Shown: positions 1 through 64,000 of the stretch, piece after piece
Layout of the letters: each line of letters opens with the position of its first letter
How positions within the stretch are numbered: position 1 is the first letter of the stretch
NCBI RefSeq assembly: GCF_022012295.1
Contig: NZ_JAKLTN010000001.1
Coordinates: forward strand, 124,001 to 188,000
Length of the DNA: 64,000 nt
From: Dechloromonas hankyongensis
GTDB lineage: Bacteria; Pseudomonadota; Gammaproteobacteria; Burkholderiales; Rhodocyclaceae
Direction of reading: 5' to 3'
Program-made: the position numbers and the translations under genes
Notes under the pieces: generated by a model
Databases searched by the model: none
What the model was told of the DNA's origin: nothing
What the model saw: the letters and a program-made list of their open reading frames with translations, nothing else

Positions 1-721
1 CGTGCGCAGCGTCGAACTCGAAGGCGCCCAGCGCGACCTCTACGAAACGGTGCGCGCCGCGATGGACGCCAAGGTGCGGGACGAAATTGCCCGCATGGGC
101 TTCGCACGCAGCCAGATCGTCATTCTCGACGCCCTCCTGAAGCTGCGCCAGGTGTGCTGCGACCCGCGCCTGGTCAAGGCTACCTCGGCCCGCAAGGTGC
201 CGGAGCGGGCCAAGCTCGACCTGTTGATGGCTATGCTGCCCGAACTGGTCGAAGAAGGTCGCCGGGTGCTGGTCTTCTCGCAATTCACCAGCATGCTGGC
301 GCTGATCGAGCATGAGCTGGACAAGGCCAACATTGCCTACGTCACGCTGACCGGCGACACCAACGACCGCGAATCGCCTATCCGCCGCTTCCAGGAAGGT
401 GAAGTGCCGATTTTCCTGATCAGCCTGAAGGCCGGCGGCGTCGGCCTCAACCTGACTGCCGCCGACACCGTCATCCACTACGACCCATGGTGGAACCCGG
501 CCGTCGAGAACCAGGCGACCGACCGCGCCCACCGCCTGGGCCAGGACAAGCCGGTCTTCGTCTACAAGCTGATCGTCAGCGGCAGTATCGAGGAAAAGAT
601 CCTCGCCCTGCAGGAGCGCAAGGCCGAACTGGCCGCCGGCATCCTGTCGGAAGACCACCAGGTCGATATCAAGTTCGGCACCGACGACCTGGCCGCGCTG
701 TTCGAACCGCTGCCCGACTGA
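1..721 (+). CDS. SNF2-family DEAD/DEAH-box helicase, C-terminal part
   Basis: The reading frame is open from the window edge, so only the C-terminal ~240 residues of a larger ATP-dependent Swi2/Snf2-type helicase are present. What remains is the second RecA-like lobe: the HELICc motif V/VI stretch [17 protein letters not shown], then [21 protein letters not shown], which is diagnostic of the SNF2 class (RapA/Rad54-like) rather than UvrD or RecQ. These proteins are DNA translocases that remodel protein–DNA complexes. The specific role cannot be told from this fragment. It ends 33 bases from the stop of the convergent pncC. A start inside the window is unlikely because lobe 1 would be missing. 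Confidence 0.9.
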
Positions 722-753
722 GCGTCAGCCAACCCGGCAGCCCCGCCGTCCGC

Positions 754-1254
754 TCAAGCCAGGGTAGTCGCGGCGCCTATCCGCGCCAGCAATCCGTTCA
801 GGGCATGCGCCACCGACTGCTCGCGCACGGCCGCCCGGTCGCCCGCGAAATTGCAGGTCTGCGCTTCGCAGCCGCCGTCCCGTGATGCCCAGGCGAAGCA
901 GACTGTGCCGACCGGCTTGTCGGGGGTGCCGCCGCTCGGTCCGGCGATGCCGGTAATGGCCAGCGACCAATGAGCCCGGCTGTACGCCAGCGCGCCTTGC
1001 GCCATGGCCCGGGCAGTCGCCTCCGACACGGCACCATGACGCTCCAGCGTGGTTTCCGGAACAGCCAGCATGTCTATCTTGGCGGCATTGGAATAGGTGA
1101 CGAAACCGCGATCGAACCAGGCCGAACTGCCGGCAATCGCGGTCAGCGACTGGGCAACCCAGCCGCCGGTACACGACTCGGCCGCCGCCAGCCATTCGCC
1201 GCGTTCGAGCAGCGCAAGCCCCACCCGCTCGGCAAGTTTTTCCAGTTCGTACAT
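754..1254 (-). CDS. pncC: Nicotinamide-nucleotide amidohydrolase, PncC/CinA C-terminal family
   Basis: A 166-residue stand-alone CinA C-terminal domain. The family deamidates nicotinamide mononucleotide to nicotinic acid mononucleotide, recycling the product of NAD-consuming reactions such as DNA ligation. Recognisable motifs are AAESCTGGW near residue 25, TYSNAAKIDML in the middle and AITGIAGPSGGTPDKPVGTV near residue 100, all characteristic. The length matches single-domain PncC; the N-terminal molybdopterin-like domain of full CinA is absent. It is convergent with the helicase fragment. Its start lies 364 bases from cytochrome c5, across an intergenic region holding a candidate small RNA. 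Confidence 0.93.
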   Translation of the reverse strand: MYELEKLAERVGLALLERGEWLAAAESCTGGWVAQSLTAIAGSSAWFDRGFVTYSNAAKIDMLAVPETTLERHGAVSEATARAMAQGALAYSRAHWSLAITGIAGPSGGTPDKPVGTVCFAWASRDGGCEAQTCNFAGDRAAVREQSVAHALNGLLARIGAATTLA

Positions 1255-1473
1255 AGTGCTTCATCGTAGCATGCCGCTGCCGGCGAACGGCATTACCGGA
1301 GCATGGGAAGCACTTGCCATACGGATAGATCACTGCCCACAGACCGGCACATGGACTCCCGAGCCGCAATGACGGGAAAATAAATCGGGGTCGTCGTGCA
1401 GCGGCAAATGCCCTGGCAACAATCTGTTACAGAAGGCTACGAAAGGACGACAGACGAGGGGGAGGCGGAGCCC

Positions 1474-1557
1474 TAGAATGCAATTGTGCATTGAACCCCT
1501 CCTCTCGAAACCCCCCTTTCGAGAAATTTACACCCCGCCGCTGGCGGGGTTTTTTTT
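1474..1557 (+). ncRNA. Candidate small RNA with C-rich hairpin loop and own terminator
   Basis: The 364-base gap between pncC and cytochrome c5 holds a compact unit. There is a TAGAAT -10-like hexamer at 1474–1479. An 8-bp perfect stem TCTCGAAA/TTTCGAGA (1503–1510 and 1517–1524) encloses a CCCCCC loop (1511–1516). A strong intrinsic terminator follows (1533–1557). The start site, about 1486, is inferred, giving a transcript near 70 nt. An all-C loop next to CCCCTCCTC (1496–1504) could pair with Shine–Dalgarno sequences, as known C-rich-loop sRNAs do. No good -35 is visible and no Rfam family is claimed. It could instead be a 5' leader of something terminated early. Confidence 0.5.
1533..1557 (+). 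terminator. Strong intrinsic terminator
   Basis: A perfect 7-bp GC stem CCCCGCC/GGCGGGG with a 3-base loop GCT is followed directly by eight T residues (1550–1557). It points rightward, but no coding gene on the + strand lies directly upstream, which is why a small RNA is proposed as the transcript it ends. Confidence 0.9.
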
Positions 1558-1583
1558 GCTCAGCTTCGTCGGGCCGTTATAAT
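1555..1583 (+). promoter_or_regulatory. Probable sigma-70 promoter of the cytochrome c5 gene
   Basis: A consensus TATAAT sits at 1578–1583, 35 bases before the ATG. Seventeen bases upstream is TTTGCT (1555–1560), a weak -35. The promoter begins immediately after the terminator T-run, so the cytochrome gene appears insulated from upstream transcription. Confidence 0.5.
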
Positions 1584-1618
1584 CGAGGTTTTATATCTAT
1601 CGCACTGGGGTCTTCGGC

Positions 1619-2062
1619 ATGGCTGAACAATATTCTTCCAAGGGCATGATGTGGAAAACGATCGGCGTGGCCGTAGTTCTGATCGCTATCATCTACCCGC
1701 TCACCAACAGGACTTTCACCTCGGCTGCCGACGCATCCAAGGGCACTGATGAATCCGACGTCCGCATCCAGCCGGTCGCCAAGTTCGAACTGGCCAAGGC
1801 CGAAGCTCCGGCCGCCAGCGGCCCGCGCGACGGCGCCACCATCTTCAATGCTGTCTGTGGCGCCTGCCACAACACCGGTGCTGCCGGCGCCCCGAAGATC
1901 GACGACAAGGCTGCTTGGGCACCGCGTCTGGCCCAGGGCAAGGATGCGCTGATCAAGAGCGTGACCAATGGCAAGAACGCCATGCCGCCGAAGGGTGGCG
2001 CCACGCTGTCCGACGTCGAAATCAAGAACGTCGTCGAATACGTGATGAGCAAGGCCAAGTAA
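1619..2062 (+). CDS. Membrane-anchored cytochrome c5-family protein
   Basis: A 147-residue monoheme class I c-type cytochrome. An uncleaved N-terminal helix (about residues 12–30) anchors it, followed by a charged and Ala-rich linker. The globular heme domain has CGACH (C80, C83, H84) and a probable axial Met in NAMPPKGG (M122). The family shuttles electrons in the periplasm, typically between the bc1 complex and terminal oxidases or reductases; the partner is not shown here. It is transcribed alone, with its own promoter at 1578–1583 and a terminator at 2083–2106. The start follows a weak GGGGTC stretch and gives the full signal anchor. Confidence 0.92.
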   Translation: MAEQYSSKGMMWKTIGVAVVLIAIIYPLTNRTFTSAADASKGTDESDVRIQPVAKFELAKAEAPAASGPRDGATIFNAVCGACHNTGAAGAPKIDDKAAWAPRLAQGKDALIKSVTNGKNAMPPKGGATLSDVEIKNVVEYVMSKAK

Positions 2063-2082
2063 GGTCTTTCCGCATCACGACG

Positions 2083-2106
2083 AGGGAGGCTGCGGTCTCC
2101 CTTTTT
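2083..2106 (+). terminator. Intrinsic terminator after cytochrome c5
   Basis: Stem AGGGAG (2083–2088) pairs with CTCCCT (2097–2102) around an 8-base loop, followed by a T-run. It starts 21 bases past the cytochrome stop. Confidence 0.75.
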
Positions 2107-2115
2107 CGTGCACGC

Positions 2116-2142
2116 AAAAAAGGGCGCCCGGCTGGACGCCCT
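2116..2142 (-). terminator. Intrinsic terminator of the 2189–2482 gene
   Basis: Read on the minus strand, AGGGCG pairs with CGCCCT (plus-strand 2137–2142 and 2121–2126) around a 10-base loop and is followed by six T residues (2121–2116). It lies 47 bases beyond the stop of the small exported protein. Confidence 0.75.
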
Positions 2143-2188
2143 GTCCGGTGCGGCTTTTGGAGGGCCGCATCCGGCTTACGGCAGAAAC

Positions 2189-2482
2189 TTACTTCATGGC
2201 CGGTTCGGTAGCAGCCGGCTTGGCTGCTTTCTTGCTGACCTTCTTCGCCTTCTTGACGTGGTGCTTGGCCACCGGCTGCGCGTCATTCTTGGTTTCCGTA
2301 GTGGCAGCGGCCAGCTTGGTGTCCGGTGCCTTCACGGCTTCGGCCGCTTTCGGGGCCTCGCTCTTGACGACGGTAGCGGTCGGTGCGGTGGCCTTGGCTT
2401 CGGCGGCGGCCGGCTTGACGTCCGCGGCGTGGGCGATACCGAAGGCAGCGGCGATGGCGATGGCGACGAGTTGCTTGAGCAT
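2189..2482 (-). CDS. Small exported Ala/Lys/Pro-rich protein, unknown function
   Basis: A 97-residue protein. It begins with a clear Sec signal peptide (MLKQLVAIAIAAAFGIAHA, cleavage likely before ADVKP). The mature part is almost entirely Ala, Lys, Thr, Pro, Val and Glu, ending in a basic HHVKKAKKVSKKAAKPA stretch that resembles a histone H1-type tail. No folded domain is recognisable. The mature chain is likely disordered and positively charged in the periplasm, possibly binding anionic polymers, but that is a guess. A good RBS (CAGGAGAATCAAC before ATG), a dedicated terminator and single-gene transcription support it as real. Confidence 0.75.
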   Translation of the reverse strand: MLKQLVAIAIAAAFGIAHAADVKPAAAEAKATAPTATVVKSEAPKAAEAVKAPDTKLAAATTETKNDAQPVAKHHVKKAKKVSKKAAKPAATEPAMK

Positions 2483-2617
2483 GTTGATTCTCCTGAGGGT
2501 ATTCGGTTGTTGATCCGGCTTTGCAAGATTGCGTGGCCTTGTACCGAATAACGCAGGCCGTCGCGGCCCGGATGTCAGCAGGAAAGTAACCCGTTGTAAC
2601 GCGTTGTTACCGGGCGG

Positions 2618-4609
2618 TTAGCGCTTGTTTCCGGCTAGCATGGCCTTCATGGCATCGAGCCGAGCATTGCCGGTCACCTTGTCCACCGGCTTGGCATCCT
2701 TGCCGCCGGCGAAGCGCACGTCGTCGCGCCCCATTTCGTCGATGAAGCGCGACGGTTCGCAGGGGATGAATTCGCGCGCCTGCTTGCGCCGTTCGCAGTA
2801 CGAAATGTGCAGAGTGCGCTGGGCGCGAGTGATGCCGACGTACATCAGGCGGCGCTCTTCCTCGATCTTGCTCGGCTCGGTCGATTCGCGATGCGGCAGG
2901 ATGCCCTCCTCGACGCCGACCAGAAAGACGTGCGGATATTCCAGGCCCTTCGAGGCATGCAGGGTCGACAACTGCACGGCATCGACCTCCTCCTCGTTCT
3001 GCTTGTCGAGCATGTTGATCAGGGCAATGCTCTGGGTCAGTTCGATCAGCGTCTTGCCGTCGAGTTCGCCCTTCTTGTTGATCCAGTTGGCGAATTCGCA
3101 GACGTTGGTCCACCGCGTTTGTGCGGTGCGCTCCTCTTCGTGGTCGTAGAGGAAGGTTTCGTAGTCGATGGCCTTGAGCAGATCGGGCAGCACCAGATTG
3201 GCCGATTCGCGCCCGGCGCGTTCCTGCATGCGGTTGATGAAGTGGCCGAATTCGAGCAGCGGCTCGAGCTGACGCGGAGCAACGCGGTGCGCGAAGCCCT
3301 CCTCGAAGGCCGCCGCAAACAGGGAGATATGCCGCTCGCCGGCATAGGTCCCGAGTACCTGCAGGGTCGCCGCGCCGATCCCCCGCTTGGGCGTGGTGGC
3401 GGCGCGGATGAAGGCCGGATCGTCGTCCTCGTTGGCCAGCAGGCGCAGGTAGGCGATGATGTCCTTGATCTCGGCCTTGTCGAAGAAGGACTTGCCGCCG
3501 GACAGCAAATAGGGAATACGGTGGTCGCGCAGGTATTCCTCGAAAATCCGCGCCTGGTGGTTGGAGCGGTAGAGGATGGCGTAGTCCTTGAACTGGCTGC
3601 GGTGCTCGAAGCGGTGCGCCTGCAGCTTCATGACCACGCCCTCTGCCTCCGCGTCGTTGTCGCGGTAGGTGGTGACGCTGATCTGCTCGCCGTGGCCGTG
3701 CTCCGACCACAGTTTCTTGTCGAACAGCTTCTCGTTGTTGGCGATGACGTTGTTGGCCGCCTTCAGGATGCGCACCGTCGACCGGTAGTTCTGTTCGAGC
3801 TTGATGACCTTGAGGCTGGGGAATTCGGCCGGCAGCTTGCGCAGGTTGTCGATATCGGCGCCGCGCCAGCCGTAGATCGCCTGGTCGTCGTCGCCGACCG
3901 CCGTGAATTGGGCGCGCACCCCGGTCAGCAGCTTGAGCAGCTGGTACTGACAGGCGTTGGTATCCTGGTACTCATCGACCAGCAGGTAGCGCAGGCGGTT
4001 CTGCCACTTGTCAGCAACCTCCGGATGCTCGCTGAACAATTTGACCGGCAGGCCGATCAGGTCGTCGAAATCGACCGCCTGGTAGGCCTTCAGCGTCGCC
4101 TCGTAGCTCAGGTAGGCGTGCGCCGCCAGCTTCTGGTGCTCGTCGCGGGCCAGGTGGCGGGCCGCTTCCGGGCTGACCAGCGCATTCTTCCAGTTGGAGA
4201 TCAGCGACTGCAGGATGCGCACGGTCGCCTTGTCCACCGTCCCCGCCGCCTCGCCCAGAATCCCCGCGCAATCGGCCGAATCGAAAATGGAAAAGCGCGG
4301 CTTGTAACCGAGAACCTTGGCCTCCTCGCGCAGTATGCGCACGCCGAGCGAGTGGAAGGTGGAAATCTGTAACTCGTTGGCGACGGTGCTGCCGAGCAGC
4401 TTGCCGACGCGCTCCTGCATTTCCTTGGCCGCCTTGTTGGTGAAGGTGATGGCGGCAATGTTGCGCGGCTGGAAGCCGCAATCCTGGACCAGATAGGCGA
4501 TTTTCTGCGTGATCACCCGCGTTTTGCCCGAACCGGCCCCAGCGAGCACCAGCAAGGGGCCGTCAAGGTAGTGGATCGCTTCGCGTTGCTGGGGATTGAG
4601 GCCGGACAT
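2618..4609 (-). CDS. rep: ATP-dependent DNA helicase Rep
   Basis: A 663-residue superfamily 1A 3'-5' DNA helicase, which in enterics helps replisomes pass protein blocks and primes restart. All motifs are present: Walker A LVLAGAGSGKT near residue 22, VDEYQDTNACQ (motif II), GDDDQAIYGWRGA (motif III), LEQNYRS (motif IV), TLHASKGLEYPHVFLVG (motif V) and RRLMYVGITRA (motif VI). The length is close to E. coli Rep (673) and clearly shorter than UvrD or PcrA, and the sequence reads as Rep in several diagnostic stretches. The start is the first ATG that keeps the MSGLNPQQREAI N-terminus. It lies upstream of the neighbouring small gene's stop. Confidence 0.93.
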   Translation of the reverse strand: MSGLNPQQREAIHYLDGPLLVLAGAGSGKTRVITQKIAYLVQDCGFQPRNIAAITFTNKAAKEMQERVGKLLGSTVANELQISTFHSLGVRILREEAKVLGYKPRFSIFDSADCAGILGEAAGTVDKATVRILQSLISNWKNALVSPEAARHLARDEHQKLAAHAYLSYEATLKAYQAVDFDDLIGLPVKLFSEHPEVADKWQNRLRYLLVDEYQDTNACQYQLLKLLTGVRAQFTAVGDDDQAIYGWRGADIDNLRKLPAEFPSLKVIKLEQNYRSTVRILKAANNVIANNEKLFDKKLWSEHGHGEQISVTTYRDNDAEAEGVVMKLQAHRFEHRSQFKDYAILYRSNHQARIFEEYLRDHRIPYLLSGGKSFFDKAEIKDIIAYLRLLANEDDDPAFIRAATTPKRGIGAATLQVLGTYAGERHISLFAAAFEEGFAHRVAPRQLEPLLEFGHFINRMQERAGRESANLVLPDLLKAIDYETFLYDHEEERTAQTRWTNVCEFANWINKKGELDGKTLIELTQSIALINMLDKQNEEEVDAVQLSTLHASKGLEYPHVFLVGVEEGILPHRESTEPSKIEEERRLMYVGITRAQRTLHISYCERRKQAREFIPCEPSRFIDEMGRDDVRFAGGKDAKPVDKVTGNARLDAMKAMLAGNKR

Positions 4610-4717
4610 CGTTCGGAAAATGCGCGCCCGGCGATGGCCGGGTACGAGGAAAGGCGGACCTTGATTCTAACCCAGGCGCCGGACTCGGAAAATCGACCCA
4701 GCCAGTCAGATGCAGAC

Positions 4718-5038
4718 TCAGACCGAGTCGTCGACTCCCGGCAAGAGCTGTCGGGAATAGTTGCCCGGCTTGATCAGGTCGTCGATGGCCGCACCGTGCG
4801 CGACCAGTTGCGCCGCGACCTCGCTAGCCTCATGCAGCATCTGCGCGTGGCCGGCAAATTCGGCAATGGCACCCGGGTCGATTTCGGCCAGTTCCTGGCG
4901 CAGGCTGCGCTCGCGATCGCCTTCGGTGCCCTCCATCGACTCGACGCGGCGTATGCGCTCACGCTCGCCACGACGCGCGGGGTCGATCGACTCCGGGGTC
5001 GGGCGCTGGGTGGTCGAGGCGAGGCGTTGCAGTGTCAT
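4718..5038 (-). CDS. Hypothetical small protein
   Basis: A 106-residue predicted cytoplasmic protein with no recognisable domain, signal peptide or membrane segment. The N-terminal half is Arg/Glu-rich (RRGERERIRRVESMEG) and probably helical. The C-terminal half (AEFAGHAQMLHEASEVAAQL and following) looks like an amphipathic helix plus a short hydrophilic tail. An AGGAG ribosome binding site sits about nine bases before the ATG on the minus strand, which supports translation. It lies between the DUF4197 gene and rep, all leftward. It could be a lineage-specific protein; no function can be assigned. Confidence 0.55.
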   Translation of the reverse strand: MTLQRLASTTQRPTPESIDPARRGERERIRRVESMEGTEGDRERSLRQELAEIDPGAIAEFAGHAQMLHEASEVAAQLVAHGAAIDDLIKPGNYSRQLLPGVDDSV

Positions 5039-5082
5039 TCGGGGGCTCCTACCCCCGATTACGTCATCCCGGGGCCAAAGCT

Positions 5083-5769
5083 TTAGAGCGCCCCGAAAAC
5101 CTTCTTCAGCAAATCGCTGCCGGCGCCCACCGGATTGGCCCGCAGCTTCTTCTCTTCCTCGGCGATCATCAGGAACAAGCCGTCCATCGCCTTCTGGGTG
5201 ACATAGCTGTCGATGTCGGCGTCTTTCTTGTCCACCAGCCCGGCGCTCGCCGCCTTGCCGGCCAGCTTGTTGTACTGGTCGGCCAGTTGCAGCTTCTGGG
5301 TTTCAGTCTTCACGATAGGCATGAACTTGGCCGTCAGCTGGTCGGTCGACGTGCGCTTGAAGTACTGGGTCACGCTGTCGTCACCGCCCGTCAGGATGCC
5401 CTTGGCGTCCTGCACGCTCATTTTCTTGATCGAATCGGTCAGCACCGGCTTGGCCACCGCCACCGCGTTCTCGGCGGCGTGGTTCATGGTTTCGACCAAC
5501 TGGTCCGCCTGCTTGCCCAGGCCGAACATGCGCAGCGCCGAATCGGCCTTCTGCAGATAGCCGGGCAAAGGAATCTTCACCTTGTCGTTGCCGAGGAAGC
5601 CGCCATTCCTGCCGAGCGACGAAACTGCATAGTCGGCGCCCTTGCTCAGGGCTTCCTTGACCCCAGCCGAGGCGTCGCCCGACGAGATGGCATCGAGTGC
5701 CCCGGCGTGCGCTAGCGCTGCCGCCATGCTCATGAAAAAGACGAAAACAGTTCTCAGCAGGCGAGGCAT
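5083..5769 (-). CDS. Exported DUF4197 family protein
   Basis: A 228-residue protein with a signal peptide (MPRLLRTVFVFFMSMAAALAHA) followed by the DUF4197 domain: repeated ALSKGADYAVSSLGRNGGFLG, VKIPLPGYLQKADSALRMFG and the C-terminal DGLFLMIAEEEKKLRANP. The family is common in proteobacteria and has no established function. The ATG at 5769 was chosen over an in-frame ATG 24 bases upstream because AAGGAG sits directly before it and it begins the signal sequence. It starts 21 bases after the pilU stop on the same strand, so it may share the pilTU transcript. Confidence 0.85.
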   Translation of the reverse strand: MPRLLRTVFVFFMSMAAALAHAGALDAISSGDASAGVKEALSKGADYAVSSLGRNGGFLGNDKVKIPLPGYLQKADSALRMFGLGKQADQLVETMNHAAENAVAVAKPVLTDSIKKMSVQDAKGILTGGDDSVTQYFKRTSTDQLTAKFMPIVKTETQKLQLADQYNKLAGKAASAGLVDKKDADIDSYVTQKAMDGLFLMIAEEEKKLRANPVGAGSDLLKKVFGAL

Positions 5770-5789
5770 GGCGTTCTCCTTGCAGCGGA

Positions 5790-6926
5790 TCAAACGATAT
5801 CGAGATGACCGATACCGGTGGTCAAGTCGCGGTCCTTCGACTCCTTGCCGTGCAGCTTGATCTGCAGGCGCAGGTCGTTCAGCGAGTCGGCATTGCGCAG
5901 AGCATCCTCGTAGGTGATCTTGCCGGCCTCGTAGAGGTCGAACAGCGCCTGGTCGAAGGTCTGCATGCCGAGTTCGCGCGACTTCTTCATGATTTCCTTG
6001 ATCTCGTGCACCTCTCCCTTGAAGATCAGGTCGGAGATCAGCGGCGAATTGAGCATCACCTCGATCGCCGCCATCCGCCCCTTACCGTCCTTCTTGGGAA
6101 TCAGGCGCTGCGAGACCATGGCGCGCAGGTTCAGCGACAGGTCCATCAACAGTTGCGAGCGGCGCTCTTCCGGGAAGAAGTTGATGATGCGGTCGATGGC
6201 CTGGTTGGAACTGTTGGCGTGCAGCGTAGCCAGCGCCAGGTGGCCGGTTTCGGCGAAGGCGATGGCGTAGTCCATGGTGTCGCGGTCGCGGATTTCGCCC
6301 ATCAGGATGACGTCCGGCGCCTGACGCAGCGTGTTCTTCAGCGCCGGCCCCCAGTCGTCGGTATCGACGCCGACCTCGCGCTGCGTGACGATGCAGTTCT
6401 TGTGGTCGTGCACGTATTCGATCGGGTCCTCGATGGTGATGATGTGGCCGTACGAGTTTTCGTTGCGATAATCGACCAGCGCCGCCAGCGAGGTGGTTTT
6501 GCCGGTGCCGGTGCCACCGACGAAGATGATCAGGCCGCGCTTGGTCATCGCCAGATCCTTGAGCACCGGCGGCAATTGCAGTTCATCGAGGGTCGGGATG
6601 GTCATGTTGATCGTCCGGCAGACGACCCCGACGCGCCCCTGCTGGACCAGCGTATTGACCCGGAAACGGCCGATGCCCTGCGGCGAAATGGCGAAGTTGC
6701 ATTCCTTGGTCGCTTCGAATTCGGCGGCCTGGCGGTCGTTCATGATCGAACGCGCCAGTTCGGCCGTATGTTGCGAGGTCAGCACCTGGTTCGACACCGG
6801 CGTGATTTTGCCGTCGATCTTGATCGCCGGAGGAAAGCCGGCGGTGATGAAAAGGTCGGAGCCTTTCTTCTGCGCCATCAGGCGCAGAAGATCGTGCATG
6901 AATTTCATTGCCTGATCGCGTTCCAT
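5790..6926 (-). CDS. pilU: Type IV pilus retraction ATPase PilU
   Basis: A 378-residue hexameric secretion-type ATPase of the PilT/PilU group, which powers pilus depolymerisation and twitching at the inner-membrane base. Walker A is FVGGTGTGKTTS. The Asp box (TIEDPIEYVHDHKNCIVTQR), Walker B (DVILMGEIRDRDTM) and His box (ETGHLALATLHANSS) are all intact. The C-terminal GIGHLDIV tail and the KKGSDLFITAGFPPAIKIDG opening are PilU-like. The start at 6926 has GAGGGGAAAGT before it. It lies 33 bases downstream of pilT on the same strand, the normal pilTU order. Confidence 0.95.
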   Translation of the reverse strand: MERDQAMKFMHDLLRLMAQKKGSDLFITAGFPPAIKIDGKITPVSNQVLTSQHTAELARSIMNDRQAAEFEATKECNFAISPQGIGRFRVNTLVQQGRVGVVCRTINMTIPTLDELQLPPVLKDLAMTKRGLIIFVGGTGTGKTTSLAALVDYRNENSYGHIITIEDPIEYVHDHKNCIVTQREVGVDTDDWGPALKNTLRQAPDVILMGEIRDRDTMDYAIAFAETGHLALATLHANSSNQAIDRIINFFPEERRSQLLMDLSLNLRAMVSQRLIPKKDGKGRMAAIEVMLNSPLISDLIFKGEVHEIKEIMKKSRELGMQTFDQALFDLYEAGKITYEDALRNADSLNDLRLQIKLHGKESKDRDLTTGIGHLDIV

Positions 6927-6959
6927 ACTTTCCCCTCGTCTGTTCTGTCAGTCCCCGGA

Positions 6960-8003
6960 TCAAGCCGGGAAGGCATCCTTGTTGGCCGCGCGGAAACGCG
7001 CTTCGGCACTCGACACCACGTTGCGCCGCACCAGGTCGATCAGGTTCTGATCGAGCGTCTGCATGCCGAAATTCTGGCCGGTCTGAATCGCCGAATACAT
7101 CTGGGCAATCTTGTTCTCGCGAATCAGGTTGCGGATGGCCGGCGTGCCGATCATGATTTCGTGCGCCGCGACCCGGCCGCTACCGTCCTTGGTCTTCAAC
7201 AGGGTCTGCGAGATGACCGCACGCAGCGATTCCGACAGCATCGAGCGGACCATTTCCTTTTCCGCCGCCGGAAAGACGTCGACCACGCGGTCGATAGTCT
7301 TGGCGGCCGACGAGGTGTGCAGGGTGCCGAACACCAGGTGGCCGGTTTCGGCCGCGGTCAGCGCCAGGCGGATGGTCTCCAGGTCGCGCATTTCGCCGAC
7401 CAGGATGACGTCCGGGTCTTCGCGCAGGGCCGAACGCAGGGCGTTGGCGAACGACAGCGTATGCGGCCCGACTTCGCGCTGGTTGATCAGGCACTTCTTG
7501 GCTTCATGGACGAATTCGATCGGGTCCTCGACGGTCAGGATGTGGCCGTACTCGTTCTCGTTGATGTGGTTGACCATGCCGGCCAGCGTCGTCGACTTGC
7601 CGGAACCGGTCGGCCCGGTGACCAGCACGATGCCGCGTGGATACTCGGAAATTTCCTTGAATATCTTCGGGGCGTTCAGCTCCTCCAGGGTCAGCACCTT
7701 GGACGGAATGGTCCGGAAGACGGCGCCGGCGCCGCGCTGCTGGTTGAAGGCATTGACCCGGAAACGCGCCAGATTGGGGATTTCGAAGGAGAAGTCGCAT
7801 TCCAGCGTCTCTTCATACACCTTGCGCTGGCCGTCGTTCATGATGTCGTACACCATGCCGTGCACATCCTTGTGCTCCATCGCCGGCAGGTTGATGCGGC
7901 GGACGTCGCCATGGACGCGGATCATCGGCGGCAGGCCGGACGACAGGTGAAGATCGGAGGCCTTGTTCTTGACACTGAAGGCCAGCAGTTCGGTGATGTC
8001 CAT
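6960..8003 (-). CDS. pilT: Type IV pilus twitching motility ATPase PilT
   Basis: A 347-residue retraction motor. It begins MDITELLAFSVKNKASDLHL, the canonical PilT opening. It contains Walker A LVTGPTGSGKSTTLA, the Asp box TVEDPIEFVHEAKKCLINQR, Walker B DVILVGEMRDLETIR and the His box ETGHLVFGTLHTSSAAKTIDR, and ends with the conserved helix LDQNLIDLVRRNVVSS. An upstream in-frame extension to 8165 overlaps yggS and was rejected because PilT proteins begin at this Met. It is divergent from yggS across 55 bases and probably co-transcribed with pilU. Confidence 0.97.
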   Translation of the reverse strand: MDITELLAFSVKNKASDLHLSSGLPPMIRVHGDVRRINLPAMEHKDVHGMVYDIMNDGQRKVYEETLECDFSFEIPNLARFRVNAFNQQRGAGAVFRTIPSKVLTLEELNAPKIFKEISEYPRGIVLVTGPTGSGKSTTLAGMVNHINENEYGHILTVEDPIEFVHEAKKCLINQREVGPHTLSFANALRSALREDPDVILVGEMRDLETIRLALTAAETGHLVFGTLHTSSAAKTIDRVVDVFPAAEKEMVRSMLSESLRAVISQTLLKTKDGSGRVAAHEIMIGTPAIRNLIRENKIAQMYSAIQTGQNFGMQTLDQNLIDLVRRNVVSSAEARFRAANKDAFPA

Positions 8004-8058
8004 GCGGATCGTCCTCGGCGCGCGATATACTTGAATTGTTGTTAATTCCAAAAGGATT

Positions 8059-8748
8059 ATGAGCGCAATCGCCGACAACCTGCAAGCCGTGCAGGCCCGG
8101 ATTTCCCACGCAGCAGCGGCTGTCGGCCGTTCACCGGAATCCGTGCGCCTGCTCGCCGTCAGCAAGACCTGGCCGCTGTCCTGCGTGGTCGATGCCGCCG
8201 AGGCCGGGCAACGCGCCTTCGGCGAAAACTACGTGCAGGAAGGCGTCGACAAGATTGCCGCCATCTCCGGGCGCCATCTGGAATGGCATTTCATCGGCCC
8301 GCTGCAGAGCAACAAGACCAAGCCGGTCGCCGAGCATTTCGACTGGGTGCATTCCATCGAACGGCTGAAGATCGCCGAACGCCTGTCGGCGCAACGGCCG
8401 ACCTACCTGCGCCCGCTGCAGGTCTGCGTCCAGGTCAATGTTTCCGGCGAGGCGAGTAAAAGCGGCTGTACGCCGGACGAAGCGCTCGCCCTGTGCCGTG
8501 CCGTCGCCGCCCTGCCCGGCCTGCAGTTGCGCGGCCTGATGGCCATCCCCGAGCCGGTCGACGACCCACTCGCCCAGCGCCAGCCTTTCCGGCAATTGCG
8601 CCAACTGAGCGAGCAGATCCGGGCCGCCGGCCTACCGCTCGATACCCTGTCCATGGGCATGTCCCACGATCTCGAAGCTGCCGTGGCCGAAGGGGCGACC
8701 ATCGTCCGCATCGGCACGGCCATTTTTGGTGAAAGAAACTACGCATGA
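8059..8748 (+). CDS. YggS/PLPBP family pyridoxal phosphate homeostasis protein
   Basis: A 229-residue single-domain fold-type III PLP-binding protein, which regulates cellular PLP and amino/keto acid balance and has no demonstrated enzyme activity. The PLP lysine is in RLLAVSKTWP near residue 36. GENYVQEGVDKI, WHFIGPLQSNKTKP and the C-terminal LSMGMSHDLEAAVAEGATIVRIGTA (phosphate-binding) are signature stretches. A good AAGGATT ribosome site precedes the ATG. It overlaps proC by four bases in the common yggS–proC–yggT–yggU order. Confidence 0.95.
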   Translation: MSAIADNLQAVQARISHAAAAVGRSPESVRLLAVSKTWPLSCVVDAAEAGQRAFGENYVQEGVDKIAAISGRHLEWHFIGPLQSNKTKPVAEHFDWVHSIERLKIAERLSAQRPTYLRPLQVCVQVNVSGEASKSGCTPDEALALCRAVAALPGLQLRGLMAIPEPVDDPLAQRQPFRQLRQLSEQIRAAGLPLDTLSMGMSHDLEAAVAEGATIVRIGTAIFGERNYA

Positions 8749-9557
8749 AAATCGTTTTCCTCGGCGGCGGCAACATGGCCAATGCCCTGATCGGCGGCAT
8801 GGTCAAGCAAGGCTTTGCGGCCACCGACATCGACGTCATCGACCTCGGCGCCGAAGCACGCGCCAAGCTGGCCGCCAGCTATGGCGTGACCTGCCACGCC
8901 GGCGCCGAAACCGCGCCGGCTTCGCCCGACATCCTGGTCCTCGCCGTCAAGCCGCAGCAGATGAAGGAAGCCGTCGCCCCGCTCGCGGGAAAGCTTGGCA
9001 ATGCACTGGTCATCAGCATTGCCGCCGGCCTCGACATGGCGGCGCTGTCGCGCTGGTTGGGCGGCCATCGCACCATCGTCCGCTGCATGCCCAACACCCC
9101 GGCCCTGATCGGCGCCGGCATCACCGGCCTGTGCGCCCGGCCTGAAGTCAGCGCCGAACAGCGCGCTGCCGCCGACCGCGTACTGAAGGCCGTCGGCACC
9201 ACGGTGTGGATCGACGACGAAGCGAAGATCGACGGCGTCACCGCCATTTCCGGCAGCGGCCCGGCCTATGTCTTCCTGTTCATCGAAGCCCTGCAGCAGG
9301 CCGCTGCCGAACTCGGCTTCACGCCGGAACAGGGACGCCAGCTGGCTATCGAGACCGTCCACGGTGCCGCCGCGCTGGCTGCCCTGTCGAGCGAGCCGGC
9401 CTCCACCCTGCGCGAGCGCGTCACATCCAAGGGCGGCACCACCGAAGCCGCGCTCAAGGTGATGGCCGAGAAGGGCGTCAAGGAAGGGATCGTCGCCGGC
9501 TGCAAGGCGGCCGAAGCGCGCGGCCAGGAACTCGGCAAAATCCTCGGAGCCGGCTGA
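8745..9557 (+). CDS. proC: Pyrroline-5-carboxylate reductase
   Basis: A 270-residue NAD(P)H-dependent enzyme for the last step of proline synthesis. The Rossmann dinucleotide motif FLGGGNMANALIGG is at the N-terminus, followed by ILVLAVKPQQM, the central CMPNTPALIGAGITG loop and the C-terminal catalytic helix SGSGPAYVFLFIEAL with VTSKGGTTEAALKVM. Length and motif spacing are standard. It overlaps yggS (ATGA) and shares a 1-base stop/start overlap with yggT, indicating translational coupling. Confidence 0.97.
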   Translation: MKIVFLGGGNMANALIGGMVKQGFAATDIDVIDLGAEARAKLAASYGVTCHAGAETAPASPDILVLAVKPQQMKEAVAPLAGKLGNALVISIAAGLDMAALSRWLGGHRTIVRCMPNTPALIGAGITGLCARPEVSAEQRAAADRVLKAVGTTVWIDDEAKIDGVTAISGSGPAYVFLFIEALQQAAAELGFTPEQGRQLAIETVHGAAALAALSSEPASTLRERVTSKGGTTEAALKVMAEKGVKEGIVAGCKAAEARGQELGKILGAG

Positions 9558-10090
9558 TGCAGGCCATCGCTTTCCTGCTCGATGCCGTCGCCAGCTTCTT
9601 CTGCACGCTGTTCCTGCTCCGTTTCATGATGCAGGCCATGCGCGTGTCGTTCGCCGGGCAGATCGGCGATTTCGTCGTCAAGCTGACCAACTGGGCGGTC
9701 AAGCCGCTGCGCAGCGTCATTCCCGGCATCGGCGGCTATGACTGGGCCAGCCTGCTCGCCGCCCTCGCCGTACAACTGGCCCTCTCTGGCGTGCTCATCG
9801 GCCTGGCCGGCCCGGCCCTCAACGCCGATGGCGGCACGGTCGCCCTGATGGTCCTGTGGTTCGCTGTCCGCGCCGTGCTGCGCCTCGCCGTGTACATCCT
9901 GATCGGCGCGCTGATCCTGCAGGCCGTGCTATCGTGGATCAACCCCTATTCGCCGTTGGCGGCACCGGCCTACCAGCTGACGCGCCCCATCCTCGACCCG
10001 ATCCGCCGCATCCTGCCGACCATCTCCGGCATCGACCTGTCGCCGCTGGTCGCCATCCTGCTGCTGCAGGTCGCCCTGATGTTCCTGTGA
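9557..10090 (+). CDS. YggT family membrane protein
   Basis: A 177-residue inner-membrane protein built from two YggT repeats, each with two or so hydrophobic helices. The family is linked to osmotic shock tolerance and membrane integrity, but the mechanism is not established. The hallmark segments WAVKPLRSVIPGIGGYDWAS and SWINPYSPLAAPAYQLTRPI with DPIRRILPTISGIDLSPLVA are visible. The start is the ATG whose A is also the last base of the proC stop. It overlaps yggU at its end (GTGA). Confidence 0.92.
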   Translation: MQAIAFLLDAVASFFCTLFLLRFMMQAMRVSFAGQIGDFVVKLTNWAVKPLRSVIPGIGGYDWASLLAALAVQLALSGVLIGLAGPALNADGGTVALMVLWFAVRAVLRLAVYILIGALILQAVLSWINPYSPLAAPAYQLTRPILDPIRRILPTISGIDLSPLVAILLLQVALMFL

Positions 10091-10386
10091 GCGACTGGTA
10101 TCGGGTAGCCGGCGACGGCCGCATCACCTTGACCCTGCACATCCAGCCCGGCGCGAAAAAGACCGAATTCGCCGGGCTGCACGGCGATGCCCTGAAAATC
10201 CGCCTCGCCGCCCCGCCGGTGGACGGCAAGGCCAACGACGCTCTGGTCAAGTTCATGGCCGAAACACTGGGCCTGACCAGATCGGCCGTCGTACTGAAAA
10301 GCGGCCAGGCTTCGCGGCGCAAGGTGCTGGAAGTCGTCGGCGCCGCGCCCACGGTCATCGCCGCCCTAGCCGCCACCAACGTCTGA
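10087..10386 (+). CDS. DUF167 / YggU family protein
   Basis: A 99-residue protein starting at GTG within the yggT stop (GTGA). It has the DUF167 core: LHIQPGAKKTEFAGLHGD, KIRLAAPPVDGKANDALVKF and VVLKSGQASRRKVLEVVG. The fold is known from structural genomics but the function is not. It completes the yggS–proC–yggT–yggU operon. The GTG start was chosen because it is the only one giving both translational coupling and full domain length. Confidence 0.9.
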   Translation: MSDWYRVAGDGRITLTLHIQPGAKKTEFAGLHGDALKIRLAAPPVDGKANDALVKFMAETLGLTRSAVVLKSGQASRRKVLEVVGAAPTVIAALAATNV

Positions 10387-10433
10387 TTGGCGGCTGGGGC
10401 TGGCGCAGTTCATGCGCTATGCTGGAAAGGGAA

Positions 10434-10460
10434 GAGGTTAGCCCGGTGGCTGAAAACCTC
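10434..10460 (+). promoter_or_regulatory. Hairpin in the leader of the orphan lipoprotein gene
   Basis: GAGGTT (10434–10439) pairs with AACCTC (10455–10460). Inside it AGCC (10440–10443) pairs with GGCT (10448–10451) around a CGGT loop, leaving one 3-base GAA bulge. It ends 17 bases before the ATG of the lipoprotein gene and has no T-run, so it is not an intrinsic terminator. It may be a leader structure; function is unknown. Confidence 0.35.
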
Positions 10461-10477
10461 CCCGAAAGGTCGCGCCC

Positions 10478-11566
10478 ATGATCCCCTTTCTGCGCCTGCT
10501 GTGCCTTGCCTTGATGCTTGCTCTGGCAGGCTGCGCGACGCAGCCGCCGGCCCCGCTCCGGGCTCCGGCGCCGGTGCAGATCCCGGAGCAGGTCTGGCAA
10601 CAGGTCGATCATGAAATCCTCGGCGAGGCGGTCGCCGCCAGAGCCCAGGCAACCAGCTTCGCCCGCCGGCAAATGGAACACTGGCGGCAACTGGCGGCGG
10701 ATCGCGCCGAAACCGACTTCATCCCGTGGTTTTCCAGCTACACGACCCAGCAATGGTTGACCGTCAAAGTTGCCTGGTACAAGCTGAATGCGGGCGAAGG
10801 GGATAGCCAGGCGGAGGACCGGTTGGCCGCCTACCTGCAGGAACAGTATTACGAGCGGGTTCTCGCTCCGGTGGCTCGGGAAGTCGATCCCGTTTCGCTG
10901 GTCGGGCAATCGACCAAACTGTTCATCCAGCATCTGCGCCAGGGCCTGCGCCCCATCCCGTCACGCCATGGCATCCCGGAAGCGCAATTTGCCGAACGCC
11001 TCAACGGCATCCGGGCCATTGCCCTGAGTCCGCCACCGGCACCGGGCGCCTCCCTCAACGACATCGTAGCCACCGACCCGATCGATTCCCTGCCGGCTTA
11101 CCTCGCCCTGCTCAAACGCATCCGCGAGGCCGGCAACAACGATGGCGTCGGCCTGAGCAAAACGCGGATATCGCCGGTCGCCCGCCGCATCAGCGAAAAG
11201 CTGCTCAACCAGCTGGCGATCAGCGGCGGTGCAGGCGCCACGTCGACACTGATCGGCGGTGTCGTCGGCTCGGTCATCTCGGTCGGCGCCGTGGCCCTGG
11301 GCGTCCTCTGGCACGAGGCCAAGCGCCAGGACATCGAAATCGCCCTGCGCGAAACCCTGAACGCCGCCCAGGACGACATGTGGAAAATTCTAATGGACGA
11401 CCCCGACAGCGCGGTCAGCGCCGGCATTTACCACATCTTCGAGCAGATCGAAGGCAGCCTGCCGCAGACCGTCACGCACGCGATGACGCTCGACGCCCCG
11501 CCGCAGGCCATCCCGCTGCCGGAACCGCCCGTACCGGACCGCCAGGCGATGCCCGATGACAACTGA
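10478..11566 (+). CDS. Orphan outer-membrane-type lipoprotein, unknown function
   Basis: A 362-residue protein with a lipoprotein signal (MIPFLRLLCLALMLALAGC, lipidated Cys19; the residue after Cys is Ala, so outer-membrane sorting is expected). The mature N-terminus is Pro-rich. The body is mostly helical with many Gln/Arg/Glu. A glycine-rich hydrophobic segment (GGVVGSVISVGAVALGVLW, about residues 265–285) could insert in a membrane, and is unusual in a lipoprotein. The C-terminus is Pro-rich. No family was recognised. It stands alone, with a hairpin in its leader and a bidirectional terminator behind it. Confidence 0.8.
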   Translation: MIPFLRLLCLALMLALAGCATQPPAPLRAPAPVQIPEQVWQQVDHEILGEAVAARAQATSFARRQMEHWRQLAADRAETDFIPWFSSYTTQQWLTVKVAWYKLNAGEGDSQAEDRLAAYLQEQYYERVLAPVAREVDPVSLVGQSTKLFIQHLRQGLRPIPSRHGIPEAQFAERLNGIRAIALSPPPAPGASLNDIVATDPIDSLPAYLALLKRIREAGNNDGVGLSKTRISPVARRISEKLLNQLAISGGAGATSTLIGGVVGSVISVGAVALGVLWHEAKRQDIEIALRETLNAAQDDMWKILMDDPDSAVSAGIYHIFEQIEGSLPQTVTHAMTLDAPPQAIPLPEPPVPDRQAMPDDN

Positions 11567-11590
11567 ACGTGCCGCCAAAGCCCAATGAAA

Positions 11591-11612
11591 AACGGCGGGA
11601 AATCCCGCCGTT
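11591..11612. terminator. Bidirectional terminator-like hairpin
   Basis: AACGGCGGGA pairs perfectly with TCCCGCCGTT over 10 bp around two A residues (a 4-base loop in practice). It is flanked by an A-rich run on the left and TTTCTT on the right. It sits between the convergent lipoprotein gene and pyrC' and could serve both. Confidence 0.75.
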
Positions 11613-11632
11613 TCTTGCTCTCGGGCGAGAAC

Positions 11633-12883
11633 TCAGCCCTGCTGATAGACCGTGCGGCCGGCCACAAGCGTCGTCCTGACCTTGCCGGTCATCATGTAGC
11701 CGGTCCATGGCGAATTCTTGCCCCGGCTCTTCAGGGCTTCCGGGGTCAGTTGCCAGGTGGCTTCCGGATCGAAGATACAGACATCGGCTACCGCCCCGAC
11801 CGCCAGTTGCCCCGATGCCAGGCCGAGCACCTCAGCCGGGGCCGACGTGATGCGGGCCAGCGCCGTCGGCAGATCGACCCCGGCAGCTTCAGCCCATTTC
11901 AGGGTCAGCGGCAGCAGGACTTCGAGACCGGTGGCACCCGGCTTGGCTTCGCCGAAGGGCAGCAGCTTGTCGTCGGCGCCGACCGGCGTGTGGTCCGAGC
12001 AGATCGCCGCCCAGCCGGCGACGACGGCTTCCGACAAGGCCCGGCGGTCGCTCTGCGCGCGCAGCGGCGGGTTGAAGCGGGCATGCGGGTTAAAGAAGCC
12101 GATGTCGTTTTCGGTGAGCAGCAGATGGTGCACGCCGACGTCGCAGCTGATCGGCAGGCCGTCGTGCTGCGCCCGGTGCACCAGGGCCATGCCGGCCGCC
12201 GACGAGATGCGGGTCAGGTGCACGCGGCATCCGGTGTCGCGCACCAGCTGGATGATGGTGCCGATGGCGATGGTTTCGGCGGCGACGGGAATGCCGGCCA
12301 GGCCGAGACGGCTGGCCACTTCGCCTTCGTGCGCGATGCCGTTGCGCGCCAGCCAGTGGTCCTGCGGCTGCAACCAGACGGCAAAACCGAAGGTGGCAGC
12401 GTATTCCATGGCGCGCAGCAGCGCTTCGGTATCGACCACCGTCTTGTTGGCCTGCGAAAAGGCCACGCAGCCGGCTTTCTTAAGGCCGGCCAGCTCGGCC
12501 AGGCGTTCGCCGTTGAGGCCCAGGGTCAGGGCACCGAGCGGCAGGACGCGCGCCTTGCCGATTTCCTTGGCGCGATGCACCAGGCGGTCGGCCAGTTCCG
12601 GCTCGTCGAGCGGCGGATCGGCATCCGGCGGCACGACGACGCTGGTCACGCCGCCAGCGACGGCGGCGGCCAGTTCGGCTTCGATGGAATTCAGGCGGGC
12701 GCCGAGGTCGATCAAGCCGGGGCACACCACGCAGCCAGTTGCGTCGATGCTCTGTTCGGCGACAAAACCGACGGGAGGTTCGCCGATACCGGCCACCTTG
12801 CCACCGGCGATGTACAGCGCAGTGCGGCGGTCGACGCCGTTCTTCGGATCGATGACGCGGCCGTTCTCAATAACGATGTTCAT
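11633..12883 (-). CDS. pyrC': Dihydroorotase-like PyrC', probably non-catalytic ATCase partner
   Basis: A 416-residue amidohydrolase-fold protein of the type I dihydroorotase group, directly downstream of pyrB. The framework is kept: PGLIDL, ISCDVGVHHLLLTENDI, FNPPLRAQSDRRAL, CSDHTPVGADDK and GLEVLLPL. However, the metal-binding HxH that should follow GLIDL is G61-A62-R63, and the usual REPG downstream is also gone. In Pseudomonas a similar degenerate PyrC' does not hydrolyse dihydroorotate but is needed to assemble the aspartate transcarbamoylase dodecamer; the same role is inferred here. A catalytic pyrC should then exist elsewhere. Its start is two bases after the pyrB stop. Confidence 0.88.
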   Translation of the reverse strand: MNIVIENGRVIDPKNGVDRRTALYIAGGKVAGIGEPPVGFVAEQSIDATGCVVCPGLIDLGARLNSIEAELAAAVAGGVTSVVVPPDADPPLDEPELADRLVHRAKEIGKARVLPLGALTLGLNGERLAELAGLKKAGCVAFSQANKTVVDTEALLRAMEYAATFGFAVWLQPQDHWLARNGIAHEGEVASRLGLAGIPVAAETIAIGTIIQLVRDTGCRVHLTRISSAAGMALVHRAQHDGLPISCDVGVHHLLLTENDIGFFNPHARFNPPLRAQSDRRALSEAVVAGWAAICSDHTPVGADDKLLPFGEAKPGATGLEVLLPLTLKWAEAAGVDLPTALARITSAPAEVLGLASGQLAVGAVADVCIFDPEATWQLTPEALKSRGKNSPWTGYMMTGKVRTTLVAGRTVYQQG

Positions 12884-12885
12884 GT

Positions 12886-13845
12886 TCAGTTCCCTGCAAC
12901 GATGCTCATGACGGCCATGCGAACCGCGATGCCGAAAGTGACCTGGGGCAGGATCACGGCCTGCTCGCCGTCAGCCACGGCGGAATGGATCTCGACGCCC
13001 CGATTCATCGGCCCCGGGTGCATCACGATGGCGTCCGGCTTGGCCAGCGCCAGCTTCTGCGGCGTGAGGCCATAGTGGCGGAAGTACTCGCCGGCCGACG
13101 GCAACAGCGCGCCGCTCATCCGTTCGTTCTGCAGGCGCAGCATGATGACCACGTCACAATCCTTGAGGCCTTCGTTCATGTCGTGGAAGACATGCACGCC
13201 GAGCTTGTCGAGATGCTTGGGCAACAGGGTTTCCGGACCGATGGCGCGGACTTCCGGCACGCCCAGCGTGGTCAGCGCGTGGATGTCGGAACGGGCGACG
13301 CGCGAATGCAGGATGTCGCCGACGATGGCGACGCGCAGTTGCGTGAAGTCCTTCTTGTAGTGGCGGATGGTGTACATGTCGAGCAGGCCCTGCGTCGGGT
13401 GCGCGTGGCGGCCGTCGCCGGCATTGACCACATGCACGTCGTCGCGGCCGATGCGTTGTAGGTGCTCGGCGATCAGAAAGGGCGCGCCGCTCGAGGCGTG
13501 GCGCACGACAAACAGGTTGGCATGCATGGCCACCAGATTGTCGATGGTGTCGAGCAGGGTTTCGCCTTTGGCCGTCGATGACTTGTTGATGTCGAGGTTG
13601 ATGACGTCGGCCGACAGGCGCTTGGCGGCGATTTCGAAGGTGGTGCGGGTACGCGTCGAATTTTCGAAAAACAGGTTGAAGACGCTCTTGCCGCGCAGCA
13701 GCGGCACCTTCTTCACGTCACGGGCCGAAACCTCCATGAAGGAAGCGGCGGTATCGAGGATCTGGGTCAGGATGCCCTGGGGCAGGCCTTCGATGGACAG
13801 CAGGTGGGCGAGTTCGCCGTTCTTGTTCAACTGCGGGTTATGCAT
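12886..13845 (-). CDS. pyrB: Aspartate carbamoyltransferase catalytic subunit
   Basis: A 319-residue enzyme of pyrimidine synthesis (carbamoyl phosphate plus aspartate to carbamoyl aspartate). The carbamoyl-phosphate loop [13 protein letters not shown] and the 80s-loop region [16 protein letters not shown] are intact, as are [16 protein letters not shown] and [13 protein letters not shown]. The start at 13845 follows from family length; a longer frame upstream runs through pyrR. It overlaps pyrR by 8 bases and abuts pyrC', forming pyrR–pyrB–pyrC'. The absence of a pyrI-type subunit fits class A ATCase, which uses PyrC or PyrC' as scaffold. Confidence 0.96.
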
Positions 13846-14347
13846 GCTCCAGCCTCCAGGCGAGTTGACCGTCATCCTTGCGTTCGAGAACCAGGCTCTG
13901 CCCCGCGCCGAGCGGGACATCCCAGATGCCGTAGGTGGCGGCCACCGGCAACTCGCGACCGCCACGGTCGGCGAGCACGGCCAGTTCGACGGCCGCCGGG
14001 CGACCGTAGTCGAACAGCTCGTTGATGGCAGCGCGCGTCGTGCGGCCGGTGTACAGCACGTCATCAACCAGGATGATGTGGCGCCCTTCGACATCGAAAG
14101 GAATCACCGTCGGCCGGCATTGCGGATGCAGGCCCTTGGCCGAAAAATCGTCGCGGTAGAAGGAAACGTCGATCAGTCCGACATCGTCGGCCAGACCGAG
14201 CAATTCCTTCAGGCGCTCGGCGATCCAGGCGCCGCCGCTGTAAATGCCCACCAGCGCTGGATTCTTGGACAGTTGCGGACGGATCAGGTCGGCCAGCTGG
14301 CGACACTGGGTCTCGGCATCAGGCAGAGGGTTGGGTAGGGATGGCAT
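13838..14347 (-). CDS. pyrR: PyrR: pyrimidine operon regulator / uracil phosphoribosyltransferase
   Basis: A 169-residue PRTase-fold protein. The PRPP-binding signature is [16 protein letters not shown]. Upstream are [13 protein letters not shown] and [13 protein letters not shown], typical PyrR elements. In Bacillus PyrR binds pyr mRNA to cause attenuation. In beta- and gammaproteobacteria it lies at the head of pyrB and its regulatory role is less clear. No anti-terminator/terminator pair is visible ahead of pyrB here because the genes overlap, so RNA attenuation of pyrB itself is unlikely. It overlaps ruvX by 29 bases. Confidence 0.93.
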
Positions 14348-14759
14348 GCTGCGCACTTTCGAACCAGGTTTGGAGAATGAGTTGGGCGGCCACCGCATCG
14401 AGTAGCGGTTTGGCGGTCTTGCTGTTGCGGCCGGTTTCGCGCAGGCGCGCTTCGGCATCGAGCGAAGTCAAACGCTCATCGGCGTAGGAAACCGGCAAAT
14501 TGAAGCGCCTTACCAGACGTTCGCCAAATTTGTTGGCCAGCCGGGTCATTTCGTGCGGCGTGCCGTCGGCATGGGTGGGCAGGCCAACCACCAAGCGCTC
14601 CGGCTGCCATTCGGCAATCAACTTGCCGATGGCGGCAAAGCGATCGTCGTTCGATTCGGCATGGATGACGGTCAACGGATGGGCGCTGCCGAGCAGGGTT
14701 TCGCCGGTCGCCACGCCGATGCGTTTTTCGCCGAAGTCGAAGGCTAAGACCGTCCCCAC
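14319..14759 (-). CDS. ruvX: RuvX/YqgF, putative Holliday-junction resolvase / pre-16S rRNA nuclease
   Basis: A 146-residue RNase H-fold nuclease. The first catalytic Asp is in VLAFDFGEKRIGVA. RLVVGLPTHADGTPHEMT, VSYADERLTSLDAEARLR and the last acidic site in KPLLDAVAAQLILQ are present. In E. coli YqgF is essential and processes the 16S rRNA 5' end. It sits between algH and pyrR, in the order normally seen in beta- and gammaproteobacteria, 4 bases after the algH stop. Confidence 0.94.
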   Translation of the reverse strand: MGTVLAFDFGEKRIGVATGETLLGSAHPLTVIHAESNDDRFAAIGKLIAEWQPERLVVGLPTHADGTPHEMTRLANKFGERLVRRFNLPVSYADERLTSLDAEARLRETGRNSKTAKPLLDAVAAQLILQTWFESAQHAIPTQPSA

Positions 14760-14763
14760 GAGT

Positions 14764-15324
14764 TCAGGCGTGTCCGGCTACGTCGGAAAGTTGGGTAAAG
14801 CTGATGCCCAGTTTCTGCATCGCGGCCGGCAGGCGTTCCTCCGGCGGCAGATCGAACAGGATGCTGGCCTTGGCCGGCACCGTGAGCCAGGAATTCTGCG
14901 CGAGTTCATCCTCGAGCTGGCCGGCATCCCAGCCAGCGTAACCGAGCGAAATGAGGATTTCCGACGGCATGCCGTCCTTGCCGACCGAACTGAGCACGTC
15001 GCGCGAACTGGTGAGCCCGACATCGCCATTGACCGCTAGTGTCGATTGCCAGTGGCCGATCGGCCGATGCAGCACGAACCCGCGATCGAGTTGCACCGGA
15101 CCGCCGAAATAGACCGGTAGGTTGGCCAGGCTGTCGGCTTCCAGCTTGATGTCGATCTTTTCGAACAGCCCGGCCACGTTCATGTCGATCGGGCGATTGA
15201 CGATGATGCCGAGCGCGCCGTTCTCGTTATGTTCGCAGACATAGACCAGCGCATTGGAAAAATAGGGATCTTCCAGCGTCGGCATGGCTATCAGGAAGTG
15301 GTCGGTCAGGTTGACGTTGTCCAT
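14764..15324 (-). CDS. algH: AlgH/YqgE family protein (UPF0301)
   Basis: A 186-residue protein with the family hallmarks: [53 protein letters not shown], and [21 protein letters not shown]. AlgH was named for an effect on alginate expression in Pseudomonas; its biochemical function is unknown. It is the first gene of algH–ruvX–pyrR–pyrB–pyrC'. The start at 15324 was chosen over one 36 bases upstream because [10 protein letters not shown] matches the family N-terminus. It is divergent from the photolyase gene, with only 38 bases between starts. Confidence 0.93.
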
Positions 15325-15362
15325 AAGTAGAATTTTAATCGCCGGTGGGGTACAAACCAACC

Positions 15363-16775
15363 ATGAACCACGAAAAAGCCTTGGTCTGGTTCCGCCGCGA
15401 CCTGCGTGATCACGACCACGCCGCCCTCAGCGCGGCCCTGAGCAATGCCCGGCAAGTTTATTGCGCATTCGTTTTCGACACCGACATTCTCGATACGTTG
15501 CCTTCGCGCCGAGATCGGCGCGTCCATTTCATCCGCGACTCGCTGGCCGAGCTCGATGCGGCGCTACGCGCCCGGGGCGGTGGACTGATCGTTCGCCACG
15601 GCCGGGCGGTGGACGAAATCACGGCCCTCGCCGCCCGGCTGGGCGTGGCCGCTGTTTTCGCCAATCGCGATTACGAACCGGCCGCCAAGGCGCGCGACGC
15701 GGCGGTCACTGAAGCCCTGGAACAGCGCGGTATCAGTTTCCACACCAGCAAGGATCAGGCGATTTTTGATGGCGACGAGGTCCTGACCCAGTCCGGCAAG
15801 CCCTACACGGTATTCACGCCGTACAAGAACGCCTGGCTGAAACGGCTCACCCCGACCGACCATGCCGAATGGCGCTGCGCCGGGCAACTGGCCGGGGGAG
15901 AAAATGCTGGGGTACCGACGCTGGAACAGATCGGCTTCGTCCCCGCCGATCTCAACCAAATAGGCATCCGCCCCGGCATGTCCGGCGCCCGGGCCTTGTG
16001 GGATGACTTCCGTGCCGGGCGCATCGCACGCTATGGTCAGCTGCGCGACTTCCCTGCGATCAAGGGCGTGTCGTACCTGTCGGTCCATCTCCGCTTCGGC
16101 ACTGTATCAATCCGAGAACTGGTGCGCACGGCGCTGGCCGAGGAAGCCGGTACCTGGCTCAACGAACTGATCTGGCGCGACTTCTATTTCATGATTCTCG
16201 ACCATTTCCCACAGGTCGTCGGCCATGCCTTCAAGGCGGAGTACGACGCCATCCGCTGGGTAGACTGGCCGGCCGGATTTGCCGCCTGGCAGGCGGGGCG
16301 CACCGGCTACCCGCTGGTCGATGCCGCCATGCGCCAATTGAACCATTGCGGCTGGATGCACAACCGCCTACGCATGGTCGTCGCCTCCTTCCTGACCAAG
16401 GATCTCGGCATCGACTGGCGCTTGGGCGAACGCCATTTCGCTGAGCAACTCAACGATTTCGACCTGTCGGCCAACAATGGCGGCTGGCAGTGGGCGGCAT
16501 CGAGCGGCTGTGATGCCCAGCCCTACTTCCGCATTTTCAATCCGGTCACCCAGTCGGAAAAATTCGACCCGGAAGGCAAGTTCATCCGCCGCTACGTGCC
16601 GGAACTGGCAGCGGTCCCCAACAAGTACATCCACGCCCCGTGGACCATGGGGCGCCTCGAACACGAAGCGATCGGGTTGGTGATCGGCCGAGACTACCCG
16701 GCACCGATCGTGGACCACAAAAAGGCCAGGGACGAAACCCTGGCCCGTTATTCGGTAGTCAAGAAAGTGGCCTGA
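15363..16775 (+). CDS. phrB: Deoxyribodipyrimidine photolyase (CPD class I)
   Basis: A 470-residue flavoprotein that repairs UV-induced cyclobutane dimers with blue light. It opens [13 protein letters not shown], the antenna-domain signature. The C-terminal FAD domain has [47 protein letters not shown] and [18 protein letters not shown], with [16 protein letters not shown], all highly conserved in CPD photolyases. A GTG 18 bases upstream is an alternative start; the ATG was preferred because it begins the conserved domain. The stop lies 8 bases from the convergent chpA stop. Confidence 0.95.
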
Positions 16776-16783
16776 CCAGCCGC

Positions 16784-19700
16784 TCAGTGAGTCCGGTGCG
16801 ACTGGGTATAGCCGGCGACCAGATCAAGCAGCTCGGCTTCGTCGTAAGGCTTGCCGAGATAGTGGTTGGCCCCGATTTCCAGCGCGTAGTTGCGGTGCTT
16901 GTCGGCCGTCCGCGACGTGATCATGATCATCGGCAAGCCACGCAGGCGTTCGTCGGCGCGGATGTTGCGCACCAGATCAAAGCCGTCCATGCGCGGCATT
17001 TCGATGTCGGACAGGACCACGTCCGGCATCACGTCGATCAGTTGCTCCAGCGCATCGACGCCATCCTTGGCCAGGATCACCTGATAGCCTTCGCGCATCA
17101 GCAGGCGGCTGGTAATCTTGCGCACGGTCAGCGAATCGTCGACCACCATCACGGTGGGCAGGCTTTCCGTTTCGGAAACCGCCGGCTCCACCGCCACTGG
17201 AACGGTGGACTGCACGCTGACCACCGGCGAGCGGCTGGCCAGGGCGACCGGATTCAGGATCAGCACAACGCGGCCATCGCCGAGCACGGTGGCGCCGGCG
17301 ATACCGACCACCCGCGCCAGCTGCGCGCCGATATTCTTGACCACGACTTCCTGGTTGCCTTTCAGCTCATCGACCAGAACCGCTACGCGTTGGGAACCTG
17401 AACGCAGCAGCAGCACCCAGTATTGACGATGGGCTTCGGGCACCGCCTCGGCATCGCCGAGCAGATGCGGCAGAAAATGGAAGGGATAGCGATTGCCCTG
17501 CCAGTTGACCTCACTCTGCTCGCGAATGGCGGTCAGCCCCTTTTCCTTCATTTCCATGACCTGCTCGATCATGGTCGACGGCACCGCATACAGGTGGCTG
17601 CCGGCCCGCACAAGTAACGTCTGGGTCACCGCCAGGGTCAGCGGCAGATAGAGGCGGAAAGTCGTCCCCTTGCCGGCTTCGGACAGAATTTCGATACGGC
17701 CGCCGAGCTCGGACACTTCGGTCTTGACCACGTCCATACCGACGCCGCGGCCGGCCAGTTGGGTCAGTTCGGCCGCCGTCGAGAAACCGGGCTGGAAGAT
17801 GAAGTCGTACAAGCCGGCCTCATCGATCGGCTGTCCCGGCTGGAGCAGGCCCATGGCCTCGGCGCGGGCGCGGATACGCGCGCTGTCCAGCCCCTTGCCG
17901 TCATCGGACATGGCGAGAATGATTTCGTTGCCTTCCTGGGCCAGCTTGATGGTGATTTCACCGACCTCCGGCTTGCCGGCTGCCTGACGTTGCTCGCGCG
18001 TCTCGATACCGTGGGCGACGGCGTTGCGCAGCATGTGTTCGAGCGGCGCCAGCATCTTGTCGAGCACCGAACGATCGATATCGACCTGGCCCCCAACGAT
18101 GTCGAGGTTGGCACGCTTGCCCAGTTCCTTCGCCGTCTGGCGCACGATGCGGTAGAGCCGTTCGGTCTGGCTGGCGAAGGGCAGCATGCGCACGCCCATC
18201 AGCTCCTGCTGCAGGCTGCGGTTCAGGCGCGACTGGGCGAGAATGGCCGCATTGGCGTCGTCGAGGTTCTTGAGCAGGTTCTGCTGGACCGTCGCCACGT
18301 CGTTGACCGACTCGGCCATGAAGCGGGTCAGTTCCTGGAAGCGGGTGAAGCGGTCCAGTTCGAGCGGGTCGAAATCGACCTCACCGTCCGGGGTATGGGC
18401 GACCCGTGCCTGGATCTGCGTTTCGGCCTGGATTTCGATTTCCCGCAACTGGCGGCGCAGGCGAATGACGTTTTCCGTCAGTTCGAGCAGCGAGCCTTTC
18501 AGGCTGCGCATTTCGCCTTCGATCCGCGTCCGGGCAATGGACAATTCGCCGGCCTCGTTGACCAGCCGATCGACCAGGTCGGCACGCACCCGCAAGGTGG
18601 CGCGCTGGCCCGCGGCATCGCTTTCTGCTTCGCCTTCGGCTACCGCCGTCGGCTGTACGGCGACCGCTGCGGCGACCGGCACTTCGCCGGCTTCGGCCGG
18701 AACTGGCGTACCGACGGGCACCGCTTCATGCGGCCCTTCGCGCAGACGCTCGACCGCCTGGGCCAGCATGTCGCAGCCAGACTCGATTTCCTCGATAAAG
18801 GCTGGCGACGCCGAACCGGCGCGTATGGCCTCCTCGACCCGGGCTTCCAACATGTGCGTCGCTTCGCCGAGGTTCATCGCCCCGGCCATGCGGGCGCTGC
18901 CTTTGAAGGTGTGCAACAGGCGGGCGATACCGTGCGCCGCCGCCTGGCTCGCCGGATCGGCACGCCAGGCGCGCAGTTGCGTCGTCAGGTCGCGCGTCAG
19001 GTCAACCGCTTCTTCCAGGAAGATAGGCAGCAGTTGTTCGTCAAGCTCGTCCGTCAGATGCGGCAGCGCGGGCGCCGGAGTCGGCTGGGCAGCCGGTTCG
19101 GGCGTTGCCTCGGTCTCCGCCACGGCGCTGACGGTACCCGGCAGCTGGATGATCTCGGCGCTCGCCGGCTCGGCGATTTCCTCGAGCACCGGCGCGGGGT
19201 GGAAAACATCGCCCAGCGCGTCGATCAATTGCGCCTGCTCGCCCGGTTCCTCCTGACGAGCAAGCCCGTCGAACATGTCCTCGAGTGTGATGATGGTCTG
19301 GCGCACCGTCTCCAGGCCCTCGATGCTGGCCGGGTGGGCCGAGCCGTCCCGACGCAGCAGGGCATGCTCGAGCGCGATGGCCAGATGATGGATGGGCATC
19401 AGGCCGACCGTCGCCGCGATGCCGCCCAGCGTGTGCGCGGCGCGGGTCATGTCGAAAGTGGTGGGGCCGGCCGGATCGACCTCCAGGAGGCCATAGCTAT
19501 CGACTAGCGTCTGCAGGTGGCCGCGCGCCTCTTCGCGGAAAATGTCGTATAGCGTCGGCGAGGCCGTCACGGTCGGCGGCAAGTCCGCCGCGACGACTTC
19601 CTCGGCGACTTCTGTAGCCGGTTCTGCAAGGACTTCTGCTGGCACCTCCTCAACGACCGCTTCTTCAACGACCTCTTGGCGCGGCTCCTCGGCCAATCCC

Positions 19701-22513
19701 GGCAATTCGGTGAGTTCCAGTTCTTCGCACACCGGGGCCTGCTCGGTGCTTGCCTCCGGCACGGCTTCGCCCACAACGGCCTCGTCCTGTGCCGGCGCAA
19801 AGTCGGGGAAGGAAATTTCAAATCCATCGATCGGCGACGGCGTTGCCGCCGGCTCGTCCGGCAGCGCGGGCTCCAGCAACAAGTCGTCGCCAGCCACTTC
19901 GGCCACTGCCGGCGCTTCTATGGACAGATCGGATAGATCGAACAGCGGCTCGGCTACCGAAATGGCCTTCTCGGTTGCCGGCTCGACAGCCTCAAACGCC
20001 TCGACAACAGGCTCGATGGCAGACTCGGCAATGGCTGCAACGGCGAGTGCCGGCTCCGCGGCAACGGCGGCCGGTGCGGCCAGCGGTTCGGCCCCGCGCA
20101 GGCGGCCGGCCAGGGCCACCACGGCCGAGGCATCGGGCGCCCGCCCTTGGCCGCTGGCCAGATGAAGCACCCAGGCTGAGAACAGGGCGTGCTCTTCCTC
20201 GATCATCTGCATCAGATCCGGGGTCGCCCATTGATCCTGACGCAACCACAGATTGAGCGTCTGTTCGAGCTCCCAGGCCGCTTCGCCCAGATCATTCAAG
20301 CCGACCATTCGGCCGCTGCCCTTCAGGGTGTGGGTATTGCGGCGTATCGTCGTCAACGCCTCGACGTTGTGCGGGTCGGCAACCAGCGCCGCCTTCTGCT
20401 CGCCCATGGTGGCCAGCACTTCCTCGGCTTCCTCGAGGAAGATGGACAGCAGTTCGGCGTCGATCTCCTCATGGCTCGACTCGGCCAGCTGCTGGGTTTC
20501 GGCCGACGGTTGCAGCAGTTCCGGCTCCTGCGGCTTGAGCGCCGCCAGCGCGGCATCGACCTGCCCACTGCCCAGATCGCCGGTCTTCAGCGCTTCCAGG
20601 GCAGCCTTGGCGCTTTCGCCGAGTTCGTGATTGGCGACCAAATCGGCATCCTGCTGGATGGCCTTGAGGTTTTGCTTGAGTTCTTCCTGCAGGCGCTCGT
20701 CCTGCGGCGCCTCCTTCAGCGCTTCGACCAGGGCCTGGGTATCGCGCGCCTGGCGGGCCAGTTCGGATTCAACGCTGACCGTCGGCTCGGGCGCCGCCAG
20801 TTCTTCGTCATCCTCTTCCGGCGCTGCGGTCTCGCCCTGCAGGCGCGCCACGAAGGCATCGAAATCGGTTTCGCCGCTGGGCAGGGCATCGACGAAGAAA
20901 CCCAGCGTCGACAGCTGACCGGCGACATTCTCGAAATCCTCCGCCGCGTGCGCCGAACCGGGCGCGGCCAGGGCATGTATCTGCGCGACACAGGCCGTCA
21001 CGCTGGCTGCGGCGCTGAGGTGACCGAGCATGGCCAGGGCACCGGCCGTCTGCTTGAGCGGACCGTCGAGGAGCGCCAGATCGTGTTCGCCGGACGGGTC
21101 ACGGAAGAAGGCGTCGAGCGCCTGCTCGACCTGGGCCAGATTGTTCTGGATTTCGCGGGCGACCTGGCTGATCAGCAGTTTTTCCTGGGCCCGCCGCGTC
21201 ATTTCGTCGAGCACGGGCATCGCCGCATCGGCCGCCGGCTTGCCGGCAATACAGGCATACAGGCGGGCCACCATCAGGTCCACCTGCTGGGCAAAATCGG
21301 TCCCCAGACGCTTGAAGCTCTCCTGCGCGTTCTGCAGCAGCAGGATGGCAGTCGCCACTTCCATGGCCACCGTATCGCCGAATCGGGAAACATCCTCGGT
21401 GAGCCAGTTGGCCACCGCGCCCAGGCCCTGCCCGAGGCGCTTGAGATCGGTCTGGCCGATCTCTTCGGTCAGCGCCGCGACGGCGCGGGCCTGCTCGCCG
21501 AAGGCCGGCAGGCCGGCCGTGCTGCCGGAAGAACAGACCCGGTTCCACTGCTCTTCGACGGCAGTCAGGATTTCGCGCAGGCGGCGCAATACTGCATCCT
21601 GCGGCTGGAGGCCGGCGGCCGCATCCGGCGCCGGCAACTGGGACGGCAGGCCGAAGGTGGATTGCACCGCGGATACCACGCCGCCAGCATCCCCCGTCGC
21701 CTGGGCCACGTGATAGAGGGCCTCGCGCATCAGGCGCTCGGCCAGACTGTTCGAGCCTTCGAGCAGACGGCGGATTTGCTGATCGATACGGGCACTGACC
21801 TGACGCACCGAACCGTCGGTATTGACGGCCGGATCCTTCAGGGCTTCGATGAAGGCCAGCGCCGTCCACCAGAAGGAACGCGCCGCCTGGGTTTCCTGAG
21901 TGGCCTCGATATTGGTCAGGGCGTCCATCATCAACTGGCGCCCGGCTTCGGCCTGGTCCGGCTTAGTCAGCCAGCTGAGCAGGCCCTTCTGATAGCGGCT
22001 GCGCTCGGTCTTCAACACCTGGCGCAAATCATCCGGCGTCAGTTTGGGCGTCGCGGCCAGCCGCTTGGGCGGACGCAGCGAGAGATCGGGGAAGAACAGA
22101 TCGCTGGCCCGCGCCGTCGGAATGCCGCGCGCCTGCGCCAGGCCCAGATAGACCGGCAACAAGCGCAGCGGCTGGTTCGGCTCGCCGGCCATCAACTCGT
22201 CGAGATAGGTACGGATACCGGCCATCGCCTGACGAACCGCGGCCACCACCGGCTCGTCCACCGTCCGGCTGCCATTCTCGAGGGCATCAAGCAGGCTTTC
22301 CAGCGACTCGGTGACCTGCGTCAAGCCATCCAGGCCAATGATGGACAGGGCGCCGTGCACCTGGTGCACGTGCGTGCGGCAGAACTTGAGCCGGGTGACA
22401 TCGGTTTCGGCAACGTACTGGCCGAAGGCCTCTTCCGCACGTTCCAGCGCCAGATCAATTTCACCCTTGACCCAGGTGAGGGGACCCAAATCGAATTCAG
22501 TTGCCGCGTTCAT
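16784..22513 (-). CDS. chpA: Hybrid CheA-type histidine kinase of the twitching pathway (ChpA/PilL)
   Basis: A very large (1909 residues) chemosensory kinase, last gene of pilG–pilH–pilI–pilJ–chpA. Phosphotransfer sites are visible near residue 48 (VHQVHGALSIIG), 727 (HTLKGSGRMVG), 1026 (AHTLGGIAATVG) and 1200 (LHTFKGSARMAG). An acidic, Ala/Pro/Glu-rich linker of about 200 residues lies between the second and third. Then come a CheA dimerisation region (LRVRADLVDRLVNEAGELS), a HATPase with HMLRNAVAHGIE, DDGKGLD and GRGVGMDVV, a CheW-like domain, and a C-terminal receiver (VMVVDDSLTVRK, DVVLSDIEMPRMDGFDL). It phosphorylates PilG/PilH to steer pilus extension and retraction and, in Pseudomonas, cAMP output. 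Confidence 0.93.
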   Translation of the reverse strand: MNAATEFDLGPLTWVKGEIDLALERAEEAFGQYVAETDVTRLKFCRTHVHQVHGALSIIGLDGLTQVTESLESLLDALENGSRTVDEPVVAAVRQAMAGIRTYLDELMAGEPNQPLRLLPVYLGLAQARGIPTARASDLFFPDLSLRPPKRLAATPKLTPDDLRQVLKTERSRYQKGLLSWLTKPDQAEAGRQLMMDALTNIEATQETQAARSFWWTALAFIEALKDPAVNTDGSVRQVSARIDQQIRRLLEGSNSLAERLMREALYHVAQATGDAGGVVSAVQSTFGLPSQLPAPDAAAGLQPQDAVLRRLREILTAVEEQWNRVCSSGSTAGLPAFGEQARAVAALTEEIGQTDLKRLGQGLGAVANWLTEDVSRFGDTVAMEVATAILLLQNAQESFKRLGTDFAQQVDLMVARLYACIAGKPAADAAMPVLDEMTRRAQEKLLISQVAREIQNNLAQVEQALDAFFRDPSGEHDLALLDGPLKQTAGALAMLGHLSAAASVTACVAQIHALAAPGSAHAAEDFENVAGQLSTLGFFVDALPSGETDFDAFVARLQGETAAPEEDDEELAAPEPTVSVESELARQARDTQALVEALKEAPQDERLQEELKQNLKAIQQDADLVANHELGESAKAALEALKTGDLGSGQVDAALAALKPQEPELLQPSAETQQLAESSHEEIDAELLSIFLEEAEEVLATMGEQKAALVADPHNVEALTTIRRNTHTLKGSGRMVGLNDLGEAAWELEQTLNLWLRQDQWATPDLMQMIEEEHALFSAWVLHLASGQGRAPDASAVVALAGRLRGAEPLAAPAAVAAEPALAVAAIAESAIEPVVEAFEAVEPATEKAISVAEPLFDLSDLSIEAPAVAEVAGDDLLLEPALPDEPAATPSPIDGFEISFPDFAPAQDEAVVGEAVPEASTEQAPVCEELELTELPGLAEEPRQEVVEEAVVEEVPAEVLAEPATEVAEEVVAADLPPTVTASPTLYDIFREEARGHLQTLVDSYGLLEVDPAGPTTFDMTRAAHTLGGIAATVGLMPIHHLAIALEHALLRRDGSAHPASIEGLETVRQTIITLEDMFDGLARQEEPGEQAQLIDALGDVFHPAPVLEEIAEPASAEIIQLPGTVSAVAETEATPEPAAQPTPAPALPHLTDELDEQLLPIFLEEAVDLTRDLTTQLRAWRADPASQAAAHGIARLLHTFKGSARMAGAMNLGEATHMLEARVEEAIRAGSASPAFIEEIESGCDMLAQAVERLREGPHEAVPVGTPVPAEAGEVPVAAAVAVQPTAVAEGEAESDAAGQRATLRVRADLVDRLVNEAGELSIARTRIEGEMRSLKGSLLELTENVIRLRRQLREIEIQAETQIQARVAHTPDGEVDFDPLELDRFTRFQELTRFMAESVNDVATVQQNLLKNLDDANAAILAQSRLNRSLQQELMGVRMLPFASQTERLYRIVRQTAKELGKRANLDIVGGQVDIDRSVLDKMLAPLEHMLRNAVAHGIETREQRQAAGKPEVGEITIKLAQEGNEIILAMSDDGKGLDSARIRARAEAMGLLQPGQPIDEAGLYDFIFQPGFSTAAELTQLAGRGVGMDVVKTEVSELGGRIEILSEAGKGTTFRLYLPLTLAVTQTLLVRAGSHLYAVPSTMIEQVMEMKEKGLTAIREQSEVNWQGNRYPFHFLPHLLGDAEAVPEAHRQYWVLLLRSGSQRVAVLVDELKGNQEVVVKNIGAQLARVVGIAGATVLGDGRVVLILNPVALASRSPVVSVQSTVPVAVEPAVSETESLPTVMVVDDSLTVRKITSRLLMREGYQVILAKDGVDALEQLIDVMPDVVLSDIEMPRMDGFDLVRNIRADERLRGLPMIMITSRTADKHRNYALEIGANHYLGKPYDEAELLDLVAGYTQSHRTH

Positions 22514-22535
22514 AGTCTCTCGTGATCGATGTGCG

Positions 22536-24650
22536 TCAATCAACCTTGAAGCCGGCGACGGAACCCTTGAGTTCGGAAGCCAGTGCGGTCAGTTCATCGA
22601 CGGCCTCGGCCGTACGCTGCGTACCGGCCGTGGTTTGTTCGGTGACGTTCAGGATGTCCTGCATCAGACGCGCCACCTGGCTGGCGGAGTCGGCTTGGCT
22701 CTGCGTCGAGCTGGAAATGTCCTGAATCAGGTCAGCCAGATCGCGCGACACTTGGCCGATTTCGGACAGCGCCTGACCGGCGGCGTCGGACAGCTTCGCC
22801 CCCTCGACCACCCCGCGCGTCGATTGTTCCATGGCTGACACCGCATCCTGGGTGTCAGTCTGAATGGTCTTCACAATCGCCGCAATCTGCTTGGTCGCTT
22901 CGGCCGAACGTTCGGCCAGTCGCTGCACTTCCTCGGCAACCACCGTGAAGCCGCGGCCCGCGTCGCCGGCAGAAGCCGCCTGGATGGCCGCGTTCAAGGC
23001 CAGAACGTTGGTCTGTTCGGTAATGTCCGAAATCAGTTCCACGATTTCACCGATCTCCTGCGAGCTTTCGCCGAGACGCTTGATCCGCTTCGAGGTTTCC
23101 TGGATCTGGTTGCGGATTTCGTTCATGCCCTTGATCGAGTCTTCCACGGCCTGCGTACCCTTTTCGGCGGCCATCAGCGACTGGCGGGCAACCTGGGCGG
23201 ACTGCGTGGCATTGCTCGACACCTCCGTCATCGAACGGGCCATTTCCAGCGCCGACTCGCCGGCTTCCTTAATCTCGACCGACTGCCGTTCGGCAGCGTC
23301 GAGCAGTTGCGCCGAGTTCAGGCGGGCGATTTCGGTGGCGGCAGTCACGCGGTTCGCCGCATCGTTGATCCGGCCGACCAGCACGCGCAGTTCTTCAATC
23401 GTGTAGTTGATCGAGTCGGCGATGGCGCCGGTAATGTTTTCGCTCACCGTGGCGGTCACGGTCAGGTCGCCGTCGGCTAGATCGCCGAGTTCGTTCATCA
23501 GGCGCAGAATGGCGTCCTGGTTGTCGCGGTTGGTCTGGTCCGAAGCCTGGCGCTGCTGTTCGGCGGCGGCCGCACGGCGCTCGGTATCGTCGAGGTAGAT
23601 CTTGGCGAGCAGGGCCAGCGTTGCCACGGCGGCCACAGTCAGGAGAACCAGGAAGACGATATACAGGCCGCGCCCCGCAGCGCCTTCCTGATAGCCCTGC
23701 ACCAGGTTGTCGGTAGCCTTCAGCAGGTCTTCGCTGCCGCGGAAAATGCGCGAACCGGCCTGCTTGGAGAGGACCAGCGGCTGCATGTTGCCGAGAATGC
23801 TGGCAATGGCGCCCTGGTATTCCTTGAAGGCGGCGTCCAGTTCTTCCAGCTTGCCGCGCATGTCGGAATCGCCGCCGCCCTTGCCCAGGCCGGCCAGGAT
23901 GTCGCGGAAGGCATTGGTATCCTTGCCGAGCAGGAAGGCGACTTCCGGGTTGATTTCGTCGCCGACGAGCAGGGCCGAAGCGTTCTTGGCGATCCGCTGC
24001 GTCAACATCACCAGCTGGTTGGCGTTGGCGATATCGCGTGAGCTGGCGCCGGACTGCAGCTTCAGGGTGGCGATCTGCTCGGTCAGTTCGAGCATGGCAG
24101 CGTTGTTGTTGTCGATGGTGGCGACGTTCTTGCCCAGCGCGATCAGGTTCTTTTCCTGGCCGATCACCGTTTCGGCGTTCTTGTCGGTCGGTTCCCACAG
24201 CTTGGTCAACTCGTCGAGCTGCGGGCGTACGCCGTCGGGCGAGGCCGGCACGCCGACGCCACCGACTTCGCCGCCGTTGGCCAGGGTGTCGAGCAGCTTG
24301 CCGAAGGTTTCGCGGGAATCCTTCAACTGGGCGAAGGCCACGGCGTTACCCTGCAGGGCGAGCGACGATGCCTTGGCCAGTCGTTGCGAGAGCATGCGCA
24401 TTTCGCCGGAGGCTGCGACGTAGGCCGTGTTGTGGGCCGATTCGCGGTTGTCGCGGAAGACGAGGATGGCGATCAGCAACAGCAGCAGCACGAAGATGCC
24501 GCCCAACGTCTTCATCTGCTGGACGACGGGCTGCCCGGCGAGGAAAGCCGGCAGCGGCATTTTCGCCGGCATCATCTCGGCCGAAACGGTCATCGGCGCA
24601 CCGGCATTGCCGGCGGCGCCCATCTTGGGAAACTTGAAGCCAAAAGCCAT
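22536..24650 (-). CDS. pilJ: Type IV pilus chemoreceptor PilJ
   Basis: A 704-residue methyl-accepting chemotaxis protein. A 46-residue cytoplasmic N-terminus precedes a first membrane helix (about residues 48–66, [16 protein letters not shown]). A periplasmic region follows with two PilJ-type helical modules ([20 protein letters not shown] and [19 protein letters not shown]). A second helix lies about residues 328–352. After a HAMP-like stretch comes the signalling hairpin with [20 protein letters not shown]-type sequence and [20 protein letters not shown] strong GGAGGAG precedes the start. It lies 39 bases after pilI and 22 bases before chpA, and receives surface or pilin signals for ChpA. 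Confidence 0.95.
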
Positions 24651-24689
24651 GGAACTCCTCCACTAGGGGGGTGGGGCTAAGACCCTCTG

Positions 24690-25202
24690 TCAGACCCCGA
24701 TACTCATGAAATCATGATCGGCCAGCAATTCACGGACCGACAATTTGCGCCAGATTTTTCCATGCGTATCGGCAAAACGCTGTTGCCCCCAGGCCGGCAT
24801 CGCTGCATCGGACGGCTCGGGCGTAAAGTCTTCAGGATTTTTAAGACCCAGCATACGCGACACCAGCAGCGCCGCGTTGATGCCGTAGCGCGCGCCAACC
24901 AGCAGCAAACGGGCGTTGGCATTCTGGACGATAGGCTGGCCGCCACGGAACACCGAGAAATCGCTGACCGCGTGCAGGTTGCCGCGGATGTTCGAAATGC
25001 CGACGAACCACGGGCGGGTCAATGGAACGGGGGTCAGTTGCGACGCCTGGACGATCTCGCCGCCATCGGACAGATCGACCAGCCAGGCCTCGCCGCCTGC
25101 CTCGATCCCAAGCCAGGATGCGGCGCCCTTGCCCTTGGCCGCCTGACTCAAGCGCGTCGCCAGGTATTCCTGGAAATCGCGAAGACTGGTCTTCCGGGCC
25201 AT
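24690..25202 (-). CDS. pilI: CheW-like coupling protein PilI
   Basis: A 170-residue CheW-domain protein joining PilJ to ChpA. It has a short PilI-type N-terminal extension (SLRDFQEYLATRLSQAAKG) before the CheW core (ASWLGIEAGGEAWLVDLSDG, TRPWFVGISNIRGNLHAVSD, LLVGARYGINAALLVSRMLG). The NIRGN loop, the receptor/kinase contact in CheW, is intact. It sits between pilH and pilJ in the canonical order, four bases after the pilH stop. Confidence 0.93.
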   Translation of the reverse strand: MARKTSLRDFQEYLATRLSQAAKGKGAASWLGIEAGGEAWLVDLSDGGEIVQASQLTPVPLTRPWFVGISNIRGNLHAVSDFSVFRGGQPIVQNANARLLLVGARYGINAALLVSRMLGLKNPEDFTPEPSDAAMPAWGQQRFADTHGKIWRKLSVRELLADHDFMSIGV

Positions 25203-25206
25203 CGGG

Positions 25207-25572
25207 CTATGGCAACGCAGCGATGCGTTGCAACAGCTCTTCCGGATTCAGCGGCTTGACGAGGTAATCGATCGCCCCCTGCCGCAAGCCCCAGATCTTG
25301 TCGGTCTCCTGCCCCTTGGAGGTGCAGACGATGATGGGAATGCCCTTGGTGTCGTCGTCGCGGGTCAGGGTGCGGGTCGCCTGGTAGCCGTTCAGGCCGG
25401 GCATCACGACATCCATCAGGATCAGGTCCGGCTTGGTGGCCTTGGCCTTGGCGATCCCTTCTTCGCCGTTTTCTGCGGTAGTGACCTGATAACCGGCCTT
25501 GGTCAGCAGATCGACCGTAAAAAAGCGCTCGGTAGGCGAGTCATCGACAACGAGAATATTCTTGACGGGCAT
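25207..25572 (-). CDS. pilH: Response regulator PilH
   Basis: A 121-residue single receiver domain. Acidic pocket residues are in ILVVDDSPTERFF, the phosphoryl-acceptor Asp in DLILMDVVMPGLNGYQATR, the switch Thr/Ser in PIIVCTSKGQETDK and the conserved Lys in DYLVKPLNPEELL. PilH-type proteins are associated with pilus retraction through PilT. It has no output domain, and the next gene in the same operon is the coupling protein. Confidence 0.93.
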   Translation of the reverse strand: MPVKNILVVDDSPTERFFTVDLLTKAGYQVTTAENGEEGIAKAKATKPDLILMDVVMPGLNGYQATRTLTRDDDTKGIPIIVCTSKGQETDKIWGLRQGAIDYLVKPLNPEELLQRIAALP

Positions 25573-25594
25573 TTCTTCTTCCTGAGCTACGTAT

Positions 25595-26005
25595 CTACGA
25601 ATTAGCTGCTGCTTCGGGCGGCAGCGCGAAGGTGGCCACCGTCTGCAACAGACTGTCTTTGGTGAATGGTTTGGTGAGGTACTGGTCGGAGCCGACCATG
25701 CGGCCGCGGGCGCGGTCGAACAGGCCGTCCTTGGACGACAGCATGATCACCGGGGTGGCCTTGAAGCGGGCATTTTTCTTGATCAGCGAACAGGTCTGGT
25801 AGCCATCGAGGCGCGGCATCATGATGTCGCAGAAGATTACGCTGGGCTGGTGGTCGGCGATCTTGGCCAGGGCATCGAACCCGTCTTCGGCCAGCACGAC
25901 CTGGCAGCCGGCCTGGACGAGAAATATCTCGGCGCTGCGCCGTATCGTGTTGCTGTCGTCAATTACCATGACCTTGACGCCACGCAGTCTCGACAAATCA
26001 GTCAA
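25595..26005 (-). CDS. pilG: Response regulator PilG
   Basis: A 136-residue single receiver domain that begins the chemosensory operon. It has KVMVIDDSNTIRRSAE, the acceptor Asp in SVIFCDIMMPRLDGYQTC, VIMLSSKDGLFDRARGRMVG and YLTKPFTKDSLL, a close match to PilG. In Pseudomonas PilG promotes pilus extension and feeds adenylate cyclase. Translation appears to start at TTG: an AGGGG ribosome site lies ten bases upstream, and no ATG precedes the conserved core nearby. Twenty-two bases separate it from pilH. Confidence 0.93.
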   Translation of the reverse strand: MTDLSRLRGVKVMVIDDSNTIRRSAEIFLVQAGCQVVLAEDGFDALAKIADHQPSVIFCDIMMPRLDGYQTCSLIKKNARFKATPVIMLSSKDGLFDRARGRMVGSDQYLTKPFTKDSLLQTVATFALPPEAAANS

Positions 26006-26053
26006 TTTACCAGTCCCCTCGGCCTTTCGATAAGGCGCTGTAAGTATCGTTGC

Positions 26054-26059
26054 ATCATA
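26054..26059 (-). promoter_or_regulatory. Possible -10 of the pilG–chpA operon
   Basis: TATGAT on the minus strand, about 50 bases ahead of the pilG start. The best -35 candidate, TTGATT, is 19 bases further upstream, so spacing is long and the call is tentative. The 192-base region divergent to thiD shows no riboswitch-like motif. Confidence 0.3.
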
Positions 26060-26197
26060 CTACGGAAGTATTGACGCTAATCAAACGCGACAACACTGTC
26101 ACAGCAATCCGCGGACGGCTTCGGCAAGCACCGGATTCGGATAAAATCGGGGCCATCTTACCCAATTCCCTTCGCGCCCGCCAAGGCGCGAACATCG

Positions 26198-27061
26198 ATG
26201 ACCACCACTCCCGTTCATCCCCCCTGCCCGCCGCTGGTTCTCGTCTTTGCGGCCAGCGACCCGTCATCGGGTGCCGGCATCCAGGCCGACCTGCTGACCC
26301 TGGCCAGCCTCGGCTGCCACCCGCTGACGGCGCTGACCGCCGTGACCGTGCAGGACACCGTCGGCGTGCAGAGCGTGCAGCCGCTGGCCGCCGAACTGGT
26401 CGAGCAGCAGGCGCGCGCCATCCTCGAGGACATGCCGGTGGCCGCCTTCAAGGTTGGCGTCCTGGGCAGCGTCGAAAACGTGCTGGCAGTCGCCGAGATC
26501 GTTGCCGACTACCCGGACATTCCGCTCATCCTCGACCCGGTGCTCGCTTCCGGACGCGGCGACGAGCTGTCGGGCGAGGAAATCATTTCTGCCATCCGCG
26601 AAATGCTGCTGCCGCAAACGACGCTGATCACGCCGAACACGCCGGAAGCCCGGCGACTGGCGGAAAGCGACGAGGACGAAAGCGAGCCGTCAGCCGACGT
26701 CTGCGCCCAGCGCCTGATCGAGATGGGCGCCCAATATGTGTTGATCACCGGCACGCACGAAAATACGCCGCAGGTGGTCAACACGCTTTACGGCGCCGAC
26801 GGTGTGATCCGCCACGACCACTGGGAACGCCTGCCCGGCAGTTACCATGGCTCGGGCTGCACGCTGGCTTCGGCCATCACCGGCTGCATCGCTGGCGGCG
26901 CCAGTGTCGAGGACGCCGTGCGAGATGCCCAGGACTACACCTGGCAAACCCTGAAGAATGGTTTTCGCGCCGGCATGGGGCAGTTCATCCCGGATCGCTT
27001 TTTCTGGGCTCGTGGCGACGACGAAGACGACGCGGACAAGAAGGACGATGAGCAAAAATAG
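26198..27061 (+). CDS. thiD: Hydroxymethylpyrimidine/phosphomethylpyrimidine kinase
   Basis: A 287-residue ribokinase-superfamily enzyme that phosphorylates HMP and HMP-P for thiamine synthesis. It has the substrate-site opening [56 protein letters not shown] and the ATP/anion hole [14 protein letters not shown]. The C-terminus carries an extra Asp/Glu/Lys tail ([14 protein letters not shown]) beyond the E. coli length. It overlaps thiE by 14 bases. Unlike thiC, no TPP riboswitch is seen ahead of it. Confidence 0.95.
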
Positions 27062-27683
27062 ACTGCGTGGTCTGTACGCCATCACGCCGGATTGCGCCGA
27101 CCGCGCGCGCCTGCTCGCCGACGTCGAGGCCGCTCTGGCCGGCGGCTGCCGCATCGTGCAATACCGCGACAAGATCAGCGCCAAACCGGAGCAGGTTGCC
27201 CGCGCCAAGGCGCTGCGCGAACTGACGCGGCGTTACGCCGCCGTATTGCTGATCAACGACGATCTGGCACTGGCCGCCCTTGTTGACGCCGACGGCGTGC
27301 ATCTCGGCGAGGACGACGGCAATCTGCTCGCCGCCCGCTCTATCCTCGGCCCCGACAAGATACTCGGCGCTTCCTGCTACGCCGATTTCGCGCTGGCCGA
27401 AGCGGCGCATGCCGCCGGTGCCGACTATGTCGCCTTCGGTGCCGTCTATCCGTCGCCGACCAAACCGAACGCCCGGCGCGCCGGTGCCGACCTGTTTACC
27501 CGGGTACGCACTGAACTCGGCGCCACCAGTTGCGCCATCGGCGGCATCACGCTCGACAACGCACCGCCGCTGATTGCCGCCGGCGCAGACCTGCTCGCCG
27601 TCATTACCGATCTTTTCAACGCGCCGGACATCGCTGCCCGCGCTACCCAATACCAACGCCTTTTCGAGGAGCACGCCGCATGA
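27048..27683 (+). CDS. thiE: Thiamine phosphate synthase
   Basis: A 211-residue TIM-barrel enzyme that joins HMP-PP and thiazole phosphate. Seen are [23 protein letters not shown] (pyrophosphate contacts), [20 protein letters not shown] and [14 protein letters not shown], followed by the phosphate-binding [18 protein letters not shown]. The start at 27048 lies inside the end of thiD (14-base overlap), and the stop overlaps the hemL start (ATGA), so thiD–thiE–hemL look like one translation-coupled operon. Confidence 0.95.
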
Positions 27684-28966
27684 CTTCCCGCAACCAGCAA
27701 CTGTTCGAACGCGCCCAGAAGCACATTCCCGGCGGCGTAAATTCGCCGGTCCGCGCCTTCCGCTCGGTTGGCGGCACGCCGCTGTTCTTCCAGAAAGGCG
27801 TCGGCGCCAAGGTGCAGGACGCCGACGGCCGGTGGTACACCGACTACGTCGGCTCGTGGGGTCCGATGATCCTCGGCCACGCTCACCCGGACGTCATCGC
27901 CGCCGTACAGGCTGCCGTCGTCGACGGCCTGTCCTTCGGTGCACCGACCGAAAAGGAAGTCGAGATCGCCGACCTCCTGTGTGACCTCGTGCCGTCGATG
28001 GACATGGTGCGCCTGGTGTCCTCGGGCACCGAGGCGACGATGAGCGCCATCCGCCTGGCCCGTGGCTACACCGGCCGCGACATCCTGGTGAAGTTCGAGG
28101 GCTGCTACCACGGCCACGCCGACCACCTGCTGGTCAAGGCCGGCTCCGGCCTGCTCACCTTCGGCAATCCGTCGTCCGGCGGCGTGCCGGCCGGCACCGC
28201 CGAAACGACCATGGTGCTGACCTACAACGACCCGCAGGGCTTGGCCGAAGCGTTCAAGACGCACGGCGACAAGATCGCCGCCGTCATCGTCGAGCCGGTG
28301 GTCGGCAACATGAACCTGATCGCCCCGACCGCCGAATTCCTGAAAGCCATGCGCGAGCTGACCACGCAATACGGCGCCGTGCTGATTTTCGACGAAGTGA
28401 TGACCGGCTTCCGCGTCGGCCTGAAGAGCGCGCAAGGCCTGTTCGGTATCACGCCGGACCTGTCCACCTTCGGCAAGGTGGTCGGCGGCGGCATGCCGAT
28501 GGGTGCCTTCGGCGGCCGCCGCAAGATCATGGAAAAGATCGCCCCGCTCGGCCCGGTCTATCAGGCCGGCACACTGTCCGGCAACCCGATCGCCACCGCC
28601 GCCGGCCTCGCCACGCTGAAGCTGATCCAGGCTCCGGGCTTCTACGAAAGTCTGACCGCAAAGACCAAGGCGCTGTGCGACGGCCTGGTCGGCGCGGCGA
28701 AAAAACACGGCATCGCCTTCGCCGCCCAGAATATCGGCGGCATGTTCGGCCTCTATTTCGCCGAAGCCTGCCCCGGCACCTACGACGCCGTGCTGTCCTG
28801 CGACAAGGAAGCCTTCAACCGCTTCTTCCACGCCATGATCGATGCCGGCCATTACTTTGCGCCGTCGGCCTTCGAAGCCGGTTTCGTGTCGGCCGCCCAC
28901 AGCGAAGCCGACATCGCCGGCACCGTCGCCGCTGCCGACGCCTGGTTCTCGAACGTTGGCCATTAG
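27680..28966 (+). CDS. hemL: Glutamate-1-semialdehyde 2,1-aminomutase
   Basis: A 428-residue PLP enzyme making 5-aminolevulinate for heme in the C5 pathway. The N-terminus has [19 protein letters not shown], then [40 protein letters not shown] and [13 protein letters not shown]. The PLP lysine is K266 in [19 protein letters not shown]. Length and motifs are standard. It overlaps thiE by four bases and is followed after 10 bases by an unrelated radical SAM gene. Confidence 0.97.
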
Positions 28967-28976
28967 GAATTCACCG

Positions 28977-30047
28977 ATGAAGCGTCTTCGTCTGCTCGAA
29001 AAATCTCTCAAGCGCATCTACTTGAAGCTGGAATCCGCCTTCAACAGGCGGCTGGGCCACGAGTACATCCCGCTTGATCTCGGTGCCTTCAATATCGAGA
29101 CAAGCAGCGCCTGCAACCTGAAGTGCCGCTTCTGCGCTTACGAGAAGAAGGAAACGCCGCGTGTCAGCATGGCCAACGAGATGTTCGCCAAAACGGTCGA
29201 ACAGGCACTGGAACTCGGCTTCAACGAGTTCCACCTGACACCGACGACCGGCGACGTCTTCATGGACAAACATGTCTTCGAGAAATTTGCCTATCTCGAT
29301 GCACACCCGAAGGTTAAGGCCTACCATTTCTTCACCAACCTGACGGTTCTCAATCCAGCACAAATCGAGCAGTTGACTCGCCTGAAGAAGTTATCGCGCA
29401 TCACTGTCAGCATCTACGGTCACGATGAAGTAACTTTCATCGATATCGCCAAATCGTCAAGCAAGGTCTTCCAGCGCTTGCTCGCCAACTTGCGCGCCCT
29501 GCTCGCCCTCAAGCCGCAGTGGCCGTTCGCCGTTTCCCTCGGTTTTCGTTCAACCTTCGATGTACCAGCTGAACCGGTGGACGACCTGATGCACCTATTG
29601 CGGGAATTTCGGGCAGCCGGTGTATCGATCCACGCCTCGCACGGCATATACAACAACTGGGGCGGCTACATTACTCAGGACGATGTCGCTGGGCTAAACA
29701 TCAAAATACTTGATGGCAGCAAGACACCCAAGCTGGGTCCGTGCGTCAAGCTGTTTGACGGCTTCCAGGTAATGGCAACCGGCGTAGTCAACGGGTGCTC
29801 CTGCCGTGATGTTGATGCCACGCTGCAGATCGGCCACATCGATCAGGCACCGCTAAAAAACATCCTCTCTGGCCACAACCCGCTCTATCAACAAATCATC
29901 ACTGAACAGGAAGCTGGCAAGTTCCGTCCCGCCTGCGAAGGCTGCGACTATTACCGTAGTATTTATCACCAGCCCAAAGTGTTCCGCAAGAAGAACATCC
30001 CAGTGCAGACGCGGTTGCAGTTCTTCCGACGGTTTAACGACAAATGA
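28977..30047 (+). CDS. Radical SAM protein with SPASM-like C-terminus, orphan
   Basis: A 356-residue radical SAM enzyme. The [4Fe-4S] motif is CNLKCRFC (C46, C50, C53), in the standard [10 protein letters not shown] context after a short basic helix. The C-terminal third has more cysteines ([26 protein letters not shown]) as in SPASM/twitch domains that hold auxiliary clusters. The [12 protein letters not shown] segment also fits that family. The substrate is unknown: no precursor peptide gene or maturation partner is adjacent. It lies between hemL and sugE and overlaps sugE by four bases. Its codons appear more A/T-ending than its neighbours by eye, possibly a transferred gene. Confidence 0.85.
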
Positions 30048-30382
30048 GTAACGGACTCGCCTGGTTCGTGCTGTTCATTGCCGGCCTCTGTGAGGTCGGC
30101 TGGGCCGTCGGCATGAAATACACCGACGGCTTCAGCCGCCTGTGGCCGAGCATCTGGACGGTCATCGGCATGGCGGCCAGCGTGGTCCTGCTCGGCTGGT
30201 CGCTGAAGACCCTGCCGCTGGGCACCGCCTACGCGGTATGGACCGGCATCGGCGCGGTCGGCACAGCGATCCTCGGCATCTACCTGTTCGACGAGTCGCG
30301 CGAGGCGCTGCGCTTCGTCTGCATCGGCCTGATCGTCGCCGGCATCGTCGGCCTGAAAATGGTCACGCCGGACACGCCCTGA
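30044..30382 (+). CDS. SMR exporter, SugE/Gdx type (guanidinium exporter)
   Basis: A 112-residue four-helix small multidrug resistance protein. It reads close to E. coli SugE throughout: [20 protein letters not shown] with the essential Glu in helix 1, [20 protein letters not shown] in helix 3 and [13 protein letters not shown] in helix 4. SugE-type members (Gdx) export guanidinium in exchange for protons. No guanidine riboswitch lies upstream because its start overlaps the radical SAM stop (ATGA), so expression would follow that gene. Confidence 0.92.
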
Positions 30383-30430
30383 CGCCCGTCGGCAAAGCGC
30401 AGTAATATCCCCTCAAACAAGGAGGGGAAG

Positions 30431-32638
30431 ATGCGGGAAACCTTCAAGAAGCTGTACCAGGCGGGGGATTTTTGGGGCGGGCTGGCCGCCATGCTGGTCG
30501 CCCTGCCCGCCGCCATCGCTTTCGGCGTCACCATCTATTCGGCCATCGCCCCCGGCCACGCGGCGCTCGGCGCCCTGGCCGGCATCATCGGCGCCGCTGC
30601 CATCGGCCTGATCGCCTCGACCTTCGGCGGCACCGATCGCCTGATCAGCGCCCCCTGCGCGCCAGCCGCCGCCCTGCTTTCGGCATTCGCCATCGAGTTG
30701 CTGCATCAGGGGGTGCCGGGCGGCAACATCATCCTGCTCCTGCTGCTGCTCGGCGTGCTGGCCGGCCTGTTCCAGATCCTGTTCGGCTTTGTCGGCATCG
30801 GCCGGCTGATCAAATACATCCCTTACCCGGTGGTCAGCGGCTACATGACCGGCGTCGGCCTGATCATCGTCGGCAGCCAGGTGCTGAAACTGCTTGGCAC
30901 GCCAGCCGACACCCGGCTCCACGAAGCCGTCGCCTCGCCCGAATTGTGGGACTGGCGGGCCGTCGCCGTCGGCGCCACGACCATGCTGGTCATGTGGTTA
31001 GCTCCTCGGCTGACCAGCCGGCTGCCGGCCACCATCCTCGGCATCGCCGCCGGCCTGCTGTGCTATTTCGGCCTCGCCCTGCAGGACGAAAGCCTGCTCC
31101 GCATGGCCGACAACGACTTGATCATCGGCCCGCTCGGGGCCAGCGGCCAAGGCTATTTCCAGGCCATCACCGCCCGCTGGTACGAGATCGGCGACCTGCG
31201 CCTGGCCCAGGTCGCCGCCCTGCTCGGCAATGCGCTGACCCTGGCTGTCCTGCTGTCGATCGACACCCTGAAAACCTGCGTTGTCCTCGACCAGATGACC
31301 CGCTCGCAGCACAACCCGAACCGCGAGCTGATCGCCCAGGGTGTCGCCAACATTGCCTCGTCGTCGATCGGTGGCATCCCTGGAGCCGGCACTATGGGCG
31401 CAACATTGGTCAACCTGTCGAGCGGCGCCACCACCCGCGCTTCCGGCCTGATCGAAGGGCTTTCCGCCCTGGTTTTCGCCCTAATGCTAAGTAGCTTCAT
31501 CGCCTGGATTCCGGTCGCCGCCCTCGCCGGCATCCTGATCGTCGTCGGCATCCGCATGATCGATCGCGGCCCGCTGCGCTTCATCCAGTCCTCGGCCACC
31601 GTGTTCGATTTCGGCGTCGTCGTCACCGTCGTCGTGGTCGCCCTCAGCATCGGCCTGATCGCCGCCTCGGCCGCCGGCGTCGCGCTGGCCATCATCCTCT
31701 TCTTGCGCGAACAGATCGGCGGCTCGGTCGTCCGCCACAAGTTCTACGTCAACCAGATGTCGTCCAACTGGCACCGACCTGAAGCCGAAACCCGGATTCT
31801 CGGGCAGAAAGGCGACCAGGCGGTCATTTTCGAATTGCAGGGCAGCCTCTTCTTCGGCACGACGCAGCAGCTCTACGCCGAACTCGAACCGGAACTGCGC
31901 AGCCGCAGCTTCGTCATTCTCGACCTCAAACGCGTGCAGTCGGTCGATGTCACTGCAGCCCATCTGCTCTGCCAGGTGCGCGACGTGCTGGCCGAGCGCC
32001 AGGCCCTGCTCATCCTGTCCAATGTCCGGGAAAACCTGCCGAACAACCGCAATCTGCGCGAATTCCTCGAGCAGACCGGAGTCATGGACATCCCGGAGGC
32101 CGTGCGGCTGTTCGGCGAACTCGATAGCGCGATCGAGTGGGTCGAGGACCGCCTGCTCGGCGCCAGCGAACAGGCCGCCGCGGAACCCGAAACGCCGCTC
32201 GAAATCGCCGACATGGAATTGTTCAAGCACCGCAAGGACGAGACGCTGGCCGACCTGGAAACGCGTTTGGTCAAGCGCCATTACGCGGCCGGCGAGGTGG
32301 TGTATTCGTGCGGCGAAGCTGGCGATGCGATCTATCTAATCCGCAGCGGCACCGTAAAGATATTCGCCCCGCTCGGCGGCGGCCGCACCCGGCATGTCGC
32401 CACTTTCGGCCGTGGCGACTTTTTTGGCGGACTGGCCTTCCTCGATGGCCTGCCGCGCGGCAACGATGCCATCGCCGCCAGCGACGCCGAATTTTTCGTC
32501 CTATCGCAGGAACAGTTCGACCAACTGACCGACGAACACAAGAAGCTGGCGCTGACCCTGCTCAAGGCGCTGTCCCGCTCGCTGGCCCTGCGCCTGCGCC
32601 ATGCCGACACGGAAAATGCGATGCTGCAAGAGTACTGA
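30431..32638 (+). CDS. SulP anion transporter with STAS and cyclic-nucleotide-binding-like domains
   Basis: A 735-residue fusion. Residues 1–430 form the SulP (SLC26-like) transmembrane transporter (GGLAAMLVALPAAIAFGV, GTDRLISAPCAPAAALL, VVSGYMTGVGLIIVGSQ). Residues about 456–560 are a STAS domain (IFELQGSLFFGTTQQLYAEL, VILDLKRVQSVDVTAAHLL). Residues about 595–730 are a Crp-type cyclic nucleotide fold (YSCGEAGDAIYLIRSGTVKI). In its phosphate-binding cassette the usual FGE is FGG (FFGGLAFLDG, near residue 664) and PRxA is PRGNDA, so ligand binding is uncertain. SulP proteins carry bicarbonate, sulfate or other anions; the substrate is not indicated. AAGGAGGGG precedes the ATG. Confidence 0.9.
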   Translation: MRETFKKLYQAGDFWGGLAAMLVALPAAIAFGVTIYSAIAPGHAALGALAGIIGAAAIGLIASTFGGTDRLISAPCAPAAALLSAFAIELLHQGVPGGNIILLLLLLGVLAGLFQILFGFVGIGRLIKYIPYPVVSGYMTGVGLIIVGSQVLKLLGTPADTRLHEAVASPELWDWRAVAVGATTMLVMWLAPRLTSRLPATILGIAAGLLCYFGLALQDESLLRMADNDLIIGPLGASGQGYFQAITARWYEIGDLRLAQVAALLGNALTLAVLLSIDTLKTCVVLDQMTRSQHNPNRELIAQGVANIASSSIGGIPGAGTMGATLVNLSSGATTRASGLIEGLSALVFALMLSSFIAWIPVAALAGILIVVGIRMIDRGPLRFIQSSATVFDFGVVVTVVVVALSIGLIAASAAGVALAIILFLREQIGGSVVRHKFYVNQMSSNWHRPEAETRILGQKGDQAVIFELQGSLFFGTTQQLYAELEPELRSRSFVILDLKRVQSVDVTAAHLLCQVRDVLAERQALLILSNVRENLPNNRNLREFLEQTGVMDIPEAVRLFGELDSAIEWVEDRLLGASEQAAAEPETPLEIADMELFKHRKDETLADLETRLVKRHYAAGEVVYSCGEAGDAIYLIRSGTVKIFAPLGGGRTRHVATFGRGDFFGGLAFLDGLPRGNDAIAASDAEFFVLSQEQFDQLTDEHKKLALTLLKALSRSLALRLRHADTENAMLQEY

Positions 32639-32717
32639 GCACGCACCATCCCGGTGCATCACTCACCGCCACTGGGCAGCACCTTCTCTTCTCAGCCACC
32701 AACAGGGCGTTTTCCCC

Positions 32718-32741
32718 GAAAAAATGCAGGCACTTTTTTTG
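32718..32741 (+). terminator. Weak terminator-like element after the SulP gene
   Basis: AAAAAATGC is followed by AG and GCACTTTTTTT, forming an imperfect A/T-rich hairpin with one bulged C and a T-run. It lies between the SulP gene and the Cache/CheW gene. It is a marginal candidate; the rest of the 164-base gap shows only a short GCACC/GGTGC inverted repeat. Confidence 0.3.
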
Positions 32742-32802
32742 CTGAATGGCCTTTGTCGCTCCATTCCGGAGCCGCACAACTTGCACGGCAGAAGAGGAAA
32801 GC

Positions 32803-35466
32803 ATGAGAAAGCGCAAAGGAACCCGCCCGGCCACCGGCCTCGACTATCTGTCCGGCTTCATGCATGGCCTGCAACAAGACCGCAAGCGCCTGACCGAGAT
32901 CCAGTCTGCCTACGACAACCTGACCCTGCTCGGCCAGCTCCTGTGCGCCGGCACGGACATTACCGGCATGCGCGCGGATTTCGGGAGCCTGGCCAAGACG
33001 CTGCTTGAGCAACTGGCTCACGAACACCACCGCAAAGCCCAGCTCAGCCTGGGCTCCAATGCCCGCGTCGCCATCGATGTACTGACCCGCAACCTCTACG
33101 AGCGGACCGCCGATATCGGCTTCCTGGCTACCGATGCACAGATTCGCGCCTTCGCCGAAAGTATCGCCGACCAGCCCGGGCAACCGGTCGGTCCGGAACG
33201 GCGCCTTGCCCTGGAGAAGCGCTTCGCGGAATACGTCGCAAAATATTCTGTCTATCACGACATCATCCTGCTCTCGCCGGCCGGCGAGGTGCTGGCCCAG
33301 CTCGACACCGACAACGCGGTCAGTGTTTCCAGCGATCCGCTGCTCGGCGAGGCGCTGAATACGGATGCCGCCTATGTCGAGGCCTTTCGGCCGAGCGACC
33401 TGCTGCCCGGCGACAGCAGCCCGCTGATCTACGCCTACCGCGTGATGTCCGCCGACGGCACGCGCCCGGTCGGCGTGCTGTGCCTGTGCTTCCGTTTCCA
33501 GGACGAATGCCGACGCATTTTCGACAGCCTCGTCGGCACCGACGACTGGACCGTCATCACTCTGCTCGACAGCGCACACCGCGTCATCGCCAGCAGCGAT
33601 CCGCACCAGATTCCGCTCGGCGTATGCCTCGAGGCGGTGCCGGACGGCGGCTGCCACGTCGCCCGCTTCGCCGGGCGCGAATATCTGGCCAGCACCCGGC
33701 CGGCCCAGCCTTACCAGGGCTATGCCGGGCCGGGCTGGCTCGGCCAGGCCCTGGCACCACTCGAGCACGCCTTCGAAACGTCCGTCGCCCACGAGCTTGA
33801 CCATGTCCCGGAGGATTTCCTGAACTGCATACTGGAAACGGCTTCCCTGTTCAGCCCGGAACTGCAGGCCATCCCGCTCAATGCCGCTCAGATCCAGAGC
33901 GAACTCAACCGCGCGGTGTGGAACGGCCACGTCTGGCTGGGCCGGGAAGCCAATGCCGCGCAGAGCGCCGCTTTCGCCAGGGTGCTGTTGCGCGAGATCG
34001 GCAGCACCGGGGTGCGGACGCGCAACGTGTTCAGCGAATCGATCACCAATCTCTACAAGACCGTCGTCTCGTCGGTGCTGTTCGATTGCGGGACGCAGGC
34101 GGCGCTGGCCATCGACCTGATGGACCGCAATCTGTATGAGCGCGCCAACGACTGCCGGTGGTGGGCGCTGACCCAGGCCTTCGCCAAAGAATTGCGCCAC
34201 CCCGCCCCGCAGGACAAGGCGCAGCGCCAACGCCTGACCGAGATCCTGCGCCGGATCAACGGGCTGTACACCGTTTACAGCAACCTCATCCTGTTCGACC
34301 CGAGCGGGCAGGTGCTGGCCGTCTCCAATCCGGCGTACAACGACTGCCTTGGCAAGCCCCTCGACGAGCCCTGGGTGCGCGCCACGCTCGGCCTCATCGA
34401 AACGCGCAGCTATACCGTCTCCCGCTTCGTGCCGAGCAAGCTCTACGCGGGCCGGCCGACCTATGTTTTCAGCGCCGCCGTCCGCGACCCGGACGAGCAT
34501 GAACCGCTCGGCGGCATCGCCATCGTCTTCGACGCGGAACCGCAATTCCGCGCCATGCTGGCCGACGCCCTGCCGCGCCAGGCCGACGGAACGCCGGTTC
34601 CCGGCGCCTTTGCGGTTTTCGCCGAGCGCAACGGCCGGGTCATCGCCAGTACCGACCCGCAACTGATGCCCGGCGAAGCGCTGATGATCGGCTTCGAGTT
34701 CTTCAACCAGCCGCAGGGCGAAAGCTGCACCAACACCATCATCTACAACGGCCGCTACTATGCCGTCGGGTCGACGATGAGCGCCGGTTATCGCGAATAC
34801 AACACGGAACACGACGCACATCGCAACGATGTCGTCGCCCTCGTCTTTTCGCCGCTCTCGGAGCGGATTACCGACGGCGAGCGACGCCCGTCCTTGCGCG
34901 ACGCGACGGTCGACACCTACGCCCGGCAGCCGTCGACCACCGGCAACCGGAGCATCGATCTGGCCTGCTTCCACATCAGGCGCAGCTGGTACGGCATACG
35001 CAGCTGCCAGGTGGTCGAGGCCGTCGATACCGAACGCCTGACCCCGATGCCCGGCTTGCCCGACACCGTCTGCGGTTGCCTGATGTACGACGATCAGGCG
35101 ATCACCGTGATCGAGCTGGCCCCCCTGCTCGCCAGCCAGCGCGGCGGCGAGGAGCGGCGGGCCGGCACGGGACAGACGCGCCGGCAGATCGTCGTCCTCG
35201 ATTCGCCGGAACACCGGCTGCGCTTCGGCCTGCTGGTCGATCAGCTCGGCGCGGTGCGCGAAATCCCGCTCAATCGGATCGAGGCCCTGCCCGACATGAT
35301 GAGCGAAGGCAATTCGCTGATCGAAAGCCTGGTCAAGCCACAGGGCGACGAGGCGGAGCGCCGGATACTGATCGTGCTCTCGGTCGAGCGCATCCTGCAG
35401 CGACTGGGGCGAGCGGTGTCGCTACCCCAGGCGGCCTGGCTGCCGGCGATGCTGAATGGAGACTAG
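32803..35466 (+). CDS. Soluble duplicated Cache-like sensor with C-terminal CheW domain
   Basis: An 887-residue protein with no signal peptide or membrane helix. Two related halves are visible. LTRNLYERTADIGFLATD (near residue 94) matches MDRNLYERANDCRWWALT (near 441), and YSVYHDIILLSPAGEVLAQ matches YTVYSNLILFDPSGQVLAV. Each reads as a PAS/Cache-type ligand domain with its N-terminal helix. From about residue 717 a CheW-like domain follows (YGIRSCQVVEAV, GCLMYDDQAITVIELAPLL, RFGLLVDQLGAVREIP). It could couple a cytosolic ligand to a CheA kinase without a chemoreceptor. AGAGGAAAGC precedes the ATG. No che gene is adjacent; the nearest chemosensory genes are the Pil-Chp cluster. Confidence 0.85.
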   Translation: MRKRKGTRPATGLDYLSGFMHGLQQDRKRLTEIQSAYDNLTLLGQLLCAGTDITGMRADFGSLAKTLLEQLAHEHHRKAQLSLGSNARVAIDVLTRNLYERTADIGFLATDAQIRAFAESIADQPGQPVGPERRLALEKRFAEYVAKYSVYHDIILLSPAGEVLAQLDTDNAVSVSSDPLLGEALNTDAAYVEAFRPSDLLPGDSSPLIYAYRVMSADGTRPVGVLCLCFRFQDECRRIFDSLVGTDDWTVITLLDSAHRVIASSDPHQIPLGVCLEAVPDGGCHVARFAGREYLASTRPAQPYQGYAGPGWLGQALAPLEHAFETSVAHELDHVPEDFLNCILETASLFSPELQAIPLNAAQIQSELNRAVWNGHVWLGREANAAQSAAFARVLLREIGSTGVRTRNVFSESITNLYKTVVSSVLFDCGTQAALAIDLMDRNLYERANDCRWWALTQAFAKELRHPAPQDKAQRQRLTEILRRINGLYTVYSNLILFDPSGQVLAVSNPAYNDCLGKPLDEPWVRATLGLIETRSYTVSRFVPSKLYAGRPTYVFSAAVRDPDEHEPLGGIAIVFDAEPQFRAMLADALPRQADGTPVPGAFAVFAERNGRVIASTDPQLMPGEALMIGFEFFNQPQGESCTNTIIYNGRYYAVGSTMSAGYREYNTEHDAHRNDVVALVFSPLSERITDGERRPSLRDATVDTYARQPSTTGNRSIDLACFHIRRSWYGIRSCQVVEAVDTERLTPMPGLPDTVCGCLMYDDQAITVIELAPLLASQRGGEERRAGTGQTRRQIVVLDSPEHRLRFGLLVDQLGAVREIPLNRIEALPDMMSEGNSLIESLVKPQGDEAERRILIVLSVERILQRLGRAVSLPQAAWLPAMLNGD

Positions 35467-35492
35467 ACGGAAGGCCGCGGGCGCGGCGCGGT

Positions 35493-36935
35493 TCACATCA
35501 GGAACAGCGTCGCCAGCCCGAGGAAGATGAAGAAGCCGCCGGAATCGGTCAGCGCGGTAATCATCACCGAACCGCCGACCGCCGGGTCGGCACCGAATTT
35601 CTGGCGCAGGAGCGGAATGCCGACCCCGGCCGACGCGGCGAGCAGCAGGTTCAAGGTCATCGCCGCGGTCATCACGACACCGAGTTTGACGCTGCCGTAG
35701 AGCCACCAGGCGGCGATGCCGAGCAGGCCGCCCCACAACAGGCCGTTGATGGTCGCCACGCCGAGTTCCTTGCGCAGCAGGCGGCGCATGGCGTCGGGCT
35801 GGACCTGGCCCATGGCGATGGCGCGCACGATCATGGTGATCGTCTGGTTGCCGGAGTTGCCGCCGATGCCGGCGACGATGGGCATCAGCGCGGCGAGCGC
35901 CACCAGCTTCTCGATCGAATCCTCGAAGGCGCCGATCACCCGCGACGCGACAAAGGCGGTGATCAGGTTGATGGCCAGCCACGACCAGCGGTTCTTCACC
36001 GAGTCCCAGACCGAGGCGAAGATGTCTTCCTCCTCGCGCAGACCGGCGTTGGCCAGTTGCTCGTGCTCGGCTTCCTCGCGGATATAGTCGACCACCTCGT
36101 TAACCGTCACCCGGCCGACCAGCTTTCCTTCCGGATCGACCACCGGGGCCGACACGAGGTCGTAGCGCTCGAAGGCCTTGGCCGCTTCCTCGGCCAGGTC
36201 GTCGGGTTCCAGTTCGACGAAATCGGTCTGCATCAGCGTGCCGACCTCGACGTCGATTTCATTGACGAGCAGGATGTTGAGCGGCAGGACGCCCTTCAGG
36301 TGCTCGTCGCGGTCGACCACGAACAGCTGGTCGGTATGGTCGGGCAGTTCGTCGAAGCGGCGCAGGTAACGCAGCACCACTTCCAGCGTGATGTCCTCGC
36401 GCACGGTGACCATGTCGAAGTCCATGATCGAGCCGACCGAATCCTCGGGATAGGACATCGCGGCGCGCAGCTGCTCGCGTTCCTCGACCGACAGGCCGCG
36501 GAAAACATCATCGATAACGCCTTGCGGCAGGTCGGGCGCCAGGTCGGCCAGTTCGTCGGCATCGAGCGTTTCGGCGGCGGCGACCAGCTCGGTGCGCTCC
36601 ATCGACTCGATGAGGCTTTCGCGGACCGCATCGGAAACTTCGAGCAGGACTTCGCCTTCGAGCTCCGGATTGACCAGATCCCAGACGATCAGGCGCTCGT
36701 CGGTGGGCAGCGCCTCCAGAATGTAGGCGATGTCGGCCGGGTGCATCGGCTCGAGGCGGGCCTGCAGTTCGTGCAGATGCTGCTTGTGCACGATGTCCTC
36801 GACCAGGTCGTGGCGCGGCCCTTCCTGCCGGTGCACCAGTTCCTCCACCAGCTTGTGCCGGGCGAGCAGGGTCTGCACCTCGGCGAGGCGCTCCTGCAGG
36901 TCTTCGGTGTCGGTCAGCTGGGCTTCTTCGCTCAT
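35493..36935 (-). CDS. mgtE: Magnesium transporter MgtE
   Basis: A 480-residue MgtE channel. The N-terminal superhelical domain (LHELQARLEPMHPADIAYIL, LVNPELEGEVLLEVSD) is followed by two CBS domains with YPEDSVGSIMDFDMVTVRED and DLVSAPVVDPEGKLVGRVTV. The C-terminal pore region has NRWSWLAINLITAFVASRVI and the signature ALMPIVAGIGGNSGNQTITM. Cytoplasmic Mg2+ closes the channel through the CBS region. An in-frame ATG 27 bases upstream is an alternative start; neither has a strong ribosome site. The stop is 26 bases from the convergent Cache/CheW gene. Confidence 0.94.
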   Translation of the reverse strand: MSEEAQLTDTEDLQERLAEVQTLLARHKLVEELVHRQEGPRHDLVEDIVHKQHLHELQARLEPMHPADIAYILEALPTDERLIVWDLVNPELEGEVLLEVSDAVRESLIESMERTELVAAAETLDADELADLAPDLPQGVIDDVFRGLSVEEREQLRAAMSYPEDSVGSIMDFDMVTVREDITLEVVLRYLRRFDELPDHTDQLFVVDRDEHLKGVLPLNILLVNEIDVEVGTLMQTDFVELEPDDLAEEAAKAFERYDLVSAPVVDPEGKLVGRVTVNEVVDYIREEAEHEQLANAGLREEEDIFASVWDSVKNRWSWLAINLITAFVASRVIGAFEDSIEKLVALAALMPIVAGIGGNSGNQTITMIVRAIAMGQVQPDAMRRLLRKELGVATINGLLWGGLLGIAAWWLYGSVKLGVVMTAAMTLNLLLAASAGVGIPLLRQKFGADPAVGGSVMITALTDSGGFFIFLGLATLFLM

Positions 36936-37029
36936 GGTGCGCTGCGGCAAACGGTGCGCCATTTTAGCACCGGGCCAATGACCGGCTTCCTACAAAATCA
37001 CTGCGAAAAACCCCTATCCGGGCAATATT

Positions 37030-37725
37030 TCACGGCACATCGGCACTCGGCATGCGGCCGAGGATGATCGCCGTCTTGCGCCCGAGGCCGGGCGCGCCAC
37101 GATTGCGGTCGTAAAAGCGCGGATTTGGCACCATGCCGGCCAGCCGGGCGGCCTGTTCTGGACCCAACTGGGCGGCGCTGACGTTGTAGTAGTGGCGCGC
37201 CGCCGCCTCCGCGCCGAACACGCCGTTGCCCCACTCGATCACGTTCAGATAGACCTCGAAGATGCGCCGCTTGCTCCACAGGTTTTCCAGCATCAGCGTG
37301 ATCACCGCTTCCTCGGCTTTGCGGAAATAGGACTTGGTCGGCGTCAGAAACAGGTTCTTGGCCAGTTGCTGGCTGATGGTCGACCCGCCGGCGACGAAGC
37401 GCCCCCGCTTCTGGTTCCTCTCCATCGCTTTCTGCATGCCTTCCCAGTCGAAGCCCTCATGATCGACGAACTTGGCATCTTCGGCCGCGATGATCGCCCG
37501 CTTCAGATGCGGCGAAATGCGCTCGTAGGGCACCCATTGCTGCTTCAGCTGCGCCTGCGGATTTTTCTGCCGCAATTCGGCCAGGCGGATTTCCATGAAC
37601 TTGGTCTCACCCGGATTGACCCAGCCCCACAACAGGACCCAGCCGAGCAGCCACAGCTGCCACAGCAGGAAGAGGCCGACCAGGCCGAGCAGCGACCACT
37701 TTAGCCAGCGGCCGAGCGTCTTCAT
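37030..37725 (-). CDS. mtgA: Monofunctional biosynthetic peptidoglycan transglycosylase
   Basis: A 231-residue GT51 glycosyltransferase that polymerises lipid II. The N-terminal membrane anchor ([21 protein letters not shown]) is followed by [20 protein letters not shown] (catalytic Glu), [34 protein letters not shown] and [23 protein letters not shown]. There is no transpeptidase domain. It overlaps aroE by four bases (ATGA) within a leftward run that also includes TonB-like and RNase II-like genes. Confidence 0.96.
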
Positions 37726-38546
37726 CCGGCCAGCCCGGCACGCAACTCAGCGAGCAGCGCCCCGGTGGCCGGCCGCACCCCGCGCCAGACCAGGAAAGCC
37801 TCGGCCGCCTGCTCGACCAGCATGCCCAGGCCGTCCGCTCGGTGCGCCGCCCCCTGTTCGCGCGCCAAGCACAGGAAGGGCGTTTCGCCCTTGCCGTACA
37901 TCATGTCGTAGGCCAGGCTGCCCGCCGCGAACAGCCCGGACGGCAGGGGCAGGCTGTCGCCCGCCAGGCTGGCCGACGTGGCGTTGATCACCACGTCGAA
38001 GCTGCGCCCGGCGTAGCGGCCGAAGTCGCCACCCTCGACCGGGGCGACATCGGCAAAGGCGGCGGCCAGCGCTGCGGCCTTCTCCGCCGTCCGGTTGGCG
38101 ATGGCCAGTGCGGCCGGGCCTTCCGCCAGCAGCGGCGCGATCACGCCGCGCGAAGCGCCGCCGGCGCCGAGCAGCAGGATGCGCTTGCCGGCCAGCGCAC
38201 AGCCAAGATTAACGGTGATGTCGCGGACCAGACCAGCACCGTCGGTGTTGTCGCCGACGATGTCGCTGCCGGCGAAGGCCAAGGTATTGACCGCGCCGGC
38301 CCGCGCCGCGCGTTCCGACAGGCGCGTCGCCAGCCGGAACGCGTCTTCCTTGAACGGTACCGTCACGTTCGCCCCCTTGCCGCCGGCCGCGACAAAGGCG
38401 GCGATCGCCGCAGCGAAACCGTCGACCGGCGCCAGACGCGCCTCGTAAATCAGGTCCTGGCCGGTAGCCGCGGCAAAGGCTGTGTGGATGGCCGGGGACT
38501 TGGAATGGGCAATCGGATTGCCGAAAACGGCGTAGAGGTCGGACAT
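37722..38546 (-). CDS. aroE: Shikimate dehydrogenase (NADP+)
   Basis: A 274-residue enzyme of aromatic amino acid synthesis. It begins [20 protein letters not shown], the shikimate-binding signature. The catalytic Lys is in [12 protein letters not shown], followed by [15 protein letters not shown] (Rossmann), [13 protein letters not shown] and [14 protein letters not shown]. The start was set at 38546; an in-frame extension of six codons upstream has no better ribosome site. It is followed by mtgA with a 4-base overlap. Confidence 0.95.
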
Positions 38547-38621
38547 AGGCTCAAGTTGCATCAAGGGGGGAACACGAGTGCGCCAAGGTTAACACGGCAC
38601 TTGGCGCCGCGCGGCGGGCGC

Positions 38622-39515
38622 CTATTTGCTGACGGCCGTATTCAGCGAATCGCCCTGCGTAAAATACCAGGTCCGGGCAAAGGACAGGACGGTGGCGCCG
38701 CCCAGCCCCTGCGCCGGGATGGCGCCGAACGGCGCCGACATGCGCAGGATGCGCAAGGCGGCCTGGTCGAGCACCTTGTGGCCGGACGACTTGGAGATTT
38801 CCGCGCTGTACAGGCTGCCGTCCTCGGCGCGCAGTTCGACGAAGATGACCACCGCACCGTACAGCTTGCCGCGCGCCTCCGGCGGGTAATTCAGGGTGCC
38901 GATGCGCTCGATTTTCTGCTTCCAGGCATCGAGATAGGCGGCCAGCGCATATTCCTCGGCGCGGGCGCCGACGAATTTCTTGCGCGGCTTCTTGTTGTAC
39001 TCGTCGGCTGTCTTGGCGATCTCGCCCTCCAGCCGGGCCATGGCGCGCGCCGATTCGGCCAGATCGAGGCCGCTGAGGCTGGGCACCGGCGACGGCTGTT
39101 CGCTGACCGTCTTGGCGGCCGCGACATTGCGCAGGCTCTTGGCCTGGGTGAGCAGCTTCTGCTGGGCCGTTTCGAGCTCCTGCACGCGGCGCTGCATCTG
39201 CTGGATATCGTTGCCTTCGGTCTGCCGCTGCGTCGGCGGCAGCGGCGTCTTGGCCCGCCGGTTATCGTCGGTATTGCCACCACCGTCCAGGTTGGCCTGG
39301 GCCAGCGCCTGCGCGTCGTGTGGCTTGCGATGCGATTTGGCATTGACCAGGATGATGTCCATGGCCTTTTCCTGCATCGCTTTCGAGGCTTCGGGAAACT
39401 GGAAATGCAAGGCGAGGAGCAGGGCATGGACGGCCAGCGAAATGGCGAGCGCCATCCACAAGCGGCGATCCTGCTCGGCCGCACGCGCCCGCCGTGGACT
39501 GACCGCCGGCTTCAC
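38622..39515 (-). CDS. TonB-like energy transducer / TonB C-terminal domain protein
   Basis: A 297-residue protein. A basic N-terminus leads into one membrane helix (LWMALAISLAVHALLLALHF), where the Ser/His pattern resembles the ExbB-contacting face of TonB. A periplasmic spacer with a coiled-coil (QQMQRRVQELETAQQKLLTQ) follows. The C-terminal TonB domain includes LNYPPEARGKLYGAVVIFVE and LDQAALRILRMSAPFGAIPA. It starts at GTG overlapping the upstream stop (GTGA), so it is coupled to the RNase gene. No exbB/exbD or TonB-dependent receptor is nearby, so its partner is unknown. Confidence 0.85.
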   Translation of the reverse strand: MKPAVSPRRARAAEQDRRLWMALAISLAVHALLLALHFQFPEASKAMQEKAMDIILVNAKSHRKPHDAQALAQANLDGGGNTDDNRRAKTPLPPTQRQTEGNDIQQMQRRVQELETAQQKLLTQAKSLRNVAAAKTVSEQPSPVPSLSGLDLAESARAMARLEGEIAKTADEYNKKPRKKFVGARAEEYALAAYLDAWKQKIERIGTLNYPPEARGKLYGAVVIFVELRAEDGSLYSAEISKSSGHKVLDQAALRILRMSAPFGAIPAQGLGGATVLSFARTWYFTQGDSLNTAVSK

Positions 39516-41413
39516 GCCTCTTCGTCCTCCAGCGCTTCCGCCACATTGCTGTCGCCGAGCAGGCTGAGGAAGCGGCACGTCAGCTCAGGGGCCAGCAAGT
39601 CGATGCTTTCGATGGCCAGATGCACGCGCTGCCCCGGCACCAGGTCGGCCGGCAGCGACGGGACGCGCAGCATCACCGGCAGATGGTCGAGCTTGACCAG
39701 TTGCTCACGGCGCACGGTGGCGTCGATTTCACTGACGTCGTGCTGCTGCAGCCAGCGCAGGCACCAGTAACTCTCCATCTGGCGCTGAAAATCGGCATAG
39801 GCGGAATAGGTCAGCTCGAAATCGCGCATCGCGGCGAACAATTCGGCCGATTTCTGCGCAAAGGCCGGCGTCTCGCCCTTCAGGCAGGCGATCAGCTGCC
39901 ATTGATTGACCAGGTCGCAGTAACGGCGCAGCGGCGAGGTCATCCAGGCGTATTGCGGCACACCGAGGCCCTCGTGCGGCAGCGGCGAGGTGGTCATACG
40001 CACCTTGCCCTGAGTCTGGGCGCGGTACAGACAGGCCACATTCTTCTCGGCGAGCAGGCCGCCCCAGGTCGAATTGGCGACGATCATCAGTTCGGCGACC
40101 AGCTTGTCGAGCGGGCTGCCGCGCTTGCGTTCGCTGATGTCGACCGTGCACGCGTCCGGATCGGCCAGGTCGCCGGCAATGGCGAAGTTGTAGTCGTTGA
40201 TGCCCTGCACGGCCGACGGCTTGCCGCGGCGGCCTTCGCAGGCATTGGCGAAGTGCCAGAGATGAACCAGCTCGTCCTTGAACGGCTGGTCGGGCAGCGG
40301 GCCGTTGATGGTTTCTGCGTTGAACCAGGGTTCGATTTCGTGATGGCGCAGGTTGGCGGCGATATGCACCATCTCCAGCCGTGACTCGTGGCTGAGGATT
40401 TCCAGCGACTCGTTGACCGTCAGGTAGAGCGACACGGCCGGGCAGTCAACGCCGCCGGCCAGCGTGTAGTTCTGCACCACGGCGTCGGGCAGCATGGTGA
40501 TCTTGTTGCCGGGCATGTAGACCGTCGACAGCCGGGCGCGGGCGACACCGTCGAGCGGCGAGCCGTGTTCGATGGCCAGCCCGGGCGCGGCGATGTGGAT
40601 GCCGATGCGTGACCCGATGCCGGGCAGCTTGACGACGGACAGCGCATCGTCGATTTCGGTGGTGTGGGCGTCGTCGATCGAGAAGGCGCGGACGTCGGCA
40701 CGCGGCAGGTCGCGCGGCAATCCGGGCGCCTCAAGGCTCGGGAAAGCCGTGCCTTTCGGGAACTGCTCGTGAAGGAAGCGCCGGTAGTGCAGGAAATAAG
40801 GCGACTTGATGGCGCCGCAACGGAACAGCAGCTGCGCGGCGGTCAGCCCGGTTTCGCCGCAGGCCGCTTCGAAGGCCTTGGTTTCCGGTTTGTTGCGGTC
40901 CGGGGCGTAGAGCAGGGAATCGGTCAGCGCGCCGATGGCTGGCGGCAGACGGAATTCCTTCAGCTCCGCGATCCAGCCTTCGATGGCGAGCGCTTGCTGA
41001 CGCTTTTTTTCAAGATTGGCCAGAGCAGCTGCGAGAATGTCGGCAGGCGCCTTGCGGAAGCGGCCCTTGCCTTTGCGGTGGAAATAGACGGGCGCGGCGT
41101 GCAGGGCAAGCAGCACCGCCGTCGCTTCGCTCGGGGCGGGGTCGTGTCCGTAGTAGTCACGGGCAAAATCCAGAAACGAAAATTCGCCATCGTTCACGCA
41201 CTCCCACAGGAAATCCGGTTCGATTTCTTCGGCCAGCGGCGTCGCCTGATCGAGCAGCGTCGCGGCAGAAGGTTTGTCAAAACGCAGCAATACCGTTGCC
41301 GCCTTGATCTTGCTCCGCTTGCCGGTGGGCATTTCGACCTGCAACGAAGTGTCGTTGTCGGCCATGATGCTGCCGGCCTTGAAGCCGCCATCTTCTTCAA
41401 ACAATACATTCAT
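39512..41413 (-). CDS. RNB-domain exoribonuclease (RNase II-like)
   Basis: A 633-residue member of the RNase II/R superfamily. The catalytic RNB core shows RAFSIDDAHTTEIDDALSV (metal-binding Asp cluster, near residue 245), IAAPGLAIEHGSPLDGVARA, STVYMPGNKITMLP, ELMIVANSTWGGLLAE and the C-terminal QYAWMTSPLRRYCDLVNQWQ. The N-terminal part differs from E. coli RNase II, and no clear C-terminal S1 domain was seen. It is therefore called by superfamily and could be a specialised RNA 3'-5' exonuclease. It lies 7 bases after yqiA and overlaps the TonB-like gene. Confidence 0.9.
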   Translation of the reverse strand: MNVLFEEDGGFKAGSIMADNDTSLQVEMPTGKRSKIKAATVLLRFDKPSAATLLDQATPLAEEIEPDFLWECVNDGEFSFLDFARDYYGHDPAPSEATAVLLALHAAPVYFHRKGKGRFRKAPADILAAALANLEKKRQQALAIEGWIAELKEFRLPPAIGALTDSLLYAPDRNKPETKAFEAACGETGLTAAQLLFRCGAIKSPYFLHYRRFLHEQFPKGTAFPSLEAPGLPRDLPRADVRAFSIDDAHTTEIDDALSVVKLPGIGSRIGIHIAAPGLAIEHGSPLDGVARARLSTVYMPGNKITMLPDAVVQNYTLAGGVDCPAVSLYLTVNESLEILSHESRLEMVHIAANLRHHEIEPWFNAETINGPLPDQPFKDELVHLWHFANACEGRRGKPSAVQGINDYNFAIAGDLADPDACTVDISERKRGSPLDKLVAELMIVANSTWGGLLAEKNVACLYRAQTQGKVRMTTSPLPHEGLGVPQYAWMTSPLRRYCDLVNQWQLIACLKGETPAFAQKSAELFAAMRDFELTYSAYADFQRQMESYWCLRWLQQHDVSEIDATVRREQLVKLDHLPVMLRVPSLPADLVPGQRVHLAIESIDLLAPELTCRFLSLLGDSNVAEALEDEEA

Positions 41414-41420
41414 CGGCGGA

Positions 41421-41990
41421 TTATAGCCCAGCGAATTCAATGATTTGCGGGATAAATTCGGGAAATTGCGTGAAGCTATGATCGCCGCCCGGCAGCACGG
41501 TTTGCCGACACCCGGCGTAGAAATCGGCGGCCTGCCGGTAATCGAGGACTTCGTCGCCCTCCTCAAGCAGCAGCCAGTAACGTTCCGGCGTCGGTCGGGC
41601 GACCTGGGCCTTCAACTGCACAGCGTGCGCGGCGGTGAAAACGAATCGCTCACCAGAATGGAAGTTGGCGTGCTCGCCGGCGAAATCGGCCAGATCGAGG
41701 CGGTAGACCGCCGCCGGGTTGATCAGCACGGCGTTCAGACCGTGCTTTTCGGCCAGATGGCTGGCGTAATGACCGCCCAGCGACGAACCGACCAGTGTAA
41801 CCGGCCCGCCGGCTTGCTCGATCAGGCGGCTGACGCTGGCCACGGCTTCATCCGGCACCGGCGATAGTTGCGGGCAGACGAAATGATCGGCCAGCCCGCG
41901 TCGTGCCATCTCCTCGGCCAGGAGCCGCGACTTCCACGAGGCCGGCGACGAGCAGAAGCCGTGCAGGTAAATGATCAAGCCGCCGTCCAT
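41421..41990 (-). CDS. YqiA-like alpha/beta hydrolase (UPF0227)
   Basis: A 189-residue serine esterase-fold protein. The oxyanion-hole region is [16 protein letters not shown], the nucleophile elbow [18 protein letters not shown], and the catalytic His lies in [14 protein letters not shown] with an Asp in [13 protein letters not shown]. coli YqiA hydrolyses short-chain esters in vitro; its natural substrate is unknown. It overlaps the end of uppP by 16 bases and precedes the RNase gene closely, so it is part of the leftward operon. Confidence 0.9.
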
Positions 41991-42799
41991 TGCACCCAGC
42001 CGAAGTGGGCGGTAGCCAGCACGACGAGGCCGAAGGCGATGCGGTACCAGGCGAAGGCGGTGAAGTCATGGCTGGAGATGTAACGCAGCAGCCAGCGCAC
42101 GCACAAGAAGGCCGAGACGAAAGCCGACACGAAGCCGACCGCCCACATGCCGAGATCGTCGGCGTTGAGCAACGCGCGCTCCTTGTACAGGTTGTAGGCG
42201 GTGGCGGCAAACAGGGTCGGGATCGCCAGGAAGAAGGAAAATTCGGTCGCCGCCTTGCGCGACAGGCCGAACAGCAAGCCGCCGATGATCGTCGCACCGG
42301 AACGCGAAGTCCCCGGAATCAACGCCGCCGCCTGAGCGAAGCCGAGCTTGAGCGCGTCGAGCGGGGTCATGTCGTCGACGGTCGCAACACGGACCGTATG
42401 GGTACGCCGTTCGGCCCAGATGATCACGAAAGCACCGACAATGAAGGCCAGGGCCACAGGCACCGGCTTGAACAGATGCGCCTCGATGGCTTTTTTGAAC
42501 AACAGGCCAAGCACGGCCAGCGGCATGAAGGCGATGGCCAGATTGAGCACCAGTCGGTTGGCCAGGCGGTCGCGGCCCAGACCGCGGAAGACACCGGCGA
42601 TGCGCGCCCGGTATTCCCAGACCACAGCCAGAATGGCGCCGGACTGGATGACAATTTCGAACAACTTGCCGCGATCGTCGTTGAAATTCAGCAGATCGCC
42701 TGCCAGGATCAGGTGGCCGGTCGAGGAAATCGGCAGGAATTCGGTCAGCCCTTCGACGATACCGAGGATCAGGGCCTTGAGGAGAAGAATCGGGTCCAT
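41975..42799 (-). CDS. uppP: Undecaprenyl-diphosphate phosphatase
   Basis: A 274-residue polytopic membrane protein that recycles the lipid carrier for peptidoglycan and LPS. The first active-site segment is [20 protein letters not shown] and the second is [20 protein letters not shown]; both are complete. About eight hydrophobic segments are visible. It heads the leftward run uppP–yqiA–RNB–tonB-like–aroE–mtgA, which fits with mtgA using the same lipid-linked precursor. Confidence 0.96.
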
Positions 42800-42832
42800 G
42801 GAGCGCAGCCAAGTTGGGGAGGCCGCATTCTA

Positions 42833-43093
42833 CTATCCCGGATGAGTCAAAACTTCGAGATGGGCCAACCAGCGCATGGCGTGCTCCCGCGTTTCGCCGC
42901 ACATTTCCGCCGACGCCTGCAGGCCGGCGCAGCACTTCGGACGTTCCGGCCGGCCGAAAATCCGACAGCGCAACGCCTCGTCGAGATGACGGCAGGGCTC
43001 ACCGGCCGGCTTGTTCAGCGACGAGATCGACGGCGCAATACAGCAGGCGCCGCACGCGGGGCGGCAGGCGAAGGATGAAGAAGGCACAGACAT
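42833..43093 (-). CDS. YkgJ family cysteine cluster protein
   Basis: An 86-residue protein with a zinc- or iron-binding-type cysteine cluster: CRPACGACC at the N-terminus, then [25 protein letters not shown] further on. The family (UPF0153) is widespread; biochemical function is not established. The start at 43093 matches family length and is preceded by a weak purine stretch. It is 33 bases upstream of uppP on the same strand and may share its promoter. Confidence 0.88.
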
Positions 43094-43194
43094 GCCGCCA
43101 TTGTCCCCGATGCGGCGGGCGATGCCAAAACACCGTCGCAAACGGGATTGTCGGCCAACCCCGTTTTTCGCGGCGCTGCCGTAACCCGGAACAA

Positions 43195-43695
43195 TCAGGC
43201 GCCCGGCGCCGCACCGTGCGGCGGCACGACCCCCGGCTTGCGTTCGGCCACTTGCTTGCGCTGCTCCGGCGTCAGCAGCTCGAATACCTGACGATCGACC
43301 TGCGTTCGGGCCAGCGTCATTTCCGCCATCGCCTTCGCTGCGCTATCGGCCAACGCCCGAGCCTTGGCTGCGCTGTAGTCCGGCGCCGCCGCCAGTATGC
43401 GTAGATCGTCCTCGGCCTTGTGCACCGCCTTGGCCTTGTCGCGTATCGCCGGCGCCTGGGCGTGCATGATGGCGAACACCTTGTCGCGCTGCGCCTCGCT
43501 CAGATTCAAACCGTGCAGATAAGGCGGCAGCATGTCGCCCCACATCACCTGCTTGCCCGGCCCACCCGGCATCCCGCCGCCGCAGGCGCCAGGGCCGCCG
43601 ACATGCCCCTGCCAGGCTGCGGCGCTCAGCGGAACAGCGGTGGCCATGCCGGCCGCGAGCAAAAAACGCCTGATGCTGCTGAAAGTAATCTTCAT
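43195..43695 (-). CDS. Spy/CpxP-like periplasmic protein
   Basis: A 166-residue exported protein. It has a signal peptide ([27 protein letters not shown]), a Gly-rich segment, then an all-helical Spy/CpxP/CnrX-like domain with two LTxxQ-type repeats: [15 protein letters not shown] and [13 protein letters not shown]. Spy and CpxP are periplasmic chaperones or stress sensors of the Cpx/Bae envelope response, and CnrX types sense metals. No metal-binding His/Cys set is obvious, so chaperone or repressor is favoured. A GTAAA-N5-GTAAA repeat lies about 100 bases upstream. No two-component genes are adjacent. Confidence 0.82.
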
Positions 43696-43791
43696 CTCTT
43701 CGTCCTTTTCGTTTGACGTTGGCCGGCCGAAAGCAGCCGGGCGACAGGACGAATACTCGGCCGGCATGCGGTTAAGGGGGGTTAGCGGGCG

Positions 43792-43806
43792 GTAAATGGA
43801 AGTAAA
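43792..43806. promoter_or_regulatory. CpxR-box-like tandem repeat
   Basis: GTAAA (43792–43796), five bases, GTAAA (43802–43806) exactly fits the CpxR consensus GTAAA-N4-8-GTAAA described in enterics. It lies 97–111 bases upstream of the Spy/CpxP-like gene and 225 bases before the 44031 gene, so either could be the target. A second direct repeat, GTTA-N6-GTTA-like, lies just left of it (43771–43784). The family of the regulator in this organism is unknown. Confidence 0.4.
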
Positions 43807-43932
43807 GTCGGCGGCCGGATGACGCCAATCCAGCCGCCGGTCGCCCAAGCCGGGCCTTACGAAATTGGCGCCCAAGCAGCGCCTTGCCGTGCATCTGGCA
43901 TTGAAAAAACGGAACCAATCTGTATCGCGCCA

Positions 43933-43973
43933 CGTCTGACCTTCAGACGGGAGGTAGCCGTAGGTAGCCCTTT
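43933..43973 (+). promoter_or_regulatory. Hairpin plus tandem repeat in the leader of the 44031 gene
   Basis: CGTCTGA (43933–43939) pairs with TCAGACG (43943–43949) around a CCT loop. Directly downstream is a tandem GGTAGCC repeat (GGTAGCCGTAGGTAGCC). This lies about 60–100 bases before the ATG of the small secreted protein and could be part of its 5' untranslated region. The rest of the 335-base gap holds the GTAAA repeat and no gene. Confidence 0.3.
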
Positions 43974-44030
43974 TTACCCCGTCCTTTCGTCACGGCCTCA
44001 TTGATCAATCTTGTTCAAATGGAGGTAACC

Positions 44031-44366
44031 ATGTTCAAGACGAAGACTTTGCTGGGCGTCGCCGTCTGTTGTGCAATCGCTTCAGTCACCGCCGCGCCGA
44101 TCAGCGACCACAGTTTCAACGAGTATCTTGGCCTGATGACTGGCAGCGATACAGGTTCGCAATGGTTCAACTACTACGTCGCCGAAACCAACCAGACCAT
44201 TTCCGCGAAAAATGCCACCGAAGAATACGGCGTTGCCGGCCCGAACGGACCCGTCGCCGGCTTTGATGGTTATCTGGCCGGCTTCCGCAGCCCGGACACC
44301 GGATCGGCGGCCTTCAACGAATACGTTGATGCGGTCAATATGCAGATTCGCGAGCGGCAGGAATAG
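44031..44366 (+). CDS. Small secreted repeat-containing protein, unknown
   Basis: A 111-residue protein with a signal peptide (MFKTKTLLGVAVCCAIASVTA) and a mature chain of about 90 residues built from related units: HSFNEYLGLMTGSDTGSQWF, then FNYYVAETNQTISAKN, and SPDTGSAAFNEYVDAVNMQI. The shared elements are DTGS and FNEY/FNYY. There are no cysteines in the mature part. No family was recognised. GGAGGTAACC before the ATG is an excellent ribosome site, and a terminator follows at 44399, so it is expressed as a single gene. It might be a small adhesin, matrix or signalling protein; this is open. Confidence 0.75.
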   Translation: MFKTKTLLGVAVCCAIASVTAAPISDHSFNEYLGLMTGSDTGSQWFNYYVAETNQTISAKNATEEYGVAGPNGPVAGFDGYLAGFRSPDTGSAAFNEYVDAVNMQIRERQE

Positions 44367-44398
44367 CGGCGTAGCGCCTGTCCATCAGCATTCTGAAT

Positions 44399-44432
44399 AA
44401 AGGCCAGCGCCGGCAGCGGTGTTGGCCTTTTT
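44399..44432. terminator. Bidirectional terminator
   Basis: AAAGGCCA (44399–44406) pairs with TGGCCTTT (44423–44430), extended by TT to the right and an A-rich flank to the left. It lies 33 bases past the small secreted gene stop and 15 bases past the metalloprotease stop on the other strand, and can end both. Confidence 0.8.
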
Positions 44433-44446
44433 GCTGGCAGGAGGAA

Positions 44447-45343
44447 TCATTCCTGTTTCGGCACCAGCCCGAAGAGTTGAAACACGCCTTTGACCGGCAC
44501 CCGGTTCTGTTCCGGGCAGGCTTGGTACCAGTCATGCAGGTATTTCGGGAAGGGCTGTAGCGCACTTTCCAGATGCGGATTGAGATAGACGACGGACTGC
44601 CAGCGGATGGGATCGTCACCGAAGATCGTCAGCAGTTGCCCGGCGATCACCTCGTTTTTTTCGCGATCATAAGGATTGACCCGCAGCAATTCGGCATTGG
44701 TCTTGTACCAGGCGAGGAAGCCTTGTTCTGGTGGCAATTGCCGATGCGCCTGGGCCAGCAGCTGGTCGGCATAGGCGCCGAACTTCGCCCCGTAGCCGCT
44801 CCATTTGCGGCTGGGCGGACGCTCGTCCCAGCTTGCGGCCAGTTGTCGCAGTGTGAAGATCGACACCGCCTCGCACAGGCTTTCTTCGAACCACTGATTC
44901 TGGACGGGCAGCTTGCCGTCGCGCAGTTCTTTCTGGTCGTAATGCGACTGAATGTGGCACAGCTCATGCGCAAACTGGTAGGCATACTGGTACAGACGCT
45001 CATCGCGCGCAGTCAGGCGGACCACATAGGCGCCATCGCGGTTGCGCTCAAGCATGACCTCGGGGAAGTCGTTGCGCGGGATGACGTATATCGACAACGT
45101 ATCCCGGCTCAGCGGCGGAATATCCGACAACTGCTGCCGGGCTACCGCTTCTAACAGGCGCTGCAGGTCCTTGACCTCCATCTGCCCCCAGTTGCCCGGC
45201 GCTACTTCGATCTGGATACGCGGCAGGCGGCTTATATAAACCGGGTTGAACTTGTTGAACTCCGCGCCTGCCGTCCCGACAAGCACGCACGCCATGGCCA
45301 GCCCGACAACGCAACGTATCAGGCCGGCCAAGCAGCGTTTCAT
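44447..45343 (-). CDS. Exported HExxH zinc metalloprotease (gluzincin-like), unknown target
   Basis: A 298-residue exported protein. A signal peptide (MKRCLAGLIRCVVGLAMACV and the following GTAGA) is followed by an N-terminal region of beta character. The zinc site is HELCH (residues 126–130) in QFAHELCHIQSHY, and a likely third ligand Glu lies in WFEESLCEAVS (E153/E154 or E158), the spacing of gluzincins. The rest is mostly helical with WYKTNAELLRVNPYDREKNE. The start is one base after the thiC stop on the same strand, with no terminator between, so it is translation-coupled to thiC and should respond to the TPP riboswitch. Substrate unknown. Confidence 0.8.
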   Translation of the reverse strand: MKRCLAGLIRCVVGLAMACVLVGTAGAEFNKFNPVYISRLPRIQIEVAPGNWGQMEVKDLQRLLEAVARQQLSDIPPLSRDTLSIYVIPRNDFPEVMLERNRDGAYVVRLTARDERLYQYAYQFAHELCHIQSHYDQKELRDGKLPVQNQWFEESLCEAVSIFTLRQLAASWDERPPSRKWSGYGAKFGAYADQLLAQAHRQLPPEQGFLAWYKTNAELLRVNPYDREKNEVIAGQLLTIFGDDPIRWQSVVYLNPHLESALQPFPKYLHDWYQACPEQNRVPVKGVFQLFGLVPKQE

Positions 45344-45344
45344 G

Positions 45345-47279
<1,935 letters not shown>

Positions 47280-47330
47280 TCAGCGGGATATGACGAGCAG
47301 GGAGCGATCTGGTTCCAACAACCGTATTCG

Positions 47331-47405
47331 TTTCCCTACGACGGCATGACCCGGTCAGGTTCGAAGGGTATTTCTCAGCCCGCTTGTCCGCCGGCACCCC
47401 TAACG
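47331..47405 (-). promoter_or_regulatory. TPP riboswitch (THI element) of thiC
   Basis: On the minus strand the conserved blocks appear in order: AGGGGTGCC, then GCTGAGAAATACCCTTCGAA, CCTGACCGGGTCATGCC and CGTAGGGA. These are the TPP aptamer pyrimidine- and pyrophosphate-sensing helices. It ends about 70 bases before the thiC ATG. No strong terminator hairpin is obvious, so control may be at translation initiation, as is common in proteobacteria. Confidence 0.95.
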
Positions 47406-47533
47406 AGTGGGCTGCAAGTTACTGGAAATACAGGCAAAATGCAAGGAACGACAAAGTCCGCTCAAGATTTTCAGAAATTAGCCGAAATATCTTCGACAAG
47501 ACGTGGAATCTAAAGAAAAACGGGGAATCGAAG

Positions 47534-49012
47534 ATGCGCTTACTGATTATTGCCGGCCTGCTGGCCACCCTGCCCTGGAGCGCCTCTGCGGCGCCGACCT
47601 GGCAGGTCATTTCATCCGAGCCCGGCAAGCGCATCGAGATCGACCGCACCAGCTTGAAACGTGACGGTAACGCCGTTCAGGCGCAAGGTCGCGTTGTCCT
47701 CGAGAAGGAGTTGATCGACGGCAAGTCCGGTGCCGGCTACCGCGTCATCGAAGCGATCACCCGTTACGATTGCACGACGCGTAGCGCCAACACCATCAAG
47801 CGCATTTTCAAGAAAAACGAATCGGATATCGTCCGTGAGGAAGACATCCGGGGAGTCGAACTCCCGGTACGCTCCGGAACTCTGGACGACAAGGTGCTAC
47901 GCGAAGTGTGCCGTCCGCCCAAGGAGAGCCCGGCCGAACTGGCGCAAAAGGCCAACGAGGCAGGCAGCCAATTGAAGGCGGCCAACGAGGCGACCCTCAA
48001 GAAGGAAATGGCCAAGACCGAGAAACCGGCCGCCATCAAGGCTTCCGACGCACCGGCCAAGGAAGCCGAACATTCGCCCATCCCGTCGATCCGCCCCAAT
48101 CTGAAGGCCGCCGCCGAAGCGGCCCGCGAATCGACCCGGGAAGCGCCGCCACCCGCTGCCGCCGCGCCGGTCAAGCCACCAGCTCCGCCCGTACCGGCCC
48201 CGGCTACCGCTCCAGCCAAGGCGCAGACCATCGTCGTCCACACCAGCCCGGCCCCTGCGCCTAAACCCAAAAAGGCAGCCAAGTCGGAAGGCTACATGCT
48301 CGAACTGGCCCATAGCGAACCGGCCGTACAGCATGCGCACATCCACTGGGACTACGAAGGCATGGGCGGCCCGGAGAACTGGAGCCGGATCGATCCGCAG
48401 AACAAGCTCTGCGCCGTCGGCGAACGCCAGTCGCCGATCGACATCAAGGACGGCATAAAGGTCGATCTCGAGCCGATCAAGTTCAAGTATCAGCCGTCGA
48501 CCTTCCGTATCGTCGACAACGGCCACACCGTTCAAGTCAATGTCGGGGAAGGTTCCATTTCGCTGACCGGCAAGACCTATGAGCTGGTCCAGTTCCACTT
48601 CCATCGCCCGTCGGAGGAGAAGGTCAATGGCCAGCGCTTCGACATGGTTGTCCATCTGGTGCACAAGTCCGACGAAGGCCAGCTCGCCGTTGTCGCCGTA
48701 CTGCTCGAACGGGGCAACGAAAACCCGTTCATCCAGACCCTGTGGAACAACATGCCGCTGGAAAAGAACATGCCGGTGGCGCCGCCGACGACCACGGTCG
48801 ACCTGAACAGCCTGCTCCCCACCTCGCGCAATTACTACACCTACATGGGCTCGCTGACCACGCCGCCCTGTTCCGAAGGCGTGCTGTGGCTGGTCATGAA
48901 GCAGCCGGTGCAGGTTTCGCAGGACCAGATCAACATCTTCAGCCGCCTGTATCGCAACAACGCCCGCCCCATCCAGACTTCCAGCAACCGCTTGATCAAG
49001 GAAGGCCGTTGA
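47534..49012 (+). CDS. Periplasmic alpha-carbonic anhydrase with extra N-terminal domain
   Basis: A 492-residue exported fusion. A signal peptide (MRLLIIAGLLATLPWSASA) precedes an about 110-residue domain (WQVISSEPGKRIEIDRTSLK, RYDCTTRSANTIKRIF) resembling surface-adhesin E-type domains. A long Ala/Pro/Lys-rich linker follows, then a full alpha-carbonic anhydrase: WSRIDPQNKLCAVGERQSPI, QFHFH (H355, H357), VVHLVH (H374) and the substrate loop MGSLTTPPCSEGVLW. The three zinc His ligands are intact, so it should interconvert CO2 and bicarbonate in the periplasm. It is divergent from thiC. The N-terminal domain assignment is tentative. Confidence 0.88.
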   Translation: MRLLIIAGLLATLPWSASAAPTWQVISSEPGKRIEIDRTSLKRDGNAVQAQGRVVLEKELIDGKSGAGYRVIEAITRYDCTTRSANTIKRIFKKNESDIVREEDIRGVELPVRSGTLDDKVLREVCRPPKESPAELAQKANEAGSQLKAANEATLKKEMAKTEKPAAIKASDAPAKEAEHSPIPSIRPNLKAAAEAARESTREAPPPAAAAPVKPPAPPVPAPATAPAKAQTIVVHTSPAPAPKPKKAAKSEGYMLELAHSEPAVQHAHIHWDYEGMGGPENWSRIDPQNKLCAVGERQSPIDIKDGIKVDLEPIKFKYQPSTFRIVDNGHTVQVNVGEGSISLTGKTYELVQFHFHRPSEEKVNGQRFDMVVHLVHKSDEGQLAVVAVLLERGNENPFIQTLWNNMPLEKNMPVAPPTTTVDLNSLLPTSRNYYTYMGSLTTPPCSEGVLWLVMKQPVQVSQDQINIFSRLYRNNARPIQTSSNRLIKEGR

Positions 49013-49032
49013 CCTGAGGCGGAACGCAGTGG

Positions 49033-49062
49033 TAACTTAATGACCATAGAGTCATTAAGTTA
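49033..49062. promoter_or_regulatory. Perfect 12-bp palindromic operator ahead of tetR-type gene
   Basis: TAACTTAATGAC (49033–49044), six bases CATAGA, then GTCATTAAGTTA (49051–49062): a perfect 12-bp inverted repeat, A/T-rich against the local background. It ends three bases before the TetR start codon. This is the expected position for self-repression, and it leaves no room for a separate ribosome site. Confidence 0.8.
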
Positions 49063-49065
49063 GCC

Positions 49066-49710
49066 ATGTCGCTCAGCCCCCCTCCCCGCAAACGCCGCAA
49101 GGAAGCCCGCCCCTCGGAGCTGCTGGCGGCCGCGCTCGACCTCTTCGTCGAGAAGGGTTTCGCCGCCACCCGGCTGGAAGATGTCGCCACCCGCGCCGGC
49201 GTGTCGAAGGGCACGCTGTATCTCTACTACGAGAACAAGGAAGCGCTGTTCAAAGCGGTGATCCAGGAAGGCATCATCCCGGTCATCGTCGAAAACGAGG
49301 CCATCGCCGCCCAGCACACCGGCAGCAGCTTCGACCTGATGGAAAAACTGCTCGCCAACTGGTGGACCAAGATCGGCCAGACGGCCTTCGCCGGCATTCC
49401 CAAGCTGATGGTTGCCGAAGCCCGGAATTTCCCCGAACTCGGCCGCTACTATGTCGAGAACGTCATCAACCGCGGTCGCGCCCTGGTCGGCAGCGCCTTA
49501 CGGCGCGGCATGGCGAACGGCGAATTCCGCGCCATGGACGTCGAAACGACCATCGATGTGGTCATCGCCCCCATCCTGATGCTGCTGATCTGGCGCTATT
49601 CGATGAGTTGCTGCGTGGGCGGCGAAAGCAATCCGCAGCTTTACCTGCAGATACACATGGACCTCCTGCGTCAAGGTTTGCGCGGGACGGAAAAGGAGAG
49701 TCGGGTATAA
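49066..49710 (+). CDS. TetR family transcriptional regulator
   Basis: A 214-residue repressor. The N-terminal helix-turn-helix is LEDVATRAGVSKGTLYLYYENKEALFKAVI after ARPSELLAAALDLFVEKGFA (split here by position: residues about 15–65). The C-terminal ligand/dimer domain is helical with LLANWWTKIGQTAFAGIPKL and a late hydrophobic stretch. A perfect palindrome ends three bases before the ATG and is the likely own operator. No classical Shine–Dalgarno is present in that interval. The downstream pcm–rhodanese–tolC genes are same-strand, and TolC-linked efflux is a common TetR target, so regulation of that operon is plausible. Confidence 0.9.
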   Translation: MSLSPPPRKRRKEARPSELLAAALDLFVEKGFAATRLEDVATRAGVSKGTLYLYYENKEALFKAVIQEGIIPVIVENEAIAAQHTGSSFDLMEKLLANWWTKIGQTAFAGIPKLMVAEARNFPELGRYYVENVINRGRALVGSALRRGMANGEFRAMDVETTIDVVIAPILMLLIWRYSMSCCVGGESNPQLYLQIHMDLLRQGLRGTEKESRV

Positions 49711-49751
49711 TTTTGATTTGTCGGAATCAATATATTAGCTTGTGCTAATAT
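49706..49751 (+). promoter_or_regulatory. Promoter-like -10 and inverted repeat ahead of pcm-like gene
   Basis: TATAAT at 49706–49711 overlaps the tetR-type stop. Twenty bases on is a perfect 8-bp inverted repeat ATATTAGC-TTGT-GCTAATAT (49732–49751). If the -10 is used, the repeat would lie in the leader RNA about 20 bases before the ATG; it could equally be an operator. No good -35 is seen, and the repeat differs from the tetR palindrome. Confidence 0.45.
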
Positions 49752-49770
49752 TATGCCTGCGGAGACCCAA

Positions 49771-50424
49771 ATGAACATCGAGCAAGCGCGCTTCAACATG
49801 ATCGAACAGCAGATCCGTCCCTGGGATGTCCTGGATCCGCAGGTTCTCGACCTTCTTTTCGTCGTCAAGCGCGAAGATTTTGCGCCGGCTGCCTATCGCA
49901 ACTTGGCTTTCGCCGACATGGAAATCCCGATCGGCAGCGGCCAGGTCATGCTGGCCCCGAAGATCGAAGCCAAGATGATGCAGGAGCTGGGCATCAAGAA
50001 GACCGACAAGGTCCTCGAAATCGGTACCGGCAGCGGCTACATGGCTGCCCTGCTGGCCGCCCGCGCCGAGCATGTCGTCACCGTCGAAAGCCGTCCGGAA
50101 ATCGCTGCGGCCGCCAAGGCCAATCTGGAACGCGCCGGCGTCGCCAACGTCACGGTCGAAGTCGGTAACGGCATCGACGGCTGGGCTCAACGCGGCCCGT
50201 ACGACGCCATCGTCGTCTCCGGCTCGCTGCCGACCGTTTCCTCGGCCCTGCTCAAGCAGTTGCGCGTCGGTGGCCGTCTGGCTGTCATCACGGGCGAGGC
50301 CCCGGTCATGGAAGCCCAGCTGATCACGTGCACCGGCGATGGCGTCTACAACACCGTCAACCTGTTCGAGACCGTCGTTCCGGCACTCGACGGCGCCGAC
50401 GCCAAGGACAGTTTCTCCTTCTGA
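49771..50424 (+). CDS. Protein-L-isoaspartate O-methyltransferase family protein
   Basis: A 217-residue SAM methyltransferase of the PCMT family. It has the RFNMIEQQIRPWDVLD opening of the short Pcm-like group, PIGSGQVMLAPKIEAKMMQE, then the SAM loop KVLEIGTGSGYMAALLAARA, VVTVESRPEIAAAAKANLE and YDAIVVSGSLPTV. Classical Pcm repairs isoaspartyl residues; this group, next to tolC in many betaproteobacteria, may have another substrate. GGAGACCC precedes the ATG at 49771. It overlaps the rhodanese start by one base. Confidence 0.85.
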   Translation: MNIEQARFNMIEQQIRPWDVLDPQVLDLLFVVKREDFAPAAYRNLAFADMEIPIGSGQVMLAPKIEAKMMQELGIKKTDKVLEIGTGSGYMAALLAARAEHVVTVESRPEIAAAAKANLERAGVANVTVEVGNGIDGWAQRGPYDAIVVSGSLPTVSSALLKQLRVGGRLAVITGEAPVMEAQLITCTGDGVYNTVNLFETVVPALDGADAKDSFSF

Positions 50425-50747
50425 TGCAGCAGCTCAGCGTACAGCAACTCGCCGAATGGCTGGCCGACGACAAGCGGCCCGACCCCGTCCTGCTCGATGT
50501 ACGCGAACCGTGGGAGCTGGAGCTCTGCCGGCTGGCAGGCTCCCAGCACATCCCGATGCATCTGGTGCCGATGCGCTGCGCAGAGATCGACACTGACCGC
50601 GATATCGTGGTGATCTGCCACCATGGTGCCCGCAGCATGCAGGTCGCAATGTTCCTCGAGCGCCAGGGCTTTGACTCGGTGCTCAACCTGAGCGGCGGCG
50701 TCGATGCCTGGGCGGGGGAAATCGATCCTGATATGCGTCGCTACTGA
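50424..50747 (+). CDS. Single-domain rhodanese (sulfurtransferase)
   Basis: A 107-residue rhodanese-like protein, GlpE-type in size. The fold markers are PVLLDVREPWELELC and LAGSQHIPMHL. The catalytic Cys65 lies in IVVICHHGARSMQVAMFL, and the fold ends in VLNLSGGVDAWAGEID. It can transfer sulfane sulfur to cyanide or thiols in vitro in related proteins; its in vivo acceptor is unknown. It is translation-coupled between the methyltransferase and tolC (1-base overlap at its start, 7 bases to tolC). Confidence 0.92.
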   Translation: MQQLSVQQLAEWLADDKRPDPVLLDVREPWELELCRLAGSQHIPMHLVPMRCAEIDTDRDIVVICHHGARSMQVAMFLERQGFDSVLNLSGGVDAWAGEIDPDMRRY

Positions 50748-50754
50748 GGATGGC

Positions 50755-52080
50755 ATGAAAAAGCTCGCCTGGCTGCTCGTTTCGCCCCTGATCGCTGCGC
50801 CGCTCCACGCCGCCGATCTGATGCAGGTCTATCGCGACGCCCAGGGCAACGATCCGACCTTCGCCGCAGCCCGCTCCACCTTCGAAGCCGGCCAGGAAAA
50901 GCAGCCGCAGACACGTGCCGGCCTGCTGCCCAGCCTGACCTTGTCCGGCAACACGGTGTGGAACGAGAACGAGCTGTCCACGCACGGCGGCGCCACCTTC
51001 GCCAAACCGAACTACAACTCCAACGGCTATCAGCTGACCCTGTCGCAACCGCTGTTCCGCTGGCAGAACTGGATCGCCTACGACCAGTCGAAAATGCAGG
51101 TCGCCCAAGCCGAGGCCAATTTCGGGCTGGCCCGCCAAGACCTCATCCTGCGCGTCGCCCAAGCCTATTTCGATGTGCTGTACGCCCAGGAAAGCCTGTC
51201 CGCTGTGCAGGCCAACAAGCAGGCCATCGCCCAGCAACTGGAACTGGCCAAGAAGAGCTTCGAAGTCGGCACCGCGACCATCACCGATACGCACGAAGCG
51301 CAGGCCCGCTACGACCTGGCCAGCGCCCAGGAAATCGCCGCCGAAAGCGACCTCGAAGTCAGGCAGCGCACGCTGCAGGCCATCGTCGGCCAGGAGCCGG
51401 GTGCGCTCGCCCAATTGCGCAAGACAGCCGAACTGACGCCGCCACAGCCGGGCAACATGAACGAATGGGTCAGCGCCGCCGAAACTGGCAGCCTGAACGT
51501 GCAGGTCCAGCAATACAACGCCAACATTGCCGCCCGCGAGGTCGACAAGCAGCGCGCCGGCCATTATCCGACCCTCGATGCAGTCGCCAATTACGGCTAT
51601 GCCAAGAGCTATACGCCGGCCTTCGGCAGCTACGACACCGATTTCCAGAACGTCGGCATCCAGCTCAACATCCCGCTCTTTTCGGGCGGCCTGACCGCGT
51701 CGCGCCAGCGCGAAGCTAGCGCCAACCGCGCCGCGGCCGAATCTACCCTGGAAGGGGCCAAGCGCAGCGCTGCCCTCGGCGCCCGCCAGTACTATCTCGG
51801 CGTCGTCAATGGCCTGGCCCAGGTCAAGGCGCTGAAAGCGGCCCTGATCTCGTCGCAATCGGCGCTCGAATCGAACAAGCTGGGCTACGAAGTCGGCGTG
51901 CGCATCAACATCGATGTGCTGAACGCCGAGAACCAGGTCTATGTCACCCGCCGCGACCTGGCAAAGGCCACGCTCGATACGCTAATGGCGCAACTGCGCC
52001 TGAAGTCAGCGACCGGCGCGCTGGGCGACGACGACATCGCCCAGATCAACGCCCTGCTCGACCCGTCCACCGTTCGATAA
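50755..52080 (+). CDS. tolC: TolC-type outer membrane channel
   Basis: A 441-residue outer membrane factor for type I secretion and tripartite efflux. A signal peptide (MKKLAWLLVSPLIAAPLHA) is followed by two TolC repeats with DLMQVYRDAQGNDPTF, AGLLPSLTLSG, LTLSQPLFRWQNWIAYDQSK, and in the second half LNIPLFSGGLTASRQREASA with YEVGVRINIDVLNAENQVY. GAGGATGGC precedes the ATG. It follows methyltransferase and rhodanese genes on one strand; no pump or adaptor gene is adjacent. Its last 35 bases overlap the convergent waaA. Confidence 0.94.
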   Translation: MKKLAWLLVSPLIAAPLHAADLMQVYRDAQGNDPTFAAARSTFEAGQEKQPQTRAGLLPSLTLSGNTVWNENELSTHGGATFAKPNYNSNGYQLTLSQPLFRWQNWIAYDQSKMQVAQAEANFGLARQDLILRVAQAYFDVLYAQESLSAVQANKQAIAQQLELAKKSFEVGTATITDTHEAQARYDLASAQEIAAESDLEVRQRTLQAIVGQEPGALAQLRKTAELTPPQPGNMNEWVSAAETGSLNVQVQQYNANIAAREVDKQRAGHYPTLDAVANYGYAKSYTPAFGSYDTDFQNVGIQLNIPLFSGGLTASRQREASANRAAAESTLEGAKRSAALGARQYYLGVVNGLAQVKALKAALISSQSALESNKLGYEVGVRINIDVLNAENQVYVTRRDLAKATLDTLMAQLRLKSATGALGDDDIAQINALLDPSTVR

Positions 52081-53305
52081 GACCCAGCATCCGTTCCGCC
52101 GCCCCCTGATGGGCGTGTGCGAACTGAGCGGCAGCGGCCCGCATCGCGGCTAGACGCCCAACATCCCGCAGCAGCGCATCGACACCAGCCCCCAACTCGT
52201 CGGCGTTGGCCACCCGCTGCGCCGCGCCCGCCGCGATGGCATCGTCGGTCGCCTGCAGGAAGTTGAAGGTGTGCGGCCCGACGAGCACCGGACAGCCGCA
52301 GGCCGCCGCCTCGATCAGGTTCTGCCCGCCGAGCGGCAACAGGCTGCCGCCAATGAAAGCCAGGTCGGCAAGGCTGAAATAGGCGGCCATCTCGCCCATG
52401 CTGTCGCCCAGCCAGACCTCGGTGTCCGCTGCCGGCAGCCCCTGGCTGCGGCGGACCGAACGCAGACCAGACTGCTGCAACAGCTTCGCCACTTCGTCGA
52501 AACGTTGCGGATGGCGCGGCACCAGGACCAGCAAGGCGCCGGGAATCGCCACCTGGCGCCAGGCCTCGAGGACCAGCGTTTCCTCGCCTTCGCGCGTGCT
52601 GGCGGACAGCCATACCGGCCGCTCGCCGACAGCCTGCCGCCACTGGCGTCCGAGGTCGATCTTGTCGGCCGGCGGACGCACATCGAATTTCAGGTTGCCG
52701 CACACCTCGACCACCGTCGCCCCCAGGCCGGCCAGGCGCTCGGCGTCCCCCGCCGTCTGCGCCGCCACGCCGGACAAGGCGGCAAAGGCCGGGGAAACCA
52801 GCGCCCGGAAGCGGCCGTAACCGCGGGCCGAACGCACCGATAACCGGGCATTGGCCAGCGCCACCGGCACGCCGGCACGCCGGGCGGTGAGCAGCAGATT
52901 GGGCCAGATTTCGGTTTCCATCAACACCCCGAAGGCCGGTCGGAAATGGTGGAAGAAGCGGCCCACCGCCCCGGGATAGTCGTAAGGCAGGTAGGCCTGG
53001 ATCACCCGCTCGCCATACACCTCGCGCCCGGCGGCCCGCCCGGTCGGCGTCATGCCGGTAAGCAGGATGCGATGCTCCGGCCAGCGGGCAAGCAGGCCGT
53101 CGATGAGCGGCTGGGCAGCCCGCGTTTCGCCGACGGAAACGGCATGCACCCAGATCAGCCTGGCCGGTGCCGGCTGGCCATAAAACCCGTAGCGCTCGCC
53201 GAGATGGTGCAGGTATTCAGGCTGCTTGCGGCCACGCCACAGTAGGCGCAGCCAGATCAGCGGCGTGATCAAATAAAGCAGCAGGCTGTAGGCGAGGCGC
53301 GCCAT
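52046..53305 (-). CDS. waaA: 3-deoxy-D-manno-octulosonic acid (Kdo) transferase
   Basis: A 419-residue membrane-anchored GT30 enzyme that adds Kdo to lipid IVA, starting the LPS inner core. It begins with a hydrophobic anchor (MARLAYSLLLYLITPLIWLR). Then come HLGERYGFYG, LIWVHAVSVGETRAAQPLI with the conserved Glu, VLMETEIWPNLL and, in the C-terminal CMP-Kdo domain, FIGGSLLPLGGQNLIEAAA. The start at 53305 overlaps the waaC stop by one base (ATGA); an open frame continues upstream through waaC but has no support. The end overlaps tolC by 35 bases. Confidence 0.95.
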   Translation of the reverse strand: MARLAYSLLLYLITPLIWLRLLWRGRKQPEYLHHLGERYGFYGQPAPARLIWVHAVSVGETRAAQPLIDGLLARWPEHRILLTGMTPTGRAAGREVYGERVIQAYLPYDYPGAVGRFFHHFRPAFGVLMETEIWPNLLLTARRAGVPVALANARLSVRSARGYGRFRALVSPAFAALSGVAAQTAGDAERLAGLGATVVEVCGNLKFDVRPPADKIDLGRQWRQAVGERPVWLSASTREGEETLVLEAWRQVAIPGALLVLVPRHPQRFDEVAKLLQQSGLRSVRRSQGLPAADTEVWLGDSMGEMAAYFSLADLAFIGGSLLPLGGQNLIEAAACGCPVLVGPHTFNFLQATDDAIAAGAAQRVANADELGAGVDALLRDVGRLAAMRAAAAQFAHAHQGAAERMLGLIERWTGRAGR

Positions 53306-54258
53306 CAGGCCAGTACCGCCTGCAATTCGCCGAGCACCGCGTCGGCCGCCGGAATTTGCGCCTTGCCGCCCAGGTTGCGGTGGAAACCCGTCCCCAACAC
53401 GCCGGTCAAGCCGGGGTCGGTAGCGGTATAGATCGCCACGGTCGGCGTCTTCAGGGCTACCGCCAGATGCGTCAGGCCGGTATCGACGCCAATCGCTGCC
53501 CGGGCGCCGGCGAGCAGCGCGGCCAACTCGGGAATGCTCATCGGCGGGGCGGCCAGCGCCCTCGGAATGGTCGCCGCCAGGCGTGCCGCCCGCTCCCGCT
53601 CGACGGCGCTGCCACCGGGCAGAATCGCGTTGAAGCCCATGCTGTTCAGCGCGCGGCCGAGCGCTGTCCAGTTCGCTTCCGGCCACAGTTTGTCGTCGCG
53701 GCTGGTTGCCGTCAGAAACACCACGTAGGGGCGATGCGGCAACCACGGAAAGGCGCCGGGCGCCGTATCGACCCCGTAATCCGGCTCGCCGTCGGCCTTG
53801 TAGCCCAGCGCCGCTGCTGCCAGCAGACGGTTGCGCACCACCGCATGCAGGTCGCGGGAAACGTGAAAGTGCCGATGATAGCAGCGCGCCGCCAGCGGCT
53901 CGCGGGCCGAAGCGGCGGCATATCCCAGACGCGGCCCTTGGGCGCAGCGGGCAATCAGGGCGCTTTTCAGCAATCCCTGCGTATCGATCACCGCATCGTA
54001 GGATGCCGCAGCGATCTGCCGGCGAAATGCTGCGATTTCCCGCCAAGTGGCTGCCTTCGCTAGCTGCTTGCGCCAGCGGCGGATAGCCACAGGGATGACG
54101 GCCCGCACCGCCGGATGCAGGCGCGGGATGGCGGCAAAACTGTCCTCGACGCACCAGTCGATCTGGGCATCGGGAAAATGATAGCGAATGTCGCTGATCG
54201 CCGGCAAATTGTGGATGACGTCGCCGAGCGAGGAAGTTTTCACGATCAAAATGCGCAT
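53305..54258 (-). CDS. waaC: LPS heptosyltransferase I
   Basis: A 317-residue GT9 glycosyltransferase that adds the first L-glycero-D-manno-heptose to Kdo2-lipid A. The N-terminus is ILIVKTSSLGDVIHNLPAIS, the ADP-heptose domain has FLTATSRDDKLWPEANWTAL, and GVDTGLTHLAVALKTPTVAI is the donor-site signature. It is the upstream partner of waaA (4-base overlap) and is divergent, across 39 bases, from a core glycosyltransferase gene. Confidence 0.95.
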   Translation of the reverse strand: MRILIVKTSSLGDVIHNLPAISDIRYHFPDAQIDWCVEDSFAAIPRLHPAVRAVIPVAIRRWRKQLAKAATWREIAAFRRQIAAASYDAVIDTQGLLKSALIARCAQGPRLGYAAASAREPLAARCYHRHFHVSRDLHAVVRNRLLAAAALGYKADGEPDYGVDTAPGAFPWLPHRPYVVFLTATSRDDKLWPEANWTALGRALNSMGFNAILPGGSAVERERAARLAATIPRALAAPPMSIPELAALLAGARAAIGVDTGLTHLAVALKTPTVAIYTATDPGLTGVLGTGFHRNLGGKAQIPAADAVLGELQAVLA

Positions 54259-54273
54259 CGGCGGATAAAATCA

Positions 54274-54288
54274 CGGCTTTCGAAGCCG
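54274..54288. repeat. Small perfect inverted repeat between waaC and glycosyltransferase
   Basis: CGGCTT, loop TCG, AAGCCG. A 6-bp perfect stem in the 39-base divergent gap, next to GATAAAAT- and ATTATAA-like -10 elements. It could be a shared operator or simply a short chance stem. Confidence 0.3.
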
Positions 54289-54297
54289 CAATTATAA

Positions 54298-55068
54298 ATG
54301 CCAGCCACGCGTCAGCCGCTTTCCGTTGCAATCATTACCCTCAACGCCGCCTCCCAACTGGAGGACTGCCTGAAGAGCGCGCGCTTTGCCGACGAAATCG
54401 TGGTCGTCGATTCCGGCAGCGCGGATGGCACGCAGGCGCTGGCTGAGCGCTATGGCGCCCGCGTCATCGCCCAGGACTGGCTGGGCTTCGGACCGCAGAA
54501 GCAGTTTGCGGTCGATGCCGCCCGGCACGACTGGGTGCTCTGCCTGGACGCCGACGAGCGCGTCTCGCCCGATCTGCAAACCAGTATCGAAAACGCGCTC
54601 CGGCAGCCGGCCCATGGCGCCTACCGCTTCCCGCGCTGCAACCGCTTTCTCGGCCGCTACCTGAAACACGGTGAAGGCTATCCCGACTGGTCGCTGCGCC
54701 TGTTCGACCGCCGCCAAGGCCGCTGGTCGACCGATGCCGTTCATGAAAAGGTGGTCGCCGACGGCCCGGTCGGTACGCTGGACGGCGATCTGCTGCACAA
54801 CTCGGCCGAAACGCTGGCCGCCTACCTGACCAAGCAGAACCGCTACACCACGCTGGCTGCCGACATGGCCCTGCAAGCGGGCAAGCGCGCTTCGTTCGGG
54901 CGCATCGCCTTCAGCCCCGTCGTCCGCTTCATCAAGTTCTACGTGATCCGCCAGGGCTTCCGCGACGGACTGCCCGGCCTCATCCACATCGCCATCGGTT
55001 GCATGAACAGCTTCGTCAAATATGCCAAGATGCTGGAGCGGCAAAAATCGGATGCTGCACTGCGGTAA
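54298..55068 (+). CDS. GT2 glycosyltransferase, LPS core (WaaE/KdtX-like)
   Basis: A 256-residue family 2 glycosyltransferase. The N-terminal nucleotide-binding domain has VAIITLNAASQLEDCLKSA and EIVVVDSGSADGTQALAERY. The DxD is in VLCLDADERVSPDL. The WSLRLFDRRQGRWSTDAVHEK motif is typical of WaaE/KdtX beta-1,4-glucosyltransferases of the LPS inner core. A C-terminal amphipathic and basic segment probably attaches to the membrane. Its position opposite waaC and beside waaA supports an LPS core role. Confidence 0.9.
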   Translation: MPATRQPLSVAIITLNAASQLEDCLKSARFADEIVVVDSGSADGTQALAERYGARVIAQDWLGFGPQKQFAVDAARHDWVLCLDADERVSPDLQTSIENALRQPAHGAYRFPRCNRFLGRYLKHGEGYPDWSLRLFDRRQGRWSTDAVHEKVVADGPVGTLDGDLLHNSAETLAAYLTKQNRYTTLAADMALQAGKRASFGRIAFSPVVRFIKFYVIRQGFRDGLPGLIHIAIGCMNSFVKYAKMLERQKSDAALR

Positions 55069-55099
55069 AATATCGTGATCATTTCTTCGAGGTAGTTTC

Positions 55100-56107
55100 G
55101 TGAAAATTCTCGTTACCGGCGCCGCCGGCTTCATCGGCATGACCACTTCCCTGCGCCTGTTGGCGCGCGGCGACGAAGTCGTCGGCCTCGACAACCTGAA
55201 CGACTATTACGAGGTCTCGCTGAAGGAAAACCGCCTGAAGCGCCTGACCGCCCTGCCCGGCTTCCGCTTCGTCAAGCTCGACGTCGGCGACCGCGCCGGC
55301 ATGGAAAAACTGTTCGCCGAGGAAAAGTTCGACAAGGTCATTCACCTGGCCGCCCAGGCCGGCGTTCGCTACTCGATCCAGAATCCGCATGCCTACGTCG
55401 ACAGCAATCTGGTCGGCTTCATCAACATCCTAGAAGGTTGCCGCCACAACCAGGTCCAGCATCTGGTCTACGCCTCCAGCTCCAGCGTCTATGGCGGCAA
55501 CACCAAGATGCCCTTCTCGGAACACGACAGCGTCGATCACCCGGTCAGCCTGTACGCCGCGACCAAGAAGGCCAATGAGCTGATGGCCCATACCTACAGC
55601 CACCTCTACGGCCTGCCGACCACCGGTCTGCGCTTCTTCACGGTCTATGGCCCGTGGGGCCGCCCGGACATGGCGCTCTTCCTGTTCACCAAGGCCATCC
55701 TCGAAGGCCGGCCGATCGACGTCTTCAACCACGGCAACATGAAGCGCGATTTCACCTACGTGGACGACATCGTCGAAGGCGTCATCCGCGTCCTCGACAA
55801 GAATGCAGCGGCCAATCCGGATTACGACGCCATCTCGGCCGACCCGGCGACCAGCAACGCGCCCTACCGCGTGTTCAACATCGGCAATAACAACCCCGTG
55901 CAACTGCTCGACTTCATCGGCGCCATCGAGGACGCCCTTGGCCAGAAGGCCGAAAAGCGCCTGCTGCCGCTGCAGGACGGCGACGTGCCGGCCACCTACG
56001 CCAACACCGACCTGCTCAACGACTGGGTCGGCTTCGTCCCCGGCACCACCGTCCAGGAAGGCGTCGGCCGCTTCATCGCCTGGTATCGCGATTACTACAA
56101 GGTTTAA
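55100..56107 (+). CDS. NAD-dependent epimerase, UDP-glucuronate 4-epimerase-like
   Basis: A 335-residue extended short-chain dehydrogenase. The NAD site is [19 protein letters not shown]. The catalytic Ser and YxxxK appear in [12 protein letters not shown] and [35 protein letters not shown] and [18 protein letters not shown] are characteristic of CapI/LspL-type UDP-glucuronic acid 4-epimerases making UDP-galacturonate. It starts at GTG with GAGGTAG eight bases upstream. It lies directly before glmS, so it supplies surface polysaccharide or LPS sugars. Confidence 0.92.
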
Positions 56108-56116
56108 GGAACAGTC

Positions 56117-57940
56117 ATGTGTGGCATCGTCGCAGCAGCAGCCGGTAACAACATCGTTCCCGTCCTCGTCGAGGGCTTGAAGAAACTCGAATATCGCGGC
56201 TACGACTCGGCCGGCCTGGCCGTCATCGGCGCCGGCGCCATTGAGCGCGTGCGTTCGGTCGGCCGCGTTGCCGAACTGGAAACCGCCTCGGCCTGCACGC
56301 AGGCGGTCACCGGCATCGCCCACACCCGCTGGGCGACGCACGGCGTTCCCTGCGAACGTAATGCCCACCCGCACGTTTCCGGCTCCATCGCGGTGGTCCA
56401 TAACGGCATCATCGAAAACTACGAATCCCTGCGCAGCGAACTGACCGCCCAGGGCTACGTCTTCACCTCGGACACCGACACCGAGAGCATCGCCCACCTG
56501 GTCCAGGCCATCCTGAAGAGCGAACCGGACCTGTTCAAGGCCGTTCGCCTCGCCTGCCAGCGCCTGGTCGGCGCCTACGCCATCGCCGTCATCGATCACG
56601 CCCAGCCTGGCCGCATCGTCGTCGCCCGCGAGGGCTCGCCGCTGCTGCTCGGCGTTTCCGACAGCGGCAACTACGCCGCCTCCGATGCCTCGGCCCTGCT
56701 CCAAGTCACCCGCAACATGGTCTATCTGGAAAACGGCGACATCGCCGAACTGAGCGCCGACCAGGTCCGCATCACCCGCCTCGACGGTACGCCGGTCGAA
56801 CGCCCGGTCCATGTCTCGCAGCTTTCCGCCGCCGCGGTCGAACTGGGCAACTACCGGCACTACATGCAGAAGGAAATCTTCGAGCAGCCGGAAGCCCTGG
56901 CCAATACGCTGGAAATCGTCGGCGGCAGCAAGACCATACAACCGGGTATTTTCGGGGCCGAAGCCGGCAACCTGCTGGCCGATGTCGACCACATTCTGAT
57001 CCTGGCCTGCGGCACCAGCAGCCACTCTGGCTACACCGCCCGCTACTGGCTCGAAGCCATCGCCGGCGTGCCGTGCACCGTCGAAATCGCCAGCGAATAC
57101 CGCTACCGCACCTCGGTCGCCAACCCGCGCCAGCTGGTGGTCGCCATTTCGCAGTCCGGCGAAACGGCCGACACCCTGGCCGCCTTGCGCCACGCCAAGT
57201 CGCTCGGCCAGAGCAAGACCCTGGCCATTTGCAACGTGCCGGAATCGGCCATCGTCCGCGAATGCGCCCTGCGCTTCATCACCCGCGCCGGCCCGGAAAT
57301 CGGTGTCGCCTCGACCAAGGCCTTCACCACCCAGCTGGCCGCCCTCTTCCTGCTCACCTTGGTCATGGCCAAGGTCAAGAACCGGCTGGCTCAGGAACAG
57401 GAAAGCACCTTCATCGACCAGCTGCGCCACCTGCCGGTCGCCGTAAATAAAGTGCTAGAACTGGAAGACGAAATCGAAGTCTGGGCCAAGCGCTTCGCCG
57501 ATAAGCAGCACGCCCTGTTCCTCGGTCGCGGCCGTCATTACCCGATTGCCCTCGAAGGTGCGCTCAAGCTCAAGGAAATTTCCTACATCCACGCCGAAGC
57601 CTATCCGGCCGGCGAACTGAAGCATGGCCCGCTGGCCCTGGTCGATGCCAACATGCCGGTCATTTCGGTCGCCCCGAACGACCAGCTGCTCGACAAGCTG
57701 AAGTCCAACCTGAAGGAAGTCCAGGCCCGCGGCGGCGAACTCTACGTCTTCGCCGACGCCGATTCGGAAATCCCGGAATCGGAAGGCGTGCACATCCTGC
57801 GCCTGCCCGAGCACTACGGTGAACTGTCGCCCATCCTGCACGTGATCCCGCTGCAACTGCTGTCCTACCACGCCGCGCTGGTCAAAGGGACTGACGTCGA
57901 CAAGCCGCGCAACCTGGCAAAGTCCGTCACCGTAGAGTAG
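56117..57940 (+). CDS. glmS: Glutamine–fructose-6-phosphate aminotransferase
   Basis: A 607-residue enzyme that makes glucosamine-6-phosphate, the entry to peptidoglycan and LPS amino sugars. Cys1 of the Ntn glutaminase is exposed after Met removal ([10 protein letters not shown]). [32 protein letters not shown] and [11 protein letters not shown] follow. The isomerase half has two SIS domains ([59 protein letters not shown]) and ends in [11 protein letters not shown]. No glmS ribozyme was expected or seen in the 9-base gap after the epimerase. Confidence 0.97.
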
Positions 57941-57944
57941 CCCG

Positions 57945-58775
57945 ATGGCCACTTACGCCATCGGCGACATCCAGGGCTGCTACGACTCGCTGGAAAGGCT
58001 GCTGGCGCTGTGCGCCTTCGATCCGACCCACGACCGCCTGTGGCTGGTCGGCGACCTGGTCAACCGCGGCCCTAAATCGCTGGAGACGCTGCGCCTGATC
58101 AAGTCGCTCGGCCCGGCGGCGATGACGGTCCTCGGCAACCACGATCTCTACCTGCTGATGGTCGCCGAAGGCGGCGCCAAGTTCCGCGGCAAGGACGACA
58201 CGCTGCAAGCCATTTTTGACGCCCCGGATTGTGCCGAATTGCTCGACTGGCTGCGCCACCAGCCGCTGTGCCACACCGAGGGCCCGTATTGCCTGGTGCA
58301 TGCCGGACTGCTGCCGCAATGGACGGCTGCCCGCGCCCGCGAACTGGCCCGGGAAGTGGAAGCCGCCTTGCAAGGACCGGACTTCCACGAATTTATCCTG
58401 AATCTGTGGGGCAGCGAACCGGCCGCCTGGTCGGACGATCTGACCGGCTGGCCGCGCCTGCGCGTCATCGTCAACGCCATGACCCGCATGCGTTTCTGCA
58501 CGCCGGACGGCGCCATGGAATTCAAGGCCAAAGGCAAGTTGAGCAACGCGCCGGAAAACCACCTGCCGTGGTTCAACTTGCCCAACCGCCAGTATGCCGA
58601 TTCGGTGCTGGTCACCGGCCACTGGTCGGCGCTCGGCCTGAAAGTTACACCGAACTTTCTCGCGCTCGACTCAGGCTGCCTGTGGGGCGGCCATTTGACG
58701 GCAGTTCGCCTGGAAGATCGGCGGGTGTTCCAGGTGGATTGCTCACCATCGGAAGCCCAGCCCCCAAAGCGATAG
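57945..58775 (+). CDS. apaH: Symmetrical diadenosine tetraphosphatase ApaH
   Basis: A 276-residue PPP-family metallophosphatase that hydrolyses Ap4A to two ADP and removes Np4 RNA caps. The metal motifs are IGDIQGCYDSLERLL, LVGDLVNRGPKSLETL and VLGNHDLYLLMVAEGG. A late His is in GHWSALGLK. Length matches E. coli ApaH. It starts 4 bases after glmS. Its last 131 bases overlap the 3' end of olsA on the other strand, an unusually long convergent overlap. Confidence 0.95.
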   Translation: MATYAIGDIQGCYDSLERLLALCAFDPTHDRLWLVGDLVNRGPKSLETLRLIKSLGPAAMTVLGNHDLYLLMVAEGGAKFRGKDDTLQAIFDAPDCAELLDWLRHQPLCHTEGPYCLVHAGLLPQWTAARARELAREVEAALQGPDFHEFILNLWGSEPAAWSDDLTGWPRLRVIVNAMTRMRFCTPDGAMEFKAKGKLSNAPENHLPWFNLPNRQYADSVLVTGHWSALGLKVTPNFLALDSGCLWGGHLTAVRLEDRRVFQVDCSPSEAQPPKR

Positions 58776-59490
58776 CCTCGCGGGCCTGAGCCGCGACTTG
58801 CTTGCGGTCCTCGCCGTTCAAACCGCGCAAGGGCGTGGTCACCAGCCGGGCGATCAGGCGCTTGCGCCCCAGTATGGCCCGCGTGCATTGGCCCAGCGAA
58901 ATATCGCCGTCGTAGCGCGGCGCCAGGCTGCGCTGGCCATCGAGTTCCCAGTAGGAAATAGCCACCGGCAGCACCGGGTGCCCGGCACTCAGCGCCGGTT
59001 GCAGCAGCGCGGCGTGAAAATGCAGCAGACTACGGCCGTCGGTCGTCGTGCCCTCGGGGAAGACGGCGACATGGCGCCCCTGGTCGAGCAGGCCGGCAAT
59101 TTCCTGATTGATGATTTTGGCGTGGCCACGGCTGCCACGGCGCAGGAAGATGGTGTCGTTCTTCGCCGCCAGCCAGCCGATCAGCGGCCAGTGCCGGACC
59201 TCCTCCTTGGACACGAAGGCCGCCGGCAAGGCGGCATTGATCACGTAGATGTCGATCCACGAAATGTGATTGGCCACGATCAGGGCGCCGGGAACCGCGT
59301 GGGTCAGATCAGCCTCGACTTCGACGCCCAGCGCGTCGAGCAGCGCCGCCGCCCAGCTCGCCTTCAGGCGCCGCCGGGCCGCTTCGCCGCAGATCGGAAA
59401 AGCCAGCAGCGTGACGATGACCGCGCTGCAAACGAGCAGGATAAGGCGAAAAATCCGAAAGGCGCGGAGCGCAAAGTTGGTTTGGTTCAG
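58645..59490 (-). CDS. olsA: Lysophospholipid acyltransferase, OlsA-like (ornithine lipid synthesis)
   Basis: A PlsC-family acyltransferase that would add the second acyl chain to lyso-ornithine lipid. It has an N-terminal membrane helix (IFRLILLVCSAVIVTLLAFP), the HX4D motif in IVANHISWIDIYVINAAL, KNDTIFLRRGSRG and AVFPEGTTTDGRSLLHFHAA. The start is uncertain. No ATG, GTG or TTG falls between a TTG at 59601 and the membrane helix; a CTG at 59490 overlapping the olsB stop (CTGA), with AGGG upstream, is preferred and would give 281 residues. The C-terminal tail is Pro/Ser-rich and overlaps apaH by 131 bases. Confidence 0.8.
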   Translation of the reverse strand: MNQTNFALRAFRIFRLILLVCSAVIVTLLAFPICGEAARRRLKASWAAALLDALGVEVEADLTHAVPGALIVANHISWIDIYVINAALPAAFVSKEEVRHWPLIGWLAAKNDTIFLRRGSRGHAKIINQEIAGLLDQGRHVAVFPEGTTTDGRSLLHFHAALLQPALSAGHPVLPVAISYWELDGQRSLAPRYDGDISLGQCTRAILGRKRLIARLVTTPLRGLNGEDRKQVAAQAREAIALGAGLPMVSNPPGTPADLPGELPSNGRPTGSLSRARESSV

Positions 59491-60248
59491 TCTGATTGCC
59501 CTAAGTAGTGCTTGGCGTAACGTCCGGCCACCTTGGCCATCGGCATCAGGATGGGCAGGTCGGCCGTATTGAAATCGGGATCCCAGGCCGGTTCGCCGCA
59601 AATCCAGGCCCCAGCACGCAGGTAACCCTTGATCAGCGGCGGCACTTCGGCCGGACGATCCTGCTGTAGCGCCGCCAGGGGCAGCGGGCAGCGCGGAAAG
59701 ACGCGGTACTCCTGCGGCCCGAGGTGATCGGCAGCCAGACGATTATACAAGCTGGCCGCAGCATGCCCGCCATCGGCCATACTGATCGACGCGCAGCCCA
59801 TCAGGTAGTCGTAGCCGCGCTCGACCATGTATTGCGCCAGGCCGGACCACAGCAGCGTGATGGTGGCGCCGGTACGATAGTCTGGATGGACGCAGGAGCG
59901 GCCGATTTCGACCAGACGCGAACGCAGGTGCTGCAGGCGAGTCAGGTCGAACTCGTTTTCCGAGTAGTAACCGATCTGGCGCGCGTTGTCCGGCGACAGG
60001 ATGCGGTAGGTGCCGACGATCTCGCCGCTCTGCGTGTCGCGAACGACGAGGTGTTCGCAATAGGGGTCGTAGATGTCGTGATCGACGCCCGGGGTGCGAC
60101 TGGGCAGGTTGGCGCCCATCTCACCGGCGAAGACGCGATAGCGCAGGCGCTGGGCGTCGAGGATGTCGCTCTGGCTGCGGGCAAAACCGACGGCCAGGCT
60201 TCTCTTTTCGGGGCGGACGCGTCCGGCACCCTTCTGGATATGTTCCAT
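59487..60248 (-). CDS. olsB: L-ornithine N-alpha-acyltransferase OlsB
   Basis: A 253-residue GNAT-fold acyl-ACP-dependent enzyme for the first step of ornithine lipids. It has AQRLRYRVFAGEMGANLP, HDIYDPYCEHLVVRDTQSG, VEIGRSCVHPDYRTGATITL, YDYLMGCASISMADGGHAA and PPLIKGYLRAGAWICGEPAW, all typical of the OlsB/PlsC-linked hemolysin-like group. It is paired with olsA (4-base overlap), so both steps are present. Ornithine lipids replace phospholipids under phosphate limitation or stress in many bacteria. A long perfect hairpin covers its ribosome site and start codon. Confidence 0.9.
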   Translation of the reverse strand: MEHIQKGAGRVRPEKRSLAVGFARSQSDILDAQRLRYRVFAGEMGANLPSRTPGVDHDIYDPYCEHLVVRDTQSGEIVGTYRILSPDNARQIGYYSENEFDLTRLQHLRSRLVEIGRSCVHPDYRTGATITLLWSGLAQYMVERGYDYLMGCASISMADGGHAAASLYNRLAADHLGPQEYRVFPRCPLPLAALQQDRPAEVPPLIKGYLRAGAWICGEPAWDPDFNTADLPILMPMAKVAGRYAKHYLGQSD

Positions 60249-60287
60249 CTTGTTCTCCTTAGTTTCCTGGAGAACAAGTCTGGAACA
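60241..60287 (-). promoter_or_regulatory. Hairpin sequestering the olsB ribosome binding site and start codon
   Basis: On the minus strand CTTGTTCTCC (60278–60269 complement) pairs perfectly over 10 bp with GGAGAACAAG around a 10-base loop AGGAAACTAA. The second arm contains the GGAG Shine–Dalgarno. The helix extends through TGTTCCA pairing with TGGAACA, where the second copy includes the ATG GAA CA start of olsB. Only a 1–2 base internal loop separates the two helices. This would mask both ribosome site and AUG; a protein-binding operator is the alternative reading of the same palindrome. Confidence 0.75.
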
Positions 60288-60345
60288 GCCATGTTACACG
60301 CGCGTTGCCTGCAGGTGACGCCGCCGTGTCAGCACAATCGAAGCC

Positions 60346-61278
60346 TTACCAGGGCAGGGCGCCGAAGGCCTTGCGGTAGCGCTCGCCGATTTCCTCGCGG
60401 CTGGGCTGGTGATTCTGACCGCCGCGATGGGCGATCTTGATCGCCCCCATGACGGCTGCCAGGCGGCCGGTGGTCGGCCAGTCGAAACCGTTGGCGATGC
60501 CGTAGAGCAGGCCGGAACGATAGGCGTCGCCGCAGCCAGTCGGATCGACGATCTGTTCGGCTTCGACACAGGGAATGTCGTAACGCTGGCCGTTGGCGTA
60601 GATCTCCGAGCCTTCACCGCCGCGCGTCACGATCAGTGCCTTGACCTCGCCGGCCAGCTGTTCGAGGCTGCGGCCGGTACGGTCGCACAGCAGCTTGGCC
60701 TCGTAGTCGTTGAAGCAGGCGAAATCGGCCAGACGCATGAAATCGAGCAGCTCGTCGCCGTTGAACATCGGCATGCCCTGGCCCGGATCGAAGATGAACG
60801 GCACGCCGGCATCGGCAAAGTCGCGGGCGTGCTGCATCATGCCTTCGCGGCCGTCCGGCGCGACGATGCCGAGCTTGGCGTTGGCCTTGGCCACCTTGTT
60901 CAGGTGCGAAAAGCTCATCGCACCCGGGTGGAAGGCGGTGATCTGGTTGTCGTCGAGGTCGGTGGTGATGAAGGCCTGGGCGGTGAAGCTGCCCGGCACC
61001 TGGCGCACGTGGCTTCGCGGCAGGCCCAGCGTGTCCAGGCGGTCGAGGTAAGGCACGGCATCGTCGCCGACCGTCGCCATGATCGTCGCGTCGCCGCCGA
61101 GCAGCATCAGGTTGTAGGCGATGTTGCCGGCACAACCGCCGAATTCGCGGCGCATTTCGGGAACCAGGAAAGCCACGTTCAGGATGTGGATCTGCTCGGG
61201 CAGGATGTGGTTCTTGAAGCGGTCCGGGAAGACCATAATGTTGTCGAAAGCGAGCGAACCGCAGATGAGAGTAGTCAT
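60346..61278 (-). CDS. PfkB-family carbohydrate/nucleoside kinase
   Basis: A 310-residue ribokinase-superfamily kinase. It begins TLICGSLAFDNIMVFPDRF and has EFGGCAGNIAYNLMLLGGDA near residue 45, VTRGGEGSEIYANG, and the ATP/anion-hole signature IVDPTGCGDAYRSGLLYGI with its catalytic Asp. The sequence resembles adenosine kinase-like and ribokinase-like members; the substrate cannot be fixed. It lies 6 bases after the DUF3426 gene and ends the accC–prmA–DUF3426–kinase run. A 97-base gap separates it from olsB. Confidence 0.88.
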   Translation of the reverse strand: MTTLICGSLAFDNIMVFPDRFKNHILPEQIHILNVAFLVPEMRREFGGCAGNIAYNLMLLGGDATIMATVGDDAVPYLDRLDTLGLPRSHVRQVPGSFTAQAFITTDLDDNQITAFHPGAMSFSHLNKVAKANAKLGIVAPDGREGMMQHARDFADAGVPFIFDPGQGMPMFNGDELLDFMRLADFACFNDYEAKLLCDRTGRSLEQLAGEVKALIVTRGGEGSEIYANGQRYDIPCVEAEQIVDPTGCGDAYRSGLLYGIANGFDWPTTGRLAAVMGAIKIAHRGGQNHQPSREEIGERYRKAFGALPW

Positions 61279-61284
61279 GGGGTA

Positions 61285-62390
<1,106 letters not shown>

Positions 62391-62391
<1 letters not shown>

Positions 62392-63281
62392 CAGGGCCTG
62401 GTCCCGCTCAGGCATACCCAGTCCTCACGTACATCGGCCACCTGCAGCGGAATCCATTGCGCATAGATGGCCACGATTTCATCCACCTGCTCGCGCAGGA
62501 TGCCCGATAAGGCCAGCCACCCGCCGGAGCGGACATGGGCGCAGATGGCCGGAGCCAGGACGCGCAGCGGATTAGACAGAATGTTGGCCACGACCACATC
62601 ATACTCGCCGGCAACCGGCACGGCCGAGTCGGCGAAAAGTGCCGTCACGCCGTTGCGTTCGGCGTTGGCCTTGGCGGCCTCGACCGCTTGCGGGTCGATA
62701 TCGACCCCGGCGACATGGCCAGCGCCCAGACGGGCAGCGGCGATGGCCAGGATGCCCGAACCGCAACCGTAGTCGAGTACCGTACAGCCATCGGCAACGT
62801 TGCGCTCCAGCCACTCCAGGCACAGCCGAGTGGTCGGATGGGAGCCGGTGCCGAAAGCCATTCCGGGATCGAGAATCAGGTTGATCGCCGCCGGATCGGG
62901 CGACTCGTGCCAGGACGGCACGATCCACAACCGCTCGGAAACACGGATCGGATCGAATTGCGACTGGGTCAACTGCACCCAGTTCTGCTCAGCCACCGGT
63001 TCCACGGTAAAAAACGGAACTTCGGCCAGTCCGATGATTTGGGCCGCCTCGCTGAGCACAGCCGCCACGTCGGCATCCGGCTCGAGCAGCACGACGACTT
63101 TCGAACGATTCCAGCCCGGCGTATTGACCGACCCCGGCTCGCCGAATTGCGGCTGCTCGTCCGGCGTACCTGCATCGGCGTCCTCGATGCTGGCCGACAG
63201 CGCTCCCGCCTCAAGCAGGGCGTCGCACATCGGTTCAGCGTGCGACACATCGGTCAGGAAGCTGACATTTTGCCAAGACAT
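62391..63281 (-). CDS. prmA: Ribosomal protein L11 methyltransferase
   Basis: A 296-residue SAM-dependent enzyme that trimethylates ribosomal protein L11. The N-terminal L11-recognition domain (SFLTDVSHAEPMCDALLEAG) is followed by LDPGMAFGTGSHPTTRLCLE, the SAM loop VLDYGCGSGILAIAAARLGA, DIDPQAVEAAKANAERNG, and the NPL substrate motif in VVANILSNPLRVLAP. The start at 63281 is just after the accC stop; an open frame further upstream belongs to accC. It overlaps the DUF3426 gene by one base. Confidence 0.96.
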
Positions 63282-63283
63282 CG

Positions 63284-64000
63284 TTACGACTTGACCTCGT
63301 TCTTGTCGGCCAGCTTGTGCTCCAGATAATGGATGCTGGTGCCGCCTTCGACGAAGCGCGCGTCGAGCATCAATTCCTGGTGCAGCGGGATGTTGGTCTT
63401 GATGCCCTGGATGCTCATTTCGGACAGCGCAATACGCATGCGGCGGATGGCCTGCTCGCGGGTATCGCCATAAGAAATGACCTTGGCGACCATCGAATCG
63501 TAGTGCGGCGGAACGCGATAGCCCTGGTAGATATGGGAATCGACGCGGATGCCCGGGCCGCCCGGCGGATGGTAGAACTCGATATTGCCGGGAGAAGGCA
63601 CGAACGTGAAGGGATCTTCGGCGTTGATGCGGCATTCGATGGCATGGCCACGGAAGGCGATGTCCTTCTGCTTGTAGCGCAGCTTTTCGCCGGCTGCCAC
63701 CCGGATTTGTTCCTGGACGATATCGACACCGGTGATCATTTCGGTCACCGGATGCTCGACCTGGACGCGGGTGTTCATTTCGATGAAGTAGAACTCACCG
63801 TTCTCGTACAGGAATTCGAAGGTACCGGCGCCGCGGTAACCGATCTTGCGGCAGGCTTCGGCGCAGCGTTCGCCGATACGGGAAATAAGACGGGCCGGAA
63901 TATGCGGCGCCGGCGCTTCCTCGATCACCTTCTGGTGGCGGCGCTGCATGGAGCAATCGCGCTCGCCGAGGTAGATGGCGTTCTTGAATTCGTCGGCCAG
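63284..64000 (-). CDS. accC: Biotin carboxylase subunit of acetyl-CoA carboxylase, 3' part
   Basis: The gene runs off the window end; about 238 C-terminal residues are present. The ATP-grasp part has [40 protein letters not shown] and [20 protein letters not shown] (active-site region), and the C-terminal domain has [40 protein letters not shown] and [14 protein letters not shown]. This is the carboxylase that makes carboxybiotin for malonyl-CoA synthesis. prmA starts two bases after its stop. Confidence 0.96.

What the first reader, a model, noticed from the sequence alone, without database searches (positions are those of the whole stretch)
60241..60287. Long hairpin buries the Shine–Dalgarno and AUG of olsB
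The sequence shows a perfect 10-bp helix whose 3' arm is the GGAG ribosome site. It is extended by a second 7-bp helix that includes the AUG and next codon, with only a 1–2 base asymmetry between. Such a structure would strongly repress translation until melted or bound. OlsB is known to start ornithine-lipid synthesis, a stress-responsive membrane change, so an RNA thermometer, trans-acting sRNA or metabolite switch is plausible. As DNA it could also be an operator. A weak -10 (TAACAT, 60296–60291) would place the start near 60284, which keeps the inner helix but trims the outer one.
Basis: partly seen in the sequence, partly recalled or inferred. Interest (0 to 1): 0.8.

Follow-up and report, generated by a model that had tools for sequence, protein, structure and literature searches.

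The report
Promoter hidden inside a start-blocking hairpin
The DNA just before the ornithine-lipid gene olsB encodes an RNA hairpin that hides the gene's start signal, but the gene's own phosphate-starvation promoter sits inside one arm of that hairpin, so probably only messages from that promoter escape the block while messages running in from the neighbouring gene stay silent.

Summary
Upstream lie four 11-bp-phased Pho-box half-sites; 10 nt after the last is a -10 hexamer, CAGACT (60282-60277), the geometry of E. coli phoA. A YANNNT hexamer sits at that spacing in 63 of 65 genus-set leaders (Azonexus/Dechloromonas) and in 59 of the 86 (of 96) other leaders with a box. So the Pho start falls near 60271-60268, at the end of the 5' arm. 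Predicted from there, the SD is open; from upstream, SD and AUG are buried. The hairpin should form only on read-through RNA from the co-directional kinase gene. The arrangement recurs with unrelated sequences: a strong, TSS-spanning, SD-burying helix in 24 of 50 non-genus leaders with a co-directional upstream gene (arm-swapped null 3.6), against 3 of 38 with a divergent one (null 1.4). The orientation link is moderate after collapsing relatives (p about 0.01); the tree-paired test was inconclusive. The closest known device is T4 gene e. No transcript has been mapped. Most likely: a promoter-embedded anti-SD that makes olsB translation depend on PhoB.

The parts
59487..60248 (-). olsB (L-ornithine N-alpha-acyltransferase-like), ATG 60248-60246
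   Evidence: Pfam Acetyltransf_5 6.8e-37; best NCBIfam hits are OlsB models 6.6e-52 and 3.7e-50, 176.8 and 171 bits, below their curated cut-offs of 350 and 320
58645..59508 (-). olsA-like O-acyltransferase, overlapping the end of olsB (start about 59508 is my reading of a longer ORF, 58645-59601)
   Evidence: Pfam Acyltransferase 8.2e-25; NCBIfam OlsA models 1.9e-33 and 5.6e-33, below cut-off
60346..61278 (-). co-directional upstream gene, PfkB-family kinase (called adoK here from recall); its stop is 97 bp before olsB
   Evidence: no terminator-like site in 60180-60500
60293..60331 (-). four Pho-box-like half-sites at exact 11-bp spacing: TGACAC 60331-60326, CGTCAC 60320-60315, GGCAAC 60309-60304, TGTAAC 60298-60293
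   Evidence: sequence; similar repeats in relatives; PhoB binding not tested
60277..60282 (-). predicted -10 hexamer CAGACT, 10 nt after the last half-site; overlaps both 5' arms
   Evidence: YANNNT at spacing 10 in 63 of 65 genus-set leaders and 59 of the 86 non-genus leaders with a box (of 96); same spacing in E. coli phoA
60268..60271 (-). predicted start of the PhoB-dependent transcript (A60268 is the first purine after the arm)
   Evidence: inference from the -10 position; not mapped
60269..60278 (-). 5' arm of the inner helix (CTTGTTCTCC), predicted to be mostly untranscribed from the Pho promoter
60249..60258 (-). 3' arm of the inner helix (GGAGAACAAG) holding the Shine-Dalgarno GGAG
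60281..60287 (-). 5' arm of the outer helix (TGTTCCA), overlaps the -10
60241..60247 (-). 3' arm of the outer helix (TGGAACA), last two bases of the start codon plus codon 2 and part of codon 3

Best explanation
Promoter-embedded anti-Shine-Dalgarno gate. RNA that runs into olsB from the upstream co-directional gene carries the whole inverted repeat, folds the hairpin and cannot load ribosomes at olsB (nor, by coupling, at the overlapping olsA). Under phosphate starvation PhoB binds the Pho box and starts a short mRNA at the end of the 5' arm; this mRNA lacks that arm, its SD is open, and OlsB is made. The -10/+1 segment therefore has two jobs: promoter DNA, and anti-SD in read-through RNA. 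Shown computationally: the hairpin, its conservation, the Pho-box/-10 geometry, the pairing between the -10/+1 region and the SD beyond chance in independent lineages, and open versus buried SD on the two predicted RNAs. Inferred: the start site, PhoB binding, the existence of read-through RNA, the silencing itself, olsA coupling.
For: Fixed Pho-box to -10 spacing of 10 nt, identical to E. coli phoA, TGTCAC-N10-TATAGT; a passage states that in E. coli the pho box usually lies near the -10 and replaces the -35 (PMC4971064). Fold from 60268: SD unpaired; from 60270: SD unpaired in the centroid (two pairs CC/GG in the MFE); both z about 0. Fold from 60320 or 60290: SD and AUG buried, -44.9 and -36.9 kcal/mol. 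Matched 5'/SD regions pair better than swapped ones: genus n=42 and non-genus n=51, in each 0 of 20,000 permutations as good; control windows further upstream p 0.22-0.39. In 25 of the 32 co-directional non-genus leaders with helix score >=16 the 5' arm ends 3-11 nt after the -10, with unrelated sequences, e.g. L247 TGCCCTCGTT/AACGAGGGCA, L239 AAGAATCCTC/GAGGATTCTT, L243 TCCTGACTGT/GCAGTCAGGA. Co-directional 24 of 50 strong and TSS-spanning (23 by the null's own scorer; null mean 3.59, max 11 in 200), divergent 3 of 38 (null 1.39, max 5), Fisher 5e-5. Control gene starts show no excess: adoK 4 of 18 at score >=16, null 4.0; olsA 0 of 5, null 0; olsB in the same loci 38 of 52, null 20.5, max 26. 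No terminator-like site between the upstream gene and olsB in the window.
Against: No mapped 5' end, no RNA data. On the predicted short RNAs the last two bases of the AUG still sit in a weak local 4-bp helix (UGGA/UCCA). Of the 50 co-directional non-genus leaders 26 do not meet the criterion; some show no good helix (e.g. L116 9.5, L097 10, L101 12.5), and in L113, L122 and L123 a strong helix has its 5' arm ending 3-7 nt before the last base of the -10. Three divergent leaders meet it (L090, L108, L259); L075 and L202 just miss on position and L085 has a helix further upstream. Collapsing leaders at 75% identity gives 17 of 38 against 3 of 25 clusters (rounded), p 0.012; at 65% the leaders merge into 9 clusters and p is 1. 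Within two OlsB-tree strata the permutation p is 0.011; one stratum alone p 0.027, the other p 0.25. Independent tree pairs: only 5 on supported branches, 2.5 for and 1.1 against on average with the strict rule, 1.8 and 1.2 with a looser one, inconclusive. Terminator presence against hairpin: no significant link. Covariation inside the genus is modest because the arms hardly vary: 6 double-changed cells against a shuffled mean of 1.0, but the +2 and +3 slid controls have 8 and 25; the RNAalifold consensus is weak, -3.4 kcal/mol.
Confidence: 0.7

Rival explanations
1. Leader riboregulator: the induced mRNA starts upstream of both arms and the hairpin is opened by heat, an sRNA, a protein or a metabolite.
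For: Stable conserved SD/AUG-burying hairpin.
Against: The Pho-box -10 predicts a start at the end of the 5' arm; no Rfam family near threshold (the two hits, E 2.1 and 4.8, are far below gathering scores); arm and loop sequences unrelated between lineages.
Confidence: 0.12
2. DNA operator: the inverted repeat over -10/+1 binds a dimeric repressor.
For: It lies over the start region of a regulated promoter, and within the genus the arms are nearly fixed.
Against: CTCC-to-GGAG distance varies 8-13 nt in 56 of 65 genus-set leaders with both words, and arm sequence differs between lineages while complementarity to the SD is kept.
Confidence: 0.08
3. The hairpin protects or processes the 3' end of the upstream gene's mRNA, and the overlap with the SD is incidental.
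For: The hairpin sits soon after the upstream stop codon and is commoner with co-directional neighbours.
Against: It is not terminator-like. The SD overlap was built into my helix scan, so the comparative data do not test this fully.
Confidence: 0.06
4. The arms match because promoter and SD share a base bias; no function.
For: Genus arms vary little, so covariation is limited and two slid controls exceed the true structure on double changes.
Against: Swapped-arm nulls, upstream control windows and control gene starts show no such excess.
Confidence: 0.04

Closest known systems
Bacteriophage T4 gene e (lysozyme); soc, 49 and I-TevI named beside it
   Same: Long early RNAs bury SD/AUG in a hairpin; late promoters lie in the segment encoding the 5' strand of the structure, and their RNAs lack it and are well translated (PMC3014915, passages read).
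   Different: Phage genes with a phage late sigma factor; here a chromosomal lipid operon with a Pho-box promoter, and arm sequences that differ between lineages of a bacterial order.
Bacillus subtilis sigma-B short mRNA isoforms (McCormick et al. 2021)
   Same: A stress promoter yields isoforms translated better than the basal housekeeping isoform (one sentence in PMC8073009; RBS occlusion in the long isoform is recalled, the paper itself was not held).
   Different: Alternative sigma factor, not PhoB; no link to olsB known to me.
IS10/IS50 transposase protection from read-through transcription
   Same: RNA from outside promoters folds over the transposase start signals (recalled; the listings and the passages seen of PMC4265352 and PMC5006887, did not show it).
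   Different: Mobile elements; the inverted repeat belongs to the element end (recalled).
PhoB/PhoR control of olsB in other bacteria
   Same: Pho box before olsB and phoR named as regulator of aminolipid synthesis in Acinetobacter (PMC11828411, passages read).
   Different: The passages seen do not mention a leader hairpin; I did not read the whole paper.

Membership tests
Promoter-in-hairpin translational gate (T4 gene e type) | SD/AUG sequestered in RNA from an upstream start | tested here: met
   folds of RNAs beginning at 60290 and 60320; prediction only
Promoter-in-hairpin translational gate (T4 gene e type) | Internal promoter lies in the DNA of the 5' strand | tested here: met
   -10 60282-60277 overlaps both 5' arms; spacing conserved; prediction only
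Promoter-in-hairpin translational gate (T4 gene e type) | Short RNA has an open SD/AUG | tested here: met
   SD open in folds from 60268 and in the centroid from 60270; last two AUG bases in a weak 4-bp helix; prediction only
Promoter-in-hairpin translational gate (T4 gene e type) | Read-through RNA exists and is poorly translated | not testable with these tools
   no RNA data; no terminator-like site seen
Pho regulon promoter | 11-bp-phased half-sites with a -10 ten nt downstream | tested here: met
Pho regulon promoter | PhoB-dependent induction | not testable with these tools
   needs an experiment
RNA thermometer / riboswitch (Rfam) | Match to a curated family | tested here: not met
RNA thermometer / riboswitch (Rfam) | Both arms in the gene's own mRNA | tested here: inconclusive
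   predicted start removes the 5' arm; not mapped
Intrinsic terminator | Stem followed by a U run | tested here: not met

The most novel reading that the evidence does not exclude
PhoB controls olsB at two levels with one DNA segment: by choosing the start site it also decides whether the mRNA can be translated. This promoter/anti-SD fusion has been kept or re-evolved with new sequences across the order where a neighbour gene reads into olsB, so that -10/+1 sequences are a general place for anti-SD elements in tightly silenced genes.
Probability: 0.45. Interest if true: 0.75.

Novelty: new member of a known kind. Interest (0 to 1): 0.62.

Why it matters
It would give a chromosomal, metabolic example of a device described in phage T4. 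It would explain how a phosphate-starvation lipid gene is kept silent although a neighbour's transcription may run into it. It would also give a sequence rule (Pho box, N10, -10, then a segment complementary to the SD) that can be searched for in other regulons, where such hairpins may be misread as thermometers or operators.

Tried and rejected
Rejected: the -10 at TAACAT (it overlaps a Pho half-site). Rejected: RNA thermometer/riboswitch by family. Disfavoured: fixed DNA operator. Codon-model calling of upstream gene orientation failed on the short glycine-zipper gene (98 right, 19 wrong of 117), so homology and Pfam were used. Weak labels: L065 and L244 rest on Pfam hits below the curated cut-off plus ORF layout; L071, L198 and L236 rest on a reference homologue more than 1.2 kb away. 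Test of terminators against hairpins: not significant. Tree-paired test: inconclusive. Leader clustering at 65% identity: uninformative. Paper searches (listings) showed me no direct precedent in a Pho or lipid gene; search 74 led to the T4 review. Passages of PMC8450116 and PMC5318159 added nothing.

Rows dropped: of 162 genomes with an OlsB match, leaders were fetched for 148. L001 (a duplicate of L002) and L078, L118 and L119 (unclear or no start) were dropped. L254 and L255 failed the start rule, and L245, L250, L252, L253 and L258 were left out for lack of a clear start. Identical leaders were kept once, leaving 161: 65 in the genus set (64 same-genus leaders plus L168, an Azonexaceae record whose genus I did not check) and 96 others, 8 of them without an orientation label. 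One search used 51 of 54 non-genus and 42 of 65 genus leaders after removing near-identical ones. The OlsB tree used 67 rows: 62 non-genus and 5 genus; further non-genus genomes were not fetched because of the download cap.

Full report
On the minus strand the leader of olsB carries CTTGTTCTCC (60278-60269), a 10-nt loop and GGAGAACAAG (60258-60249), flanked by TGTTCCA (60287-60281) and TGGAACA (60247-60241). The fold is far better than 200 dinucleotide shuffles (-36.9 against -21.6 kcal/mol, z -5.1), and the exact inner repeat is unique in the genome. The gene is olsB-like, followed by an olsA-like gene and preceded, 97 bp away and in the same direction, by a PfkB-family kinase. The nearest relatives among named genomes include Dechloromonas and Azonexus; the window itself is not named.

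Relatives show what it is. OlsB was found in 162 of 199 related genomes; leaders of 148 were fetched, and with named genomes and after removing identical or unclear ones 161 leaders were analysed. In the genus set 59 of 65 leaders have a helix of score at least 16 with the 5' arm in the same place. The six that fail are L013, L014, L024, L028, L062 and L067. L062 is the only one of the 65 labelled divergent upstream, and its helix scores 10.5, although its duplex energy is still low (-18.2 kcal/mol). In 59 distinct genus-set rows 95.3% of inner-helix cells pair. Double changes are few: 6 cells, above the shuffled mean of 1.0 but below two slid controls (8 and 25). So within the genus the arms are too constant for a strong covariation argument.

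The upstream DNA is a Pho promoter by pattern. Half-sites like TGTCAT/TGTAAC recur at 11 bp: in the window TGACAC, CGTCAC, GGCAAC and TGTAAC, ending at 60293. Counting a YANNNT hexamer at each distance from the last half-site, without using the -10 to place the box, gave a sharp peak at 10 nt: 63 of 65 genus-set leaders and 59 of the 86 other leaders with a box (of 96), plus 15 of those 86 at 21 nt, one repeat further. E. coli phoA, read from its genome record, has the same spacing (TGTCAC-N10-TATAGT). PhoB/PhoR control of olsB is reported elsewhere, for example in Acinetobacter (PMC11828411, passages). In the window the -10 is therefore CAGACT at 60282-60277 and transcription should start near 60271-60268, at the end of the 5' arm.

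This changes the meaning of the hairpin. RNA begun at 60268 leaves the SD unpaired; begun at 60270 it is unpaired in the centroid, with two weak pairs in the MFE. In both, the last two bases of the AUG sit in a weak local 4-bp helix; overall folding is no better than shuffles (z about 0). RNA coming from upstream buries SD and AUG. No terminator-like site separates the upstream gene from olsB. So the structure should exist only on read-through RNA.

The same layout appears elsewhere with other letters. Pairing between bases -65 to -20 and the SD/start region is better for the true pairs than for swapped pairs in the genus (n=42) and outside it (n=51), each with 0 of 20,000 permutations as good. 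Windows further upstream give p 0.22 to 0.39. Outside the genus, 25 of the 32 co-directional leaders with a helix of score at least 16 have the 5' arm ending 3-11 nt after the -10: L247, L239, L243, L065, L068-L070, L072, L178, L195, L197 and others carry unrelated arm sequences at that place. The start of the kinase gene shows no excess (4 of 18 at score >=16, null 4.0), nor does olsA (0 of 5), while olsB in the same loci has 38 of 52 (null 20.5, maximum 26).

The neighbour matters, with caution. With a co-directional upstream gene 24 of 50 non-genus leaders have a strong TSS-spanning helix (23 by the scorer used for the null; null mean 3.59, maximum 11 in 200). With a divergent gene it is 3 of 38 (null 1.39, maximum 5); Fisher p 5e-5. 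Labels come from homology and Pfam, a few of them weak. Relatedness weakens this: clusters at 75% identity give 17 of 38 against 3 of 25 (p 0.012), clusters at 65% are uninformative (p 1), two tree strata give p 0.011 together and 0.027 and 0.25 apart, and only 5 independent pairs lie on supported branches, 2.5 for and 1.1 against. Terminators beside the upstream gene did not predict hairpin loss (2 of 8 with, 22 of 42 without, p 0.25). I therefore rest the claim mainly on arm position and swapped-pair tests, and treat orientation as support.

What it works like. In phage T4, early RNAs bury the start of gene e in a hairpin, and late promoters located in the DNA for the 5' strand give RNAs that lack it and are well translated (PMC3014915, passages). 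olsB has the same predicted anatomy with a Pho-box promoter. Sigma-B-driven isoforms in B. subtilis are reported to be translated better than basal ones (one sentence in PMC8073009; the primary paper was not held). The parallel with IS10/IS50 is from recall. I file the window as a probable new member of this kind; the decisive RNA features are untested.

Limits. Everything is sequence-based. The start site, PhoB binding, read-through RNA and silencing are inferred. My helix scan required overlap with the SD, so it cannot by itself show that other hairpins are absent.

Noticed in passing
window 62098-62157: Ten copies of a 6-bp repeat (plus-strand unit TGGCTC) that, read on the minus strand, encode an EPEPEP run inside the DUF3426/zinc-ribbon gene 61285-62415.
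   Followed up: partly
upstream of olsB in relatives (L002-L263): The gene upstream of olsB changes by lineage: kinase, glycine-zipper protein, HIT-like protein (the last two named by me from sequence), and by Pfam substrate-binding protein, PhoX, PhoU-like, GidA, ZapD, acyltransferase.
   Followed up: partly
L113, L122, L123: Strong SD-burying helix whose 5' arm ends 3-7 nt before the last base of the -10, still outside the predicted Pho transcript.
   Followed up: partly
L062 / L204 (genus member, G074): A cNMP-binding-domain gene on the opposite strand upstream instead of the usual kinase, and a weakened helix (score 10.5).
   Followed up: partly
L214 and L218, upstream of olsB: PhoX alkaline phosphatase gene divergent from olsB, suggesting a shared Pho control region.
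   Followed up: no
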